From Pararhizobium sp. IMCC21322 (GTDB lineage Bacteria; Pseudomonadota; Alphaproteobacteria; Rhizobiales; GCA-2746425), in assembly GCF_030758295.1 (NCBI RefSeq), contig NZ_CP132335.1, positions 3,014,412 to 3,078,411 of the forward strand: a stretch of DNA of 64,000 nucleotides, given 5' to 3'. Shown one piece after another: positions 1-64,000 of this stretch. The position numbers and the translations under genes were made by a program. Each line of letters starts with the position of its first letter. Position 1 is the stretch's first letter. Below the pieces are notes generated by a model. The model worked only from the letters and a program-made list of their open reading frames with translations. It was not told the DNA's origin and ran no database searches.

Positions 1-694
1 GAGATTTTGCTTCTGCTTCGCGCCAGGCTGCCAGTTCCTTGGTGACAGCCAGCTCGATAGGTTTGCGAGCCCGCATTTTCAACCGCTTCCAGGCGTCTTG
101 TGGTTCCACGATATAGGTTCCGCGACTCTCCAGTATGGCCATTTCCTCAGACAGCCATTCCGTGCGGTTTTGCTGCTCAAGGTTGGCTTCCAGAGATTTG
201 TAGATATCGCGCAGATGGGTCACATCAGCCAGCGCGTAAGTCTGCTGCTTGGCGGTGAGTGGCCGCTGACTCCAGTCAGTAAATCGTGACGATTTGTCGA
301 TCTGGACATTGCAGATTTTTTGCACCAGATGATCGTAACTGATGCTGTCACCAAAACCGCAAACCATGGCTGCAATCTGGGTGTCGAACAGGGGCGCGGG
401 TATCAAATCCCCAAGCTTGAGAATAATCTCAAGATCCTGACGCGCAGAGTGAAATACTTTCACCACACTGCGATCAGCCATGAGCTCAAAGAACGGCGCA
501 AGATCCAGGCCGTCGGCCATCGGGTCAATCAGAGCCGCTTCATCATCGCTGGCAACCTGAATCAGGCACAGGATCGGCCAGTATGTGCTCTCACGTAGAA
601 ATTCTGTATCAACGGTCACGAAGGAATGTTGAGCCAGACGCGCGCACATATCAGCGAGCGTCTTCGTATCAGTTACAGTAATAATATCAGACAA
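1..694 (-). CDS. rnd: Ribonuclease D (3' end beyond the window)
   Basis: Minus-strand reading frame that continues past the left edge, so the C-terminal part is missing. The N-terminal 3'-5' exonuclease (DEDD) domain is visible: [10 protein letters not shown] near residue 20 carries the first acidic pair, [10 protein letters not shown] follows, and [13 protein letters not shown] near residue 165 matches the third motif. RNase D trims the 3' ends of tRNA precursors. No ATG is available near the start; TTG at 694 comes 3 bases after the phaC stop with AAGG about 8 bases upstream, so I take TTG as the start. The tight spacing implies cotranscription and translational coupling with phaC. Family call is firm; the start is inferred. 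Confidence 0.9.
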
Positions 695-697
695 GTT

Positions 698-2521
698 TCA
701 AGCCTTGGTTTTTACGTAGGAGCCCGGTGCGTCCTCGAGGATTTTAATGCCATTCTCGCCGGGCTGTCGCGCAGAGACCTGGGTTTTGTTCAGTCCTTCA
801 ATCCAGGCGTGCCAATGCGGCCACCACGATCCGGGATGTTCTTCAGCTTTTGAGACCCATTCGTCAAAATCACCTTTTGGCTCAGGGCCGGTCCAATGTT
901 GATATTTGTTTCTGTGAGGCGGATTGACCACACCAGCAATGTGACCTGATCCCGACATTACAAATTGCACCGGACCACCAAAACACGACGATCCCGTGAA
1001 TACGGACAGGGCAGGCGCGATGTGGTCATCCTTGGTTGCCAGATTGTAAATTGGAACCTTGACCTTCGACAAATCAAGGGTCTCATCGCCTATGACCATT
1101 TTTCCACGGGACAGATTATTTTCAAGATAACAGTTCCGCATATAGAATGAATGGTTGGCGGCGGGCATGCGCGTGCTGTCGGAATTCCAGTACAAAAGAT
1201 CAAACGGGAAGGGGTCCTTGCCGCGCATGTAATTGTTCACGAAATACGGCCAGACCAGATCATTGGAGCGCAGCATGTTGAATGCCTTCGACATTTTTGA
1301 GCCTTCCAGATAGCCGCGCTTTTCCATGTGTTTTTCAAGCGCGCTGATCTGCGCTTCGTCGACGAATATTTTCAGCTCGCCCGCATGGGTGAAATCCACC
1401 TGAGTGGTAAACAGGGTTGCAGAAGCAATGCGGGTATCTTTCTTTGCAGCCATATAGGCCATTGTGACAGAGAGCAACGTGCCGCCAACACAATAGCCAA
1501 TGGCATTCACCTTCTTTTCGCCGGTCGCATTCTCCACCTGGCTCAAGGCTTCCAGAATGCCTTCCTTCATATAATGTTCAAAACTCTTTCCCGACTGGCG
1601 TTCGTCGGGATTGATCCATGAAATCACAAACACCGTGTGACCGCGCTCGACAGCCCAGCGAATAAAGGATTTCTCGGGATTGAGATCCAGCACATAGAAT
1701 TTGTTGATCCATGGCGGAACAATCAACAATGGCCGCTTCAGAACCTTGTTTGTTATTGGCGTATATTGCAGCAACTGACAGATATCATTTTGAAAAATGA
1801 CTTTGCCCGGCGTCACGGCCATGTTCTCGCCAACCTTGAATTTCTTGGTGTCAGACTGGCGCATTTTCAACTCGCCATCACCGGCAATCATGTCCTCTGC
1901 CAGCATACGCATGCCGCGCACCAGGTTTTCTCCGTCGCTTTGTACCGTCTCCTTCAGCAATTCCGGATTGGTCAGCAAGAAGTTGGAGGGAGACACCGCA
2001 TTTGACAATTGCTGCACATAAAAGTCCGCTTTACTCTTGGTATGGTCATCCAGATCATCCGCGTCTTCCACCATCTGCTGCGCCCAATTCGACGTAATCA
2101 GATAGAATTGCTTCAGAAAATCGAAAAACTGGTTCTGCTCCCAGTCGTCAGCTGAAAACCTTTTGTCACCTTGAGTGGGTTTAATGGCGGGTTGAGCTTC
2201 CTGACCCTGCATGCGCTGCAGCGACGAGCTCCACAAATTCATGTAATTTGTCCACAGGGCTGTCTGGGCCTGTATCGCCCGTTCCGGATCCGACATCCAG
2301 TACTCGCCAACCTTCGACAGGGTTGTCACGATTTCGGAAATCTCGTCATTTACATCCTCTCCGTCCCGGCGACCTTCCTCTCGCGGTTTCAAGAAAGCAG
2401 CCACAGCACGGCCAGCCTCCTCAGCAGCACGCGCCAAATTGTTGGCAAATGCTTCCGGATTCTGCACGATATACTCTAGAAGATGATTGTCCCGACCGGG
2501 GTCTTTGGGTGTTTCCGTCAT
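698..2521 (-). CDS. phaC: Class I poly(3-hydroxyalkanoate) synthase PhaC
   Basis: Polymerises (R)-3-hydroxyacyl-CoA to polyhydroxyalkanoate on storage granules. About 607 residues, the usual size for class I PhaC, which works with no PhaE or PhaR subunit. The N-terminal PhaC domain is followed by an alpha/beta-hydrolase core with the lipase-like box GYCVGG near residue 342 (catalytic Cys), KDDHIAP (catalytic Asp) and GSGHIAGVVNPP (catalytic His). The ATG at 2521 gives the typical MTETPKD start; an in-frame ATG at 2566 would add 15 residues but has no clear ribosome site. Divergent from the aminotransferase gene across about 190 bases and directly upstream of rnd. Confidence 0.95.
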   Translation of the reverse strand: MTETPKDPGRDNHLLEYIVQNPEAFANNLARAAEEAGRAVAAFLKPREEGRRDGEDVNDEISEIVTTLSKVGEYWMSDPERAIQAQTALWTNYMNLWSSSLQRMQGQEAQPAIKPTQGDKRFSADDWEQNQFFDFLKQFYLITSNWAQQMVEDADDLDDHTKSKADFYVQQLSNAVSPSNFLLTNPELLKETVQSDGENLVRGMRMLAEDMIAGDGELKMRQSDTKKFKVGENMAVTPGKVIFQNDICQLLQYTPITNKVLKRPLLIVPPWINKFYVLDLNPEKSFIRWAVERGHTVFVISWINPDERQSGKSFEHYMKEGILEALSQVENATGEKKVNAIGYCVGGTLLSVTMAYMAAKKDTRIASATLFTTQVDFTHAGELKIFVDEAQISALEKHMEKRGYLEGSKMSKAFNMLRSNDLVWPYFVNNYMRGKDPFPFDLLYWNSDSTRMPAANHSFYMRNCYLENNLSRGKMVIGDETLDLSKVKVPIYNLATKDDHIAPALSVFTGSSCFGGPVQFVMSGSGHIAGVVNPPHRNKYQHWTGPEPKGDFDEWVSKAEEHPGSWWPHWHAWIEGLNKTQVSARQPGENGIKILEDAPGSYVKTKA

Positions 2522-2711
2522 GGTCCCTGAAAGATGTTTTTTGTGTTTCTCCTGACTGTGTATCATCGACGCAACAGGAGCGAAAGCGCGACAATTGCCG
2601 AAGCGTTCGAATGTTTGAGCACTTTTTAGCGATTTGGGGCCTTTTCATGGCCGCACTATCGTGAAACAAATCAATTTCCCAAGTCCATGCCATCCCAAAG
2701 CGAGAGATACG

Positions 2712-3923
2712 ATGGAAGAGTTCCACAAGGTCAAACGGCTGCCAGTCTATGTTTTTGAACACGTCAACAAAATCAAGGCGAAGGCGCGGGCGGGTGGAGC
2801 AGATATCATTGATTTGGGGATGGGCAATCCGGATTTGCCGACACCTCAGCACATTGTCGACAAGCTGGTGGAGACGGTCGCCAATCCACGAACACACCGT
2901 TACTCGACATCGCGCGGCATCCCCGGACTGCGCAAGGCCCAGGCAGGCTATTACGAGCGTCGTTTTGGCGTAAAACTCAATCCGGACACACAGATTGTCG
3001 CCACACTTGGTTCCAAGGAAGGCTTTGCCAATATGGCACAGGCCATTACCGCACCGGGCGATGTCATTTTGGTTCCAAACCCAACCTATCCAATTCACTC
3101 ATTCGGCTTCATCATGTCTGGCGGTGTTATTCGCTCGATTCCCGCAGAACCCGGCCCTGAGTTTTTTCGTACGGCAGAACGTGCCATTCGGCATTCGATT
3201 CCCAAACCGCTTGCGCTCATCCTCAACTATCCGTCAAATCCGACTGCCTATCTGGCAAATCTGGACTTCTATAAAGATGTTGTCGCTTTTGCGAAAAAGC
3301 ATGATTTGCTGATCCTTTCGGATCTGGCCTATTCGGAAATCTTTTTTGAGGGCACACCACCGCCATCGATTCTTGAGGTCGAAGGTGCAATGGACATCGC
3401 CGTCGAGTTTACCAGCATGTCCAAAACCTTTTCCATGCCGGGCTGGCGCATGGGTTTTGCAGTTGGAAATGAGCGATTGATTGCCGCATTGGCGCGGGTC
3501 AAATCCTATCTCGATTATGGTGCTTTTACGCCAATCCAGGTGGCAGCAGCAGCTGCATTGAATGGCAGTGAAGACTGTATTGATGAAGCGCGCAAAATTT
3601 ACAAAGGTCGACGCGATGTCATGGTCGATTCGTTTGCACGCGCCGGTTGGGCTGTACCATCACCTGGCGCAACCATGTTTGCCTGGGCACCACTGCCTGA
3701 GAATTTCAAACATATGGGCTCGTTTGAGTTTTCTCGCCTTTTGATTGAAGAGGCCGATGTTGCTGTTGCTCCCGGAATTGGGTTTGGTGAGCATGGCGAT
3801 GAGCATGTCCGCATCGCTCTGGTGGAAAATGAACAACGAATTCGTCAGGCTGCGCGAAACTTGCGTCGCTTCCTTGCATCTGCCCAGCAATCCATGCCAA
3901 ACGTCGTGCCAATCAGCGCATAG
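2712..3923 (+). CDS. Class I/II PLP aminotransferase (AlaC / LL-DAP aminotransferase-like)
   Basis: About 403 residues of a fold-type I PLP aminotransferase. Visible landmarks are the N-terminal GMGNPDLPTP, ILNYPSNPTA (Asn contacting PLP), SDLAYSEIFF, and the Schiff-base lysine in SMSKTFSMPGWRMGF. The subgroup is usually annotated as alanine-synthesising transaminase (AlaC) or LL-diaminopimelate aminotransferase; sequence alone does not separate them. ATG at 2712 is preferred over upstream frames because homologues begin MEEFHKVKRLPPYVF-like. It is followed 35 bases later by hom, and this aminotransferase-hom-glpX-recJ order is familiar in rhizobia, which favours a role in aspartate/alanine-family amino acid metabolism. 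Confidence 0.9.
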   Translation: MEEFHKVKRLPVYVFEHVNKIKAKARAGGADIIDLGMGNPDLPTPQHIVDKLVETVANPRTHRYSTSRGIPGLRKAQAGYYERRFGVKLNPDTQIVATLGSKEGFANMAQAITAPGDVILVPNPTYPIHSFGFIMSGGVIRSIPAEPGPEFFRTAERAIRHSIPKPLALILNYPSNPTAYLANLDFYKDVVAFAKKHDLLILSDLAYSEIFFEGTPPPSILEVEGAMDIAVEFTSMSKTFSMPGWRMGFAVGNERLIAALARVKSYLDYGAFTPIQVAAAAALNGSEDCIDEARKIYKGRRDVMVDSFARAGWAVPSPGATMFAWAPLPENFKHMGSFEFSRLLIEEADVAVAPGIGFGEHGDEHVRIALVENEQRIRQAARNLRRFLASAQQSMPNVVPISA

Positions 3924-3958
3924 ACGCTGTGTCCTGAGCAAATTCGGAAAGATCATCG

Positions 3959-5272
3959 ATGACAGATGCGTTGCGACTCGGCGTAGCCGGGCTTGGAACC
4001 GTTGGCTGCGCCCTGATTCAGCTTTTGGCGAAACAGAACGAAATTTTGGAGATCCGCTCCGGCAGGACACTTTCCGTAACCGGTGTAAGTGCAAGGACAC
4101 GAGGGCGCGATCGGGGAATTTCGATTGATCATCTGTACTGGCATGATGATCCCGTCACCCTTGCAACTGCCGATAACATTGATGTCTTTGTCGAATTGAT
4201 CGGTGGTGACAGCGGTCCAGCCGACCTGGCTGTACGCGCGGCCCTTGAAAGCGGCAAACATGTTGTGACCGCCAACAAGGCCTTGCTTGCAAAACATGGT
4301 GGAGATCTTGCCAGGCTTGCTGAAGCAAACGGCGTTTCGCTGAATTTCGAAGCAGCTGTTGCTGGCGGTATTCCCGTCATTAAAGCCATGCGGGAAAGCC
4401 TTGCGGGCAATCAGGTCAGCCGTGTCTCTGGTATCCTGAACGGAACCTGCAACTACATCCTCACACGCATGGAAGAGGACAATATATCCTTTTCTGCTTG
4501 TCTGGAGCAGGCCCAGAAGCTTGGATACGCCGAAGCTGACCCGACATTCGATGTTGAAGGATATGACACAGCGCACAAACTGTCGCTGTTGACGAGCCTG
4601 GCATTTGGAACCGAGGTCAACAGCGACGAAATCTACATTGAAGGAATTTCCTCGATAACGCCGCAGGACATTCAGGCAGCAACTGAATTGGGTTATCGAA
4701 TCAGGCTTTTGGGCGTCGCCCAGAAGCTGGCAACGGGCATTGAACAACGCGTACATCCCACAATGGTGCCGTTGGAAGGCCCTTTGGCTCAGATAACCGA
4801 TGTCACAAACGCAGTGTCCATTGATGCTGATGCCGTAGGAAATATCACTATGTCCGGGCCGGGCGCCGGCGGAGATGCAACAGCATCTGCTGTACTGGGT
4901 GATATTGTCGACATTGCGCGTGGCGTGATCGTCCCGACACTCGGCATCAAGGTTGCCGATCAAAAGCCCTATGTTAAAGCCAGAATGCGGGCCCATGAAG
5001 GTGGCTACTACATCAGATTGACTGTCAGCGACCGCCTGGGGGCATTTGCTTCCATCGCCGGACGTATGGCAGAGGCAGGTATTTCACTTGCCAGCATTGT
5101 GCAGAAAAACCGCGATGGTCAGCCGGAATTATCAAATGGACCTGAAACAAAGACAGTTTTGCTGATTACCCACAAGACAACTGAAAGCGCTATTCGTGAG
5201 GCGCTGGTACACATACGTTCAGATGGCCATATTGTTGGCGATCCACAACTGATACGGCTTGAAAAAGCCTGA
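3959..5272 (+). CDS. hom: Homoserine dehydrogenase
   Basis: Reduces aspartate semialdehyde to homoserine, the branch step to threonine and methionine. 437 residues: Rossmann domain with GVAGLGTVG at residues 8-16, central catalytic domain with VSGILNGTCNYIL and the EADPTFDVEGYDTAHKL motif (catalytic lysine and substrate acids), and a C-terminal ACT domain beginning near residue 350 (YIRLTVSDRLGAFASIAGRM), which normally binds threonine for feedback control. GGAAAGA sits about 7 bases before the ATG. It follows the aminotransferase by 35 bases and precedes glpX by 60 bases, so it is probably in one plus-strand operon. Confidence 0.97.
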   Translation: MTDALRLGVAGLGTVGCALIQLLAKQNEILEIRSGRTLSVTGVSARTRGRDRGISIDHLYWHDDPVTLATADNIDVFVELIGGDSGPADLAVRAALESGKHVVTANKALLAKHGGDLARLAEANGVSLNFEAAVAGGIPVIKAMRESLAGNQVSRVSGILNGTCNYILTRMEEDNISFSACLEQAQKLGYAEADPTFDVEGYDTAHKLSLLTSLAFGTEVNSDEIYIEGISSITPQDIQAATELGYRIRLLGVAQKLATGIEQRVHPTMVPLEGPLAQITDVTNAVSIDADAVGNITMSGPGAGGDATASAVLGDIVDIARGVIVPTLGIKVADQKPYVKARMRAHEGGYYIRLTVSDRLGAFASIAGRMAEAGISLASIVQKNRDGQPELSNGPETKTVLLITHKTTESAIREALVHIRSDGHIVGDPQLIRLEKA

Positions 5273-5332
5273 GTTTCAACCTTAGGGTACAGGCCCTGCA
5301 ATTATTTCCGCAACGCAGCCTTGGAGAGCAAG

Positions 5333-6322
5333 ATGAACACCGAGACACTAGAAGATGTTGTGCTTGACCGTATTCTCACGCTGGAACTGGCAAGGGTAAC
5401 AGAACGTGCAGCCGTTGCTGCGGCCCGCTTACGTGGACGGGGCGATGAAAAAGCCGCAGATCAGGTGGCCGTCGACGCTATGCGCAAAGAATTGAACGCG
5501 TTGCCAATTGAAGGAACAGTTGTCATTGGCGAAGGCGAGCGTGACGAAGCGCCGATGCTTTATATTGGTGAAAAAGTCGGTCGCAAGGGTGGTGGACCCA
5601 AGGTCGATATTGCCCTTGATCCCCTGGAAGGCACCACAATTTGCGCCAAGAACCTGCCGAATTCTCTGGCTGTGGTCGCCATTGCAAATGAGGGCAACCT
5701 TCTGAATGCGCCGGATGTCTATATGGAAAAAATTGCCATTGGACCTGGCTATGAGGCGGGAACCGTCGATCTGGATTTATCGCCTGCAGAAAACATGGCA
5801 CGAGTGGCTGCGGCCAAGGGTGTGTCCATTGATCAGGTTACTGCCTGTATTCTCGATCGTCCGCGCCATGCCAAGATTATTGAAGAAGTTCGTCAGACCG
5901 GCGCAGCCATCCGGTTGATTGGTGATGGCGATGTGGCCGGTGTTATTCACACAACCGATCCCGAAGAGACCGGAATCGACATCTACATGGGAATTGGCGG
6001 AGCGCCTGAGGGTGTACTTGCAGCTGCCGCGTTACGTTGTATCGGCGGTCAGATGCAGGGTCGATTGGTCATCAACACCCAGCAGCAACGCGACCGCGCT
6101 ATCAAAATGGGCATTGAAGACGTGAACAAGAAGTTCGACATGCTGGAAATGGCCAAAGGTGATGTTCTGTTTGCGGCAACGGGCGTAACCGACGGCAATA
6201 TGTTGGCCGGCGTTCGCTTCGGGCAGGACAGCATTACAACCCATACGGTTGTTATGCGATCCTCCAGCCACACGGTCAGATGGATCAAGGCCAGACACCG
6301 CCAGACCGACCGTTTTTCATAG
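5333..6322 (+). CDS. glpX: Class II fructose-1,6-bisphosphatase GlpX
   Basis: Gluconeogenic phosphatase converting fructose 1,6-bisphosphate to fructose 6-phosphate (in some relatives also sedoheptulose 1,7-bisphosphate). About 329 residues, the usual GlpX length. The metal-binding motifs are intact: VIGEGERDEAPMLYIGE and DPLEGTT. GlpX is unrelated in family to the class I enzyme Fbp. ATG at 5333 is chosen because GGAG lies 7-10 bases before it; a TTG at 5321 would include the ribosome site itself. Placed between hom and recJ as in many Hyphomicrobiales. Confidence 0.96.
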   Translation: MNTETLEDVVLDRILTLELARVTERAAVAAARLRGRGDEKAADQVAVDAMRKELNALPIEGTVVIGEGERDEAPMLYIGEKVGRKGGGPKVDIALDPLEGTTICAKNLPNSLAVVAIANEGNLLNAPDVYMEKIAIGPGYEAGTVDLDLSPAENMARVAAAKGVSIDQVTACILDRPRHAKIIEEVRQTGAAIRLIGDGDVAGVIHTTDPEETGIDIYMGIGGAPEGVLAAAALRCIGGQMQGRLVINTQQQRDRAIKMGIEDVNKKFDMLEMAKGDVLFAATGVTDGNMLAGVRFGQDSITTHTVVMRSSSHTVRWIKARHRQTDRFS

Positions 6323-6358
6323 GCTCTGAAACGCCTTTCAGCATTGGGAGAGTTGCTT

Positions 6359-8152
6359 TTGCAGCCACGCCACTTTCTTGGAGTTGAAAAGTCCCTGACC
6401 GGCAAGGCATGGGTCGAGAGCCTCGATACAAAAACGCAACCCATTGCGACCGCCATCTCGCAACGCCATCAATTGCCTGAGCTACTCGGCCGTGTGCTTG
6501 CTGCACGCGGCGTTGACATTGACAGTGCAGCTCAATTCCTGACGCCATCTCTCCGCGATATGATGCCGGATCCCAAAGCTCTCACCGACATGGAGAAAGC
6601 GGCAGAACGGCTGACAAAAGCAATCGTCGACAAACAGAAAGTTGCTATATTTGGGGATTATGATGTTGACGGCGCAACCAGTTCAGCCTTGCTGTTTCGG
6701 TTCCTGCAGCATTTCGGCATTCCCGCCGAAATCTACATCCCGGATCGAATTTTCGAAGGCTATGGACCAAATGGACCGGCCATTGACGGACTGATTGATG
6801 ATGGCGCCGAATTGATTGTCACAGTCGATTGCGGGTCCACAAGCTTCGAAGCCTTGGAACACGCTGCCCGCCGGGAATGCGATGTCGTTATTCTGGATCA
6901 CCATCAGCTTGGAGAACAACTGCCGCATGCTGTGGCACTGGTCAATCCAAACAGACAGGATGATCTGTCAGGGCAGGGGCACCTGGCTGCAGTCGGTGTG
7001 GTGTTTCTGACACTGGTTGCCACTTTGGCCGTTCTTAAAGCGGCCAATCACCCGCACGCCAAAAGCTGCGATCTTTTAGCATGGCTGGACCTTGTGGCGC
7101 TTGGCACTGTCTGTGATGTGGTGCCGCTAAAAGGGTTGAACCGCGCTTACATCACCAAGGGTCTGGTCGCTATACGTCACGGACGTAATGCCGGTCTGAA
7201 CGCCCTGATGAAGACCGCCAGACTGACCGGACCTGCAAATGCCTACCATTTGGGGTTTCTGGTTGGCCCACGCATCAATGCGGGAGGGCGCATTGGTGAT
7301 GCGTCACTCGGGGCAAAGCTGCTGACAATGGATGATCCTATAGCGGCTGAAACCATTGCGGTGCAGCTGGATGATCTGAACAAGCAGCGTCAGGCCATCG
7401 AAACAGACATGTTGGCGGAGGCCATTGCCGAGGCTGAAAGAGACATTGGTGATGGACCGGGCCCCTCGGTTCTCATCACCGGCCAGGATGGCTGGCATCC
7501 AGGCATTGTCGGTTTGCTTGCCGCCCGGTTAAAAGAGCGGTTTCAAAGACCCGCTTTCGCAATCTCCTATAATCCCAACGGGATTGGCACCGGGTCGGCA
7601 CGGTCAGTTCCCGGTGTAGATGTCGGGGCGGCAGTCAGGGGCGCAGTCGATGCGGGCATTCTGACCAAGGGAGGCGGCCACGCAATGGCCGCAGGCCTTA
7701 CAATTGAGCGCGCTCAGCTTGGGCGGTTTCGCGAATATCTTGAAGAACATTTGTCCCGTGCGGTTGATGCCGCGCGCGGGCAAAATCAATTGCGGATTGA
7801 TGGCGCGATTACCGCCAATGGCGCAACAATTGAGTTCATGGACCTTGTCGAGCGGGCTGGTCCATACGGTGCCGGGCACTCACAGCCTGTGTTTGCATTG
7901 CCCGCGCATTTCATTGGTCCTGCAAAAATAGTTGGCTCCGGGCATGTACGCGCAAGTGTTTCCTCCGGTCAGGGCACGCGGATAAATGCCATTGCTTTTC
8001 GGGCCGCTGACAATCCCATTGGCCAGACAATGTTGAAAAACCGGGAAGGGACGTTCCATCTTGCAGGCACATTTTCGCTTGATCATTGGGGTGGTCGCCC
8101 CAGTGTTCAGTTCAGAATTCTGGACTTGGCTAAGCCATCAATCAGGCGATAA
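6359..8152 (+). CDS. recJ: Single-stranded-DNA-specific 5'-3' exonuclease RecJ
   Basis: Processive ssDNA exonuclease in RecF-pathway recombination and mismatch/base-excision repair. Close to 597 residues with the DHH phosphoesterase motifs DYDVDGATSSAL and DHHQLGEQLP, then the DHHA1 motif GGGHAMAAG and a C-terminal OB-fold region. No ATG is available: in-frame TTG codons lie at 6344, 6353 and 6359. GGGAG at 6346-6350 fits best with TTG 6359 (spacing 8), giving MQPRHFLGVEKSLTG. The start is uncertain by up to 5 residues. The gene follows glpX by 36 bases. Confidence 0.95.
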   Translation: MQPRHFLGVEKSLTGKAWVESLDTKTQPIATAISQRHQLPELLGRVLAARGVDIDSAAQFLTPSLRDMMPDPKALTDMEKAAERLTKAIVDKQKVAIFGDYDVDGATSSALLFRFLQHFGIPAEIYIPDRIFEGYGPNGPAIDGLIDDGAELIVTVDCGSTSFEALEHAARRECDVVILDHHQLGEQLPHAVALVNPNRQDDLSGQGHLAAVGVVFLTLVATLAVLKAANHPHAKSCDLLAWLDLVALGTVCDVVPLKGLNRAYITKGLVAIRHGRNAGLNALMKTARLTGPANAYHLGFLVGPRINAGGRIGDASLGAKLLTMDDPIAAETIAVQLDDLNKQRQAIETDMLAEAIAEAERDIGDGPGPSVLITGQDGWHPGIVGLLAARLKERFQRPAFAISYNPNGIGTGSARSVPGVDVGAAVRGAVDAGILTKGGGHAMAAGLTIERAQLGRFREYLEEHLSRAVDAARGQNQLRIDGAITANGATIEFMDLVERAGPYGAGHSQPVFALPAHFIGPAKIVGSGHVRASVSSGQGTRINAIAFRAADNPIGQTMLKNREGTFHLAGTFSLDHWGGRPSVQFRILDLAKPSIRR

Positions 8153-8316
8153 ATTTAAATATGAGGCTGGTGGCGGACATTTGATATTCGCTGATACTTA
8201 ACTATTAGTAGAAAATCAGTCATTCTGACTCCCCAAAATTTTCCGGTGGCTATATATGGGTTGCAAGAAGATACTCTTACTCCATTAAATTTGAAATCGT
8301 GCGGATATTGGTTGCA

Positions 8317-9111
8317 ATGAAGTTAATTCGTTTGTCCTGTGCTGGCCTGCTTTTGGCCGGATTATGCCTTGGCATTACCGAGAATGCACTGGCGCTGGAA
8401 ATTGGTTCACGCCGCGCGCCATTGGTTACAGATTTTACCAGGATGCGCGTGGAGCTGAAGGGCGCTCTGCTTGCCAAGCAGGTCGACAGTCATCTGAAAC
8501 AGAACGATCTTGCATTGCTCGCTGTTGGCGACTTCCTGAGTGCTAATCCGGGCGTTTCCTCGCCGATAGCCCATTCGCGCATGAAACGCTATCAGCGCGC
8601 TGCTGCCGGGTTGCGTTCAATTCTGGCGATATCCGCTGATGGCGTTCTGTTACATGACAGCTACAATTTGCCTGCGCCCGACATAAATCTCGGGGATCGG
8701 TTGTATGTCCGGGAGGCAGTTCGTCAGGGCAGTGGTGATTTGCGAATTAATCCGCCCGTTGTTGGTCGACAGAGCGGCCTTCCGTTCATTCCCATAACGC
8801 GCGGTTTGTTTAATGTGGAAGGCGTCGCAACAGGAGTTGTCGTGGGCATTATGGGTCCGGAAACACTTTTGCCTGAGGACAGCAACTGCGCGCTTTGTAT
8901 ATCGGTGGTGCTGACAAGCGACATGGATGTCATGGTAAGCCGCCCATCAGGACTGCAACTTTCCAAAGACCTGGTCAGTCACATCAAAGAGTCGGTGTCT
9001 TTTACCGGCATTGAATTGATTGACATAAACGGTGGACTTACGCTTTTTACCTGGACGAAAAACAATTATGCAGGCGTCATCACAGTCGTTGGCGAACTAC
9101 TACCGGATTAG
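8317..9111 (+). CDS. Exported Cache/PDC-like sensor-domain protein
   Basis: About 264 residues with a clear signal peptide at residues 1-24 (Lys/Arg, a Leu/Ala/Gly-rich core, then a likely cleavage site before LEIGSR). The mature part has the layout of a single periplasmic Cache (PDC) ligand-binding domain: an N-terminal helix, ILAISADGVLLHDS, then LGDRLYVREAV, matching the D-R-x-Y/F-x-x-A motif, and GVVVGIMGP. No C-terminal membrane span or signalling domain follows, so it would be a free or outer-leaflet sensor or binding protein. ATG 8317 is preferred to GTG 8299 because the signal peptide starts there. The ligand is unknown. It stands alone, about 160 bases after recJ. Confidence 0.7.
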   Translation: MKLIRLSCAGLLLAGLCLGITENALALEIGSRRAPLVTDFTRMRVELKGALLAKQVDSHLKQNDLALLAVGDFLSANPGVSSPIAHSRMKRYQRAAAGLRSILAISADGVLLHDSYNLPAPDINLGDRLYVREAVRQGSGDLRINPPVVGRQSGLPFIPITRGLFNVEGVATGVVVGIMGPETLLPEDSNCALCISVVLTSDMDVMVSRPSGLQLSKDLVSHIKESVSFTGIELIDINGGLTLFTWTKNNYAGVITVVGELLPD

Positions 9112-9171
9112 AATTGATCTGACTATTTAGTGCCGCGCATACCAAACACGCCAGGATGCTGCGCGTGAAAT

Positions 9172-9507
9172 TCAGTTTGCAAGTTTTGTATTGCGGACCA
9201 GATACTGAAAAGCTTGCAGTGTGTCCTTTTCAGAAAACTCCGAAATAGGTTTCCCGATTTCCGCCTCTACGGCCTTCAGAGTAGCTGCAGAATCAAGATT
9301 CTTGCTCTCCGCCGCCAAAACCACCATCAAACTCAACTCGGCTTGGTAACTCTCAACATTGGCCTGATTGAATACATATGCGGCAGTCAGACCCATCACC
9401 AGGCCAATCAACATTGAAACCACAATCAGAGTAAACCGTTTGCGGTTATCCTCACTGAGGTCGACCTTATGATGTTTCAGTTTTTCCTGTAGCTCAAAGT
9501 CGAGCAT
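9172..9507 (-). CDS. Small single-membrane-span protein, unknown function
   Basis: 111 residues: a charged N-terminal cytoplasmic helix (residues 1-27), one transmembrane helix (about 28-50, rich in Ile/Leu/Val/Gly) and a C-terminal helical, acidic region. ATG 9507 is supported by GGCGGGAA just upstream; an in-frame TTG at 9519 contains that ribosome site and is less likely. I do not recognise the family. Its end faces the end of the Cache-like gene. Confidence 0.6.
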   Translation of the reverse strand: MLDFELQEKLKHHKVDLSEDNRKRFTLIVVSMLIGLVMGLTAAYVFNQANVESYQAELSLMVVLAAESKNLDSAATLKAVEAEIGKPISEFSEKDTLQAFQYLVRNTKLAN

Positions 9508-9601
9508 ATTTCCCGCCAAGATAGAATTTGTTACAATAAAACCACCAAAAAGATAATTTACGAGTCGTTTGCCGATTCCTCAGATGAAGACCGGGAAGCA
9601 G

Positions 9602-10276
9602 ATGAAAACCATTCAGGTCATTCCTGCCACCATACATGATGTTACGGAAATTGCCCGCATACATGTGGATTGTTGGCATAATTGTTATGGTTTTTTACCT
9701 TCCGAACTTGTCAGCCGGCGAAATAAAGCATTCCGCCTTGCCCAATGGAGCCAATGGATCAAAAATCCCGGTCTGGCTGAACGTCTCTACGTCATTCGTA
9801 GTGGACAGTCCGGAATCGGTTTCTGCTTTGCCAGGCCCTGTGGCGACAAAGACGCCCCATATGGGGCAGGTGAACTCCATGCAGGATATGTCCTACCAAA
9901 ATGGAGAGGAACATCAGCTGGTCCCAAACTTATGCTCACCATGGCTCAATTCCTCGAAAAGCACCATAAGATTCCGCTCATAATTTGGGTGTTTCGCCAA
10001 AATCCCATGCGACTTTGGTATGCTCAATTGGGATGGAAGAAATTCATCGAGCGCTCACGCACGATTGATGGGATACAGATTGCCGAATACGGATACATAA
10101 GTCCGCCACTTCAGCAACTTTATCATCGCTTGAATGTTATGATTGAGAACTGCGACGGGCGCGGCGTTGTGCCTCGAAGGAAACGATCTTGTCGATTGGC
10201 GCATCGTCCTGATCTTGCAGATAGTGGCATAACTCCAGAAACAGATCAGCGAATTCCTTGGGATCGCCTTCCTTAA
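9602..10276 (+). CDS. GNAT-family N-acetyltransferase with read-through tail
   Basis: GCN5-like acetyltransferase by overall pattern: an N-terminal strand-helix IQVIPATIHDVTEIARIHV, a central ELHAGYVLPKWRGTSAGPKL segment in the position of motif A (the usual R-x-x-G-x-G/A loop is only loosely kept), and WYAQLGWKKF near residue 140 in the position of motif B. Substrate unknown. GGGA lies 5 bases before the ATG. The last ~46 residues (from 10137) are arginine-rich and are exactly antisense to the 3' end of the HTH gene on the other strand, so the domain proper probably ends near residue 178 and the tail is a lost-stop extension. Confidence 0.7.
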   Translation: MKTIQVIPATIHDVTEIARIHVDCWHNCYGFLPSELVSRRNKAFRLAQWSQWIKNPGLAERLYVIRSGQSGIGFCFARPCGDKDAPYGAGELHAGYVLPKWRGTSAGPKLMLTMAQFLEKHHKIPLIIWVFRQNPMRLWYAQLGWKKFIERSRTIDGIQIAEYGYISPPLQQLYHRLNVMIENCDGRGVVPRRKRSCRLAHRPDLADSGITPETDQRIPWDRLP

Positions 10277-10526
10277 TCTGCTTGTCCTTAATAATGTGAA
10301 ACGCCACGTTGTAGACGACCCTGGATGAGATCCCGTTTCCGCCACTGCTGCCGCCATAAGGCATTTCCAGATAGTTCCGGATTATCTCTTCATCTTCGAC
10401 AGCCAGGCGGCGTTTCCCCGACAGAATTTTACTGACAACAGACACATCGCGGCCAAGTGCCTTTGCAAGACCAATGCGAGTCTTGTCCGGTTTGTCCAGA
10501 CCATCAAAAATCCAAGTCAAATCCAT
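10137..10526 (-). CDS. Small helix-turn-helix (Cro/CI-like) protein
   Basis: 129 residues. The N-terminal half has the Xre/Cro HTH pattern KTRIGLAKALGRDVSVVSKILSGKRRL (residues 14-40), the segment where CI-type proteins read DNA, followed by a short acidic, helical C-terminal domain with no recognisable enzyme or peptidase motif. Likely a DNA-binding regulator of unknown target. The start at 10526 has GGAAGGT about 8 bases upstream. Its last 140 bases overlap the tail of the convergent acetyltransferase gene. Confidence 0.75.
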   Translation of the reverse strand: MDLTWIFDGLDKPDKTRIGLAKALGRDVSVVSKILSGKRRLAVEDEEIIRNYLEMPYGGSSGGNGISSRVVYNVAFHIIKDKQIKEGDPKEFADLFLELCHYLQDQDDAPIDKIVSFEAQRRARRSSQS

Positions 10527-10775
10527 GAGCAGCTACCTTCCGTGAAATCAAGCCAACCGTTAACTGATATACTAATGCTTGGGCTCAAAACCGCAAGCGC
10601 GAACGGAAGTATCGAATGACATGGGAATGAAACGTGGGGTATTTGACCGTGGGATAATCAAAATGAGCGAGAACAACCAGCTTGCTGCAAGCAACTGAAG
10701 TTCTTCAGTTATGAAGTCAAACAAACGGAAGAAATAATTGCCCTATCACATCGGCATGCGTGCCACACAAGAAGG

Positions 10776-10851
10776 TGGCACGCCCTACGGGACTCGAACC
10801 CGTGTTTCCGCCGTGAAAGGGCGGCGTCCTAGACCGCTAGACGAAGGGCGC
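10776..10851 (-). tRNA. tRNA-Glu (anticodon TTC)
   Basis: Read on the minus strand it folds as a standard cloverleaf: acceptor GCGCCCT with AGGGCGT (terminal G-U), anticodon loop CTTTCAC between CCGCC and GGCGG, T-loop TTCGAGT, and an encoded CCA at 10778-10776. Confidence 0.97.
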
Positions 10852-10970
10852 TTCGGGAGTGGCTTATAGAGAGGATTCTTAGGGGTAGCAACCCTCATAA
10901 TCCGTCGCAGACAGTTTTTTTGAAGCCGAGCTATGCATTTCCAGAATTCCCAATTGGGGAGAGCCGGAAA

Positions 10971-11005
10971 TCCCAAACGGAGAGGGGCTGTTTCTCCATT
11001 TGGGA
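10971..11005 (-). terminator. Stem-loop after gloA (possible terminator)
   Basis: Inverted repeat of 13 bases with one mismatch (tcccaaacggaga / tctccatttggga) and a 9-base loop. It lies 38 bases past the gloA stop on the minus strand, between gloA and tRNA-Glu. Only a short T run (ATTTCC) follows, so it may end transcription weakly or act as a 3' stabiliser. Confidence 0.4.
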
Positions 11006-11042
11006 ACTAGGGAAAGGTGGCCGTAGAACTGGCAGGCCAAGC

Positions 11043-11462
11043 TTACCAGTGACCGGTATTCGGCATCGATGCCCAAGGCTCCTGAGATGGCAAAGCGTCA
11101 CCTTCTTGCAACAGTTCGAACGAAATATTATCGGGAGAGCGTACGAAAGCCATATGGCCATCCCGCGGTGGGCGGTTGATGACCACGCCCATATCCATGA
11201 GCTTTTGGCACAGCGCATAGATGTCTGCGACCCGGTAGGCCAGATGCCCGAAATTGCGTCCTTCACCATAGGGTTCCGGATCCCAATTGTGGGTCAACTC
11301 AACCTGCGCAGATTCGTCGCCTGGTGCAGATAGAAAAATCAGGGTGAAGCGTCCCTTTTCATTGTCAATGCGGCGTGTTTCCTGCAATCCGAGACCATCA
11401 CAGTAAAATTTTAAAGACGCGTCGACATCGGTCACACGGACCATTGTGTGTAGATATTTCAT
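11043..11462 (-). CDS. gloA: Lactoylglutathione lyase (glyoxalase I)
   Basis: Converts the methylglyoxal-glutathione hemithioacetal to S-lactoylglutathione in the cytoplasm. About 139 residues, normal for GloA. Motifs of the metal-dependent betaalphabetabetabeta fold are present: HTMVRVTDVDASLKFY (metal His), VELTHNWD (metal Glu), NFGHLAYRV (metal His) and ISFELLQ (metal Glu). ATG 11462 is preferred, with GGAGC 6-10 bases upstream; an in-frame ATG at 11525 would add 21 residues not typical of the family. Confidence 0.95.
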   Translation of the reverse strand: MKYLHTMVRVTDVDASLKFYCDGLGLQETRRIDNEKGRFTLIFLSAPGDESAQVELTHNWDPEPYGEGRNFGHLAYRVADIYALCQKLMDMGVVINRPPRDGHMAFVRSPDNISFELLQEGDALPSQEPWASMPNTGHW

Positions 11463-11911
11463 ATAAAGCTCCAAATGATGCAGGCCTAAATCCTTACCCA
11501 CAATATGTTTCGTTTCGCCGGGCATTCCTCGGTAATTGTCCGCTGATTATACTACCCCGCAGCTTCCACAACTACATAGGCATTGCTCCGGCAATGTGAA
11601 GAAATGATCGTCCCATAGGTCAAATCATCTTTTAAATGAGCTCGAAATTTTCATCGGCTGCCAGCAAGCTGCTTGATGAATGGGGCTGTCACAGTGTTTA
11701 ATCAAGAACAGAATCAGATGATGCGCGTCGGGGCGGATTGGTCCGGGCTTTTTGATCTTATTGCATAAGCAAAAACCGCGTGGCATTTGAAGTTGTGGGG
11801 CAGTTGGTGATTCTGACAAATCACTGACGTTTGCTGGTCTTCGTAGCGCTGCATTTTTGTGCGCAAAACAGAGGCATGCAGACAAATGCTTGGTCGTAGA
11901 GGGCAGTCTAA
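11463..11911. other. Intergenic region between gloA and the cold-shock gene
   Basis: About 450 bases with divergent genes on either side. No open frame here looks like a gene. It must hold the gloA promoter and the promoter and leader of the cold-shock protein; long structured leaders are usual for such genes, but I see no single convincing promoter. Confidence 0.5.
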
Positions 11912-12547
11912 ATGGGCGCAAAACAGCCAGAAGATGCAAGTTCTGCTCAGACCGGCGCTGATAAGGCATCGGCGACCAAAACTGAGTCCAGGGCCGGTTT
12001 GGACAGCCACATCGGCACCGAAATTCCCGTTGATATTGAAGTCGTCGCCGGGTCGATCAAATGGTTCGACGTCTCCAAGGGATACGGATTTATTGTTCCC
12101 GATGATGGAACCAACGATATTCTACTCCACGTCACGACGTTGCGCCGGGACGGCTTTCTGACCGCCATGGAAGGCGCACGGATAGTCTGTGAGGTCACTC
12201 AGCAGAGCAAGGGCTTGCAGGCCTTCCGCGTCCTGTCCATGGATTACAGCACAGCCGTGCAGCCCTCGGCCTCGGAGCCAACGCGAACGCACACACAGGT
12301 TGAGCCTGAAAGCGACATGACGCTGGTTACCGTCAAATGGTTCAACCGCACCAAGGGCTTCGGCTTTGTCACCGAAAGCGAAGAGGCCCCCGATATCTTC
12401 ATCCATATGGAGACCTTGCGCCAGTTTGGTTTGACCGAGTTGCGGCCCGGCCAAAAGGTGCTGGTTCGGTATGGCAAAGGCCCCAAGGGATTGATGTGCG
12501 CTGAAGTTCGCCCGGCCGATGGCCCTGGCCAGCCTGTATCACACTAA
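11912..12547 (+). CDS. Double cold-shock-domain protein
   Basis: 211 residues with two cold-shock (OB-fold, RNA/ssDNA-binding) domains: the first with [19 protein letters not shown] near residues 48-66 and DILLHVTTL; the second with [19 protein letters not shown] near residue 140 and DIFIHMETL, each carrying RNP1- and RNP2-like motifs. An N-terminal low-complexity stretch and a linker surround them. Two-domain CspA-like proteins of this size are typical of Hyphomicrobiales and act as RNA chaperones. AGGGC precedes the ATG. The DUF192 gene follows on the same strand, an arrangement I recognise from this order. Confidence 0.93.
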
Positions 12548-12643
12548 ATTCTGCCAATATGATGTGACAAAGATTGCCTGCAGCTTTGCGGTGTGGTGAT
12601 GCTGTCATCTCCCTTTCATAAAAAACCAAGGGCATATCGGTTC

Positions 12644-13162
12644 ATGAGTAAAAATTTCGACCCAGCCAGATTCCGCCGCGGGCTCAGCACGATAGTCGTC
12701 GCAGTCGCTCTGCTTTTTGGAAGCGCGCACTTTCCGCTGGCCGCGCAGCAGCCCCAATCCATCGCTCCAAATCCGGTGTTTTTATCAATCGAGACGAGAA
12801 CGGGCGTTCAGCGTTTCATTGTTGAGATTGCTGATGAACAAAAGGAGCGGGAAGTTGGCCTGATGTTCAGGGAAGAACTACCGCAGGACCAGGGTATGCT
12901 GTTTGATTTCGGCATAGACCGGCTGGTCTCAATGTGGATGCGCAACACGCCATTGTCACTGGATATGGTATTTATCAATCGCGCAGGGACGGTTGTTCGG
13001 GTCGCAGAAAACACCACACCATTCTCGACAAACATTATCTCATCGGGAGAGCCCATACGCTATGTATTGGAACTCAATGCCGGCGTTGCGTCAGATAATG
13101 GAATTCGATCTGGAGATAAGGTGATGCATCCATTGCTCGTCAAGAATCTCAGTTCCGACTGA
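12644..13162 (+). CDS. Exported DUF192 family protein
   Basis: About 172 residues. A signal peptide or N-terminal anchor spans residues 10-35 (Val/Ala/Leu core, ending near AAQQPQ). The rest is the DUF192 (COG1430) domain: EREVGLMFREELPQDQGMLFDF, MWMRNTPLSLDMVFI and GEPIRYVLELNAG are its conserved blocks. Function is not established. ATG 12644 places the signal peptide at the N-terminus; an in-frame start at 12593 is possible. It follows the cold-shock gene by about 95 bases. Confidence 0.85.
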   Translation: MSKNFDPARFRRGLSTIVVAVALLFGSAHFPLAAQQPQSIAPNPVFLSIETRTGVQRFIVEIADEQKEREVGLMFREELPQDQGMLFDFGIDRLVSMWMRNTPLSLDMVFINRAGTVVRVAENTTPFSTNIISSGEPIRYVLELNAGVASDNGIRSGDKVMHPLLVKNLSSD

Positions 13163-13304
13163 GTCCGACAGCTTGCCCAAAAAGCGGATTTTCAGCTGGT
13201 CGATTCAACCTTTTTGTAATTTCCCCAAAACGGCTCTTGTCGTGGCTCAATAGTCCGTGTAAGAGGCGTGTCTCTGGCGCAGGAAACTGTTTCAGATATT
13301 GGTA

Positions 13305-13381
13305 CGGGGTATAGCTCAGCCTGGTAGAGCACTGGTTTTGGGAACCAGGGGTCGAGAGTTCGAATCTTTCTGCCCCGACCA
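13305..13381 (+). tRNA. tRNA-Pro (anticodon TGG)
   Basis: 77-base cloverleaf: acceptor CGGGGTA with TGCCCCG, anticodon loop TTTTGGG carrying TGG between ACTGG and CCAGG, T-loop TTCGAAT, encoded CCA at the 3' end. It reads wobble proline codons. Confidence 0.97.
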
Positions 13382-13424
13382 TTTTTCACAAAAAAATCGA
13401 TTGTCTTTGGCGCGTCATTCGGGC

Positions 13425-13488
13425 GCCCCCAAAGCACTCTGGCTGCCGCCGCGTGGTGCCGCGCAGGCGACCAGAGTGCTTTGGGGGC
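13425..13488. repeat. Perfect 18-bp inverted repeat
   Basis: Arms gcccccaaagcactctgg (13425-13442) and its exact complement (13471-13488) enclose a 28-base GC-rich loop that can pair further after one mismatch. It lies between tRNA-Pro and the NDUFS4-like gene, in the presumed leader of the latter. No T run follows on either strand nearby, so a simple terminator is unlikely. Confidence 0.8.
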
Positions 13489-13595
13489 ATTCGATAGTTG
13501 TCAGCTCGGTAAAAACCCAATTCGCTTCTTGCCACATCATGGATGGTGGCTGTATCTATGGTCACACCACTCTGCTGCAAACCCAAGAGTTCAAA

Positions 13596-13901
13596 ATGGT
13601 CGCACGTATCTACCAGCCAACAAAAAATCCGATGCAATCAGGACGGGGTAAAACCGATAACTGGATTCTCGAATATGTTCGGGAAACGCCACGAAAGATT
13701 GAGCCTTTGATGGGATACACCTCCTCATCGGACATGAAGCAGCAGATCAAGTTGAATTTTGACAGCCAGGAAGACGCCGTTGCCTATGCTGAGAGGAATG
13801 GCATTGCCTATCAACTTGCCAATCAGAAACAGCGCAAAATCCGGCTGACATCCTACTCCGAAAATTTCAAGTTTGACCGCAAACAATCGTGGACACACTA
13901 G
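13596..13901 (+). CDS. NADH-ubiquinone oxidoreductase NDUFS4-like subunit
   Basis: 101 residues matching the ETC complex I subunit family (NDUFS4/18 kDa accessory subunit): [24 protein letters not shown], then [27 protein letters not shown] and the C-terminal [12 protein letters not shown]. It is an alphaproteobacterial accessory subunit of respiratory complex I on the cytoplasmic side. The frame is open upstream through tRNA-Pro, but the family start is the ATG at 13596 with AAGAG before it. Placed between tRNA-Pro and tRNA-Arg. Confidence 0.93.
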
Positions 13902-13917
13902 CTTTCACCAAAATTCA

Positions 13918-13994
13918 GGCCCCGTAGCTCAGCTGGATAGAGCAGCGGACTTCTAATCCGCAGGTCGTAGGTTCGAGTCCTACCGGGGTCACCA
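13918..13994 (+). tRNA. tRNA-Arg (anticodon TCT)
   Basis: 77-base cloverleaf: acceptor GGCCCCG with CGGGGTC (one G-U), anticodon loop TTCTAAT between GCGGA and TCCGC, T-loop TTCGAGT, encoded CCA. It reads AGA codons. It starts 16 bases after the NDUFS4-like gene. Confidence 0.97.
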
Positions 13995-14165
13995 TTTTTC
14001 AATAAAATGCATTATATTCCAATACGTTAATCGTCCTTGCGCCATTTTTAGTCCATGTAACGCGCATTCTGGCGGTCCTGCTCGGTCACATTATGAGCGC
14101 GTCATATTCCCAAGGTCCTTTTGGGATCGGCTTTTGCCATAGCCAGTATGAAGAAACCGCAGCAC

Positions 14166-15557
14166 CTAGTCGCCTGTCATAGAGGCGATCATCTCGGCGG
14201 CCTTATCCCGTGCTCGTTCCATACTTCCGGCGGCAAATAATGAAATGCGAACTGGATAGGAGTTCAATTCAAAATCTTCCTGTCTTGGCAGGTAATTCAA
14301 AAATCCATTGCACACATCCAAGACGAGCACTGTGAAGTCTGGAAATTTTTCACGAAGAGAAGTCTGGACGTCACTGTAAAATTCAACTGGCGCACCGACA
14401 AGAAATGATTTTCCCAACTTCCAGACATAAATAGGCAGATCGAATTCTGCCACATCTCCAACCTTTTCGCGTAAGGCCAATCTACGCTGCGCTCTTTCTT
14501 TTTCGAATCCCTCGGGTGCGCTTTCATATTCTGCGCGGCATTCATCGATTGAAGGTAATTGGCCGACTTCAAGCTTCACGCTGCCCTTTTTAGCTTCCGC
14601 AGAATGATCAGGTTTTTGTTTTTCAAATCGCCAAAGCCCCAAAGTCGCGCCAGATTCCAGACGTTTGTCGAACACCATTCTTTCGCCGGGGCGAAAAAGC
14701 CCGGCGAGAACGGACAGCGCAGCGTATCCAAGCTCGCGCCCGTTTTGATCTGCAGCTTCAGCGTCGGCTTCAAAGCTGCGGCGCGGAGTCAATTCACCAT
14801 CAGCACCGTGCAGAAACACGCAAACGGCACCGTCGGTTTCGCGTTCCACCAATTCGCGCATCGCCCCGATGTAATCCGGTGAGGTCAATCGGTTTTCGCC
14901 ACCCAATGAGGTCGGATGCGCAGCATAGTGAACCAGCGTCGCCTGGATGGTTCCTGACGTATCGGAAATGCGCCCGGCGACAAGCGTGTCCTCGGCCTTG
15001 GTCAATGGATTGACACCACAGACAATTTCACCCGTCTCAGGCAAAACCAGATCGCGATTATACGCAAGCCCGCATTTGCCGGTGCCCCAGCTTAGAATTG
15101 ATGGCTTCATTGAAGCCTTGGCCGAGTTGGCAATTTTTATGCAGGCTTCAACGATTTCAGAACGATATTGCGGAATGAGATCACCACCTGGCGCAGCGAT
15201 CAGGGCAGGGTCCGTGAAGGGGGCAGCATGACTGTGGGACAGCTGCAATATCAGCCTCCCAGGTGAAATACCCAAGGCGGTTTCGATGGGGTTCCTTATG
15301 CTTTCTTCGTCCTCTTTTGACATCCAGACCATAAGGTCGAGAGTCATGAAGAAAAGAGGTTCGTCGTTTTCGGGCGCAGCGAATGCAAGACAAGTTGCGC
15401 GCAGGGGACGATGGAGACCCTCTGATAAATCATGTTTGGCGCTGCCCCATGTGCGGGCATACATGCCCTTGGGCGGGTTTATTTCGGTGAATGCCACGCC
15501 AATCAGACCGTCAAATTCGTTTTGTGCTAAAGCGGGAATTGAGTTTTGGTCAGGCAT
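14166..15557 (-). CDS. Neutral/alkaline ceramidase-fold hydrolase (no signal peptide)
   Basis: 463 residues resembling the N-terminal catalytic domain of neutral/alkaline non-lysosomal ceramidases. The metal-binding and active-site blocks can be traced: LQLSHSHAAPF (compare the THTH-SGP block), VHYAAHPTSLGGENRLTSPDYIG (compare HGTSM-N-SxDN) and LHGADGELTPR (compare NAGDVSPN). It lacks a visible signal peptide and the C-terminal immunoglobulin-like domain, so it is probably a cytoplasmic amidase or hydrolase of an imported compound rather than a secreted ceramidase. It is the last gene of the minus-strand ABC/RraA operon, 59 bases after the ATPase gene. The substrate is unknown. Confidence 0.75.
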   Translation of the reverse strand: MPDQNSIPALAQNEFDGLIGVAFTEINPPKGMYARTWGSAKHDLSEGLHRPLRATCLAFAAPENDEPLFFMTLDLMVWMSKEDEESIRNPIETALGISPGRLILQLSHSHAAPFTDPALIAAPGGDLIPQYRSEIVEACIKIANSAKASMKPSILSWGTGKCGLAYNRDLVLPETGEIVCGVNPLTKAEDTLVAGRISDTSGTIQATLVHYAAHPTSLGGENRLTSPDYIGAMRELVERETDGAVCVFLHGADGELTPRRSFEADAEAADQNGRELGYAALSVLAGLFRPGERMVFDKRLESGATLGLWRFEKQKPDHSAEAKKGSVKLEVGQLPSIDECRAEYESAPEGFEKERAQRRLALREKVGDVAEFDLPIYVWKLGKSFLVGAPVEFYSDVQTSLREKFPDFTVLVLDVCNGFLNYLPRQEDFELNSYPVRISLFAAGSMERARDKAAEMIASMTGD

Positions 15558-15616
15558 TGGCTGATTTCCGGTTTATGGCCAGCTGATGGAATGTCCTGCT
15601 GGCGTTGAATGCGACA

Positions 15617-16414
15617 TCAGGATGCAATTTTCGCATCTTGATCATCTCTGAAATGGAGGTCACGCAGGAACTCGGTAAGCTCGGTGTAGGTCATGGATTT
15701 GGCTTCGCAATCCAGAACAAGTTGCCCCCGATCCAGGACAATCAGCCGATCGCAAACAGCGTGTACGTGGTGGATATTATGTTCAATATAGATGCAGGAC
15801 CGGCCGTTTTCCTTGATTGAACGAATAAAATTCAGAACTTTTTCAACTTCTGAAAGCGCCAGTGCCACTGTTGGTTCATCAAGAACGATCAAATCGCTGT
15901 CAAAATGCATTGCGCGGCCAATGGCAACGCCTTGTCGTTCACCGCCGGACAATCGCCCCACCGGTGTATCGACATCTATGCCCGCGCTGCGGAAACCAAT
16001 GGTCTCACGCATTATTTGTTCTGAAATGCGTTTTTGTTCGCGCACTTTTATGAAACCGAAAGCATTCGTCAAAGGGCGTCCGACAAAAAAGTTCCGCCAT
16101 AACGGCTGTTTGGTGCCTAGAGAAGAGGTTTGATAAACGGTCTCAATGCGAAGCTCGTGCGCGCGCTGGACTGAATAATTTGAAAAATCGACGCGCTCGC
16201 CACGAATGAAGACCTCACCGGTGGTTGGTGTTTCGACGCCGGTCATTATCTTGATCAGTGTCGACTTTCCCGCCCCATTGTCGCCAATCAAGCCAACAAT
16301 TTCGTTGCTTCCAATCTCCAGCGAAACATCCTGAAGGCTGACAACCGGCCCGTAAGCCTTGCCGACATTATTCAGGCGTACGATGGGTTGATCGGCATTG
16401 GCTTGATCTGCCAT
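15617..16414 (-). CDS. ABC sugar-type transporter ATP-binding protein (single domain)
   Basis: About 265 residues with one nucleotide-binding domain: Walker A GDNGAGKST, signature LSGGERQGVAIGRAM, Walker B LIVLDEPT and a switch His in YIEHNIHH. It is most like the half-size FrcA/RbsA-type ATPases of the CUT2 group (most RbsA proteins have two such domains). ATG 16414 is taken as start because the intergenic hairpin at 16455-16483 then lies outside the gene; an in-frame ATG at 16489 overlaps that hairpin. It energises the adjacent permease. Confidence 0.9.
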   Translation of the reverse strand: MADQANADQPIVRLNNVGKAYGPVVSLQDVSLEIGSNEIVGLIGDNGAGKSTLIKIMTGVETPTTGEVFIRGERVDFSNYSVQRAHELRIETVYQTSSLGTKQPLWRNFFVGRPLTNAFGFIKVREQKRISEQIMRETIGFRSAGIDVDTPVGRLSGGERQGVAIGRAMHFDSDLIVLDEPTVALALSEVEKVLNFIRSIKENGRSCIYIEHNIHHVHAVCDRLIVLDRGQLVLDCEAKSMTYTELTEFLRDLHFRDDQDAKIAS

Positions 16415-16454
16415 CTGGGAGGTCCAATCTGTCGTCTTGAAAGGCTGTGGATTG

Positions 16455-16483
16455 GCAGGGGCGATGTTGATTTTCGCCCCTGC
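16455..16483 (-). other. Stem-loop between binding-protein and ATPase genes
   Basis: Perfect 10-bp stem (gcaggggcga / tcgcccctgc) with a 9-base loop, 9 bases past the stop of the binding-protein gene. No T run follows. Such hairpins commonly protect upstream mRNA and let the binding protein be made in excess of the membrane components. Confidence 0.65.
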
Positions 16484-16492
16484 ATGCAAAGC

Positions 16493-17473
16493 TTATCGGA
16501 GTCCTTGGGCAACCAGGCTCTCGATCATTTCAACATTATCCTTCGTGACAACACCACCGCCGGTGTTCAAAAACAGGCCTCCAAGCCCGTATTTGACTTC
16601 CAGCACGGCTGCGACCACAGGCATGAAACCTTGAAGGTAAGGCTGCTGGTCAAGCACGAGTGTCAGATACCCACGCTTTACTTCGTCGATTGCTGCAGGC
16701 GAAATGTCGAAGCCAGCGGTAACAATTTCACCGGCTTCTTTTCCGGCATCGCGAACGACTTTTCCAAGGAATGCAGTGATGCCACCATGTCCCGGTACAA
16801 TGATGCCCCGGGTGTCGGGATTGCTTTCCAGATAGCTGACAAGAACCGGCACAGCGAGTGACGCATCCTGAACAGCTTCATTGGACCACTGCAATTTGTC
16901 ATAGGCAATGCCTGCTTCATCCAGAGCCGCAAGCGACCCTTCAGCAACATTGGCGCCTGGTGCGCCTTCAATAAAGGCGCCGTAGACGACAACTTTATCA
17001 CCGGCAGTCAATCCGCCTTCCTGGGCAGCCAGGCGCGCGAGATTGACGCCGGCGTCGTAATTATTGAGACCGAAGTAACTGGCACCAGAACCCGGAAGGT
17101 TGTTATTGCCAACAACGACCGTTACGCCGTCGCTCTTTGCACGATTGAGGAATGCCGTCATAGCATCTGTACCCGGATGCCCCATGACGATGATTGCGTC
17201 TGGTGCTCCCGCCAGAGCCTCGTTTGCCTGCTGTAGCATCCGCTGCGGGTTCCATTGCGAGTGCTGTTCAATCAGGTTCACGTCAAGAACGCGCGCTGCA
17301 TCGCGCGCGCCAAGTTCCCGCGCAAGTGTGGCGGGACCGCCAGGATTTCCACCCAGCTGCATATAGATTGTCAGGCCGCCATCAACCGGATCCCGGTCCT
17401 GGGCGGGCACTTCGCTTGTGCCTATCGTGAAGGCAGCGAGGCCAATTAGGACTGTACCTATTAAGCTTTTCAT
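16493..17473 (-). CDS. ABC transporter periplasmic sugar-type binding protein
   Basis: About 326 residues. Signal peptide at residues 1-23 (MKSLIGTVLIGLAAF core, cleavage near PAQDRD). The mature protein is a type I periplasmic-binding (RbsB-like, Peripla_BP_4) fold: repeating beta-alpha units such as APDAIIVMGHPGTDAMTAFLNRAKSDGVTVV and an ESNPDTRGIIVPG segment before the hinge. AGGAGG gives a strong ribosome site before the ATG at 17473. The ligand is not predictable; the neighbouring ceramidase-like hydrolase and RraA-like protein argue against simple ribose uptake. Confidence 0.9.
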   Translation of the reverse strand: MKSLIGTVLIGLAAFTIGTSEVPAQDRDPVDGGLTIYMQLGGNPGGPATLARELGARDAARVLDVNLIEQHSQWNPQRMLQQANEALAGAPDAIIVMGHPGTDAMTAFLNRAKSDGVTVVVGNNNLPGSGASYFGLNNYDAGVNLARLAAQEGGLTAGDKVVVYGAFIEGAPGANVAEGSLAALDEAGIAYDKLQWSNEAVQDASLAVPVLVSYLESNPDTRGIIVPGHGGITAFLGKVVRDAGKEAGEIVTAGFDISPAAIDEVKRGYLTLVLDQQPYLQGFMPVVAAVLEVKYGLGGLFLNTGGGVVTKDNVEMIESLVAQGLR

Positions 17474-17516
17474 TTCTGGTGTTCCTCCTGTTTCAATTTG
17501 ATTTTTTACAAGTCGT

Positions 17517-18551
17517 TCAGCGACTTGGCATTTTGGTCCGCAACATGCGCACCAGCGGAACCTTGTCCGGATCTTCAATGATCGCGTTGGCGGTCACTGA
17601 CAGAATGAAGACAAAGCCAATAAAGAAGCGGGTCCAAAACCCCTGAATTCCTGACGCAACCAATCCAGCTTCGATAACGGTGACAATGAAAGCCGCGAAG
17701 ACTGTGCCGACAACCTTGCCGGACCCGCCAAAAATGGATGTGCCGCCAATAAAAACAGCAGCAATGACCGTCAACAAATAGCCCATGCCCTGACTGGAGA
17801 AATAGGCCGTCGTTTCAAGCGTCAGCAAAACGCCACCGACAGCTGCCAGCGCACCGGACAATGTGAAGAGTTTTATTTTTTCACGCGTTGCGTTGATGCC
17901 GACCACCCGGGCGACTTCAAGATTGTCGCCGATGAACAGAAGGCTTTCACCAAACCGGTGCCGATTGAGAAGCATCCAGATAAACGCTGAAATTAACAGC
18001 GCCCAAATCATCTGAGCTGGAAAAACACCGCCAATCCGCCCAACAAACAAGCTGTGCATCGCGGTTCCGTAAATGTCGGGAATCGCGAGTTGAATACCGC
18101 CGGACAACACGGTTACCAACCCACCCCAAAGGAACAGCATGGCCAGGGTCGCGATAAGGGAAGGGATGCCAAGAAGCGTAACAACAAGGCCGTTAACAAG
18201 GCCCATGCCAGCGCCGACTGCAACGGCGCAGGCAAATGCAAACCAGGTAACATCCCATTGTTTGAACATGATGCCAAACACGAAGCTTGCAGCTGCGACC
18301 ACCGACGGAAATGATAAATCCATTTCGCCAGCGACAGCCACCAGAGTCACACCAAGGGCGATTATCAACGGCGGCGGAACAGTAGCCATGAAGCTCATGT
18401 AAACCCGATAACCCAGAAACGCCCTGGGCGCTGTGATCATGAAGATCAAAATCAGAAGCACAAATACGAGCGCAATCGATGCGCCGTCTAGTTGAAAAAA
18501 TCGGCGGATCAAGCCAGGTTCGGTCTTAGTGGGGGAGGGCTTACCCTGCAT
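17517..18551 (-). CDS. ABC sugar-type transporter permease (RbsC family)
   Basis: 344 residues, about ten hydrophobic spans, with the CUT2 permease blocks: a Gly-Glu-Met-Asp-Leu-Ser segment (residues 76-81), LVNGLVVTLLGIPSLIATLAM near residue 125, and the C-terminal GGTSIFGGSGKVVGT. One permease gene is enough for a homodimeric channel in this class. It starts 1 base before the end of the preceding RraA gene region (stop of rraA-like gene at 18553), so translation is coupled. Inner membrane. Confidence 0.93.
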   Translation of the reverse strand: MQGKPSPTKTEPGLIRRFFQLDGASIALVFVLLILIFMITAPRAFLGYRVYMSFMATVPPPLIIALGVTLVAVAGEMDLSFPSVVAAASFVFGIMFKQWDVTWFAFACAVAVGAGMGLVNGLVVTLLGIPSLIATLAMLFLWGGLVTVLSGGIQLAIPDIYGTAMHSLFVGRIGGVFPAQMIWALLISAFIWMLLNRHRFGESLLFIGDNLEVARVVGINATREKIKLFTLSGALAAVGGVLLTLETTAYFSSQGMGYLLTVIAAVFIGGTSIFGGSGKVVGTVFAAFIVTVIEAGLVASGIQGFWTRFFIGFVFILSVTANAIIEDPDKVPLVRMLRTKMPSR

Positions 18552-18552
18552 A

Positions 18553-19251
18553 TTACAGCACGCCGAATTCGTTGTAGACGTCGATCAGTTTTTTGCCGGC
18601 TTTCAGCGCATTTAGCGTGTTTTTCTCAGCCATCAGTTTCTTGCGGCCGGCTTCCAGAACGTCCATTTCCAGAGCTTTTGGGATGACAATGCAGCCATCA
18701 GCATCGCCAAAAATGATATCGCCCGAGTGAACCAGCACGCCTGCACACTCGACCGGAACATCGGTTTCAACGACTTTACCTCTGCCATTGCTATCTAACG
18801 GCGCAATTCCGCCGGAATAGACCGGCAGCTTCAACTCCCGCACATGCCGGATGTCCCGCACATATCCGTCCATCACGGCACCTGTCGCGCCCCGAATGGT
18901 TGCTGCAGTGCTTAGCAGTCCGCCCCAGGGCGCGATGCGCCCGGATTTTCCGCACGCTGCAACAACGACGTCACCTGGTTTAAGGTCGTCGACGAGAGCT
19001 ATCTCAAGTGCGTAATGGTTCTCGTCCGGGCCAGGTCGCGCATAAACATCCATGTAAAGCATTGTTCTGGCGCGGCCGACCAACACAAGCGTGTCATCAA
19101 GTGGCCGGATGCGTGGTTCCATCGCTTGGGACATGTGCCCCAGCTCGTCGAGCGCATCTGAGACCAGGGCACAGAAGAATGTGTCGCGCATTTCGTCGAC
19201 GACAGGATCAATTGATGGCCCGGAACTGACTTCGGGAAAAATGTTAGTCAT
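18553..19251 (-). CDS. RraA / HMG-aldolase family protein
   Basis: 232 residues of the RraA-like fold, which includes 4-hydroxy-4-methyl-2-oxoglutarate/4-carboxy-4-hydroxy-2-oxoadipate aldolases and oxaloacetate decarboxylases. The loop with GGLLSTAATIRGATGAVMDGYVRD carries the Gly-x-x-(L/M)-(A/S) and G-x-x-x-D-G-x-x-R-D features of catalytic members, with VHSGDIIFGDADGCIVIP following. A catabolic role (retro-aldol or decarboxylation of a keto acid) fits the transporter operon better than RNase E control. It starts 1 base after the stop of the truncated lacI frame. Confidence 0.88.
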   Translation of the reverse strand: MTNIFPEVSSGPSIDPVVDEMRDTFFCALVSDALDELGHMSQAMEPRIRPLDDTLVLVGRARTMLYMDVYARPGPDENHYALEIALVDDLKPGDVVVAACGKSGRIAPWGGLLSTAATIRGATGAVMDGYVRDIRHVRELKLPVYSGGIAPLDSNGRGKVVETDVPVECAGVLVHSGDIIFGDADGCIVIPKALEMDVLEAGRKKLMAEKNTLNALKAGKKLIDVYNEFGVL

Positions 19252-19252
19252 C

Positions 19253-19507
19253 TTATGAGTATCCCTTTATCGTTAAAGTCAGTAGACCCAGAGAGAACAC
19301 ATCTGTCAAGCCCGTGGAAATTTTAACCTGATATTGAACTTTGATGGTCGTTAGGCGGATTGGCCGGTAGCCAAGTTCGTCAACTGCCGCAAGAATCCGT
19401 TTTCGGGTCTCCGAGCCGCCTTCGCCTTCATGATCGTTGAGAATATTCAAGACGGTCATGGCCGTAACCCCACAGGCCTTTGCCAAATCTTTCAGCGTGG
19501 GTTGCAC
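19253..19507 (-). pseudogene. Truncated LacI-family regulator (DNA-binding domain only)
   Basis: 84 codons. Residues 1-52 are a standard LacI headpiece: PTLKDLAKACGVTAMTVLNIL (HTH) through TRKRILAAVDELGYRP and the start of the hinge helix. The ~270-residue effector domain is absent; after RPIRL the frame runs into 30 unrelated residues that end 1 base before rraA and contain a sigma-70-like promoter. No other frame shows the missing domain. GTG is the likely start. It could still bind DNA weakly, but it cannot sense a sugar or dimerise in the normal way. Confidence 0.75.
19281..19309 (-). promoter_or_regulatory. Sigma-70-like promoter before the rraA-ABC operon
   Basis: TTGACA at 19309-19304, a 17-base spacer, and TCTACT at 19286-19281 (4 of 6 to TATAAT). 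Expected start of transcription near 19274, about 23 bases before the rraA-like ATG. It lies inside the tail of the truncated lacI frame. Confidence 0.5.
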
Positions 19508-19672
19508 ACTAATATCGCCGTTACAATTTTACCGAACGGTTTTTGAACATTAGCAGAGCATATTCTGTTCTGTCCTTTAATACACGATCAGTCCAACCTG
19601 CCAGGGCCTCAGGTCGGGCAGAGCCACCTGAGGCCTTTGCAGTTGAATTGGATGTACCCGGGAGACCGAGAA

Positions 19673-20287
19673 ATGCCGAACGATGACACTGCAGATTACT
19701 ACAATGATCTGGAGAACACCCTGAGCCATGCGCACGGTCTGCTACGCGGTGCTGTCGACCAGCCGGCTTCACCGCTTCGAACACCCGTTTTTGCATCGAT
19801 CAAAAGGGATGCACAGGGCACGCTGTCAGCCAGCTCGCGTATGGTCGTCATGCGCGAATTTAACTCAGAGGACCGTCACTTTTCATTCTACACAGATTCG
19901 CGATCTTCAAAGGTTCAGGAGATTGAAAACCATCCGGCAGTCAGTGCAGTGTTCTATGATCCGGAAAACCGCATTCAGCTCCGCTTGTCCGGTCATTGCT
20001 CCATTCATTGCAATGATAATGAAACAGCAAAAACCTGGAGAACCCTGCCTTCACACAACAAAGCTCTCTATGGCACCAACCCGGGTCCGGGAACGCATTT
20101 GGCAGCCGGCGACGATTACGAAACAGGCAGCATCGATGCCTCGCAGCACAGTGAGTTTCACTTCTGCATTCTCAAAGTATTCTATCACCAACTGGAATGG
20201 CTCTATCTGGCGTCCCAAGGGCATCGTCGGGCACAGTATGACTGGCAAACAAACGGAACCCTGACCTCACAATGGGTAGCACCATAG
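19673..20287 (+). CDS. Pyridoxamine 5'-phosphate oxidase-like flavoprotein
   Basis: About 204 residues of the PNPOx-like split-barrel fold: TPVFASIKRDAQGTLSASSRMVVMRE, HFSFYTDSRSSKVQEI and NHPAVSAVFYDP match the FMN-phosphate-binding blocks; the C-terminal EWLYLASQGHRRAQYDW is the Alr4036/PNPOx-like ending. It may be an FMN-dependent oxidoreductase; a true pyridoxine oxidase role is not shown. ATG 19673 follows GGGAGACCGAGAA; ATG 19637 is in frame but less likely. Confidence 0.82.
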   Translation: MPNDDTADYYNDLENTLSHAHGLLRGAVDQPASPLRTPVFASIKRDAQGTLSASSRMVVMREFNSEDRHFSFYTDSRSSKVQEIENHPAVSAVFYDPENRIQLRLSGHCSIHCNDNETAKTWRTLPSHNKALYGTNPGPGTHLAAGDDYETGSIDASQHSEFHFCILKVFYHQLEWLYLASQGHRRAQYDWQTNGTLTSQWVAP

Positions 20288-20352
20288 GTGAATGAAACAG
20301 AGGACCTGTTATCAACTGAAAAAGCAGATATTCATCGGCTTTACGTGAGAAC

Positions 20353-21201
20353 TTATCCTATAATTTTATCAAAGGTTTCAGGATGAGAGCCCCATTCAGC
20401 CCATGATCCATCATACAGCTTATTGTCCTCATGCCCGAGTTCTTCAAGACCAAGGGTCAAAATAGCTGCAGTGACGCCAGACCCACATGTCGTGACAATG
20501 GGGCGAGAGAGATCAAGGCCGGTGTCTTCAAAGGCCCGCCGCAATTCTGATCCTGATCCAAAAAATCCGCTTTCTCCAATAAGCTTTTGAAAGGGAAGGT
20601 TTTTCGCCCGGGGCATATGTCCGCTTTTCAGGCCTTCTCGTGGCTCTGGTGCGCGACCGCTAAACCGGTCGGCACTGCGTGCGTCAACGATTTGCCGATC
20701 GCCATTTTGAACAAAAGTTAAAATGTCTTCTCTGCTGGCGATGTATTTTTCATTCAGCCGGGCCTGATAGCTAGTGGTCATGACATCGGTTTGCTGATCT
20801 TCGATCGGACCATCGGCGCGTTTCCAGGCTGGCATTCCACCGTTCAGGACAGACACTTTCTCATGGCCGAATGCCTTGAACATCCACCAGATACGTGGCG
20901 CAGACATGAAGCCCAGCCCGTCATAAACGACGATGTGGTCCGAATTTGAGATACCCAACCCGCTCACGGCCGCAGCAAACGCATCAGCAGATGGCATCAT
21001 ATGTGGAAGGTCACTGCTCTTGTCGGAATGCCCATCAAGGTCAAAATAGACAGCACCGGGAATATGTCCCGCCTTGTATTCGGCAACAGCATTGCGGCCC
21101 TGTTGTGGCAAATACCACGATCCATCAATGACCTTTACGTCAGCGTCATCCAAATGTTGCAGCAGCCATTGGGCTGACACCAGATTGGTCGAATCCGACA
21201 T
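20353..21201 (-). CDS. sseA: 3-mercaptopyruvate sulfurtransferase
   Basis: Transfers sulfur from 3-mercaptopyruvate to an acceptor. 282 residues with two rhodanese domains; the C-terminal one holds the active-site loop CGSGVTAA (Cys near residue 239), typical of mercaptopyruvate rather than thiosulfate sulfurtransferases, and the CH2A-like HIPGAVYFDLD and MPRAKNLPF blocks. It ends the minus-strand operon cysK-alaX-sseA, starting 4 bases after alaX. The context indicates cysteine metabolism. Confidence 0.95.
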   Translation of the reverse strand: MSDSTNLVSAQWLLQHLDDADVKVIDGSWYLPQQGRNAVAEYKAGHIPGAVYFDLDGHSDKSSDLPHMMPSADAFAAAVSGLGISNSDHIVVYDGLGFMSAPRIWWMFKAFGHEKVSVLNGGMPAWKRADGPIEDQQTDVMTTSYQARLNEKYIASREDILTFVQNGDRQIVDARSADRFSGRAPEPREGLKSGHMPRAKNLPFQKLIGESGFFGSGSELRRAFEDTGLDLSRPIVTTCGSGVTAAILTLGLEELGHEDNKLYDGSWAEWGSHPETFDKIIG

Positions 21202-21205
21202 GATA

Positions 21206-21937
21206 TCAGTCCTCTAGAAGACGAACACGAACCCGCCGGTTCTGCTTACCCTTGTTTTCCACCTTGTAGATTTCCAGTTTGCCGATCTCTGCAGTGGATT
21301 TCACATGAGACCCTCCACAAGGCTGAAGATCCACAGCATCATCAACACCGATGGAAACAAGACGCACCTTACCGCTGCCCATGGGAGGCTTTACCGACAT
21401 GGTGCGTATCAGGTCCGGCTGTGCTTCCAGAGCGCTGTCCTCAATCCACCGGTCGGAGACCGCGTGATCTTCTTCCACCAGTGCATTCAAATGTACGGTA
21501 AGCGCTTCACGATCCGGGTTATCCGGCATATTGAAATCCAGCCGGCTCTCTGTCTCGCCGATTTGCCCACCGGTAACGGGAAAGGGGATGGATGCACACA
21601 TCAAATGCAGCGCCGTATGCATGCGCATCAATTTATGCCGCCGGTCCCAATCAATCTGCACAGCAACCGTATCGCCAATTTGAGGTAGTTGGTCTGCAGA
21701 CGCGGGGACAAGGATTAGCTCATCCTTGTCAGTTCCACAGACTGTCGTTGCTATCTGGATGGTTGAGCCATCCTTCAGTATCATTGTTCCGGTGTCGCCC
21801 GGTTGCCCGCCACTCGTGCCGTAAAACACAGTTTGATCGAGAATGATGCCTCCGCGATCATTCACATCTACAACTGTGGCAGAACATCCCGTCAGATAGG
21901 CATCATCAAGAAACAGTTTTTTGACAGAGTGGCTCAT
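21206..21937 (-). CDS. alaX: Alanyl-tRNA editing protein AlaX
   Basis: Free-standing homologue of the AlaRS editing domain that deacylates mischarged tRNA-Ala (Ser- or Gly-tRNA-Ala). 243 residues: the beta-barrel start with FYGTSGGQPGDTG, the zinc-site HTALH (H-x-x-x-H) near residue 102 and CGGSHVKSTAEIG near the C-terminus. The size fits AlaX-M. Its ATG overlaps the cysK stop by 4 bases, so the two are translationally coupled. Confidence 0.93.
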   Translation of the reverse strand: MSHSVKKLFLDDAYLTGCSATVVDVNDRGGIILDQTVFYGTSGGQPGDTGTMILKDGSTIQIATTVCGTDKDELILVPASADQLPQIGDTVAVQIDWDRRHKLMRMHTALHLMCASIPFPVTGGQIGETESRLDFNMPDNPDREALTVHLNALVEEDHAVSDRWIEDSALEAQPDLIRTMSVKPPMGSGKVRLVSIGVDDAVDLQPCGGSHVKSTAEIGKLEIYKVENKGKQNRRVRVRLLED

Positions 21938-22971
21938 GTTGGAACATCGGCAAACGGAGGAACTATTTCGGATTGTGGTTCAAGCCAGGCTGGAACGGGC
22001 AACTCCTTGGAACGGAGAAATTCAGCGTTGAATAATTTGGATTGATAGCGATTGCCGTAGTCACACAGGATCGTAACGATCGTATGGCCCGGTCCCAGTT
22101 CTTTGGCCAGCCGAACCGCCCCCTCAACATTGATTCCAGAGGAGCCACCAAGCACCAGCCCTTCATGTTCCAGAAGGTGGAAGACATGGTTCAACGCATC
22201 CGTATCAGATATCTGGTAGGCGACATCAATCGGCGCATCCACAAGATTAGCGGTTTCCCGACCCTGGCCAATTCCTTCGGTAATGGAGGAGCCTGTTGCT
22301 CCGAATTCACCTTGCGTATAATATTTGAAGAGAGCCGAGCCGTGCGGATCCGCGAGGCCAATTTTCACATTTGGATTTTTTGCCTTCAACGCCATTCCGA
22401 CACCGGCCAGCGTGCCGCCGGACCCAACAGAGCAAATAAAGCCATCGACTTTTCCATCGGTCTGACGCCAAATTTCCGGACCTGTTGTCTCAATATGGGC
22501 CTGGCGATTGGCCACATTGTCAAACTGGTTGGCCCACACAGCCCCGTTTGGGTCAGTCGCTGCGATTTGTTCAGCCAAACGCGCAGACAGTTTTACGTAA
22601 TTATTCGGGTTTTTATACGGCACTGCTGGGACTTCAACCAATTGCGCTCCCATGAGTCGCAGGGCATCTTTCTTTTCCTGCGACTGGGTTTCAGGAATGA
22701 CGATTACCGATTTGAAACCCATGGCGTTGGCCACCATGGAAATCCCGATACCGGTGTTACCGGCCGTGCCTTCTACAACAGTTCCACCCGGTTTTAACGC
22801 ACCGCTTGCAACGGCATCCCTGATGATAAACAGAGCCGCTCTATCTTTCACAGATTGGCCAGGGTTTAGAAACTCAGCCTTTCCAAGGATTTCACACCCT
22901 GTTTCGTCTGATACCTTGTTGAGGCGAATAAGGGGCGTATTGCCGATGGCTTCCAGAATATCTTTAAACAC
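21934..22971 (-). CDS. cysK: Cysteine synthase A (O-acetylserine sulfhydrylase)
   Basis: Makes cysteine from O-acetylserine and sulfide. 345 residues, a longer variant common in alphaproteobacteria. PLP lysine in NPGQSVKDRAAL (about residue 43), the substrate loop GTAGNTGIG, and the phosphate-binding GSGGTLAG are all present; HVFHLLEHEGLVLGGSSGINV closes the active site. First gene of the operon with alaX and sseA. Divergent from the chrR-like gene over 255 bases. Confidence 0.95.
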   Translation of the reverse strand: MFKDILEAIGNTPLIRLNKVSDETGCEILGKAEFLNPGQSVKDRAALFIIRDAVASGALKPGGTVVEGTAGNTGIGISMVANAMGFKSVIVIPETQSQEKKDALRLMGAQLVEVPAVPYKNPNNYVKLSARLAEQIAATDPNGAVWANQFDNVANRQAHIETTGPEIWRQTDGKVDGFICSVGSGGTLAGVGMALKAKNPNVKIGLADPHGSALFKYYTQGEFGATGSSITEGIGQGRETANLVDAPIDVAYQISDTDALNHVFHLLEHEGLVLGGSSGINVEGAVRLAKELGPGHTIVTILCDYGNRYQSKLFNAEFLRSKELPVPAWLEPQSEIVPPFADVPT

Positions 22972-23116
22972 GAGCGAATTCTTCTATAATGAGTTGGTCA
23001 TCTTTATATCGCTCTTTTGCCGTAGCGGGACAATGGCGAGAACAGGAAGCATGTGCTGTTTTTTCGAAAATTATTGGAATACAAATTTCTTCATTCATAA
23101 TGAGCTTCTGCCAGTG

Positions 23117-23146
23117 TGATCCACTCTTGCAAAAGCATCGTAACAC
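23117..23146 (+). promoter_or_regulatory. ECF (RpoE/ECF11-type) promoter before the chrR-like gene
   Basis: TGATCC at 23117-23122, exactly 18 bases, then TAACAC at 23141. This is the arrangement of the Rhodobacter sphaeroides RpoE promoters (TGATCC-N18-TA). The chrR-like start codon lies about 80 bases downstream. The same element with the same spacing occurs before phrB. Confidence 0.7.
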
Positions 23147-23229
23147 AATTGAGAAAAGTATATGTGCGTGGTCTAATTGGCAGTAGAATTGATTACCACC
23201 ACCACAGGTAGATTTGGGATTGACTAGTG

Positions 23230-23874
23230 ATGCTTGAACAAGCCGACGCCATTGACGCATTGATGGCGGAATTCGTTTCCGGAACATTGCCAACGCCGCT
23301 TCAGGTGTTGCTTGCGTCGCATTTGGAGATGAGCAGATCAAACAGCGAATGGGTTTCTAACCTCGAAGCTTTGGCGGGCCTCGAGCTGGCTGACATTGAG
23401 CCGGTTGCTTTGTCTGATCGAGACGCAATGCTGGCGCGTATTTTGTCCTCAAATAGCGGGTCGGAAAGCACTAGTGAAGTCACGACAGAAGATGAAACAC
23501 CGGAATCATTGCGTCATTTTATTGGATCAACCGTTTCGGACATCCCCTGGAAGCGAAACCGCTTTGCCAGCATTGATGAGGTAAAGCTGGGCGAGTTTGA
23601 CGGCTGCAAGGCAACCTTGTTTCGGCTACCGGCCGGGCAGGGCGTTCCGCACCATACACATGAAGGCACTGAAATAACCCTGGTGTTGAAGGGAGCGTTT
23701 AGTGATGGCACTGGCCACTACAAAAAAGGTGAGATTTCCATCGCTGATGGAACAGTAGATCACAGGCCAGTTGCCGATCAGGACGAGGATTGCATTTGCT
23801 TTGCGGTCACAGACGCGCCGCTTCGACTGACAGGGCCATTGGGACGCTTCATAGCGCCTTTCATACGCATCTAG
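23230..23874 (+). CDS. ChrR-like cupin anti-sigma protein with altered zinc site
   Basis: About 214 residues: a short helical N-terminal anti-sigma-like domain and a C-terminal cupin (GVPHHTHEGTEITLVLKGAF, then HRPVAD) of the ChrR family, which in Rhodobacter restrains RpoE until singlet oxygen appears. In the N-terminal domain the ChrR zinc ligands His6/His31/Cys35/Cys38 align with Asp/His/Ser/Asn (ASHLEMSRSN), so three of four are lost. The cupin metal residues are kept. No sigma factor gene is adjacent. GTG 23227 or ATG 23230 could start it. The SDR gene follows by about 48 bases. Confidence 0.82.
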   Translation: MLEQADAIDALMAEFVSGTLPTPLQVLLASHLEMSRSNSEWVSNLEALAGLELADIEPVALSDRDAMLARILSSNSGSESTSEVTTEDETPESLRHFIGSTVSDIPWKRNRFASIDEVKLGEFDGCKATLFRLPAGQGVPHHTHEGTEITLVLKGAFSDGTGHYKKGEISIADGTVDHRPVADQDEDCICFAVTDAPLRLTGPLGRFIAPFIRI

Positions 23875-23921
23875 CCCATTTCAAGCCCAACTCTACTGCA
23901 CCTCTCGCTACAAAGGGCATC

Positions 23922-24713
23922 ATGCCGCAATATATCGCTAAACCATCTGATGGTATCGCCTGGATTACCGGAGCCAGCAGTGGTCTTGGATACCATGTCG
24001 CAAAAAATCTGGCCGCTGCCGGATGGACGGTTGCAGCCACCGCACGGGGTGCTGATGATCTCGAGGCGTTGGCTTCTGAGTGCGCGTCACTGTCGGGGCA
24101 GGTGGTTCCAATGCCCGGAGATGTGACTGATCAGGAGGCAATGTCGAAGATTGCTTCTGAGCTCATCTCCAACCATGGCGGCATTGCATTGCTCATTCTC
24201 AACGCAGGCATTTATCTGCCATTGAGAGCCAGTGAGTTGAAATTGTCTGACTTCGACAAAACAATCGCCGTAAATCTGAATGGTGTCACCAATTGTCTTG
24301 TTCCATGTCTTGATCACATGCGTCAGGCGAAGCGTGGCCAGATTGCCATTGTGTCATCGGTTGCCGGTTATGGCGGATTGCCCACATCAGCGGCCTATGG
24401 GGCGACCAAGGCAGGCCTGACAAACATGGCCGAAAGCCTGAAGTTTGACCTTGATCTGTTGAACATCCACATCCAGGTCGTACATCCCGGATTTATCGAT
24501 ACTCCCGCGACGGAAACAAACCCGTTCCCGATGCCATTTTTAATGGAGGTGGAGGACGCGGCAGACCGGCTTGTCGATGGATTGGGGTCGAAAGGGTTTG
24601 AAATCACATTTCCCAGACGCTTTACCTGGGGTCTCAAACTGATCAATCTTTTGCCATACCCAGTGTATTTCTGGTTGGTAAACCGGGCCACTGGCTGGGG
24701 AAAAAAGGGCTGA
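23922..24713 (+). CDS. Short-chain dehydrogenase/reductase
   Basis: About 263 residues of the classical SDR fold: cofactor loop TGASSGLG near residue 16, NAGIYLP, catalytic Ser in VSSVAGYGG, and the Tyr/Lys pair in YGATKAG. C-terminal hydrophobic segment LINLLPYPVYFWLV suggests membrane association, as in lipid-acting SDRs. ATG 23922 begins the family-typical sequence. It lies 48 bases after the chrR-like gene and probably shares its ECF promoter. Substrate unknown; SDR genes are also part of the Rhodobacter RpoE regulon. Confidence 0.9.
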   Translation: MPQYIAKPSDGIAWITGASSGLGYHVAKNLAAAGWTVAATARGADDLEALASECASLSGQVVPMPGDVTDQEAMSKIASELISNHGGIALLILNAGIYLPLRASELKLSDFDKTIAVNLNGVTNCLVPCLDHMRQAKRGQIAIVSSVAGYGGLPTSAAYGATKAGLTNMAESLKFDLDLLNIHIQVVHPGFIDTPATETNPFPMPFLMEVEDAADRLVDGLGSKGFEITFPRRFTWGLKLINLLPYPVYFWLVNRATGWGKKG

Positions 24714-24762
24714 AGCCACAATGGCCTAAGCCCAGCAAATGGAGCTGTTCCACCGCAACAAT

Positions 24763-26082
24763 TCATCTGGCCTCGATTTTCCGCCTCAGTTCAAACTGAC
24801 GCGCTTCATCCAGCGGGAAATTCCACATCAGGCCTATTGCCAGTGCCTTCAGTAGCACAGGCAGGCCGCCATAGAGCAAAGCCAGCGTTAACAATGCAGA
24901 AGATGTATTGTCCGACTGCGCATCAAAGCCGACCCATGACAGCAACGGAAAGGCCAACCCGACACCCAGGGCGAGGGAGGCCTTCGTCGCCAGACCCCAG
25001 AATGCGAAGTAGAAACCGCTGCGTTGTTCCCCGGTCTCTGCTGTATCTATGTCAATCACGTCGGCCTGTATGGACGCAGGCAAGGTCAGATCTGCCCCAA
25101 GGGTCAGCCCGGTGAGAACGCAGATGATCGCGAACCACCATACATCGCCATCCCCCAGCAGCAGCACCAGCAGAAACACCGGGAGGGCCAGAATCATTGC
25201 GATACACCAGGTTCGGTGTTTCCCCAATTTTTTCGAAACCTTCAACCAGATCGGCACACCGGCAATACCGCACAGAAAATACAGGATGAGCAGTGGTCCT
25301 TGCACAGCTGACGCATTCAGGACGTTTCCGACAAATAGCAAAAAAAGCGTTGCTGGAAGTCCATTCGCCAAGCCATTGACAAAAAAAGATAAAAGCAACC
25401 GCATGAAGACTGTATTTGTGCGCAGAAACCGCATCCCCTCGACAAAACCGATGCTCTGGCGCGTGTGCTCCTTTGGCTCAGGAACCCGCCAGACAGTCAA
25501 AGCGGCAGCAAGGGGCAGACCCAGGCAAACGAAAACGGCAAGAGAGAACAGGCCGCTTGCGTCTATGTCCTGAGAGCCTGAAGCCAGTATTGGCAGACTG
25601 ATGGCAATCAGCGTTCCGAAGACAACCAGCCCCTCACGCATACCGCTCAATCGTGAGCGCATCTGATAATCACCGCTCAATTCCGCACCCCAGGCAGCAT
25701 AGGGCAACTGGACCATACTCCAGCCAATTGAAAGAAGAAGGCCCCACATCGCAAGATAGAAGATTGATGGGCTATCGCCTGGAACAAAAATCATCCAGGT
25801 GCCAAGAATGGTCAGTGGCACACCTGCAAGAAACCAGCTTCGCCGTCGTCCGAATGAAGGCCGGATACGGTCACTCATCCAGCCGATCAAGGGGTCATTA
25901 ACGGCATCGAAAAGTCTGATTGCGGACAGCACAATGCCAACAAGGGCCAGATCAAGCCCCAGAGCCTTGGTGTAATAGGTCGGAACGAAAATGAAAAAGG
26001 GAAGCGTCAGGACGGAAATCGGAATCGCCGGAAGCCCGTAGACAAGAATCTGGCTCCAACGCAAGCCCTGCGTGCCTGACAC
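24763..26082 (-). CDS. MFS transporter, GPH (MelB-like) family
   Basis: 439 residues with about 12 membrane spans. GPH-type signature in the loop between spans 2 and 3: NDPLIGWMSDRIRPSFGRRRSW. The family usually couples sugar uptake to cations, but members linked to fatty-acid methyltransferase clusters may carry other compounds. It starts 3 bases after the cfa-like stop, so it is the last gene of the phrB operon. The substrate cannot be inferred from sequence. Confidence 0.9.
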   Translation of the reverse strand: MSGTQGLRWSQILVYGLPAIPISVLTLPFFIFVPTYYTKALGLDLALVGIVLSAIRLFDAVNDPLIGWMSDRIRPSFGRRRSWFLAGVPLTILGTWMIFVPGDSPSIFYLAMWGLLLSIGWSMVQLPYAAWGAELSGDYQMRSRLSGMREGLVVFGTLIAISLPILASGSQDIDASGLFSLAVFVCLGLPLAAALTVWRVPEPKEHTRQSIGFVEGMRFLRTNTVFMRLLLSFFVNGLANGLPATLFLLFVGNVLNASAVQGPLLILYFLCGIAGVPIWLKVSKKLGKHRTWCIAMILALPVFLLVLLLGDGDVWWFAIICVLTGLTLGADLTLPASIQADVIDIDTAETGEQRSGFYFAFWGLATKASLALGVGLAFPLLSWVGFDAQSDNTSSALLTLALLYGGLPVLLKALAIGLMWNFPLDEARQFELRRKIEAR

Positions 26083-26085
26083 CCG

Positions 26086-27330
26086 TTACTTGCGTGCAAA
26101 AACGAGTTGACGGACATCTATGTTTTCGGACCGAAAACCTGCTTCACAATAATGCAGATAATAACGCCACAATTGCTTGAAACGGTGATCAAAGCCAAGC
26201 GGCATGATGGTAGGCCATGCATCGTCAAACCGCTGACGCCAAATCTGCAAAGTCTTCGCATAATCATGACCGAACACGCGCTCGGAAATCATTTGCAAAT
26301 CTGCCTCATCGCCCAGTGATTTCAAAATGAGAGGAGAGGGAAGCATGCCGCCGGGGAAGATATACCGACGGATAAAATCCATCTCGTTCCGATAGGACTC
26401 AAAGAAACGATCCTGAATAGTGATGATCTGTAATCCGGCTGTTCCACCCGGCTTGAGGCACGTTTTCATACGTTCAAAAAACACAGGCCAATATTCCTCA
26501 CCAACAGCTTCGAACATTTCAATCGAAGCAATACGGTCATATTGGCCTTTTTCGTCCCGATAATCCTGAAATTTGATATTTACCTTATCGTTCAAGCCAG
26601 CTTTGAAAACCCGCTCTTTCGCAAACTCAAACTGCTCTTTCGAAATGGTCAACGCGGTGACATTGCAACCGATTTCCCTGGCTGCAAATTCTGCAAAACC
26701 ACCCCATCCGCAGCCTATTTCAAGGACGTCGTCAGAAGGCTGAAAACCAGCTTCTGTGGCGAGCGCACGGTATTTCTGGGTCTGGGCTGTCGATAAATCT
26801 TCCTGCCCATTTTCAAAAACGGCGGATGAATACGTCATCGTAGGATCAAGCCATTGTTGATAAAATGCATTTCCCAGATCGTAATGCGCTGAAATGTTCT
26901 TGCGTGATCCGCGGCGGGTGTTGCGGTTCAGCCAACCGCGGAACTTCATAAAGAGCTTCACCCCCCGACGGTTCTCAATCGCTTGTGAAATGAGACCCTG
27001 ATTAACGCAAAAAAGTTCCAGGAACTTTGTGACGTCCGGGCTGCTCCACTCCTCAGCCATAAACCCCTCTGCAACGCCGATGTCGCCCCGCTTGAAAAGG
27101 CGAGAGGCAAAATTGTAATCGTGGATGATCAGTTCTGCAGCGGGGCCGGGCTCACTTCCAACTATCTTGTAAACTTCGCCATTCGGCAATTCAAGGACCA
27201 GTGAACCAGCCTCCAATCGGGTGGCGAAACGAACAACTGCGCGCATGATACGCGGCAGCGAGCCGGTTGCTTCTTTGACATTGTCATGCGTGACCAGAAT
27301 GGCTTGGCGGTCAGGTGCGGATAAGGTCAT
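26086..27330 (-). CDS. Cyclopropane-fatty-acyl-phospholipid synthase family methyltransferase
   Basis: 414 residues. SAM-dependent methyltransferase that modifies unsaturated acyl chains of membrane phospholipids (cyclopropane or related methyl products). N-terminal lipid-binding domain; then NISAHYDLGNAFYQQWLD, SAM motif VLEIGCGWGGFAEF near residue 200, ASIEMFEAVGEEYWPVFF (active-site Glu) and FIRRYIFPGGMLPS. Conserved bicarbonate-site residues appear intact. Context with DUF1365, an FAD amine-oxidase-like protein and photolyase is a recurrent stress-associated cluster. In such clusters the product may not be a plain cyclopropane acid, so I leave the symbol empty. Confidence 0.92.
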   Translation of the reverse strand: MTLSAPDRQAILVTHDNVKEATGSLPRIMRAVVRFATRLEAGSLVLELPNGEVYKIVGSEPGPAAELIIHDYNFASRLFKRGDIGVAEGFMAEEWSSPDVTKFLELFCVNQGLISQAIENRRGVKLFMKFRGWLNRNTRRGSRKNISAHYDLGNAFYQQWLDPTMTYSSAVFENGQEDLSTAQTQKYRALATEAGFQPSDDVLEIGCGWGGFAEFAAREIGCNVTALTISKEQFEFAKERVFKAGLNDKVNIKFQDYRDEKGQYDRIASIEMFEAVGEEYWPVFFERMKTCLKPGGTAGLQIITIQDRFFESYRNEMDFIRRYIFPGGMLPSPLILKSLGDEADLQMISERVFGHDYAKTLQIWRQRFDDAWPTIMPLGFDHRFKQLWRYYLHYCEAGFRSENIDVRQLVFARK

Positions 27331-27414
27331 AGGGTCGTTAGTTCCTGCTGCAAATTCGCACGAAAGCTTAGCATCAAGACTGCTATAATCTCAAGCTTGC
27401 CATGATAAATGGCA

Positions 27415-28218
27415 TCAAACATCAATCGGTTCAACATTATCGCCGTAGGAAACTGGTTGCGGACGCTTGGGGCGACGATGGAATTTCGCCCCCTTTTTCC
27501 ACAATTTCAGCGCTTCCCAATGGATACCGCCGACGATTTTCAACGTTTGAAACGGGACCTGAAAGAAAGCGCGTAAAAGCATTCCACTTGTGAGCGGAAA
27601 GCGATCGCCGCTGAAGGTGGCCGACAATAATGGACCCTCATGGTCGCATTCAAGAATACGCAGGGTGAGCCTTTCATCTGGCCGGTTCAACCGAAATCGA
27701 TAGCGCATTTCCATTTTGATAAAAGGCGAGACATAGAATCGCTTGTCCCGTTCCTGACGAACATGGCCATCGTGCATCTCTCCCGCCCGGATGGGAGCGA
27801 CATAGGTATGGGTCTCGCCGAACGTATTGCGAACCTCATAGATAATGGCGGTCAAGACATCCACAGCATCATAGCAATAGTAAACCGACAGGGGGTTGAA
27901 GACCCAGCCCAGAATACGGGGATAACAAAGCAGCTTTATTCTGTGAGGGCGCGTTTCGCCAGCCTTTAATAGCAAACTGTCAATATGAGCCCGCAGCGAC
28001 GAGCCATCTCGCGAGCCATGATCCTTGTCGAAAAAGCTCAACAAATTGAAACGGTTATGCGAAAAAACAGGGCTTTTTACCGCAGTGGCAAGATTATCGA
28101 GGTCCAACAGCATCGCGTAGACACTATACTGAAATCGGTGACCCATTGGCTTCAACCGCGCATGCATGACGGTCCCTTTGTAAAGGGCGCTGTCAGAAAC
28201 TGGTGAAGCATTCAACAT
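27415..28218 (-). CDS. DUF1365 family protein
   Basis: 267 residues matching DUF1365: YKGTVMHARLKPMGHRFQYSVY at the N-terminus, LLCYPRILGWVFNPLSVYYCYD, TFGETHTY and HVRQERDKRFYVSPF. The biochemical function is not established; the family nearly always accompanies the FAD amine-oxidase-like protein and the cfa-like methyltransferase found here. Its ATG overlaps the upstream stop by one base (TAATG), and the cfa-like gene follows after 84 bases. Confidence 0.9.
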   Translation of the reverse strand: MLNASPVSDSALYKGTVMHARLKPMGHRFQYSVYAMLLDLDNLATAVKSPVFSHNRFNLLSFFDKDHGSRDGSSLRAHIDSLLLKAGETRPHRIKLLCYPRILGWVFNPLSVYYCYDAVDVLTAIIYEVRNTFGETHTYVAPIRAGEMHDGHVRQERDKRFYVSPFIKMEMRYRFRLNRPDERLTLRILECDHEGPLLSATFSGDRFPLTSGMLLRAFFQVPFQTLKIVGGIHWEALKLWKKGAKFHRRPKRPQPVSYGDNVEPIDV

Positions 28219-29516
28219 TATTCTGCAGCTTCAACAAAAGCATGTTCGTCATTTGCAGCAACCGGACGCCATGGGATTATCCCGCCAAGCTTTTCTGCAA
28301 CACGCAATCCAGAGGACAAGCCGTCCTCATGGAAGCCGTAGCCCGTCCACGCGCCGCAGAACCATGTACGGTTAACGCCTTGAATGCGTTCCAGTTCCTT
28401 CTGTGCGGCTAAAGCGGAACTGTCATATTGTGGATGATCATATTGAAATACTTCAAAAACCAGATGCTCGGCAGGTTTTCTGACAGGGTTGAGGCTGACG
28501 AAGAGCGGTTTTTCCAAGGCAATGCCCTGCAGCTTGTTCATCCAGTAAGTCACGGAGACATCGGGATCATCAGGCTCGCCATCGCTCAGATAGTTCCAGG
28601 CAGCCCAAGCCCCTTTACGACGTGGCATAAGAGACGGGTCACGATGTAAATACACAGAATTGGGCTTGAAACGTACCCGCGACAGGATATCGGTCTCATC
28701 TGCTGAGGCGTCACCAAGGCTTTTCAGGGTCTGATCACTGTGCCCGGCCATGATCACCTGATCGTAGGTCTCGGTTGCGCCCTGACTGTCTGTAATGGCC
28801 ACTCCATCGCTGTTGCGCACCACTGAGACAACTTCACAATCCAGCTTGATGTTGGATTGCAGTGGGGCAAGCAGTTTTTCGACATAGTTTCTGCTGCCAC
28901 CTGTGACCGTACGCCAATTTGGCCGCTCAAAGTGCAAAAGACGATGATTGTTGAAAAAGTTTGCAAAACTCTCCACTGGAAAGGCCAGCATTTCCGCAGC
29001 TGGCGTAGACCAGATCGCAGAGCCCATAGGCACAAGATATTCATTGCGAAATCGTTGTGAGAATTTCCGTTTATCCAGATAGGACCCAAGGGACAGGCCT
29101 GATAATTTGTTCGTCGCCAGATCATCAAGGCACTGCCGGTTGAAGCGGAAAATTTCCTTCAGCATCCACAAAAAGCTTGGCGAAAACAGGTTACGCTTTT
29201 GGGCAAAGATGCCGCGAGGAATGCTTCCGCTCCATTCGGAGCCACCGCGCCTGCTGAATGAAAAGCTCATATCGCTGGCTTCAGTCGCAACGCCAAGGTG
29301 GTCGAACAATGCTGTCAGATTTGGGTAGTTCAGACCGTTGTAAACAATAAAACCGGTATCAACACTAATAGTCTCGCCATCATAGTCCACGTCAACGGTC
29401 GCACTATGGCCACCCGGCCGGCTGCGTTTCTCGTAAAGTGTCACCTGATGTTTCCGGTGGAGGGCCCAGGCGGCGGAATTGCCGGAAATCCCAGAGCCAA
29501 TAACAGCGATTTTCAT
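28218..29516 (-). CDS. FAD-dependent amine-oxidase-like protein
   Basis: About 432 residues of the NAD(P)/FAD-dependent, amine-oxidase-like superfamily. The N-terminal dinucleotide fold KIAVIGSGISGNSAAWAL is followed by LYEKRSRPGGHS and SVDTGFIVYN; the C-terminal FCGAWTGYGFHEDGLSSG binds the flavin. It likely desaturates or oxidises a lipid-bound substrate together with its neighbours, but the reaction is an inference. ATG 29516 begins at the family start MKIAVIGSG; ATG 29540 is in frame. It lies 29 bases after phrB. Confidence 0.9.
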   Translation of the reverse strand: MKIAVIGSGISGNSAAWALHRKHQVTLYEKRSRPGGHSATVDVDYDGETISVDTGFIVYNGLNYPNLTALFDHLGVATEASDMSFSFSRRGGSEWSGSIPRGIFAQKRNLFSPSFLWMLKEIFRFNRQCLDDLATNKLSGLSLGSYLDKRKFSQRFRNEYLVPMGSAIWSTPAAEMLAFPVESFANFFNNHRLLHFERPNWRTVTGGSRNYVEKLLAPLQSNIKLDCEVVSVVRNSDGVAITDSQGATETYDQVIMAGHSDQTLKSLGDASADETDILSRVRFKPNSVYLHRDPSLMPRRKGAWAAWNYLSDGEPDDPDVSVTYWMNKLQGIALEKPLFVSLNPVRKPAEHLVFEVFQYDHPQYDSSALAAQKELERIQGVNRTWFCGAWTGYGFHEDGLSSGLRVAEKLGGIIPWRPVAANDEHAFVEAAE

Positions 29517-29545
29517 AGAGTTGTCCCAATCTTTCGGCATGTTGC

Positions 29546-31036
29546 CTATGCGTCTTCTTTTGTTTTTTTAAATGCCGAGAGGGCTTTCTCACGCGCGACT
29601 GAATGATCAACAATCGGTTTTGGATACGTTTCCCCCAACTCAACCCCAGCCCTTTTCAAAACATCTTCCGGCGCGTCCCAAGGCGCGTTCAGATACTTGT
29701 CTGGAAGGTCCTTCAACTCATTTACATATTTGCGAATATACGCGCCTTCCTGATCAAATTTGGCACCCTGTGTCATGGGGTTGAATATTCGGAAATAGGG
29801 TGCTGCGTCCGCGCCGGATCCTGCAATCCATTGCCAGCTTGCAGCATTATTTGCCGGATCCGCATCCACAAGCGTATCCCAAAACCATTCCTCACCATGC
29901 CGCCAGTCCAGAAGCAGGTGCTTCACCAGGAACGAGCCTACAATCATCCGTACCCGATTGTGCATCCAGCCAGTCTGCCATAATTGTCGCATGCCAGCAT
30001 CCACCATGGGATACCCGGTTTGCCCTTTTTGCCAAGCCGGCAACAGCTCCAGGCGTTCACTCCACGGAAACGCATCAAACCTTGGCTGAAAATTCCGCTT
30101 TCGCAGGTCAGGATTGAAGTACAGCAACGTATATGAGAACTCACGCCACAGCACTTCTGACAGGAACTTCTCCTGGTCGTTCGAAGGCACATCCAAATCA
30201 GGCGCGGAGGCTGCTGCCCATATCTGATAGGGGCTTATTTCGCCAAAAGCCAGGTGAGGCGAAAGACAAGAAGTCCCGCCTTCTTTGGCGGGCAAATCCC
30301 TGTCCTTGTGGTAGTCAATTATACCACCATCGTGAAGAAAAGCGTTCAGACGGTCCCTGGCTCCGTCTTCACCGACATTCCAGGAAGCCGCTATAGGTTC
30401 CGACCAGTCAGGAGATGTTGGATGCAAACCCCAGTCCGACAACGCGTCCGAAGGTATTTGAGATTCACTTCCCCGAATGCTTTTTGGCGCGGGGTAGGGT
30501 GACCTGTCGACACCCAGAGACAGACAGGCGCGTTTGAACGGAGTATAGACTTTGTAATATCCGCCGGTTTTTTTTTCAATTTCCCAAGGCTCGAACAACA
30601 CATTTGCCTTGAAGCTCTTGGCATCTAGGCCCTGTTCTTTCAGCTGCTGCTTGACGGCTTTGTCAGCCTCCACGCCCGCCTTGTCGTACCGCCGGTTCCA
30701 GAAGACGGCGCGCGCGCCTGTGTGCTCAATGATGTCTCTAAGAACGGAAAGCGGCTCACCTGTGCGCAAAACAAGCGTTCCACCAAGCTCATGTATGGAT
30801 TTTGAGAGGGTCGTGAGGCTCTGGTTCAACCACCATTTGGAGGCGTCACCAATATCACGCTTGCCAGATTCAAGTATGTATACACAGATCACTGGCCCGC
30901 CACGCTCTGCTGCGGCCAGCAGGGCAGGATTGTCGGCAACGCGCAGATCGTTGCGAAACCAGACTAAGCTGGGTGCATCCGACTTTTTTGGTTTTGTTTC
31001 CACCGATTCTACGACGGTGTTTTCAGCGTTTTTCAT
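29546..31036 (-). CDS. phrB: Deoxyribodipyrimidine (CPD) photolyase
   Basis: Light-driven repair of cyclobutane pyrimidine dimers. About 496 residues: antenna-chromophore domain LVWFRNDLRVADNPAL, then the FAD-binding region with WREFSYTLLYFNPDL, GYPMVDAGMRQLWQTGWMHNR and DTLVDADPANNAASWQWIAG (tryptophan-rich electron path). The class I type with a 30-residue N-terminal extension. First gene of the minus-strand stress operon; an ECF-type promoter lies 28-58 bases before its ATG, as for phrA in Rhodobacter. Confidence 0.94.
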   Translation of the reverse strand: MKNAENTVVESVETKPKKSDAPSLVWFRNDLRVADNPALLAAAERGGPVICVYILESGKRDIGDASKWWLNQSLTTLSKSIHELGGTLVLRTGEPLSVLRDIIEHTGARAVFWNRRYDKAGVEADKAVKQQLKEQGLDAKSFKANVLFEPWEIEKKTGGYYKVYTPFKRACLSLGVDRSPYPAPKSIRGSESQIPSDALSDWGLHPTSPDWSEPIAASWNVGEDGARDRLNAFLHDGGIIDYHKDRDLPAKEGGTSCLSPHLAFGEISPYQIWAAASAPDLDVPSNDQEKFLSEVLWREFSYTLLYFNPDLRKRNFQPRFDAFPWSERLELLPAWQKGQTGYPMVDAGMRQLWQTGWMHNRVRMIVGSFLVKHLLLDWRHGEEWFWDTLVDADPANNAASWQWIAGSGADAAPYFRIFNPMTQGAKFDQEGAYIRKYVNELKDLPDKYLNAPWDAPEDVLKRAGVELGETYPKPIVDHSVAREKALSAFKKTKEDA

Positions 31037-31063
31037 GTGAACTGCTAACCTGGTTCTCTAAAC

Positions 31064-31094
31064 AACTATACGCTGTTCACCATGCAACGGATCA
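31064..31094 (-). promoter_or_regulatory. ECF (RpoE/ECF11-type) promoter before phrB
   Basis: On the minus strand TGATCC (31094-31089), exactly 18 bases, then TATAGTT (31070-31064). It matches the RpoE promoter pattern of Rhodobacter and the second copy before the chrR-like gene. The phrB ATG is at 31036. Confidence 0.7.
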
Positions 31095-31131
31095 TCATCA
31101 TTTTGCTGAAGTTTTGTATCACCCAATAAGA

Positions 31132-31758
31132 CTATGTTGCTGAATCAAATGCAACTACCAGCCTTCTCGCGATCTGTCCGATTTCATCAACGTTTCGGCC
31201 AGGTTTGTAAAGGGTTCCGCCGATACCAAAATTGTGAATACCCTTGGCGCGATAAGCTGCAAATGAGTTTTCATCAACCCCGCCTACCGCAGCAATTTCA
31301 GTGTCTGTGGGAAGAACTGCTTTGACGCCGGCAATTCCGGAGGCCCCGAGCATGTCAGCTGGAAAGAACTTGAGCACCTGGGCGCCCGCGTCCAATGCAA
31401 CAAAAGCTTCAGTTGCCGTAAACACACCCGGCATTGAGAACATGCCTAATGCGCGGGTGCGGCGAATGACTTCGGTGCTTGTATTTGGTGAAATCACGAG
31501 TTGTGACCCCAATTCCGAAAGGCGCTCAACAGCTTCAACCGTCAAAACCGTACCCGCTCCCACAAGTGCTCTGCCACCAGCAAGCTTGACCAGGCGGGCA
31601 ATGCTGTCAAACGGATCAGGTGAATTGAGAGGCACTTCTATCAAGGTGATGCCCGATGCGATGAGTTCTTCTGCAATTGCCTCGACTTCGTCAGGTCGTA
31701 TGCCGCGCAAGATCGCTACAATACCGCGATGGTTTTTCAGTTCGTTCAGCCAATTCAT
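31132..31758 (-). CDS. dgoA: 2-dehydro-3-deoxy-6-phosphogalactonate aldolase
   Basis: Splits KDPGal into pyruvate and glyceraldehyde 3-phosphate, the last step of the De Ley-Doudoroff galactose route. 208 residues of the KDPG/KHG aldolase family: VAILRGIRPDEV, TLIEVPLNSPDPF (catalytic Glu), VGAGTV, and the Schiff-base lysine in AQVLKFFPADMLG. The P-L-N-S-P block points to the galactonate-type enzyme. It follows dgoK by 17 bases and is the last gene of the galactoside operon. Confidence 0.93.
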   Translation of the reverse strand: MNWLNELKNHRGIVAILRGIRPDEVEAIAEELIASGITLIEVPLNSPDPFDSIARLVKLAGGRALVGAGTVLTVEAVERLSELGSQLVISPNTSTEVIRRTRALGMFSMPGVFTATEAFVALDAGAQVLKFFPADMLGASGIAGVKAVLPTDTEIAAVGGVDENSFAAYRAKGIHNFGIGGTLYKPGRNVDEIGQIARRLVVAFDSAT

Positions 31759-31775
31759 GAATTATTCCCTCGCGG

Positions 31776-32723
31776 TCAGTCCGCAGTGATCTTCTGCCTG
31801 TGTGCAAGATACCAAAGCCCCTTAGTGCTCGCATCCAGCCCAAACACGGATTTGGATTTAAGGCCGACCAGCTCGCAGGCCTTGGCATAAAGCGGCGTTA
31901 GTCCACGACCGCCAATGATGAAGCTGTCTTGTGTAACATCATCCAGCCAGCCGCCAGATATTGCTGCCGCAAACTCTGCCCCAATCATCAAGCCTGACAA
32001 GCGGGCTGCGCTATCGTCTTTCTGCGCACCGTTGAGCACATCCTGAGTCCTGATCTGAAACAGACCGGATACCAGCGGAACCCGGCCACTGGTCACATCC
32101 AGAAAACCTCCCAGAAATGCAGGGTGATCTGCCGGAATGTCAGCCTCATGGGCAGAAACGGAGTGACGTAAAATCGAAGCAGTCGCCAAAAGTGAATAAA
32201 GCTCGCCGGTCAGGAATGTCTGAAACCGCTTCACCATACCGTCTTGAATTTCCACCCATTTGCAATGGGTTCCTGGCAATATGGCAAGACCGGAAAAATC
32301 TTCCTGTCTGGCCAGCAATCCGGCAATCTGGGTTTCCTCGCCCCGCATAATATCGCTATTGTTTCTCATATCCCGATATAAAAGCCCGGGGACAATGCGC
32401 ACCGATCGCCCGGAAGCTGTAGTGATTCTGGTAATCTGGCATCCAAGATCTGACAGTTTGGCCGGGCAGGAGAGATAGGGTGCTTCACGCCAGCCTTGTC
32501 TTGAACCGGCCATGCCGCAAATCCAGACCGGCAGATTGGGCCAGCCATCTACCAATCGTTCGAACACAGCTTCAAATTCAGACGATTGCAGGCCACCAGC
32601 ACCTTCAGGAGCACGCCTGGTATCAAGTTCCTGGCCATCAGCTGCCAAAAGGGACGCCCTGCAATTGGTGGTACCCCAATCAATTGCAATCATGTCAGCT
32701 CGTGATTGGTCTGGCTCGCTCAC
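31776..32723 (-). CDS. dgoK: 2-dehydro-3-deoxygalactonokinase
   Basis: Phosphorylates 2-keto-3-deoxygalactonate with ATP to KDPGal. 315 residues of the DGOK family (ASKHA fold): IAIDWGTTNCRASLL at the N-terminus (phosphate-1 motif), LPVWICGMAGSRQGW, ILPGTHCKWVEI and FIIGGRGLTPLYA. Its ATG overlaps the alpha-galactosidase stop by 4 bases. Galactonate dehydratase and galactose dehydrogenase are not in the window. Confidence 0.93.
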   Translation of the reverse strand: MSEPDQSRADMIAIDWGTTNCRASLLAADGQELDTRRAPEGAGGLQSSEFEAVFERLVDGWPNLPVWICGMAGSRQGWREAPYLSCPAKLSDLGCQITRITTASGRSVRIVPGLLYRDMRNNSDIMRGEETQIAGLLARQEDFSGLAILPGTHCKWVEIQDGMVKRFQTFLTGELYSLLATASILRHSVSAHEADIPADHPAFLGGFLDVTSGRVPLVSGLFQIRTQDVLNGAQKDDSAARLSGLMIGAEFAAAISGGWLDDVTQDSFIIGGRGLTPLYAKACELVGLKSKSVFGLDASTKGLWYLAHRQKITAD

Positions 32724-34894
32724 ATTGACTCCGACTTGTTGATTGTAAGATAGAGCCCGGTCTGTGCGTACAGAACAGGAAGCTGCAAGCCTACCTGTGT
32801 CAACACAGCCCCGGACATAACCAGATTGCCACTTGCCAACTGATTGCTGAACCCTCGATTTGCCCGATCCAGAAGATCATCAGGATCATCCATGACAACA
32901 TGATACTGAACATCGGGATCAAGGCCGGGTATACGAACCAATGCTGGAACTGTGGAACGTGGTCGGTCGATTTGCACGACACAGGCCCGTGCCTGATTTT
33001 TGTCCTTCGATACAGAAGCAAAGCCGATCAATGCTGGATCAATGCTCGGCAAGCGATAGAAATTGCCGCCGTGCCAAATGTGCCGATCCGCCTTGTAGCG
33101 CTCGACGGCATGACGCAGATCAGGAAACTCGCGTTCCGTGGTGTCACCTAAATCCAACTCCAGTCCCAGATGACCAACGCCGGCAACAAGCCCACGAAAC
33201 CCGGGCAGAAATCCGCGTCCTGATGTGTGGCTCCATGCCGGCCCGATATGTGCGCCCATGACTTCCGGCGGGAAGAAAAAGGAAAACCCGGACTGAATGC
33301 GCGCACGCTCCACAGGATCATTTGAATCGGACGTCCAGAAGCGATGGGTCCGCTTCAGAATTTCCATATCAATACGGCCGCCACCGGACGCACAGCTCTC
33401 TATCTCAACATGAGGAAAGGCTGCTCTGATGCGATCCAGCAGGGCGTAAAGCGCCAAAGTCTGCTTATGAGCTGCAGCACGGCCCTCGCGGTTCCCCGGC
33501 ATCACAAGATCCCGGTTCATATCCCATTTCAAATAGCCAATTGCATGATCGGTAAGAAGCTTCTCCAGACAATCATACAAATACTGCGTGACATCATCAT
33601 TTGTGAGGTCCAGCACCAATTGATTGCGGCTTAGTGGATTTGGATAGTCTGCCAGACCAAGCACCCAATCGGGATGTGTTCTGTAAAGATCAGAATCCGG
33701 ATTGACCATTTCAGGTTCCACCCACAGCCCGAATTCCAGGCCTTTGTTCGTCACATAATCTACGAGCGGGTCCAGACCCTCGGGATATTTTTCCTCATCG
33801 GCAAACCAGTCGCCAAGTCCAGCACGATCGCTGTCCCTGTTTTTGAACCAGCCATCATCGAGAACAAATCGCTCGGCGCCAACATCAACAGCACTGTCCA
33901 CAAGTTGGGTCATCTTGTCCCAATCATGATCAAAATAAAGCGCTTCCCAGGTGTTCACGGTCACCGGTCGTGGTTTTTGCGGATCGGGGAATTTCAGAAT
34001 TTTGCGTCTGATTTCCTCGTGAAAGGCCTGGCTCATGGCCGACAAACCATCACTGGATGCAGTTACATAAAGCTCAGGCGTTTTAAGACTGTCGCCGGGC
34101 CTCAATAACAACTCGCCGGCGAAATGCAGCGCGCCCATTTGCAATTGCATTTCCCCGCTTGGCAGCCGTTCCAGCACCATGCGGTGATTGCCACTCCAGC
34201 CAAGGTGAGATGCCAGACACGGCCCGCTATCCTCGCTGGTGTTTTCCCCCAGAAGGACAATGCCCGGAAATCCCTCATGCGAGGTGCGTCCACGCCGGTT
34301 TTCCTTCTTTGTCAAACCAACCGGAACTGTCATCCGCTCCAACGCAAACTCGGCGCACCAGCGCCCGTGAAATGACAGATATTCAGTCAGCCGGGACGGA
34401 ACCGGAACAACGGGCGCCGCAAACCAATCCACCAGCAGCGAGCGATCGCTTGAGTTCACCAATTCGTTCTGGAATGTCAGCACATTCGTTTGGGGATCCA
34501 GAGAACAAGTGGTGCATAAATCAAGGCCACGATACGGATCACGGCAATAAAAGAGAATGCCCGTATCCGTTGTGTCATAGCGGGTGAAAGTGAAACGCCC
34601 GGCCCAGGCGGACGGCGCATCTTCAGCGCGGTGAGCTATCAGACCCGGATGCCCCATAAATCCGCGCGAGAACTCGGGAAGCAAGCTGATCGGTGCTGTC
34701 TCATCAAGCGAGGCCTGCGGTGTCGGACGCATCAGAGCTGAGACCAGAATGTCCAGATCAACATCATCTGGAAGCTTTGCCCCAAGATGAACAATTACGG
34801 GAATTCCATCCGTCCAGTGAAACACCACTGTTGTGGTGCCACTGTCCAGACGAGCTGTCCCGGTCGTTCTGCTGATCGACACCGATGCATCCAT
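32720..34894 (-). CDS. Alpha-galactosidase, glycoside hydrolase family 36
   Basis: About 724 residues. Releases galactose from alpha-1,6-galactosides such as melibiose and raffinose. N-terminal beta-sandwich, then a (beta/alpha)8 domain: NTWEALYFDHDW, FVLDDGWFKNRDSDRAGLGDW, YLKWDMNRDL (nucleophile Asp) and WTSDSNDPVERARIQSG (acid/base Asp). No signal peptide, so it acts on imported sugar in the cytoplasm. ATG 34894 comes 4 bases after the permease stop with AAAGG upstream; the in-frame ATG at 34918 overlaps the permease gene. It is coupled to dgoK by a 4-base overlap. Confidence 0.94.
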   Translation of the reverse strand: MDASVSISRTTGTARLDSGTTTVVFHWTDGIPVIVHLGAKLPDDVDLDILVSALMRPTPQASLDETAPISLLPEFSRGFMGHPGLIAHRAEDAPSAWAGRFTFTRYDTTDTGILFYCRDPYRGLDLCTTCSLDPQTNVLTFQNELVNSSDRSLLVDWFAAPVVPVPSRLTEYLSFHGRWCAEFALERMTVPVGLTKKENRRGRTSHEGFPGIVLLGENTSEDSGPCLASHLGWSGNHRMVLERLPSGEMQLQMGALHFAGELLLRPGDSLKTPELYVTASSDGLSAMSQAFHEEIRRKILKFPDPQKPRPVTVNTWEALYFDHDWDKMTQLVDSAVDVGAERFVLDDGWFKNRDSDRAGLGDWFADEEKYPEGLDPLVDYVTNKGLEFGLWVEPEMVNPDSDLYRTHPDWVLGLADYPNPLSRNQLVLDLTNDDVTQYLYDCLEKLLTDHAIGYLKWDMNRDLVMPGNREGRAAAHKQTLALYALLDRIRAAFPHVEIESCASGGGRIDMEILKRTHRFWTSDSNDPVERARIQSGFSFFFPPEVMGAHIGPAWSHTSGRGFLPGFRGLVAGVGHLGLELDLGDTTEREFPDLRHAVERYKADRHIWHGGNFYRLPSIDPALIGFASVSKDKNQARACVVQIDRPRSTVPALVRIPGLDPDVQYHVVMDDPDDLLDRANRGFSNQLASGNLVMSGAVLTQVGLQLPVLYAQTGLYLTINKSESM

Positions 34895-34898
34895 ACAG

Positions 34899-35750
34899 TC
34901 AGCCTTTCGTGGCACCAAGTGTGAGGCCCGCGATGAAGTGCTTCTGCATCAGAAAGAACATCGCAACCGGTGGAACTGCCGCCAGAAGAGACGCGGCTGA
35001 AATCAGATGCCATTGCTGCACGAATTCGCCGTTCAGAGACCGGATACCAACGGTGATCGGCAGGCGTGCATCGTCCTGAAGCATGACTGTGGCCCAGAAG
35101 AAATCATTCCAGATGAATGTGAAGATCAGGACCGCCAAAGCGGCCACAGCAGGCTTCACCAACGGCAGCACCAAGTGCCAGAAAATGCGGAATTCACCAA
35201 CACCTTCAATGCGGGCGGATTCAATCAGCTCGCGGGGCAGGGCCTTGATGAAGTTGCGCATGAACAGCGTACAGAACCCGGTCTGGAAAGCTGCATGAAA
35301 CATGACGAGACCTGGCACCGTGTTGTAGATCTCCATCTTGTTGGACAAATCAATGACCGGCAGCATTAGAATCTGGAATGGTACGAAATTACCGGCCACG
35401 AACAGGAAGAACATCGGCAGCGCCCATTTGAACTGATAGACCGCAAGCGCGTAGCCAGTGAGACACGCAAGTGCAATGGAGACAGCAACCGTTGGCAATG
35501 TGATCACCATCGTGTTGATGAAGTACTGCCAGGCATCAGTCTGAGCGAAGACTTGCGAATAGTTTTCTACCATTGCGAAATCGCTTGGAATGCCAAATAC
35601 ATTGCCGGTGTTGATGTCCGACAGCGGACGGATTGACGTCATGAAGATTGCCAGAAGCGGCAACAGCCACAGGAGCAATGCGACAGGCAGCGCCAGTTTA
35701 TAAGCTAGCTGGACGCCAGCGGATGATTTTTCAACAGGAGCGGGAAACAT
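34899..35750 (-). CDS. ABC sugar transporter permease (MalG type)
   Basis: About 283 residues with six spans. The EAA loop IKALPRELIESARIEGVGEFRIFWHLVLPLVKP marks an importer permease of the CUT1 class, and the C-terminus (GLTLGATKG) is typical of MalG homologues. ATG 35750 overlaps the previous stop by one base (TGATG); an ATG at 35786 is in frame but inside the upstream gene. Inner membrane partner of the next protein. Confidence 0.93.
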   Translation of the reverse strand: MFPAPVEKSSAGVQLAYKLALPVALLLWLLPLLAIFMTSIRPLSDINTGNVFGIPSDFAMVENYSQVFAQTDAWQYFINTMVITLPTVAVSIALACLTGYALAVYQFKWALPMFFLFVAGNFVPFQILMLPVIDLSNKMEIYNTVPGLVMFHAAFQTGFCTLFMRNFIKALPRELIESARIEGVGEFRIFWHLVLPLVKPAVAALAVLIFTFIWNDFFWATVMLQDDARLPITVGIRSLNGEFVQQWHLISAASLLAAVPPVAMFFLMQKHFIAGLTLGATKG

Positions 35751-36937
35751 CAGTTGCCCTCCTTCTCGTCTTGGTACATCCGCCACAGGAAGTAGCTGAT
35801 GTAGATGAGCATGATAGCGAACAGAACCGTGGCGATGGCTGAGCCGTAGCCATAGCGGCCAACGCCTTCGCCAACCGCTTGGTCGAACATGTAGTAAGCC
35901 AGCACATTGGTAGAGCCGAATGGCCCGCCCTGGGTCATCGTGGCCACCATATCAAACGAGCGCAGCGCACCGATCACCGTCACCACCACAGCAATGAAGG
36001 TCGCAGGCTTCAACTGCGGCAGGATGATGTGCCACAGCATTTTCCAACCCTTGGCATTATCAAGACGGCCGGCTTCGATCTGGTCTGGCGATACATTGTT
36101 GAGACCCGTGAGATACAGGATCATGCAATAAGCGATCTGCGGCCAAAGACCGGCAGCGATAATGCCGTAAGTGGCATAATCCGGATCACCCAGAATGGAG
36201 GGCGGGTCGATTGTGCATGTCGTGGTCAGATTATCCATAATGTTGGTTGTCTGCTCACAGAAGAAGAAGCCCCAGACTTCGCTCAGCAGGCCAAATTCCG
36301 GATTATAAGTCCAGGCGAAAATCAGACCGACAACGACCTGTGAAATCACGAAGGGGAAGAAGAACAGGGATTTATAAATCCGAATGCCACCAACGGTCTG
36401 GTTCAAAAACAGCGCGATGCCAAGACCTGCGGGCACTGCCAGCATATAGAGGACCAGCCAAAGAATGTTGTTCCACAGCGATGTGTAGAAGTTTGGATCA
36501 TCAAGCAACAGGGCATAGTTGCGAAGCCCCACCCACTCACCGGTCCAAATGCCATTGATGTCGTAAAGGCCATCCCACTTTGTGAAGGAGTAGGAGATGG
36601 ACTGAAAAATGGGAATGATTACGTAGATCAAAAAGAACGCTGTGCCAATGAACAGGAAAATCCAAGGCGCGTAAGTCAATTTGTTACGTTTGTAGAGCGA
36701 TGTGTTGGTGAAGCCGATGAAGGCTGCTCCAAGTGCGATAATGAGACACGAAAATCTCGCAAAAAAACTTGGTACGCGTGCGTCCACACGCTTTGTAAAG
36801 CCAAGATTGTCGACCATCCAACTCACATCAAATGTGAACATGCCGATCAGCGCTGCAATCAGAACAATTGCTGATAACGCGACGGTGGTGCTGGCGGTCT
36901 GGTATCTGTTTGCACGCAGGCTAGCGGTGCTCGCCAT
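35750..36937 (-). CDS. ABC sugar transporter permease (MalF type)
   Basis: 395 residues with a long N-terminal part (extra spans near residues 20-35, 62-80 and 92-112) before the CUT1 permease domain; EAA loop IEAGRLDNAKGWKMLWHIILPQLKP. An extracytoplasmic stretch with CEQTTNIMDNLTTTCTIDPP holds two cysteines. It forms the membrane channel with the MalG-type protein. It starts about 150 bases after the binding-protein gene, separated by a strong stem-loop. Confidence 0.92.
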   Translation of the reverse strand: MASTASLRANRYQTASTTVALSAIVLIAALIGMFTFDVSWMVDNLGFTKRVDARVPSFFARFSCLIIALGAAFIGFTNTSLYKRNKLTYAPWIFLFIGTAFFLIYVIIPIFQSISYSFTKWDGLYDINGIWTGEWVGLRNYALLLDDPNFYTSLWNNILWLVLYMLAVPAGLGIALFLNQTVGGIRIYKSLFFFPFVISQVVVGLIFAWTYNPEFGLLSEVWGFFFCEQTTNIMDNLTTTCTIDPPSILGDPDYATYGIIAAGLWPQIAYCMILYLTGLNNVSPDQIEAGRLDNAKGWKMLWHIILPQLKPATFIAVVVTVIGALRSFDMVATMTQGGPFGSTNVLAYYMFDQAVGEGVGRYGYGSAIATVLFAIMLIYISYFLWRMYQDEKEGN

Positions 36938-37047
36938 CGTATCTTCCTCCCCAGAAGCAGTCTCAGATCAAAAGCCCAAAAAAAGCTTTGAGAAACTGGT
37001 TTTCAATTCCGCAGCCGCACATGGGCGCGACGGGGCATTTTTTAAAT

Positions 37048-37075
37048 ACGCCGGTTGCGAGATCGCAACCGGCGT
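37048..37075 (-). other. Perfect 12-bp stem-loop after the binding-protein gene
   Basis: Arms acgccggttgcg and cgcaaccggcgt with a 4-base loop, 15 bases past the stop of the binding-protein gene on the minus strand. ATTTAAAAAATG follows, not a T run, so it probably stabilises the upstream mRNA or only partly stops transcription before the permease genes. Confidence 0.7.
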
Positions 37076-37090
37076 AATGTGTCAGTCGCC

Positions 37091-38329
37091 TTAGTAAACT
37101 TCAGCTTGGACTTTATCGAGATTTTCCAAAATCTCATCCAATGACTCTGGCTCCAGCATGAATTTCTGGAAGCCTTCCATGCCAGCTTTCGCCATCGCTG
37201 CGGGTGCATCCCGGTCAAAGAACTGTGCAAGACCTGACGCAGTGGACACAGTCGCAAAACCTTCAACAATGAATTTGTCATCTTCATTGATGGCAGCCGC
37301 GGAGTTAGGTGGCAGCTGGCCAATGGTTTTGTTCCACTGTGACTGGGTGTCAGCCTGTGCAACAAAAGACAGGAAGAGACGTGCGTCTTCCTTGTTCTTC
37401 GCTTTCGCAGGGATGAAGAGCGCATCAGCAGGTGCTTCTTCAGCGCGGGCCAGACCAGGTGTGATTTCCGGGAACTGGAAGAAATCGATCTGATCTTCGG
37501 TCAAATCGGCATTCTTGAAGCCATCTACTGCGAAGTTGCCCATGACATACATGGCCGCATCACCATTTGCGAATGGTGCAATGGCTTCCTGCCAGGACAT
37601 AGTGGCGTGGTTCTTCACAAAGGAACAACGTTCCAGCATGGTTCCCCAATTGGCGAAAGTCGCACGGATACGATCGTCAGTGTATTTGATTTCGCCGGCG
37701 GTCAGTCCGTTGTGAACATCATAGCCGTTGGTGCGAAGGTTGAGATAATCGAATACGCCAGCAGCTGTCCATAGGAACTTGGTGCCGATGGAGAACGGTG
37801 TCACACCGTTTTCTTTCATGACATCGCAGGCACTCAGCAACTCGTCCCAGGTCTTCGGTTCATCAAGGCTCAACTTGTCAAAAATGTCTTTCCGATAGTA
37901 CACGCCCCACTGGTAATAGGAGTAAGGCACGCCCCACTGCTTACCATCGCGAGTCATGGTTGGCTTGATTGCTTCAAAGTTGGTAGACAGATTTTCATCA
38001 GATGCCCACAGATCAGAAATGTCTGTGAAAAGACCTGCATCAACAAATGGTGCCATGCGGTTTCCAGGATACCAGGATGTCACATCAGGTGCATCATTGG
38101 TCAGGAAGTTACGGATAGCAGTTTTGTGCGCTTCCCGGTCCGTGTTGTTAACAATGACATTGATGTCTGGATAAGCGGCCTTAAAAGCCTCAACAGCGTC
38201 GTCAAAGCCCTTTTTGGGGCCAGGGTTCAAATCATCAAAATTGATGACAAGGTCGCGCGCGGTGGCGACAGATGTAATGAGCGCGAGTGCGCCAGCTAAA
38301 CTTGCAAGCTTAGCAATAGGTTTCAACAT
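37091..38329 (-). CDS. ABC sugar transporter extracellular solute-binding protein
   Basis: 412 residues of the type II sugar-binding family (MalE-like, SBP_bac_1). Signal peptide residues 1-24 (cleavage near TATARDL). Core blocks: DLNPGPKKGFDDAVEAFKAAYPDINV, DVTSWYPGNRM, and GDAAMYVMGNFAVDGF. GGGAGGA gives a strong ribosome site. First gene of the galactoside operon; its substrate is most likely an alpha- or beta-galactoside because of the GH36 and GH42 neighbours. Confidence 0.93.
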   Translation of the reverse strand: MLKPIAKLASLAGALALITSVATARDLVINFDDLNPGPKKGFDDAVEAFKAAYPDINVIVNNTDREAHKTAIRNFLTNDAPDVTSWYPGNRMAPFVDAGLFTDISDLWASDENLSTNFEAIKPTMTRDGKQWGVPYSYYQWGVYYRKDIFDKLSLDEPKTWDELLSACDVMKENGVTPFSIGTKFLWTAAGVFDYLNLRTNGYDVHNGLTAGEIKYTDDRIRATFANWGTMLERCSFVKNHATMSWQEAIAPFANGDAAMYVMGNFAVDGFKNADLTEDQIDFFQFPEITPGLARAEEAPADALFIPAKAKNKEDARLFLSFVAQADTQSQWNKTIGQLPPNSAAAINEDDKFIVEGFATVSTASGLAQFFDRDAPAAMAKAGMEGFQKFMLEPESLDEILENLDKVQAEVY

Positions 38330-38763
38330 GAAATTCCTCCCAAGAGTTTCATTTTCCGCCGACGTGGCGGGATGGTTTGTGAGGCAAAACTTCGATTCTT
38401 CGATGCTTTGCCTTCAAAATAGAATACGAGCATATGCCTGTATCCGATTATTTATGCGTTCGATCTCCTCCCGATAACCCAGTGTTTGCCCCAACAAATT
38501 GAAGCTGTGCACCTTAAAAAGGGCGTACCGGAGGAAGTCAAACCTTACTCAGCCCAAGTTCTGTTATTTGGAACAGTGTTTGACTATTTAGAATTAATTC
38601 GCTATTCCTGCCATTCTGTCAAGCTTAAAACCAATCACGATATATGGCTTGCACAGTGTTAGAGTGGCGCATTCTCTGGCGTTGGAGTTAATGTGTGCAC
38701 CGCTTCAGCAGCGGATAGAATCGCCGCGCTGACTTTGAATTCTCGTTGGGAGGCGGGGCGTCT
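38330..38763. promoter_or_regulatory. Divergent control region between the binding-protein gene and iclR
   Basis: About 434 bases with no gene. On the minus strand TTGACA (38622-38617) followed after 17 bases by AATTAA is a possible promoter for the transport operon. A short inverted repeat GTTC-N9-GAAC (near 38560-38576) could be an IclR-type operator, but this is weak. Promoters for both operons should be here. Confidence 0.4.
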
Positions 38764-39633
38764 ATGTCTGGCACAAATGCCGCACAAAGTACTGAAGCGA
38801 AGTTTGACGTTGATGACAACGTCGAAACCAGCGCGTCCAAACGGCCTCCTGAAGTTTCTTCCAGGAGCGGGACAGGTACGCTGGGCAAAGCGATTGATGT
38901 GGTTGCTGCAATAGCAGATTCAAAATCACCGCTCAGGTTCACCGACCTTTTGAAGCTGGTCGGCCAACCACGCGGCACCCTGCACAGAAACATTTCAAAT
39001 CTGCTTGAAGAGGGTTTGATTGCAATGAACCCGGACACTTATATTTACTCTCTTGGCCCAAGACTTTTGCAATTGGCCTCACAAGCCTGGAACGAGAACG
39101 AGTTGCGCGGCATTGCAGAACCACATCTGCGCGCACTCAACGATCTCGCTGGCGAAACAGTTCACCTGGCCATATTGCAGGGTGACCAGGTTGTTTATCT
39201 CGACAAGTTCGAGGCTCAGAACAGCTTGCGCATGCATTCACAGATTGGACGATCCGCCCCCGTCTACTGCACTGGCGTTGGAAAAGCGATTCTATCAGGA
39301 CTGCCGGATGAAGAATTTGAAATTCTGGCAAAAAACATTAATTTTCAAAAGTTTACTGAAAATACCATAATCAATTTTGAAGATCTTCAGCGGGACAGGC
39401 AGACAAATATCGCCCGCGGCTTCGCTGTAGACGCTGAAGAACATGAAACTGGAATACGCTGTGCAGCCGCTGCCATCAAAGATGGTTCGGGAACACTGCT
39501 CGGCGGCGTATCCGTCACGGCGCCAGCCTATCGGATCACAGAAGAAATTTACGAACAATGGACCCATTGGGTTCAAACAACTGCGAGCGATATCGGTTCG
39601 GATGCAGATATCAGAATGGGACCCCGCAGATAG
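38764..39633 (+). CDS. IclR-family transcriptional regulator
   Basis: About 289 residues. A Ser/Glu-rich N-terminal extension (1-35), winged HTH with [45 protein letters not shown], and a C-terminal IclR effector domain ([53 protein letters not shown]). It is probably the local regulator of both galactoside operons. GGGAGGCGGGG precedes ATG 38764. The transport ATPase gene follows after 20 bases. Confidence 0.93.
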
Positions 39634-39653
39634 GGGCAAACGGGAGGAAAACT

Positions 39654-40739
39654 ATGGCTGGACTTGAATTACGGGGCATCGAAAAATCTTTCGGCGAGGT
39701 GAAGGTTATTCATGGTGTCGATCTGGATATCGAAGATGGCGAGTTTGTTGTTTTTGTTGGACCGTCCGGTTGTGGCAAGTCTACGCTTCTACGCCTGGTC
39801 TCCGGCCTTGAGGACACCTCTGGCGGCGTTCTGAAAATCGGTGACCGCGATGTCACACGAATGGACCCGGCTGATCGTGGCGTCGCAATGGTGTTCCAGT
39901 CATATGCCCTCTACCCACACATGACTGTAGAAGAGAATATGGGTTTCGGCCTGAAAATGACCGGGCACAGCAAGCAGGAAGTTGACGAACGTGTTGCCAA
40001 AGCCGCTGCTATCCTGAAGCTGGATCATATGTTGGACCGTAAGCCTAAAGCGATGTCCGGCGGGCAACGTCAACGTGTTGCCATCGGTCGTGCCATTGTT
40101 CGCGAGCCGGAAGTGTTCCTGTTTGATGAACCGCTTTCAAACCTTGACGCTGAACTGCGTGTCGAAATGCGTCTGGAAATTGCCAAGCTTCATCAGGATC
40201 TTGGCAATACCATGATTTACGTGACGCATGATCAGACGGAAGCAATGACGCTTGCAGACAAGATTGTTGTGCTGCGGGCCGGAATCATTGAACAGGTTGG
40301 CTCGCCAATCCACCTGTACACAGATCCGGACAATTTGTTTGTGGCTGGCTTTATTGGCTCGCCTCGCATGAATTTCTTTGAAGTTCAGGTCGATTCTGTC
40401 TCTGGCAAAGATGTTGTGGTGACGGGCGGCCCCTTCGGAACACAGAAGCTTACCGTTCAGGCGCGCGACAATGCGCCAAAAGCGGGTGATACAGTCAGCT
40501 TTGGTGTGCGTCCTGAGCATTTTGTCCCGCTTGAACAATCCGGTGGCTACATTGAAGGCAAGGTCAGTGTTGTCGAGCAGCTTGGTGGCTCGTCCTTCCT
40601 TTATGTCGACATTGGCGGCACCGGACCGCTGACGGTTGAGCAAAAGGGTATTACGAACGAGAAGGCGGGTCATGTGTCCAAAATGGGCGTTGATCCATCG
40701 ACTTGCATGCTGTTCGACAAAAATGAGCGTCGGCTTTGA
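39654..40739 (+). CDS. ABC sugar transporter ATP-binding protein (UgpC/MsmK/MalK type)
   Basis: About 361 residues: nucleotide-binding domain with Walker [10 protein letters not shown], signature [14 protein letters not shown], Walker [13 protein letters not shown] and switch His in [10 protein letters not shown], then the C-terminal TOBE/regulatory domain of CUT1 ATPases ([25 protein letters not shown]). GGGAGG precedes ATG 39654. It should energise the permeases encoded divergently at 34.9-36.9 kb. Confidence 0.95.
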
Positions 40740-40807
40740 TTCGTGTGCTGTGCATATGCAGATCGGTGCCGCTTGACTGATGAATTTTTTGTTTTTGGAG
40801 TAGGCGA

Positions 40808-42790
40808 ATGTCAAATGGCGCCGCTGAAATTACCACCAGACGCCCGCAATTGGGCGTCTGTTACTATCCTGAACACTGGCCCGAGAGCGAGTGGACGGAT
40901 CACGCACGGCAAATGGTCGAAATCGGCCTGTCCTATGTCCGCATAGGTGAGTTTGCCTGGTCCAGACTGGAACCAAATCCCGGACAATATGAGTTTGACT
41001 GGCTGGCCCGCGCAATTGATGTGCTGGGACAGGCCGGCTTGAAAGTCGTATTGGGAACGCCAACGGCAACGCCGCCCAAATGGCTGGTCGATACCATGCC
41101 GGATATGATTGCCATCGGCCCGGACGGTCACAAGCGTGGCTTCGGCTCTCGCCGCCATTATGATTTCAGCCATCATGGATATCGTGTTGAATGCGCCCGC
41201 ATCATTACAAAACTTGCGGAAAAGTTTGGCGAACATCCTGCCGTTACTGTCTGGCAAACGGACAATGAATATGGCTGTCATGATACAACCTATTCCTATT
41301 CAAACGCTGCACTGACAGGCTTCAGAAGCTGGCTGAAAGATAAATACGGCACCATTGGCAATATGAACGAGGCTTGGGGCAATGTGTTCTGGTCGATGGA
41401 GTATCGCGACTTTTCAGAAATCGATTTGCCCAATCTCACTGTCACTGAAGCCAATCCATCGCATCACCTTGCGTTTCGTCGATACTCTTCAGATCAGGTT
41501 GTTACCTTTAACCGGGAGCAGGTCGAGATCCTGCGAAAACTCAGCCCTGGTCGCGACATCATCCACAATTTCATGGGCATGTTTACAGAATTTGACCATT
41601 TTGACGTCGCTGAAGATTTGGATATTTCGTCATGGGATTCCTATCCACTTGGCTTTCTGGAGCGACGAACGGATCTCAGCGACGCGCATAAGGAAAAATA
41701 CCTGAATCAGGGCGATCCCGATTTCACGGCTTTCCACCATGATCTTTATCGCGGAACCGGCAATGGACGCTGGTGGGTCATGGAGCAACAGCCAGGCACG
41801 GTGAACTGGGCGGACTGGAATCCTGCACCGTTGCCCGGCATGGTCCGGCTGTGGACCTGGGAAGCCATTGCGCACGGCGCAGAAGTGGTTTCGTATTTTC
41901 GCTGGCGTCAGGCACCTTTTGCGCAGGAGCAGATGCATGCCGGGTTAAACAAACCTGATGGCACGGCAGATATCGCTGCGCATGAAGCCGCGCAAGTTGC
42001 AAGCGAACTCGATCAGCTGGACCTGACGGTCGACACGTCACAGGCAGACGTCGCACTGATTTTGGACTATCCAAGCATCTGGATGACGCAAATCCAGCCC
42101 CAGGGTAAAGATTACGATCCCATTGCGCTTCATTTCGCTTTTTACTGCGCTGCCCGAAAACTCGGACTGTCTGTGGACATAGTTGCCTCCGGCGCAGACC
42201 TGTCCGGCTATGAGCTGGTTATGGTGCCCAACCTTCTTCAGGTAACCGAGCATGCTGCAGCAGCCTTTGAAGCGACAAACGCCCAAATTGTATTTGGTCC
42301 AAGAACTGGTTCCAAAACACACGACCTCGCAATCCCGGCAAACCTGGCTCCCGGTCCTCTGGCGCAACTGCTTCAGCTCAGGGTCGATTGTGTTGAAAGT
42401 CTGCGTCCAGGAATTGTTCATCAGGCTGGCGGCGGCTCAATATCCAAATGGCGCGAGCATCTCACATTGCTGGCCACGCCGGATGATTGCTACCAAATGC
42501 CGGATGGTCACCCGGCCTATGTCCAATTCGGCAGGATTTCCTACTTGGCGGGTTGGCCAGATGAAAACCTGTTGCAGGATGTTTTAGTCAAATCCGCTGA
42601 GCGAGCAGGACTACAAGTTCAAATCATGCCGGATGGCGTCAGGGTTCGCACGATGGGTCCGCACAAGGTCTACACAAACTACGGCAGGACACCTGCAAAC
42701 ATCGAGAAGATCATCGGTTCCGAATCTATTGTGCAGGGCGAGGGAGGCTGTATCCAGTCTGCCAGCGTTGTTATCACCCGCATATCCTGA
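40808..42790 (+). CDS. Beta-galactosidase, glycoside hydrolase family 42
   Basis: 660 residues. Hydrolyses terminal beta-galactosides in the cytoplasm. GH42 landmarks: LGVCYYPEHWPESEW at the start, TPTATPPKWL, acid/base Glu in VWQTDNEYGCH, and nucleophile Glu in WWVMEQQPGTVNW; a trimerisation-type domain and a short C-terminal beta domain follow. No signal peptide. GGAG lies 7-10 bases before the ATG. It is third in the iclR-ATPase operon, 68 bases after the ATPase gene. Confidence 0.95.
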   Translation: MSNGAAEITTRRPQLGVCYYPEHWPESEWTDHARQMVEIGLSYVRIGEFAWSRLEPNPGQYEFDWLARAIDVLGQAGLKVVLGTPTATPPKWLVDTMPDMIAIGPDGHKRGFGSRRHYDFSHHGYRVECARIITKLAEKFGEHPAVTVWQTDNEYGCHDTTYSYSNAALTGFRSWLKDKYGTIGNMNEAWGNVFWSMEYRDFSEIDLPNLTVTEANPSHHLAFRRYSSDQVVTFNREQVEILRKLSPGRDIIHNFMGMFTEFDHFDVAEDLDISSWDSYPLGFLERRTDLSDAHKEKYLNQGDPDFTAFHHDLYRGTGNGRWWVMEQQPGTVNWADWNPAPLPGMVRLWTWEAIAHGAEVVSYFRWRQAPFAQEQMHAGLNKPDGTADIAAHEAAQVASELDQLDLTVDTSQADVALILDYPSIWMTQIQPQGKDYDPIALHFAFYCAARKLGLSVDIVASGADLSGYELVMVPNLLQVTEHAAAAFEATNAQIVFGPRTGSKTHDLAIPANLAPGPLAQLLQLRVDCVESLRPGIVHQAGGGSISKWREHLTLLATPDDCYQMPDGHPAYVQFGRISYLAGWPDENLLQDVLVKSAERAGLQVQIMPDGVRVRTMGPHKVYTNYGRTPANIEKIIGSESIVQGEGGCIQSASVVITRIS

Positions 42791-42826
42791 AAGAAAAACC
42801 CGCCGAGCGAAACGCTTCGGCGGGTT
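42791..42826 (-). terminator. Rho-independent terminator of tRNA-Asn
   Basis: On the minus strand AACCCGCCGAAGCG, a short loop, then CGCTCGGCGGGTT (13 bp with one bulge), followed by TTTTTCTT. It lies just after the tRNA end and against the 3' end of the convergent GH42 gene. Confidence 0.85.
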
Positions 42827-42830
42827 GAAA

Positions 42831-42906
42831 TGGCTCCCCGAGTCGGACTCGAACCAACGACAAGGTGATTAACAGTCACCTGCTCTACCAACTGAGCTAT
42901 CGGGGA
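42831..42906 (-). tRNA. tRNA-Asn (anticodon GTT)
   Basis: 76-base cloverleaf on the minus strand: acceptor TCCCCGA with TCGGGGA, anticodon loop TGTTAAT between GTGAC and the matching arm, T-loop TTCGAGT, encoded CCA. Confidence 0.97.
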
Positions 42907-42955
42907 TCAGTGGTGAGCGTCTATACAAAAGGAATGGGGCGTTGCCAAGACCCGA

Positions 42956-43309
42956 TTGCTCGTAAAAACACCTTTTCTGCTCTCTTTGTTTGATTTGGCC
43001 TTACTGTGCGCCGGTTTGATCCTTATCTGCGGGCAGGTTGCAACCAAAGCAAGATGGTCCAAAGTGCCTTCGATAAAATTTGCCGGTAAATCATTCAATC
43101 TTCCGCAATCGCAACTGGCACGCATCAGCCTGGGCGTCGTGTTTGTGCTGTTCGGCTTCGTCGGATTTTTGCCGATCGTCGGCTTCTGGATGATACCGGT
43201 TGGACTGATCATTCTGTCCTACGATGTTCCGTCTATAAGGCGCGGAACAAGACGGATTGCTGTTTGGTGGGGCAGGAAGCGCCAGGAGAGGCAGCAGAAA
43301 AGAAAATAG
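42956..43309 (+). CDS. Small membrane protein with C-terminal basic tail
   Basis: 117 residues, TTG start (no in-frame ATG nearby, no clear ribosome site). Two or three hydrophobic segments: residues 6-26, 56-75 and 74-90 (VFVLFGFVGFLPIVGFWMIP), then PSIRRGTRR and a Lys/Arg/Gln-rich end. The G-F-W-(M/L)-(I/L)-P-x-G-L-x-I-L-x-x-D-x-P pattern resembles small PGPGW-type membrane proteins. Function unknown. It lies between tRNA-Asn and the B12 riboswitch. Confidence 0.6.
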   Translation: MLVKTPFLLSLFDLALLCAGLILICGQVATKARWSKVPSIKFAGKSFNLPQSQLARISLGVVFVLFGFVGFLPIVGFWMIPVGLIILSYDVPSIRRGTRRIAVWWGRKRQERQQKRK

Positions 43310-43362
43310 GCGCAATCACAACTGCGCTTGCAATACCGCGCTCGAAAAGCTTATGTGAACTC

Positions 43363-43559
43363 GTGTTGGTTTTGGTTCATCGTGGATGCGATGCACCGAA
43401 TGAAAAGGGAACACGGATGCAGATGACCCAATCCGGGGTCTGCAAACCGGGACTGCCCCCGCAACTGTGAGCGGTGAGCCACTGTTTCAAATGCCACTGG
43501 ATATGTCCGGGAAGGCGAAACAAATGGCTGCGAACCGCGAGTCAGGAGACCTGCCAGCA
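43363..43559 (+). promoter_or_regulatory. Cobalamin riboswitch
   Basis: All main conserved blocks are in order: GGGAACACGGATGC (43408-43420 region), GACTGCCCCCGCAACTGTGAGCGG (the B12 box) and GCGAGTCAGGAGACCTGCC near the end. It binds adenosylcobalamin and lowers expression of the cob operon downstream. The first large gene, cobU, starts about 210 bases after it. Confidence 0.95.
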
Positions 43560-43604
43560 CATTGGAATCAAACTGCCGTCGGGTCGGACGGATAGGAGAT
43601 AATT

Positions 43605-43712
43605 ATGCCTTACTGTGCTTTGGGCGGCAGAGATTCTGCCGCAACCATTCATTTCCCCCAATTGAATACCTGTCCGGAAACGGGACTATCAGCTGACAAA
43701 CTGCGTCGCTGA
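43605..43712 (+). CDS. 35-residue small ORF after the riboswitch
   Basis: ATG with a good ribosome site (GGAG, 8 bases upstream) directly after the riboswitch. The peptide is MPYCALGGRDSAATIHFPQL and 15 more residues including one further Cys. I do not recognise it. It could be a leader peptide, a remnant of a lost first gene of the operon, or chance. Confidence 0.4.
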   Translation: MPYCALGGRDSAATIHFPQLNTCPETGLSADKLRR

Positions 43713-43733
43713 CGGCCATTTGAGGACAAATCC

Positions 43734-43775
43734 ATGCTTTCCAATTTTTTACTCAGCACCAGGCCGCTGGCATGA
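43734..43775 (+). CDS. 13-residue ORF coupled to cobU
   Basis: ATG with GAGGA 6-10 bases upstream codes for MLSNFLLSTRPLA; its stop overlaps the cobU start as ATGA. cobU has no ribosome site of its own at the usual distance, so this mini-ORF may deliver ribosomes to cobU. Confidence 0.45.
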   Translation: MLSNFLLSTRPLA

Positions 43776-44320
43776 GTGCCACACTCCAACCAGAACAGAA
43801 CTCCGCTCTCATTTTAGGTGGTGCGCGCTCCGGTAAGAGCGCCTATGCCGAGCAGATGGTACTGGCCTGCGGTAACACCCCTCACTACGTGGCGACGTCA
43901 CAAATTTTCGACGATGAAATGAAACAGCGTGTGCAACAGCATCAACACCGTCGCGGTACTCATTGGAGTGTCACGGAAGAGCCCCTGAACCTGCGTGAAG
44001 CGATAGAAGATGCACCAACCGGTAGTTCGGCCATTCTGGTCGATTGCCTGACCCTGTGGCTCTCTAACCTCATGCATCATGAGCGCAATGTAGACAATGA
44101 AACCAGTCAATTGCTTGATCTCATACCCGGCCTAAGTCGGCCAATTGTATTTGTATCCAATGAAGTCGGCATGGGCATCGTGCCGGAAAATGCATTGGCC
44201 CGCTCGTTTCGTGACCATCAGGGTCGCTTGAACCAGAAGCTGGCCGTAACCGTTGACCGTGTGGATTTCATTGCCGCCGGTCTTCCTCTTAATCTGAAAC
44301 CCCAAAGGACAATTCAATGA
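43772..44320 (+). CDS. cobU: Adenosylcobinamide kinase / GDP transferase
   Basis: Phosphorylates adenosylcobinamide and attaches GMP in nucleotide-loop assembly (named CobP in Pseudomonas denitrificans). 182 residues: P-loop GGARSGKSAYAE, THWSVTEEPLNL, DCLTLWLSN and VSNEVGMGIVPE are the family blocks; the guanylylated His lies in HQHRRGTHW. It begins in a 4-base overlap with the mini-ORF and ends in a 4-base overlap with cobW. Confidence 0.95.
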   Translation: MSATLQPEQNSALILGGARSGKSAYAEQMVLACGNTPHYVATSQIFDDEMKQRVQQHQHRRGTHWSVTEEPLNLREAIEDAPTGSSAILVDCLTLWLSNLMHHERNVDNETSQLLDLIPGLSRPIVFVSNEVGMGIVPENALARSFRDHQGRLNQKLAVTVDRVDFIAAGLPLNLKPQRTIQ

Positions 44321-45366
44321 GCATGGCGACAAAAATACCTGCAACTATTATTACCGGTTTTCTGGGTGCGGGAAAAACCACGCTCATTCGTCATTTGTTG
44401 CAAAATGCTGGGGGACGTCGCATCGCGCTCATCATCAATGAATTTGGTGATATGGGATTTGACGCGGACCTTCTGAAAGGCTGCAATTCAGATGCTTGTA
44501 GCGCGGACGACATTGTAGAACTGACCAATGGCTGTATCTGCTGCACCGTCGCTGATGATTTCCTGCCCACCATGGAAACACTTCTGTCGCGCAGCGAGCA
44601 ACCCGACCACATCATCATCGAAACATCCGGCCTGGCACTTCCACAACCTCTGGTCCGCGCATTTTCATGGCCGAGTGTGAAATCCAAAGTCACCGTTGAT
44701 GGCGTGATCACTGTTGTGGATGCAGCCGCATTGTCTGAAGGCAAAATGGTACATGATGAAGCGGCGCTTCAGGAACAGCGGACCGCTGATGAAGCATTGG
44801 ACCACGAAAGTCCGATTGAAGAACTGTTTGAAGATCAGTTGAAATGCGCAGATCTCGTCATTCTGTCAAAAGCGGATCTGGTGAGCGCTGAAGGCTTGGC
44901 TAAAGCACGCGAAATTGCATCCCGTGACACGCGCGATGCTGTTCAGTTTCTGGAAGCTTCAAACGGCATCGTTTCTCCCTCAGTAGTGCTGGGTCTGACT
45001 GCACAGGCCGAAGAAGACATGGAGAACCGCAAAAGTCATCATGACGATCATGACCACGAGCATGATCATGATGATTTTGAGACATTTATTGTGGAGACCA
45101 GCAGCCATGAGAGCGTGGATACGGCAAGGGCCGCCGTTCTGGCTGCCATGAACAGTCATGGGGTTCTGCGCATAAAGGGCGCCATTTCCATACACGGGAA
45201 AAATGCGCCTTTGGCAGTGCAAGCTGTCGGTCCGCGCGTTGAAACCTGGTTTGCCACGCCAAGCGGCGGAACGCCAAAACTTGTGGTAATCGGTGAAAAG
45301 GGACTCGATCAGACTGCAATTCGCGCCACATTATCGGATGTGATTGCCGCTAAAAAGGCCAGTTGA
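44317..45366 (+). CDS. cobW: CobW, metal-chaperone GTPase
   Basis: COG0523 P-loop GTPase thought to deliver cobalt for the aerobic cobalamin pathway. 349 residues: Walker A GFLGAGKTTLIRH, the metal-binding GCICC (within ELTNGCICCTVADDF), VILSKADL, and a His/Asp-rich run (residues 228-242) that can bind metal ions, followed by the CobW C-terminal domain. Starts in ATGA with cobU; cobN begins 3 bases after its stop. Confidence 0.95.
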   Translation: MSMATKIPATIITGFLGAGKTTLIRHLLQNAGGRRIALIINEFGDMGFDADLLKGCNSDACSADDIVELTNGCICCTVADDFLPTMETLLSRSEQPDHIIIETSGLALPQPLVRAFSWPSVKSKVTVDGVITVVDAAALSEGKMVHDEAALQEQRTADEALDHESPIEELFEDQLKCADLVILSKADLVSAEGLAKAREIASRDTRDAVQFLEASNGIVSPSVVLGLTAQAEEDMENRKSHHDDHDHEHDHDDFETFIVETSSHESVDTARAAVLAAMNSHGVLRIKGAISIHGKNAPLAVQAVGPRVETWFATPSGGTPKLVVIGEKGLDQTAIRATLSDVIAAKKAS

Positions 45367-45369
45367 CTA

Positions 45370-48300
45370 GTGCATGTCCTTCAGGCCCAGACACGACGCA
45401 TAGATGATGGAGAGGAAGCCGTTGACCTCGGTCAGTCGCCCGGCGACATTGTAGTTCTGACGGCAGCTGACACCGAAATTTCTGGCTTCTCCTACGCAGC
45501 ACAATCATTGGAAACCGAATTCCCAAGCCTGCGCGTTGCAAGCCTGCTCGCATTGTCCCACCCATATTCCGTGGACATGTATCTGGAACAGACGTTGGCC
45601 CAGGCAAAGCTTGTTGTTGTGCGCCTGTTGGGAGGCCGTAATTACTGGCCCTATGGCCTGGAGCGTCTGGCGGAATTGGCGCGGGCCAATAATACCAAGA
45701 TCATAGTCGTCCCGGGAGATGCAAATTGGGATGTCGATCTTGAGACCGCCACAACTCTCGATCCGAACCACGCAAGAACCTTCTGGCGTTACTGCGTTGA
45801 AGGCGGCGTTGAAAACCTGAAAAATGCCCTCCGGTTTCTGGCTTCACAGATAGGCTACGAAACCACTTTTGAGCCACCCAAACCGCTGCCAAAGGCGGGG
45901 CTGTATTGGCCGGGAACAGCGCAGCCCGATATTAACCTGATGCAGGATAGCCAGCACAAAAACGGTTTGGCCGCCATTGTGTTCTATCGCTCGACAGTAC
46001 AGGCAAATGCGACCGCACCCATTGATGGTCTGATCAAAGCACTCAATTGCAAAGGCATGAATGTTCTGCCGATTTATGTGTCCAGCCTGAAAGATCCAGA
46101 ATCGATTGCTGTGCTGGACGCCGTTTTCAAACAGGCCACGCCAGCCATTATCCTGAACGGCACCGCATTTGCGGTGTCCAAACCCGGCGGTGCCCACAAA
46201 GTCACGCCACTGGATCAGACCGGATGCATGGTGCTGCAATTTGTCATGTCCGGTACATCTCAAGAAGGATGGCAGGACAGCGACCGGGGCTTGTCAGCCA
46301 AAGATCTAACCATGCATGTTGTTCTTCCCGAGATCGATGGTCGTGTCCTGACCCAAATTATCTCGTTTAAGGAAGAGGGGGCCTTTGATCCCAAAACGGA
46401 ATGCAGCCCAACCCAATTCATACCCATCGAGGATCGGATTGCACGGCTCGCCGTTCAGGCAGCCAGTTGGGCTCAATTGCGGAAGATTTCGGCAGCCGAC
46501 AAGCGCGTGGCCATAATCCTCTCCAACTATCCGAACAAGGATGGGCGCATGGCAAATGGTGTTGGACTCGACACACCGGCCAGTACGATTGCCCTGCTGC
46601 AAGCATTGAAACTTGACGGCTACACAATTGAGAATGCGCCGGAAAACGGCAAAGTTCTGATGGACCGCTTTATGGCGGGCCCGACGAACGCTTTTGACCT
46701 GACACGTTTGATGCAAGCTGAGTTCAGCATATCCATCGAGAAATATCTTCAATATTACAGCACCTTATCTCAATTTCTGCAAAATCAAATCGAAGCGCGA
46801 TGGGGCAACCCGGAAGACGACCCGACCTGCATCGATGGTCTGTTTCGTCTGGCAATCCACAAATTTGGCAATGTCATCATTGGTGTGCAGCCTGCACGGG
46901 GATACAACATCGATCCCAAGGACACCTATCATGATCCGGCGCTTGTGCCACCGCACAACTACCTCGCATTTTACGCCTGGCTGCGTCTGGAATTTGGTGC
47001 CGATGCGCTTGTCCATATGGGCAAGCATGGCAACACGGAATGGCTGCCCGGCAAGGCATTGGCTCTGTCGGCCAATTGCTGGCCTGACGCAATCATGCAG
47101 GGCCTCCCAATTATTTATCCCTTCATCGTCAATGATCCGGGTGAGGGAGCGCAGGCAAAGCGCCGGATGAGTTCGGTGATCATAGATCATCTGATGCCAG
47201 CCATGACCCGCGCAGAGACTTATGGACCCTTGTCGGAAATCGAAGCACTGATCGATGAGTATTTCCTCGCCTCCGGTGTGGATCAAAAAAGAGTAAGGCT
47301 CCTTGATGACCAGATTTTTGAGGCCATTGATCGCCATTCATTGGGAACAGAGTTGGGCCTGAAGCCAGGTTTCGACAAGCAGGATGCATTGCAGCGCCTT
47401 GATGGATACATCTGTGAGCTGAAAGAGTTGCAGATACGAGACGGGCTGCATATTCTGGGGCACTCACCGCAAGGCGAACAGCGGGATGACACGCTGACAG
47501 CACTGGCAAGAGTGCCGGGACCGACCGGGATGTCGCTGCACCGGGCGATTGCTGCTGATTTAAACCTGTCCAATTTTGATCCTTTGGCGTGCGATATGTC
47601 GGAACACTGGACAGGCCCAAAACCACAGTCACTTGCAGGCGTCTCCAACGATGCGTGGCGCACGAATGCCGACACGGTAGAGCGCTTGGAAGCCCTGGCA
47701 AAAGCTTTGATCAATGGCGCGACACAATGCCAAACAGATTGGACACAAACAGCAGATGTCCTGCAGAATCTTGAAACTGAGATTGCCGTCAATCTGGACG
47801 AGAGCGGTTCAAAGGAAATACATGCCTGCTTGTCAGCGCTGAATGGCAGCTTTGTGAATCCGGGACCTTCGGGGGCACCAACACGCGGGCGTCTGGACTG
47901 CCTGCCAACGGGCCGCAATTTCTACTCAGTCGATGTCCGGTCAGTGCCAACGAAAGCTGCATGGAAACTTGGGCTCCAATCTGCGGATTTGGTGGCCGAG
48001 CGGTATTTTCAGGAACAGGGTGAATGGCCACAAGCTATTGCTCTAACCGCATGGGGCACCTCAAACATGCGCACGGGCGGCGATGATATTGCGCAGGCCA
48101 TGGCGCTCATCGGTGCAGAGCCGGTTTGGGAGGATTTGTCGGGCCGTGTAACCGGTTTTAAAATCATCCCGCTGGCAGAGTTGAAACGCCCCCGCATTGA
48201 CGTCACGCTTCGCATATCAGGCTTCTTTCGCGATGCATTTCCGTTACAAATTGACCTGTTTGATAGCGCAGTGCGCGGCGTCGCAGCGCTGGATGAGCCA

Positions 48301-49101
48301 GATGATGCCAACCCGATTGCGGCACGGTTCAAGTCCGAGACCAAAACACTGATCGCGAAAGGTCTGTCAGATCAAGAGGCGGAAAAGCGCGCCGGATATC
48401 GGATCTTTGGGTCCATGCCCGGTGCCTACGGTGCAGGTCTGCAGGCCCTGATTGACGAGAACCTGTGGGAAGACCGCGCTGATTTTTCCGAAAGTTTTCT
48501 CACCTGGGGTGGTTTCGCCTATGGATCGGGTGCGGAGGGTGAGGGTGCGCGTCAACTGCTGGAGACGCGGTTGGAGCAAACACAGTTGGTGCTGCAAAAT
48601 CAGGACAACAGAGAACATGATATTCTGGACAGTGATGATTATTACCAGTTTCAGGGCGGATTGACCGCAGCTGTCGCAACCTTGTCGGGCAACGAACCCG
48701 CCGTCTATCATGGCGACCATTCTCGCCCGGAAACACCAAAAATAAGGTCCCTGGAAGAAGAGCTGTCGCGCGTTGTGCGTGGCAGGGCTGCCAACCCGAA
48801 ATGGATCGCCGGTGTCATGCGTCATGGCTACAAAGGCGCTTTTGAAATGGCGGCAACTCTGGATTACCTGTTTGCCTACGCAGCCACAACACGGGCAGTC
48901 AAAAGCCATCAGTTCGATCTGCTCTATGACGCCTATTTCGACGATGACACGGTTCGGGAGTTCATTGAGACACATAATCCGGCTGCCTTGGCAGAAATGG
49001 CGGACCGTTTTCTACAGGCTATCGATAAGGATTTATGGCAACCCAGACGCAACAGCATCTTTGCCAAGTTGAAAAACCTCAAAGGGGAGACCACCGCATG
49101 A
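45370..49101 (+). CDS. cobN: Cobaltochelatase subunit CobN
   Basis: Large (H) subunit of the ATP-dependent aerobic cobaltochelatase that inserts Co2+ into hydrogenobyrinic acid a,c-diamide together with CobS and CobT (not in the window). 1243 residues, normal for CobN. Characteristic blocks: KTYHDPALVPPHNY-like region with LVHMGKHGNTEWLPGKALALS, YPFIVNDPGEGAQAKRR, and TAWGTSNMRTGGDDIAQAMALIG. The GTG start at 45370 gives MHVLQAQTRRIDDGEEAVDLGQSPGD, the family beginning. Cytoplasmic. Confidence 0.96.
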   Translation: MHVLQAQTRRIDDGEEAVDLGQSPGDIVVLTAADTEISGFSYAAQSLETEFPSLRVASLLALSHPYSVDMYLEQTLAQAKLVVVRLLGGRNYWPYGLERLAELARANNTKIIVVPGDANWDVDLETATTLDPNHARTFWRYCVEGGVENLKNALRFLASQIGYETTFEPPKPLPKAGLYWPGTAQPDINLMQDSQHKNGLAAIVFYRSTVQANATAPIDGLIKALNCKGMNVLPIYVSSLKDPESIAVLDAVFKQATPAIILNGTAFAVSKPGGAHKVTPLDQTGCMVLQFVMSGTSQEGWQDSDRGLSAKDLTMHVVLPEIDGRVLTQIISFKEEGAFDPKTECSPTQFIPIEDRIARLAVQAASWAQLRKISAADKRVAIILSNYPNKDGRMANGVGLDTPASTIALLQALKLDGYTIENAPENGKVLMDRFMAGPTNAFDLTRLMQAEFSISIEKYLQYYSTLSQFLQNQIEARWGNPEDDPTCIDGLFRLAIHKFGNVIIGVQPARGYNIDPKDTYHDPALVPPHNYLAFYAWLRLEFGADALVHMGKHGNTEWLPGKALALSANCWPDAIMQGLPIIYPFIVNDPGEGAQAKRRMSSVIIDHLMPAMTRAETYGPLSEIEALIDEYFLASGVDQKRVRLLDDQIFEAIDRHSLGTELGLKPGFDKQDALQRLDGYICELKELQIRDGLHILGHSPQGEQRDDTLTALARVPGPTGMSLHRAIAADLNLSNFDPLACDMSEHWTGPKPQSLAGVSNDAWRTNADTVERLEALAKALINGATQCQTDWTQTADVLQNLETEIAVNLDESGSKEIHACLSALNGSFVNPGPSGAPTRGRLDCLPTGRNFYSVDVRSVPTKAAWKLGLQSADLVAERYFQEQGEWPQAIALTAWGTSNMRTGGDDIAQAMALIGAEPVWEDLSGRVTGFKIIPLAELKRPRIDVTLRISGFFRDAFPLQIDLFDSAVRGVAALDEPDDANPIAARFKSETKTLIAKGLSDQEAEKRAGYRIFGSMPGAYGAGLQALIDENLWEDRADFSESFLTWGGFAYGSGAEGEGARQLLETRLEQTQLVLQNQDNREHDILDSDDYYQFQGGLTAAVATLSGNEPAVYHGDHSRPETPKIRSLEEELSRVVRGRAANPKWIAGVMRHGYKGAFEMAATLDYLFAYAATTRAVKSHQFDLLYDAYFDDDTVREFIETHNPAALAEMADRFLQAIDKDLWQPRRNSIFAKLKNLKGETTA

Positions 49102-49724
49102 CCAAAAAAGACGAGATGACAGAAGAAGAGCTGAATGCCCGTCATGCGGAAAAAATGAAGAAGAAAAAGGCCGCACGGGATAAAATTATTGCGACCAAAA
49201 CCATCGAGAAAGGCCTTGTCATAGTCCATACCGGTAAGGGCAAAGGCAAATCAACGGCCGCCTTCGGCCTTGTTTTCCGGTCTATTGGACATGGCCACAA
49301 AATCGGCATCGTCCAATTTGTCAAAGGCAAATGGGAAACCGGTGAGCGCACGGTCTTGGAGCGTTTCCCGGAATTGGTTTCTCACCACACAATGGGCGAG
49401 GGCTTTACCTGGGAGACGCAGGACCGCCAGCGTGACATCACCGCCGCCCGTCAGGCCTGGGAGAAAGCAAAAGAGCTGATCATGGATGATGAGCACAAGT
49501 TGGTTCTGTTGGATGAGCTGAACATTGTGCTGCGTTATGATTATATCGATGTCGAGGAAGTCGTCGAGTTTCTGAAGCAGAAACCCCATGACAAGCACGT
49601 TGTCATTACCGGACGCAATGCCAAGGAACCACTGATTGAGTTCGCCGATCTGGTCACGGAAATGACCATGATCAAGCACCCGTTCAGATCCGGCGTGAAA
49701 GCCCAAATCGGCATCGAGTTCTAA
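49098..49724 (+). CDS. cobO: Cob(I)yrinic acid a,c-diamide adenosyltransferase
   Basis: Transfers the adenosyl group of ATP to reduced corrinoid. 208 residues: a Lys/Glu-rich N-terminal helix, P-loop HTGKGKGKSTAAFG, VQFVKGKWETGE, GEGFTWETQD and LLDELNIVLRYDYID. Its ATG overlaps the cobN stop (ATGA). cobQ follows after 5 bases. Confidence 0.96.
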   Translation: MTKKDEMTEEELNARHAEKMKKKKAARDKIIATKTIEKGLVIVHTGKGKGKSTAAFGLVFRSIGHGHKIGIVQFVKGKWETGERTVLERFPELVSHHTMGEGFTWETQDRQRDITAARQAWEKAKELIMDDEHKLVLLDELNIVLRYDYIDVEEVVEFLKQKPHDKHVVITGRNAKEPLIEFADLVTEMTMIKHPFRSGVKAQIGIEF

Positions 49725-49729
49725 AAACT

Positions 49730-51196
49730 ATGGCGCGCAAGCCCGCACTTATGTTGCAGGGAACCGGGTCCAATGTGGGGAAATCCGTATTGGTGGCCGG
49801 GCTAGCGCGCGCCATGAAGCACCGGGGGATAAAAGTTGCACCCTTCAAGCCGCAGAACATGTCTAACAATGCGGGCGTGGCCAATGGAGGCGAGATTGGC
49901 CGGGCACAAATGCTGCAGGCACGTGCAGCCGGTCTGGCCCCTGACATCCATATGAATCCGGTTCTGTTGAAACCGGAAAGCGAGTTGGGCGCGCAGATTA
50001 TCGTGCAGGGCCGGTTTGTCGGCACAATGCGTGCCAAAGACTACGGCAAACATAAGACCACCCTCATGCCCAAAGTCATGGAAAGCTTTGAAACCCTTGA
50101 AAATCAATATGATTTGATACTGGTGGAAGGGGCTGGAAGCCCTGCGGAGATCAATTTGCGGGCAGGCGATATCGCCAATATGGGATTTGCTGAAGCTGCG
50201 GATGTGCCGGTTGTTCTGATTGGCGACATTGATCGCGGCGGTGTGATTGCCAGCCTTGTAGGTACGTATGCGGTTTTGCCAGCGGCGGAGCAAACCCGGA
50301 TAAAGGGTTTTCTCATCAACAAATTTCGCGGAGATGTATCGCTGTTTGCAGATGGTGTGACAGAGATTGCCACAAGGACAGAGTGGGCACCTTTGGGCAT
50401 TTTGCCGTTTTTCCAGAAGGCGCAATTGTTACCAGCCGAAGATATTCTGGATTTGAAGAATGAGACGAACCGCACTGAAAACTTTACAATTGTCGTGCCA
50501 AAGCTGCCGCGTATCGCGAATTTTGATGATCTCGATCCACTCGCGGCAGAGCCAAATGTCTCGGTAAAAATCATCGAATTGGGTCAGCCATTATCTCAAA
50601 ATGCAGATTTGATTCTGCTGCCGGGGTCCAAATCCACAATCGCCGATTTGGCTGTCTTGAAATCCGAAGGATGGGATTTGGACATTGCTGCGCATCTGCG
50701 CCATGGCAAACCAATTATGGGGCTTTGTGGCGGCTATCAAATGCTGGGCAAGCAGATCTCCGATCCGCATGGCGTTGAGGGGTCCACCGAAACTGTCGAC
50801 GGTCTGGGTTATCTGGATGTGGAGACGGTTCTGGACCCTTTAAAAACCACCAGACCTGCCAAGGGCACTCATTGTGAAAGCGGACTGACTGTCGAAGGCT
50901 ACGAAATTCACCTCGGGCAGACCACGGGTTCCGACTGCCAACGTCCATTTGTCGAAATTGACGGCCAGTCCGATGGAGCTCAAAGCGAAGATGGCCTTGT
51001 GACAGGAACCTATATGCACGGCATTTTCTCTTCAGATGAATTCCGCAGCTACTTTCTTGAAAATCTGGGCATCACAGCTTCTGGCAACAGCTACAATCAG
51101 TCCATTGATCAGGTGTTGGATGATCTGTCCGAGCATCTGGAAGCGCATCTCGACATCAATCAAATGCTGGAAATTGCCTACGCCAGAGAAGCATAA
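49730..51196 (+). CDS. cobQ: Cobyric acid synthase
   Basis: Amidates adenosylcobyrinic a,c-diamide at four positions using glutamine. 488 residues: dethiobiotin-synthetase-like N-terminal ATP domain with MLQGTGSNVGKSVLVAGLAR and FKPQNMSNNA, then a type 1 glutamine amidotransferase domain with nucleophile Cys in MGLCGGYQMLG and His in GTYMHGIF. Its last 19 bases overlap the end of convergent cobD. Confidence 0.96.
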   Translation: MARKPALMLQGTGSNVGKSVLVAGLARAMKHRGIKVAPFKPQNMSNNAGVANGGEIGRAQMLQARAAGLAPDIHMNPVLLKPESELGAQIIVQGRFVGTMRAKDYGKHKTTLMPKVMESFETLENQYDLILVEGAGSPAEINLRAGDIANMGFAEAADVPVVLIGDIDRGGVIASLVGTYAVLPAAEQTRIKGFLINKFRGDVSLFADGVTEIATRTEWAPLGILPFFQKAQLLPAEDILDLKNETNRTENFTIVVPKLPRIANFDDLDPLAAEPNVSVKIIELGQPLSQNADLILLPGSKSTIADLAVLKSEGWDLDIAAHLRHGKPIMGLCGGYQMLGKQISDPHGVEGSTETVDGLGYLDVETVLDPLKTTRPAKGTHCESGLTVEGYEIHLGQTTGSDCQRPFVEIDGQSDGAQSEDGLVTGTYMHGIFSSDEFRSYFLENLGITASGNSYNQSIDQVLDDLSEHLEAHLDINQMLEIAYAREA

Positions 51197-52164
51197 AGGC
51201 CGAGATAGATCAGCCAGTGCAAAACCAGAGCCGCAATCATCAACCGTAATGCGCGTCGCACATCTCGCCTATCACAATCATTGCGTCCCGATGCATTGAA
51301 GAAGGGCGCATCAACCGTCTCGCTGCCATATTGCCTGGGTCCTGCCAGCGAAACACCCAGCGCATAGGCTGTTGCGGCCTCGGGCCATCCTGCATTCGGA
51401 GATTTGTGCCAATTTGCCTCACGAACAGCTCCGATCAATGACTTCAGCGGTGATCCACCAACAATCGGGGCACACAGAGCAAGCAATAATGCTGTCAGGC
51501 GCGCCGGAACAAGATTGAGCAGATCATCCAGCCGCGCCGTTGCCCACCCGAAAGCGCCATAGGTCTCATTGTGGTGCCCGATCATGGAATCAGCTGTATT
51601 GACGGTTTTGTAGACCAGCAGGCCGGGGAAACCCGCAACGGCAAACCAGAATGCCGGAGCGATTACACCATCGGAGAGATTTTCCGCTGTGGATTCAACA
51701 GCGGCGCGTGAGATAGCGTAGCGATCAAGATCATCAGGATTGCGGCCAACGATCATGGCAATCGCACGTCGTGGTGTCTGAATATCGGAATCACCAAGAG
51801 CCAGCACTACGCGCGACACATGCACATAGAGGCTTTTCTGGGCCAGCAGAATGGCCGCAAGGACAATCATGATAATTGACCCGCCCAATGATTGTGCAGA
51901 CACCCAGCGCATCCCCAATCCTGCTATTCCGGCGAGTCCCGCCAGCACCAAGATTGCAAATGTTCCAGACAGGTAATTGACGATACCATTGCCCCTGAAA
52001 TTCAACAGTTTGTCGGCACCGGATATGAGCGCGCCGATCCAGGAAACAGGGTGGGGCAGACGCCGCCAGATCCAGTCAGGATCGCCAAAGACGGCGTCCA
52101 GCAGCAAAGCCACTAGAAGACTTGCCAGCGTGCCAGACAGAAAAAGCGTGTAATCAAGCAACAT
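51178..52164 (-). CDS. cobD: Adenosylcobinamide-phosphate synthase CobD (CbiB)
   Basis: Inner-membrane enzyme attaching (R)-1-amino-2-propanol phosphate to adenosylcobyric acid. 328 residues with several spans: LLVALLLDAVFGDPDWIWRRLPHPVSWIGALI (family start), RNPDDLDRYAISRAAVESTAENLSDGVIAPAFWF and DSMIGHHNETYGAFGWATARLDDLLN. It starts 3 bases after the cobC stop. Confidence 0.95.
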   Translation of the reverse strand: MLLDYTLFLSGTLASLLVALLLDAVFGDPDWIWRRLPHPVSWIGALISGADKLLNFRGNGIVNYLSGTFAILVLAGLAGIAGLGMRWVSAQSLGGSIIMIVLAAILLAQKSLYVHVSRVVLALGDSDIQTPRRAIAMIVGRNPDDLDRYAISRAAVESTAENLSDGVIAPAFWFAVAGFPGLLVYKTVNTADSMIGHHNETYGAFGWATARLDDLLNLVPARLTALLLALCAPIVGGSPLKSLIGAVREANWHKSPNAGWPEAATAYALGVSLAGPRQYGSETVDAPFFNASGRNDCDRRDVRRALRLMIAALVLHWLIYLGLYASLA

Positions 52165-52167
52165 CTC

Positions 52168-53157
52168 TCAGGACCCGCCGACCGGTTCATCGAATGCGGA
52201 CAGGTACTGCGCAAGCCGCACAAGGTTCTCTTCGGTCTTGGGCAGGCCAAAACGCAACCAATCAGGTTCATATGAAAAGCTGCGGGTCCAGATTTTATGA
52301 TCTGCCAAAAATCGGTGGAGGCCCTGCGCATTCCGATGTCGACATGTCAGAAATAAATCTGTTTTACCGACCAACTGATGCCGGTGAGATAACATATCAG
52401 CCAATTTGGCCATGTCTTTGCCAAGCCGCGTGCGCATGGCGGACTGCCACTGACTGTCATTGAATGCCGCCGCCCCGATTTTCAGGGCAGGGCCGCTAAT
52501 GCACCATTCGCCAAAGCGGTCGGAGAACTTTTTCAGCAAAGCTGGATTGCCGATCACGAAGCCAAGCCGCAACCCGGCAAGGCCAAAAAACTTTCCAAAT
52601 GATTTCAGCACAATGACCGGCAAGTCTGGCTGCATATGTGGGACAATACTCATCTGGGGGGTGCAATCCATGAAAGCCTCATCCACAATCAAAAACCGGT
52701 CAGATGCTAGGCTGCGGGCAGTTGCAAGCAATTCCTCCGGTGCCAGCAAATCTCCTGTCGGATTGTTTGGATTAACAACCACAAGATGGTTCTCGGCAGG
52801 CTTGGCAGGCAACGCGCCGAGCGAAGTTGCTGTTCGACCATCCGCCGCCCAGGCGGTGCGATGGCTGGAATAGGTTGGCTCAATGATATCAACCGAGCCT
52901 GGACAAAAATCTGGAAACTGGCTGATGGCCGCCTCGGTTCCCGGAACAGCTATAATTCCGATTGCATCCGGCACCTGATAGTAACGCCTTGCGGCAGACA
53001 ACAGTTCATCTAGGCCGAACTGACTTGGAAGCGTTTGCCAGTCAGAAGCAGATAAGTCTGGAAGGGAATAGGGATGCGGGTTGATACCCGTGGACAGGTC
53101 AAGCCAATCCCCACGATCCGCCTTGCTGTTGTAGGGAAGATCACCGCCATGTTTCAT
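52168..53157 (-). CDS. cobC: Threonine-phosphate decarboxylase-like aminotransferase CobC
   Basis: PLP fold-type I enzyme supplying the aminopropanol phosphate for the corrinoid nucleotide loop. About 329 residues: HGGDLPYNSKADRGDWLDLSTGINPHPY at the start (family block), VVVNPNNPTGDLL, LIVDEAFMDC and the lysine in VLKSFGKFFGLAGLRLGF. ATG 53157 is chosen; the frame is open upstream but runs through tRNA-Cys, so that part cannot be coding. cobD follows after 3 bases. Confidence 0.93.
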   Translation of the reverse strand: MKHGGDLPYNSKADRGDWLDLSTGINPHPYSLPDLSASDWQTLPSQFGLDELLSAARRYYQVPDAIGIIAVPGTEAAISQFPDFCPGSVDIIEPTYSSHRTAWAADGRTATSLGALPAKPAENHLVVVNPNNPTGDLLAPEELLATARSLASDRFLIVDEAFMDCTPQMSIVPHMQPDLPVIVLKSFGKFFGLAGLRLGFVIGNPALLKKFSDRFGEWCISGPALKIGAAAFNDSQWQSAMRTRLGKDMAKLADMLSHRHQLVGKTDLFLTCRHRNAQGLHRFLADHKIWTRSFSYEPDWLRFGLPKTEENLVRLAQYLSAFDEPVGGS

Positions 53158-53222
53158 GTCAGGCTTCGACTGGTCATATGCTGATGCCCAAATCTTGGCG
53201 CGAAAACGGCTTTGTTGGAAAC

Positions 53223-53296
53223 TGGAGGCCTCGCCCGGAATCGAACCGGGGTTCACGGATTTGCAATCCGCTGCGTAACCACTCCGCCACGAGGCC
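53223..53296 (-). tRNA. tRNA-Cys (anticodon GCA)
   Basis: 74-base cloverleaf on the minus strand: acceptor GGCCTCG with CGAGGCC, anticodon loop TTGCAAA, T-loop TTCGATT, discriminator T as usual for Cys, encoded CCA. It lies 65 bases before cobC. Confidence 0.97.
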
Positions 53297-53562
53297 TTCA
53301 TCTGGTCGGTGTCGCTTTAGCAAACGGGATTCATTCGGACAACACAAAAACGTGAATAGACGCAAAAATCCGTGGATGACTCCGCGCAGTGTTAATCGAA
53401 CCTGAATTCAACGATCCGTCAGCCGACATAAAAACGCCACATGGAAATATGTAATCAATTGTCTCAGGACCGCATTCCAGTCTTGCGTGTGTCATTCAGC
53501 AACGGTAAGGACTTAAGAAAGGAATAACAACCTTGTGGCGACCAGACGAAAGTAGTTGAACG

Positions 53563-54231
53563 ATGATGGATTTTGCGGATTTGAGGAAGAATATGGTGGA
53601 GCACCAGATTCGCACCAATGATGTAACCTCACATGAAATTCTTGACCGTTTTGAAGAATTGCCGCGAGAGACATTTGTTCCCGCCGACAAAAAGGCTTTT
53701 GCCTACACCGACAGCGACATACGCGTCTGGAATAATGGGGCAGGCGACGAACGTTTCCTGATGGAGGCCTATCCGTTTGCACGGCTTGTGCAAGCCGCAC
53801 AGATACGCCCCACTGATCTGGTTTTGGATATTGGCTGCGGAACGGGGTATTCCACGTCCATTCTTGCCGGCTTTTGCGAATCTGTGGTGGCAATTGAAAG
53901 CGCCGCGGAGCTGGTTGAAACCGCGACTGGTAATCTGCTTGATCTCAAAATCGACAATGCCGTCGTCCTGCAAAGCGATCTGCATGACGGATATGCAAAG
54001 GAAGGTCCTTACGATCTGATTGTGATCAACGGCGCGGTCGATGAAGTGCCAGCAGCCCTGTTTGATCAATTGCGTGCAGATGGTCGACTTCTGACATTTG
54101 TTGGGCATGGCCTTTCTGGCAATCTGACGATGTTCAGGAAAACCAGCATTGGAACGACCTCAGTTCCAATCATGAATGCCTGCGTACCATCACTTCCAAG
54201 CTTTGAACGCGCTGAAAGCTTCGTATTTTAG
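53563..54231 (+). CDS. Protein-L-isoaspartate O-methyltransferase-like protein
   Basis: About 222 residues of the PCMT family: FADLRKNMVEHQIRTNDVTSHEIL, PRETFVPADKKAFAYTD, SAM motif VLDIGCGTGYSTSILA and DLIVINGAVDEVPAALFDQL. Canonical PCMTs have an SxMP-like motif that is not obvious here, so the repair activity is uncertain. It sits upstream of tolC as in many rhizobia. Two adjacent ATG codons could start it. Confidence 0.85.
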   Translation: MMDFADLRKNMVEHQIRTNDVTSHEILDRFEELPRETFVPADKKAFAYTDSDIRVWNNGAGDERFLMEAYPFARLVQAAQIRPTDLVLDIGCGTGYSTSILAGFCESVVAIESAAELVETATGNLLDLKIDNAVVLQSDLHDGYAKEGPYDLIVINGAVDEVPAALFDQLRADGRLLTFVGHGLSGNLTMFRKTSIGTTSVPIMNACVPSLPSFERAESFVF

Positions 54232-54311
54232 TAGCGGAACTTGTTTGGAACCGTGGTTCGACGTGACAAAACTGTTGGCGAAAAGGCGCAATCTGAGTTG
54301 CGTGCCTGTTT

Positions 54312-54333
54312 GGTCACACCACTGACCTTTTTT
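54312..54333 (+). terminator. Short hairpin plus T run after the methyltransferase gene
   Basis: GGTCA-N6-TGACC followed by six T residues, about 80 bases past the stop. The 5-bp stem is short, so termination may be inefficient. Confidence 0.35.
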
Positions 54334-54465
54334 GGTAATTAGCAAATGACCTGTGGGTAAGTGCTGAGTCGGTTGTTGGAGGTCATAGGGCATAAAGGTA
54401 AGTGTTTAAGGCCCGGAAGCGTTAACTATACTGTTTGCGATCAGGGTCTGATTGTTTTGAAGGGA

Positions 54466-55866
54466 ATGGTTGTGAGCAGAAAACGACAGGGATTTTTGAC
54501 AGGAATAACCTCTGCTTTGTTACTGACCGCCATGGTTGTCAGTCCATCTGGGCCTGCATCGGCAGAAACTCTTCTCCAGGCATTGTCTGCTGCGTACAGC
54601 AATAATCCGGAACTGAATGCCGAGCGCGCAGCAACCCGTGCTGTCGACGAAGGCGTACCTCAGGCATTGTCAGGATACCGGCCAAACGTCAGCGCGTCCG
54701 GCAGCGTTACCCAGACATGGACAGACAATGACATCCGCAACGGCGGCGACACATCTTCTGATAGCGCAAGCGCTACACTGGGCCTGAATGTGACGCAAAA
54801 TCTGTTTCGCGGATTCCGGACGGCGAACGGCACCAAAAAAGCTGAAGCCGCTGTTCTGGCAAGTCGTGCGGGTTTGATGAACACCGAGCAGAACATATTG
54901 TTCGATGCGGCAGAAGCGTTCATGAACGTTCTGCGTGATCAGGCACTGGTTCAACTGCGATCGCAAAATGTCAGTTTTTTGGGCGAGCAGGGACGTGCAA
55001 CGCGAGATCGGTTTGAAGTTGGTGAAACCACCCGAACAGATGTTGCCCAAGCGGACGCACGTGTCAGTCTTGCATCGTCTGAGCTCAACCTTGCTCAGGC
55101 AAATCTGAACTCAAGTCGGGCTGTATATCAGCAGATCATCGGTAATGAACCGTCAAATCTGCAGCAGAATTTTTCTGCCGAACGGCTGATCCCAAACAAT
55201 ATGGATGCGGCTTTGGATGTTGCCCTAAGCTATCATCCAGCCATTCTGGCTGCGACCTACAATGCAGATGCCTCCTCATTCGATACCAAGGTCATAGAAG
55301 GCGAATTGTTACCAACAGTAACGATAGAGGGTGATCTGACAAGGACGTATAATTTCGACGGAGCAACCCGTTCAACTGACAGTGCCTCCATTACAGGCCG
55401 GGTCAACATTCCAATTTATCAGGGCGGCGGGGTATCTTCACGCGTCCGCCAGGCGAAGCAAAAAGAAGGTGAAGCGTTGCTTCGGCTGGATCTTGCGCGC
55501 CATCAGGTGCGCGCAGCTGTCATTTCTGCCTGGGGTCAGTTGACAGCCAGCCGTGCGGTTATCATCGCCGCAGAAGCGCAACGTAATGCAAGTCAGATTG
55601 CTCTGAGCGGCGTCATTGAAGAACAGCGTGTGGGTCAGCGTACAACACTTGATGTTCTGAACGCGCAACAGGAATTGCAGGATGCGCGTGTCAATCTCGT
55701 ATCAGCCAGACGTGACCAGGTGGTGGCTGCATTTGCGCTGGCATCCGCCGTCGGCAAGTTGAACGCAGAACGACTTGGATTGGGCGTTCAAATTTACCAG
55801 GCTGAAGAGCATTACGAAAAAGTCCGCGACAAATGGTTTGGGCTGCGCACGCCCGATGGTCGTTAA
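54466..55866 (+). CDS. tolC: TolC-family outer-membrane efflux protein
   Basis: Outer-membrane channel for type I secretion and RND/MFS efflux. About 466 residues with signal peptide (1-32, cleavage near ASAETLL) and two OEP repeats: TLLQALSAAYSNNPELNAERAATRAVDEGVPQALSGYRPNVSASGS and the mirrored second half with VNIPIYQGGGVSSRVRQAKQ and TTLDVLNAQQELQDARVNLV. ATG 54466 follows AAGGG; GTG 54472 is an alternative. Long coiled-coil helices are implied by the Ala/Gln-rich stretches. Confidence 0.93.
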   Translation: MVVSRKRQGFLTGITSALLLTAMVVSPSGPASAETLLQALSAAYSNNPELNAERAATRAVDEGVPQALSGYRPNVSASGSVTQTWTDNDIRNGGDTSSDSASATLGLNVTQNLFRGFRTANGTKKAEAAVLASRAGLMNTEQNILFDAAEAFMNVLRDQALVQLRSQNVSFLGEQGRATRDRFEVGETTRTDVAQADARVSLASSELNLAQANLNSSRAVYQQIIGNEPSNLQQNFSAERLIPNNMDAALDVALSYHPAILAATYNADASSFDTKVIEGELLPTVTIEGDLTRTYNFDGATRSTDSASITGRVNIPIYQGGGVSSRVRQAKQKEGEALLRLDLARHQVRAAVISAWGQLTASRAVIIAAEAQRNASQIALSGVIEEQRVGQRTTLDVLNAQQELQDARVNLVSARRDQVVAAFALASAVGKLNAERLGLGVQIYQAEEHYEKVRDKWFGLRTPDGR

Positions 55867-56077
55867 ACTGATCCAAAAAATCAAATTGAAGCGTTGGGTC
55901 TGACGGATAATATCTCAGCAAATCATACTTATGCACCTAAAGTTGTTTGGTGCGTTTTCATGCAGGGTTACCTTTCCGGCAACTCGTCGGATATACTGAG
56001 GTTTAGCGAATCGGCGCACACTCAACTCTTGGTGACGCCAGGCTGTTGTTCGTTGGCTTAATTTTTGGGGAAAGCAC

Positions 56078-56851
56078 ATGTCGAACTCTGCTGCAGCGCA
56101 AGAGCCTTCCATGGAGGAAATACTGGCCTCCATTCGTCGGATTATTACTGATGAAGAAGGCAACCCGACTTCCGAGCAGACATCTCAGGAAGACAGCGAC
56201 TCAGCTAAAGAAATGCTCGGAAACGGCAACGCTGAAACGGAGGATAGTCTTTTGGATTCCAGCCAGCCGATGTCACCGGACGATCTTGATGCCCTGTTTG
56301 CCCCCGATGAGGACGACAGTGCAGTTGCTGCGAAAGCCGAGACTGCGAAACCTGATGCTGGTGGATCCTCAACAGAAGAAGCAGAGCCAGACGCATCGTC
56401 TGAAGATGATGATGAAGTGATGGAACTCACTGCAGCTGAAATAGAAGAAGATGAAACCGCTACTGACGATGGCGAAATGGAACTCATCGAAGGCATGGAT
56501 ATTATCTTCGATGAGATTGACGATGAGGCGGCGGTCCAGGAACCTGCAGTCCAGGCGGATCCGGCACCTGATCTGATGGCGGAGCCAACAGCTATAATTG
56601 AACCGAATCCAGCGCCAGTCAAGCATCCGTCGAGCCTTGAAAATCTGATCAGTCAGCAAGCCGCGACATCGGTGTCGGAATCCTTCTCGAACCTGTCCGG
56701 CCTCCTTGTTTCAAGTCAGGCCAAGACGATGGAAGATCTACTCAAGGAAATGTTGCGACCAATGTTGCAATCCTGGCTTGATGAGAACCTGCCGTCCTTG
56801 GTGGAAAAGATGGTGGCTGCCGAAATCAGACGGCTGTCCGGCTCTAAATAG
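56078..56851 (+). CDS. popZ: PopZ-like polar organising protein (DUF2497)
   Basis: 257 residues: an N-terminal SMEEILASIRRIITDEEG helix, a long acidic Asp/Glu-rich disordered middle (residues 25-185), and a C-terminal DUF2497 oligomerisation domain with ENLISQQAATSVSESFSNL and EDLLKEMLRPMLQSWLDENLPSLVEKMVAAEIRRLS. This is the PopZ architecture, a matrix at the cell pole that tethers ParB and kinases. Position before valS is the usual one in rhizobia, though two signalling genes lie between here. Confidence 0.92.
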   Translation: MSNSAAAQEPSMEEILASIRRIITDEEGNPTSEQTSQEDSDSAKEMLGNGNAETEDSLLDSSQPMSPDDLDALFAPDEDDSAVAAKAETAKPDAGGSSTEEAEPDASSEDDDEVMELTAAEIEEDETATDDGEMELIEGMDIIFDEIDDEAAVQEPAVQADPAPDLMAEPTAIIEPNPAPVKHPSSLENLISQQAATSVSESFSNLSGLLVSSQAKTMEDLLKEMLRPMLQSWLDENLPSLVEKMVAAEIRRLSGSK

Positions 56852-56900
56852 CGCTCGCAAGCATCGCGTCTACCGTACGTGTATAATGAGTTTCTGAAGC

Positions 56901-59726
56901 TCAGGTCCCGGAATTTGACGCGAGTCGTAAGCTCACTTCATCGCTCCCAAGCCCGCCAATCATTTCGCGGATCGCGTTGGCAGGTTGTGCTCGACCGAAT
57001 AGAAAACCCTGAGCCTGGTCACACCCGACAAGGCGCAGGAAATTCATCTGCTGTTCGGTCTCCACCCCCTCACACAACATTGTCAGGTCCAAGACATCGG
57101 ACAGGGTTTTGGTAAATTGAACAATGGATTGACTTGCCAAGTCAGTCGTCAATGTTCGAATGAACGATTGATCTACCTTGATCATGTCAATGGAAAAACG
57201 GGAGATAAAGCCGAGTGATGCATATCCGGTCCCAAAATCATCCAGTGCAAGTGAGACGCCCAGTGACTGGATATCTCTGAGGGTGTTCATGATTTCTCCA
57301 TCCCCCTCAAGGAATGACGATTCGGTAATTTCCAGCTGCAAACGACCGGGAGGCAGTCCAGATTCTTCAAGAGCAGCCTGAACGTCCTCAATTATGTCTC
57401 CTCTTGCCAGCTGTACCGGCGATACGTTTACGCTTAATTTGATGGGAGAGGACCAGCTGGCCGCTTCATGGCAAGCCGTTTTTAATATCCATTTACCGAG
57501 TGGCACAATTGTACCACTGGCTTCCGCGATGGTAATGAACTCTAAAGGTGAAATCGCTCCCAGAACCGGATGAGTCCAACGCGCCAGTGCTTCGACACCA
57601 ACCAAATGACGACCGTTAACGTCGACTTGGGGCTGGTAGTGAACTTCAAAGTTTTCCCTCTCCAATGCCGGCCTCAGATCACGTTCGATTTCTCGAGCGC
57701 GTCTGTGCTTTGCGGTCGATACCGGATCGAAACCTTTAATGGCACGCGTCCCGGAGTTTCTGCATTCATCCAATGCCAGTTCCGCACAATGAAGCATTGC
57801 TTCGGCAGACTGAATAGAGTCCTCCGACCAGACATAGCTAATTCGGGCATCAATGGAGACTGAGACACCATCAAGAGAATAGGTCCCTTCGAGAAGCCTG
57901 GCGGTTTCCTCGCCTTTGGCTTTGAGCAAATACTTCTGATCTGTCGATTTCAGCAGAATAGCAAACGTGTCGCCCAGCAGCCGTGCAACACATTCAAAAT
58001 CTAGATCGGAAGCTTCCAAACGGGCCACAATCGCACACAACAATTGATTTCCCACATCCCGACCAAGCGTCGCGTTGATTGTCTTGAAACGGTTTAAGTT
58101 CAGAACCAGAATCTGACAGGATTGGTCATCAGACAGCTGGGACAGTTTTTGATCGAGAACATCAGCAAAGGCGTGTCGGCGATACGCTCCAGTCAGTTCA
58201 TCCCGTTTTGAGAGAAAACTCAGCGCTTCCGCCTGTTTCCTCTTGTCGGAAATGTCCCGAGCCATCACACAAGCCACAAATCTACCATCACCTTTCAAGA
58301 GGGCACGATTATCAGTATCTCTCAATTGAGAGGGTGTAATGGAGTATTCGATGACCCTGTAATCATCATCAGTACCCGTCTGCAACTCGCCCTCGCAAAC
58401 TGGAATAGGTAAACTGGATTTGAGACTGGCAATCGCAATCCTGGCCTTTTTCAGAACTTCCGGGGGCAAATGGTTGGAAGACGTTTCCAAATCTACCCGG
58501 CCAAAAATCTGCCGCGATTTTGGACTTGCTTCCAGAATGTCACCATTCTCGCCGAGGATTATAATGGCTTCAGTGCTATCATCGAATACCTGCCGGAGCA
58601 GGCTGGCGGCATTGGTAGCACGTGCGTCCGCAACCAGTGTCATATAGCGCCGTATATCCATTTCCCTAATAGCCAAAAGGACGAGCATGGCGGCAGTCAT
58701 GCCATGAACTGCAGCAGTTGGAAGAACAAGGGCATGTTGGGAAAACAGAACAAACCCTGCTGTTTCCGCACAAATCGAAATTGCGCCCAATGCGATCACT
58801 CGTAACGTCATCCGCCGCCGATGTAACGTTTGCAGGAAAACCACTTGCAGCACAGCGGCTAGCAGAAGTGGCCAAATTGGTAGTATCCACACCAGATCCA
58901 CATCCTGGCGAAGGGTTTCGGTCGCAATAATTTGCAGCATGGATCCAGACAGTGTGCCATGAATTGGAACGGCCAGTGAATCCCGCAATTCCATAGCGTG
59001 TGCCCCCACAACTACGGTCTTTTGCGCGAATGCCGATCTGGGAAGTTCGTCATTCAGCAAGTCGATAAGCGAATAGGTCGGAACTGTGGCCGGATCAATT
59101 GCAAAATTGATATCAAAATAGGTGTCGGGAGGCCCGGTCTTGCCTGAAAGAACTGCAGGAACGGAAGGGAGCGGTTCACCACCGATGAGATGCCCGTAAG
59201 GGAATTTCCGGACAATGCCGTCGGGTTCCGGCATTACATTAACTGTCGCTATCCAGGAGTATTCCTGAAACATTGGTAGCGGGAGACTGTCTGCCATATC
59301 GTCAGCGTCAGAGGTGACAGACTCGCTTTGCGAAAATGCGGCAAGGATGACCGTCCCATCGGCCTTCCGCAACACTTCAGAAAGAATTTCATCTTCCTTT
59401 GGGATGGAGGGTGCACTGAAATCGATATCAAGAAATATCTCAAGAGCTTCATGCTCAACCAGTTGATCAACGGCTTTTGCAATAATGCTTCTTGGCCAGG
59501 GCCAGACACCGACATCGTTAAGTGTCTTTCGATCTATGGCCAAAAATACGATTTCCTGCTCGGCCGGACGATCTGAAAACCTCATTCGATTTTCGACAAA
59601 CCAGTTATCAGCCGATTGCCACAAACCGGCAGACTGATAGAGCACAGCGCATAGCAACAAGGCGACGGGAACCAGACCAGTCAACAACCAGCTCGGCAGC
59701 AATAATTTGAAACGCGGGAGTTTCAT
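56901..59726 (-). CDS. CHASE2-PAS-GGDEF-EAL c-di-GMP signalling protein
   Basis: 941 residues. TM helix 11-31; extracytoplasmic CHASE2 sensor (about 35-275, with GVWPWPRSIIAKAVDQL); three TM helices near 283-350; PAS (about 380-490, FDDSTEAIIILGENGDILEAS); GGDEF domain whose signature reads LLGDTF near residue 582 instead of GGDEF, so cyclase activity is doubtful; EAL domain with GVEALARW (near 712), EITESSFLEG, LALDDFGTGYASLG and KVDQSFIRTL, consistent with an active phosphodiesterase. Probably degrades c-di-GMP in response to an outside signal. Overlap in control with fecR, see hairpin. Confidence 0.93.
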   Translation of the reverse strand: MKLPRFKLLLPSWLLTGLVPVALLLCAVLYQSAGLWQSADNWFVENRMRFSDRPAEQEIVFLAIDRKTLNDVGVWPWPRSIIAKAVDQLVEHEALEIFLDIDFSAPSIPKEDEILSEVLRKADGTVILAAFSQSESVTSDADDMADSLPLPMFQEYSWIATVNVMPEPDGIVRKFPYGHLIGGEPLPSVPAVLSGKTGPPDTYFDINFAIDPATVPTYSLIDLLNDELPRSAFAQKTVVVGAHAMELRDSLAVPIHGTLSGSMLQIIATETLRQDVDLVWILPIWPLLLAAVLQVVFLQTLHRRRMTLRVIALGAISICAETAGFVLFSQHALVLPTAAVHGMTAAMLVLLAIREMDIRRYMTLVADARATNAASLLRQVFDDSTEAIIILGENGDILEASPKSRQIFGRVDLETSSNHLPPEVLKKARIAIASLKSSLPIPVCEGELQTGTDDDYRVIEYSITPSQLRDTDNRALLKGDGRFVACVMARDISDKRKQAEALSFLSKRDELTGAYRRHAFADVLDQKLSQLSDDQSCQILVLNLNRFKTINATLGRDVGNQLLCAIVARLEASDLDFECVARLLGDTFAILLKSTDQKYLLKAKGEETARLLEGTYSLDGVSVSIDARISYVWSEDSIQSAEAMLHCAELALDECRNSGTRAIKGFDPVSTAKHRRAREIERDLRPALERENFEVHYQPQVDVNGRHLVGVEALARWTHPVLGAISPLEFITIAEASGTIVPLGKWILKTACHEAASWSSPIKLSVNVSPVQLARGDIIEDVQAALEESGLPPGRLQLEITESSFLEGDGEIMNTLRDIQSLGVSLALDDFGTGYASLGFISRFSIDMIKVDQSFIRTLTTDLASQSIVQFTKTLSDVLDLTMLCEGVETEQQMNFLRLVGCDQAQGFLFGRAQPANAIREMIGGLGSDEVSLRLASNSGT

Positions 59727-59730
59727 AGGA

Positions 59731-59755
59731 AGTCCTAGTACAGCGCTCTAGGACT
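59731..59755 (-). promoter_or_regulatory. Hairpin hiding the ribosome site of the c-di-GMP gene
   Basis: Perfect 8-bp stem (agtcctag / ctaggact) with a 9-base loop. On the minus strand the first arm contains the fecR stop codon TAG and the second arm contains AGGA, the ribosome site of the gene starting at 59726. Ribosomes finishing fecR would open it. Confidence 0.6.
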
Positions 59756-60593
59756 TGCCATTACCATTACCATTACCATTACCATTACCATTCCCGTTAC
59801 CATTGCTATTTCCGTTACCGTTACCGTTACCATTTCCGTTGCTATTGCCATTCCCGTTAGATGAGTTGTTCCCATTTCCCTTGGAGGCATTGTTACCATT
59901 CCCGTTGGAGGCACCTTTTCCGTTATTTCCCGTTGCACCGGGCGCATTCCCCTTGGGAATTGCGCCTCGGCCGCGATTGCTCGCAGAAACAACCGGTTTA
60001 CCGGTGCGGGCGTTTAAGATGGGGGCTTTTTTTCCTCGGCCACGCAATTGCATTTGGCTATTTTTTCTAGGGTCCAATGAAACGTTCTGTCCCTGTGCAA
60101 CGTCAACCCGCTCCCCGCGTTTTGGGTCAGTGACCTCAACGAGACCACGCCGCACATTCACGCTTGACCTGCCACTTCCGACAAAAACTTCGAAGCGAGT
60201 ACCTTTAACAACCACAGCAATATATGGCGTCGTGACCTTTGTGTGTTTGTATTTGCGGGTCTCCACATCCAACAGTAGCCGTCCGGATGTCTGCAGCAAT
60301 TCGGTTTTTCGACCGGACCGGTTGCTCTGGATCAATCTTGCTTGTGTATTGGCACGATAGAGGATGGTTTCCTTGTTCCTGCGAAGCATTGCGCGGCCGC
60401 GCATGCCGGTTTTGATCCATGCCTTTTGATCAATGATCATGCCTCTCTTCAAAGGTTCCCAATTACTTCCATTTCCAGAAATTTCGGCAGGCTGTGTAAC
60501 ACGCACCACATGCCACTCCTCTGCAAATGCGGGATAAGAAACGCCAATCAACAGAATTGAAAATACTATCAGTGAATAGATTTTTTTCGCCAT
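59748..60593 (-). CDS. FecR-domain exported protein with Gly-Asn repeat tail
   Basis: 281 residues. Signal peptide (1-24, cleavage near AFAEEW), FecR domain (about 40-185: QKAWIKTGMRGRAMLRRNKE, LQTSGRLLLDVETR, YIAVVVKGTRFEVFVG, VRRGLVEVTDPKRGERVDVAQG) and a disordered C-terminus (195-281) rich in Gly/Asn/Ser/Lys ending in pure Gly-Asn dipeptides. No membrane anchor beyond the signal. Paired FecR/CHASE2 genes are known, where FecR domains act as periplasmic signal partners. Ends 21 bases before the CHASE2 gene. Confidence 0.88.
   Translation of the reverse strand: MAKKIYSLIVFSILLIGVSYPAFAEEWHVVRVTQPAEISGNGSNWEPLKRGMIIDQKAWIKTGMRGRAMLRRNKETILYRANTQARLIQSNRSGRKTELLQTSGRLLLDVETRKYKHTKVTTPYIAVVVKGTRFEVFVGSGRSSVNVRRGLVEVTDPKRGERVDVAQGQNVSLDPRKNSQMQLRGRGKKAPILNARTGKPVVSASNRGRGAIPKGNAPGATGNNGKGASNGNGNNASKGNGNNSSNGNGNSNGNGNGNGNGNSNGNGNGNGNGNGNGNGKS
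59761..59790. repeat. Hexanucleotide microsatellite in fecR
   Basis: Five perfect tandem copies of ttacca, with imperfect copies continuing to about 59865. On the minus strand each unit codes for Gly-Asn. Copy changes would lengthen or shorten the tail without shifting the frame. Confidence 0.9.
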
Positions 60594-61005
60594 GAGTCAC
60601 CTTTAGACATGTTTAGCGGAAATCTGCATTCGCAACCTTAAGATTTACTGAAAGGTTGCATTTGTAATTTTTTTTATTGGAAACTTGATTATTACAAGGT
60701 TTACCGTTGATGAATATTCAATTTTTTCGGGAATATTTTGTTTTTTAATCGCGAAGCCTTCACATGAGTGAGCGTCGCCACCGAATGTAAAATATACACT
60801 ATAAAAAGAACGCTGAAGAATTTCAGGCGCTACTGAATCAAACGAAAGGCATTTATGAAGGAAAACAGATTTAAAAAGTGGAGGCCGAATATAGGGAGGC
60901 ACCCGGTTGCCATGACAGAGTGCATTGACCGTCAGATGGTTGACACTCACCCATGCAGGGCATAACCCACCAGACAAATTCGCATACTGGATATCCGAGA
61001 GCTCA
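60594..61005. other. Intergenic region between fecR and valS
   Basis: About 410 bases, AT-rich in its left half, with divergent genes on both sides. It must carry both promoters. A 36-codon frame at 60855-60965 has no support beyond a weak AAAGG. Nothing else is recognised. Confidence 0.5.
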
Positions 61006-63720
61006 ATGTTAGAAAAAACCTATCAGCCCAACGAAGTTGAACCGCGTATTTATTCCGGTTGGGAATCCGCGAATGCATTTGCCGCCGGGTCCGGCGCGAA
61101 ACAGGGAGAAGACAGCTTTTGCATTGTCATCCCGCCGCCCAACGTCACCGGCTCACTGCATATGGGACATGCACTGAATAACACGTTGCAGGATATTCTG
61201 GTCCGCTGGAACCGCATGCTCGGACAAAACGTCTTGTGGCAACCAGGCATGGACCATGCTGGTATCGCGACACAAATGGTCGTTGAACGCCAGTTGATGG
61301 AAAAGAAATTGCCTGGTCGGCGTGACATGGGCCGTGAGAAATTCATTGAACGTGTCTGGGATTGGAAAGCTGAGTCCGGTGGTACAATTCTAGGCCAGCT
61401 TAAACGACTGGGTGCCTCCTGTGACTGGTCCCGCGAACGATTTACCATGGATGAGGGCCTCTCAGCGGCTGTTCTTGAAGTGTTTGTCCGCCTCTATGAT
61501 GAAGGGCTGATCTACAAGGATAAGCGTCTGGTTAATTGGGACCCGAACCTTCTGACCGCAATTTCAGATCTTGAAGTTGAGCAGCGTGAGACCAATGGCA
61601 ATCTGTGGCACTTCAAGTACCCAGTGGTTGGCGAAAAGGACGTGTTCATCACGGTTGCCACCACACGGCCGGAAACGATGCTTGGCGATACAGCTATCGC
61701 GGTTCATCCTGACGATGAACGATATGCGCATCTGATCGGCAAGTCCGTCGAACTCCCGTTGGTTGGACGGCATATTCCTATTGTCGCGGACGAATATGCC
61801 GACCCAGAAGCCGGTTCCGGTGCTGTTAAAATCACGCCAGCGCATGATTTCAACGATTTTGAAGTTGGCAAACGCAATGACCTTCCTGCCATCAATATTA
61901 TGGCGGTCGACGCGTCCATTGCCCTCAAGGACAATGAAGATTTTCCAATTGGCGTTCCTGATGAGAACAGCGCCATGATGAAGGCTGCAATTGACGCCTA
62001 TCACGGTCTAGACCGTTTCGTGGCGCGCAAGAAAATTGTTGCTGCTTTTGATGAAATGGGCCTGCTCGATAAAATTGAGGAGCACACTCACGTGGTTCCC
62101 CATGGTGATCGTGGCGGCGTTCCCATAGAACCATTCCTGACCGACCAATGGTATGTCGACGCGAAAACGCTTGCAGAACCCGCTATCGCATCTGTTCGCG
62201 AAGGGCGCACTGAATTCGTCCCCAAAAACTGGGACAAAACCTATTACGACTGGATGGAGAACATTCAGCCCTGGTGTATCTCGCGTCAGCTTTGGTGGGG
62301 GCATCAAATTCCCGCATGGTACGGGCCTGATGAAAAGGTCTTTGTCGCAAAGTCAGAAGCCGAGGCAGCTGAGAAAGCCAAAAGCCACTATGGTGAGGTT
62401 GTGGAGCTGACGCGGGACGAAGACGTACTCGATACCTGGTTCTCGTCCGCGCTATGGCCATTCTCAACTCTGGGCTGGCCAGAGACGACAGAAGAGCTGA
62501 AAACCTATTATCAGACAGACGTTTTGATCACTGGGTTTGATATCATTTTCTTCTGGGTTGCCCGGATGATGATGATGGGTCTTCACTTCATGGATGAAGA
62601 GCCGTTTCACACGGTCTACATCCATGCCCTTGTTCGCGATGAGCACGGTGCAAAAATGTCCAAGTCCAAGGGCAATGTCGTCAATCCACTGGATTTGATT
62701 GAAGAGTATGGTGCTGATGCTTTGCGCTTTACGCTTTGTGCTATGGCTGCAGCAGGCAGAGACATAAAACTGGCCACCAACCGCGTTGAAGGTTATCGGA
62801 ATTTTGCCACCAAACTTTGGAATGTCGCGCGTTTCGCCGAAATGAACGAATGTTCAATACCGGCTGATTTCTCGCCTGATTCCGTCAAAAATCCGCTCAA
62901 TCGGTGGATCATTACAGAATGTGGTCAAACCATTGAAGCTATCAATTCGGCCTTGAAGAGCTATCGGTTTAATGATGCAGCCAGCGTCGCTTATCAGTTT
63001 GTCTGGCATAAATTCGCTGACTGGTTCATAGAGCTTTCAAAGCCCGCATTGATGGGTGAGGACGATGCGGATAAAGCAGAAGCTAGGGCTGTTGTTGCCT
63101 GGACGCGCGACGAAATCCTGAAAATGCTTCACCCCTTCATGCCTTTCATCACGGAAGAACTCTGGGACGTGACCGGAGATGGTGCGAGAGCCGAGATGTT
63201 GGTCACAACAAACTGGCCGTCTCCCGCTTTGGCAGACCAGCAGGCAGCTGGAGATATCAACTGGCTGATTGAGGCGATTTCTTCCATTCGCTCCGTTCGT
63301 ACCGAGATGAATGTACCGGCGGGTGCCAAGGCCGATATCGTCATGGTTGGTGCCAATGCCGAAACCCAGCGCAGAACCGAGGAAAACCTGTCGGCACTGA
63401 TGCGCATGGCACGGTTGAACGTCGTAAGCTTTGACAAAGCCACGCCTGAAGGCAGTGCTCAGATTATCATTGGTGAAGCTGTTGCCTGCATGCCTTTGAA
63501 AGGCGTCATTGATATTGATGCGGAGAAGCAACGCCTGACCAAAGATATTGGTAAGGTCGAACAGGATATCGCAAAAATCAACGGCAAGCTTGGCAACGAA
63601 AAATTCGTTGCCCGTGCGCCAGAAGAAGTTGTGACACAAGAGCGGGCGCGCCTTCAGGAAGCCAATGAGAAACGCGACATGCTCCAGAGCGCAATAGAAC
63701 GCCTGGAAGCTGCAAACTAA
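61006..63720 (+). CDS. valS: Valyl-tRNA synthetase
   Basis: Charges tRNA-Val. 904 residues. HIGH motif in PPPNVTGSLHMGHALN, editing CP1 domain (TTRPETMLGDTAIAVHPDDERY), KMSKS in AKMSKSKGNVV, anticodon-binding domain (KFADWFIELSKPAL; EILKMLHPFMPFITEELW) and a C-terminal coiled-coil arm (last ~65 residues). ATG 61006 with GAGAG upstream matches the family start MLEKTYQP; the frame is open further upstream. Confidence 0.97.
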   Translation: MLEKTYQPNEVEPRIYSGWESANAFAAGSGAKQGEDSFCIVIPPPNVTGSLHMGHALNNTLQDILVRWNRMLGQNVLWQPGMDHAGIATQMVVERQLMEKKLPGRRDMGREKFIERVWDWKAESGGTILGQLKRLGASCDWSRERFTMDEGLSAAVLEVFVRLYDEGLIYKDKRLVNWDPNLLTAISDLEVEQRETNGNLWHFKYPVVGEKDVFITVATTRPETMLGDTAIAVHPDDERYAHLIGKSVELPLVGRHIPIVADEYADPEAGSGAVKITPAHDFNDFEVGKRNDLPAINIMAVDASIALKDNEDFPIGVPDENSAMMKAAIDAYHGLDRFVARKKIVAAFDEMGLLDKIEEHTHVVPHGDRGGVPIEPFLTDQWYVDAKTLAEPAIASVREGRTEFVPKNWDKTYYDWMENIQPWCISRQLWWGHQIPAWYGPDEKVFVAKSEAEAAEKAKSHYGEVVELTRDEDVLDTWFSSALWPFSTLGWPETTEELKTYYQTDVLITGFDIIFFWVARMMMMGLHFMDEEPFHTVYIHALVRDEHGAKMSKSKGNVVNPLDLIEEYGADALRFTLCAMAAAGRDIKLATNRVEGYRNFATKLWNVARFAEMNECSIPADFSPDSVKNPLNRWIITECGQTIEAINSALKSYRFNDAASVAYQFVWHKFADWFIELSKPALMGEDDADKAEARAVVAWTRDEILKMLHPFMPFITEELWDVTGDGARAEMLVTTNWPSPALADQQAAGDINWLIEAISSIRSVRTEMNVPAGAKADIVMVGANAETQRRTEENLSALMRMARLNVVSFDKATPEGSAQIIIGEAVACMPLKGVIDIDAEKQRLTKDIGKVEQDIAKINGKLGNEKFVARAPEEVVTQERARLQEANEKRDMLQSAIERLEAAN

Positions 63721-63751
63721 GACACCTCTACTTACCGTTGAATACACCGCA

Positions 63752-63781
63752 GGGTTGGACCAATTGAAACCGGTCCGACCC
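63752..63781 (+). terminator. Stem-loop after valS
   Basis: 10-bp stem with one G-U pair (gggttggacc / ggtccgaccc), 10-base loop, 31 bases past the valS stop. No T run follows, so it may be a 3' stabiliser. Confidence 0.35.
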
Positions 63782-63846
63782 CGTACTGCAGAGTTGCATG
63801 TGCCATTCTGTGGCGTTTTGGCAACAGCCACGATGTAACATCTAGG

Positions 63847-63984
63847 CTACAACCAATTCAGAACCTTTTGCCCCGATACTGCCACAAAAGCTGTATCGAA
63901 CAGCACTCTGCCTATTGCGTCCGACGTTGGGGTCGTAGCATTGGCAAAGACGATCGGGGGGGAAGGGTGCGGTGGAGTTGTCAT
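63847..63984 (-). CDS. Possible 45-residue small ORF
   Basis: ATG at 63984 to TAG at 63847, with a Pro-rich start and VLFDTAFVAVSGQKVLNWL at the end. An in-frame stop lies just upstream. No family recognised and no clear ribosome site; may be chance. The rest of 63721-64000 holds nothing recognisable. Confidence 0.2.
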   Translation of the reverse strand: MTTPPHPSPPIVFANATTPTSDAIGRVLFDTAFVAVSGQKVLNWL

Positions 63985-64000
63985 CAAAAAATCGTGTCAG

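Follow-up and report, generated by a model that had tools for sequence, protein, structure and literature searches.

The closest described counterpart of the locus analysed here is the RpoE–ChrR system of Rhodobacter sphaeroides, in which a single operon driven by sigma-E carries both rpoE and chrR, and in which ChrR requires zinc binding in its anti-sigma domain to inhibit sigma-E (PMC6852236). Two proposals have been made for how this system perceives singlet oxygen. One assigns the chemistry to the anti-sigma-domain zinc finger of ChrR, perhaps with a contribution from the cupin domain (PMC6432622); the other looks to the cupin domain and to RSP_1090/1091, the products of which are needed for ChrR turnover, some of them making furan fatty acids (PMC6852236, PMC3818230). 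According to a 2019 review, what exactly the zinc of the anti-sigma domain does is unknown (PMC6852236). The published core regulon consists of rpoE, chrR, phrB, cfa, RSP_1087 (a short-chain dehydrogenase/reductase, SDR), RSP_1088, RSP_1090 and RSP_1091, a flavin amine oxidase gene being among its members (PMC5507510 Table 2).

Several other systems bear on the comparison. TGATCC-n16-CGTA is the consensus of PSPTO_1043, an ECF11-type sigma factor of Pseudomonas syringae (PMC5507510), and the promoters of Shewanella oneidensis RpoE2 share this form, transcription starts having been mapped for two of them, rpoE2 and pgpD (PMC4336711). Zinc-free class I anti-sigma domains are also well represented: about 44% of class I domains are zinc-less (PMC7406223), among them those of Mycobacterium tuberculosis RskA and Escherichia coli RseA, the latter of which has the same fold as the ChrR anti-sigma domain (PMC6852236, PMC7406223). 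Finally, Bradyrhizobium japonicum ECF33/EcfQ, considered along with the anti-sigma groups AS33-1/AS33-2, offers an alphaproteobacterial sigma factor that is induced by reactive oxygen and lacks an adjacent anti-sigma gene (PMC3420878).

The window – a stretch of 64,000 nucleotides from the genome of Pararhizobium sp. IMCC21322 – contains seven genes that we think are likely to form the effector island of a rewired ECF11 (RpoE–ChrR) photo-oxidative stress regulon, one whose anti-sigma factor, ChrR, is free of zinc. They are arranged in two convergent transcripts. The first, on the plus strand, comprises the gene for a ChrR-family protein with an altered anti-sigma domain and a cupin domain (23227–23874; 214 residues from the ATG at 23230) and, as its second gene, that for an RSP_1087-like SDR (23922–24713; adh_short, 6e-49). 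The second, on the minus strand, begins with the deoxyribodipyrimidine photolyase gene phrB (29546–31036; FAD_binding_7, 5.9e-91, and DNA_photolyase, 1.6e-51) and continues through genes for an RSP_1091-like, FAD-dependent amine oxidase-like protein (28218–29540; Amino_oxidase, 1.6e-25), a DUF1365 protein (27415–28218; DUF1365, 2.3e-79) and a cyclopropane-fatty-acid synthase-like methyltransferase, cfa (26086–27330; CMAS, 8.7e-83), to end with an MFS_2 transporter gene (24763–26082; MFS_2, 1.2e-77). We take RSP_1090 to be a DUF1365 protein, and on that assumption the DUF1365 gene of the island is treated as RSP_1090-like.

The likeness to the R. sphaeroides system extends to the sigma factor, the two-domain fold of ChrR and the promoter consensus, as well as to phrB, cfa and the RSP_1091- and RSP_1087-type genes and probably to the RSP_1090-type gene. 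By Pfam family, the island holds candidates for chrR, phrB, cfa, RSP_1087 and RSP_1091, and for RSP_1090 if that is the DUF1365 gene, these correspondences resting on shared families rather than on one-to-one orthology; rpoE is absent from it. The preliminary description had the seven-gene layout right, and the gene set fits the published core regulon, which does include the photolyase, cfa-like and SDR genes that had been cited as known RpoE targets (PMC5507510 Table 2).

The two TGATCC-N18-TA sites reported in that description are likewise present, one before chrR on the plus strand (23117–23142) and one before phrB on the minus strand (31094–31069). Each reads TGATCC-N16-CGTA, followed by ACAC before chrR and by TAG before phrB, and each is intergenic relative to the listed genes of the island. 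From the end of CGTA there are 87 bases to the chrR ATG at 23230 (113 from the motif start) and 32 to the phrB ATG at 31036 (58 from the motif start). Both TGATCCACTCTT and CGTAACAC of the chrR site recur in the promoter of PSPTO_1043 (PMC5507510). Although the sites are real, TGATCC-N18-TA as a motif is near chance, with three occurrences in the window where 1.25 are expected, a number reached by 11 of 100 shuffles; the core common to both sites, TGATCC-N16-CGTA, occurs exactly twice against 0.04 expected, a count reached in none of 100 shuffles. This extension was picked after both sites had been seen, yet it equals the published consensus (PMC5507510 Table 3), which supports the RpoE/ECF11 promoter type originally proposed.

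Motif frequency across the 5.25-Mb genome, suggested earlier as a check, had a weak outcome. There are 114 TGATCC-N18-TA sites, and TGATCC is followed by CGTA nine times at a spacing of 16, six times at 15 and five times at 17, with no clear excess at 16; genome-wide counting was dropped as proof, and a reversed-pattern control for the counts was set aside, the reversed hexamer differing in composition. Because these counts show no clear excess, the case for the sites rests on conservation. Another site with the N16 spacing lies 46 bases upstream of an RpoH-type sigma factor gene at 228 kb.

The window's ChrR is the only full-length ChrR in the genome, which also contains one cupin-only partial match. 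It scores above the TIGR02451 family cut-off and has the two-domain ChrR fold, but of the ZAS zinc site H-X24-H-X3-C-X2-C only H31 remains: three of the four ligands of the zinc that R. sphaeroides ChrR needs – H6, C35 and C38 – are gone, and the protein should not be named a ZAS protein. All four metal ligands of the cupin domain are retained, so that, in contrast to the membrane-spanning RseA, this is a protein in which the zinc has been lost and the cupin sensor domain is intact. Pairwise identity in the anti-sigma domain is 0.42 within the zinc-less group versus 0.43 among zinc-type ChrRs; in the linker, the values are 0.25 and 0.18, respectively, and the cupin domain, at 0.47, is the best preserved part of zinc-less ChrR. 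Since zinc-free class I anti-sigma domains exist, a zinc-free ChrR could plausibly still bind a sigma factor, and because its anti-sigma domain is conserved and the recognition-helix core of RpoE is unchanged (61/61), we infer that zinc-less ChrR is probably the anti-sigma factor of a distant RpoE.

The gene for that RpoE lies about 1.05 Mb from chrR (G000:C1:1982920-1983558), so that the single autoregulated operon of R. sphaeroides, and the neighbouring sigma and anti-sigma genes of PSPTO_1043/1042 and of S. oneidensis RpoE2–ChrR – systems with the same promoter consensus – are replaced here by two separate genes, of which only chrR has the promoter. The rpoE product is one of 13 sigma-70-region-2 matches in the genome, and it is assigned to ECF11 by its best solved match, R. 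sphaeroides RpoE (2q1z, 1.2e-46), rather than by a curated ECF11 model. As an ECF11-like RpoE it stands out alone, the next match being 30% identical (2.1e-26). No TGATCC-CGTA motif was found upstream of this rpoE, the best score there, 7/10, being at background level. The earlier reading of the island as an RpoE regulon therefore stands as to promoter type and gene set, but it overlooked both the loss of zinc ligands from ChrR and the distant position of rpoE, which lacks the motif.

Neither feature is peculiar to this genome. In a sample of 150 genomes from the order, 93 encode both ChrR and RpoE (RpoE threshold 1e-25) and none has only one of the two; 16 further genomes with merely weak or partial ChrR matches were excluded from these counts, and three of the 93 ChrRs (G011, G074 and G048) score below the family cut-off. 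The two genes are adjacent in 55 genomes and split in 38. C35 and C38 are both missing from ChrR in all 38 split genomes, 34 of which keep H31. Among the 30 adjacent ChrRs examined, C35 is kept in 29 and C38 in 27, the exceptions reading S/A at these positions in G063 and C/S in G119 and G092. The ChrR of G026, whose locus is broken by a contig end, was excluded from this residue count and from the ChrR tree, from which G020 is also missing. Two split genomes (G059 and G090) possess a further ChrR, of the zinc type and preceded by a motif of its own, away from rpoE; the split counts do not include these two proteins.

Promoter position follows the same division in the loci used for trees and motif counts, namely those of 31 of the 55 adjacent pairs and 30 of the 38 split rpoE genes. 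In the adjacent class, the exact motif (N15–17) precedes rpoE in 22 of 31 cases, with one mismatch in six more, and is found within 200 bases before chrR in none of the 31. In the split class, it precedes chrR in 33 of 38 genomes, the window's included, with one mismatch in four more (it is absent before chrR in G035), and it precedes rpoE in 0 of 30. Circuit and sensor thus appear to have changed together in this clade, the loss of C35 and C38 going with the moved promoter. Nor do the split rpoE genes share another promoter motif, no 7-mer occurring in more than 10 of the 30 upstream regions. As to the identity of the split sigma factor, ECF33/EcfQ was considered as a candidate, but judged by upstream sequence it seems less likely: the conserved inverted repeat of ecfQ, TGTTTC-N17-GAAACA, is missing before all 30 split rpoE genes.

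A cupin-only tree places the 38 zinc-less ChrRs on one side of a branch (support 100/97), and an RpoE tree sets the 31 adjacent-type sigma factors apart from the rest (91/83), although the long-branch outgroup row falls inside the non-adjacent group. The surroundings of the split rpoE were also inspected for a possible new anti-sigma gene. All 30 loci have a divergent reading frame upstream of rpoE, which in the genome of the window encodes an IalB-family protein, and within 1.5 kb it is the only other component present in 30 of 30 genomes; rarer neighbours were judged by position only, and many of them are frames antisense to rpoE. That the same divergent frame adjoins every one of these genes suggests that the split rpoE arose by a single relocation. 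Judged by these trees and counts, zinc loss and splitting are lineage traits within this order.

The promoter footprint was followed further in named relatives, the best 80 of 348 found with a query built from zinc-less members; both patterns used for the search fall within the cupin half, outside the anti-sigma domain. These best 80 include Roseibium, Stappia, Pannonibacter, Prosthecomicrobium, Bosea, Rhizobium and Mesorhizobium, and 19 of their 80 loci are interrupted by contig ends. In this set, the motif (N15–17) precedes chrR in 62 of 80, versus 1.9% of background pieces, and of 63 loci that could be scored for the convergent operon, 39 have the exact motif before its first gene (only 16 of 34 where the leader is phrB, 23 of 29 where it is the FAD gene). 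The two closest relatives among the 80 (L153 and L154) have a site 58 bases before the phrB match, its spacer changed. C35 and C38 are absent from all 80 of these best-matching ChrRs, whereas H31 and the cupin ligands are kept in all 80. Genes found at the same 80 best chrR loci are SDR (76), cfa (70), DUF1365 (69), FAD (67), phrB (38) and MFS (33), and RpoE is found at none. By this footprinting, the two window sites look like genuine ECF11-regulon promoters, and the membership of both operons in the RpoE/ECF11 regulon is strongly indicated.

Outside the order, the association is looser. In the class sample, 74 genomes with ChrR divide into 67 adjacent and seven split, and six further genomes have RpoE at 1e-25 and no ChrR at that threshold. 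Of the seven split genomes, four keep C35/C38 and three do not, and the exact motif stands before chrR in five and is missing there in two; some adjacent ChrRs lack the cysteines. A strict tie between zinc loss and splitting was therefore rejected outside this clade. Both changes are thus recurrent, and the rule that each split genome examined has a zinc-less ChrR holds for this order alone.

In the circuit that we infer – as regards promoter use, binding of zinc-free ChrR to RpoE and the route of the signal – the distant RpoE would recognise TGATCC-N16-CGTA before chrR–SDR and before phrB–FAD–DUF1365–cfa–MFS, and probably also the site before the rpoH gene at 228 kb. ChrR would keep a helical anti-sigma domain, which, since the zinc that staples it in Rhodobacter is gone, is probably held by packing, as in E. 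coli RseA. With the promoter before chrR and not before rpoE, free RpoE would raise only its own inhibitor and not itself, a negative feedback. The signal, singlet oxygen or peroxide, would enter by way of the cupin domain, which is intact, and of the FAD/DUF1365 products, because this ChrR lacks the cysteines that have been put forward as the direct target.

It could be held, instead, that nothing sets the island apart from other ECF11 regulons and that the zinc was lost by drift, with no bearing on function. Class I anti-sigma domains without zinc are indeed common (PMC7406223), the RseA fold stands without zinc (PMC6852236) and the zinc ligands have been lost elsewhere too; yet drift accounts poorly for the loss of both cysteines from all 38 split genomes of the order sample and from every one of the 80 named loci (the best 80 of 348), for the retention of H31 in most of the former and all of the latter, and for a loss that accompanies a moved promoter, and we regard this explanation as unlikely, though not negligibly so. 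Slightly less likely still, in our judgement, is that zinc-less ChrR has given up its anti-sigma role and become a cupin effector or enzyme, with RpoE controlled by another protein or by transcription. A loss of inhibition is conceivable because R. sphaeroides ChrR needs its zinc for that function (PMC6852236), and chrR now behaves as a target gene whose best preserved part is the cupin; against this, conservation of the anti-sigma domain matches that in zinc-type ChrR, and in the order sample each of the 93 genomes with either RpoE or ChrR has both, 38 of them split. That the motifs arose by chance, or serve a different ECF sigma factor encoded in the genome, is hardly credible: the bare motif shows no clear genome-wide enrichment and the genome offers several sigma-70-region-2 proteins, but the two-site footprint spans many genera, ECF11 sigmas have the same consensus (PMC5507510, PMC4336711) and one ECF11-like RpoE stands out.

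In the literature, Nuss et al. gave the only notice of the rpoE/chrR split that we found, and we found no description of a clade with a zinc-less, unlinked ChrR, although the 2021 ECF reclassification may record one. Surveys that draw their anti-sigma factors from the neighbourhoods of ECF genes, as one does by its own account (PMC7406223), would miss unlinked ChrR partners. We suggest, tentatively and with some doubt, that in this Hyphomicrobiales clade the zinc-finger-free ChrR senses only via the cupin and the FAD/DUF1365/cfa lipid route, and does so as pure negative feedback. If so, the sigma factor would be made independently of itself, inducing only its own inhibitor, and the zinc finger of the anti-sigma domain would not be an obligatory sensor of singlet oxygen. 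Because a natural clade without the finger keeps both the cupin and the lipid genes, the zinc-finger and cupin/lipid routes would be separable, and the clade would offer a natural test of singlet-oxygen sensing, as well as matched circuits in related bacteria – an autoregulated operon in one, feedback through the inhibitor alone in the other.

In the zinc-less form of ChrR, whose anti-sigma domain is without H6, C35 and C38, the former zinc ligand H31 (codon at 23320-23322 of the window) is retained in all 80 of the ChrRs named, these being the best 80 of 348 relatives, and its three partner ligands are lost. Position 6 is most frequently occupied by Asp (17 of the 38 ChrRs of split genomes in the order sample), and one might guess that a D6–H31 contact takes the place of the zinc. 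Zinc cysteines are also gone from rpoE-adjacent ChrRs outside the order, at three loci (L243, L247 and L248), where C-K-V or H-D-S is found instead of H-C-C; these losses are possibly independent events.

Two split genomes of the order encode both a zinc-type and a zinc-less ChrR (G059, at loci L119 and L150; G090, at L116 and L151). In each, the motif lies upstream of both ChrRs and, despite this duality, only a single RpoE is found at the threshold used (1e-25). A divergent reading frame lies 5' of the split rpoE in 30 of 30 genomes scanned; in the genome of the window it is an IalB-family gene (L012 80-622, minus strand).

A second cluster in the genome of the window (L045 3725-6151; G000:C1:3487724-3490150) includes a double-cupin protein with weak similarity to ChrR, together with SDR-like and FAD amine oxidase-like reading frames (both assigned by eye); none of the 20 genome-wide TGATCC-N15-17-CGTA sites falls inside it. 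A looser match to the motif (N16-TA; window 42886-42909), overlapping the start of a tRNA-Asn gene (42831-42906, minus strand), is an example of a chance match.

The RpoE/ECF11 motif also precedes, at 46 bases, an RpoH-type sigma gene of the same genome (L005 1501-1526; G000:C1:228232-228257) – an arrangement that resembles the Rhodobacter cascade leading from sigma-E to RpoHII.
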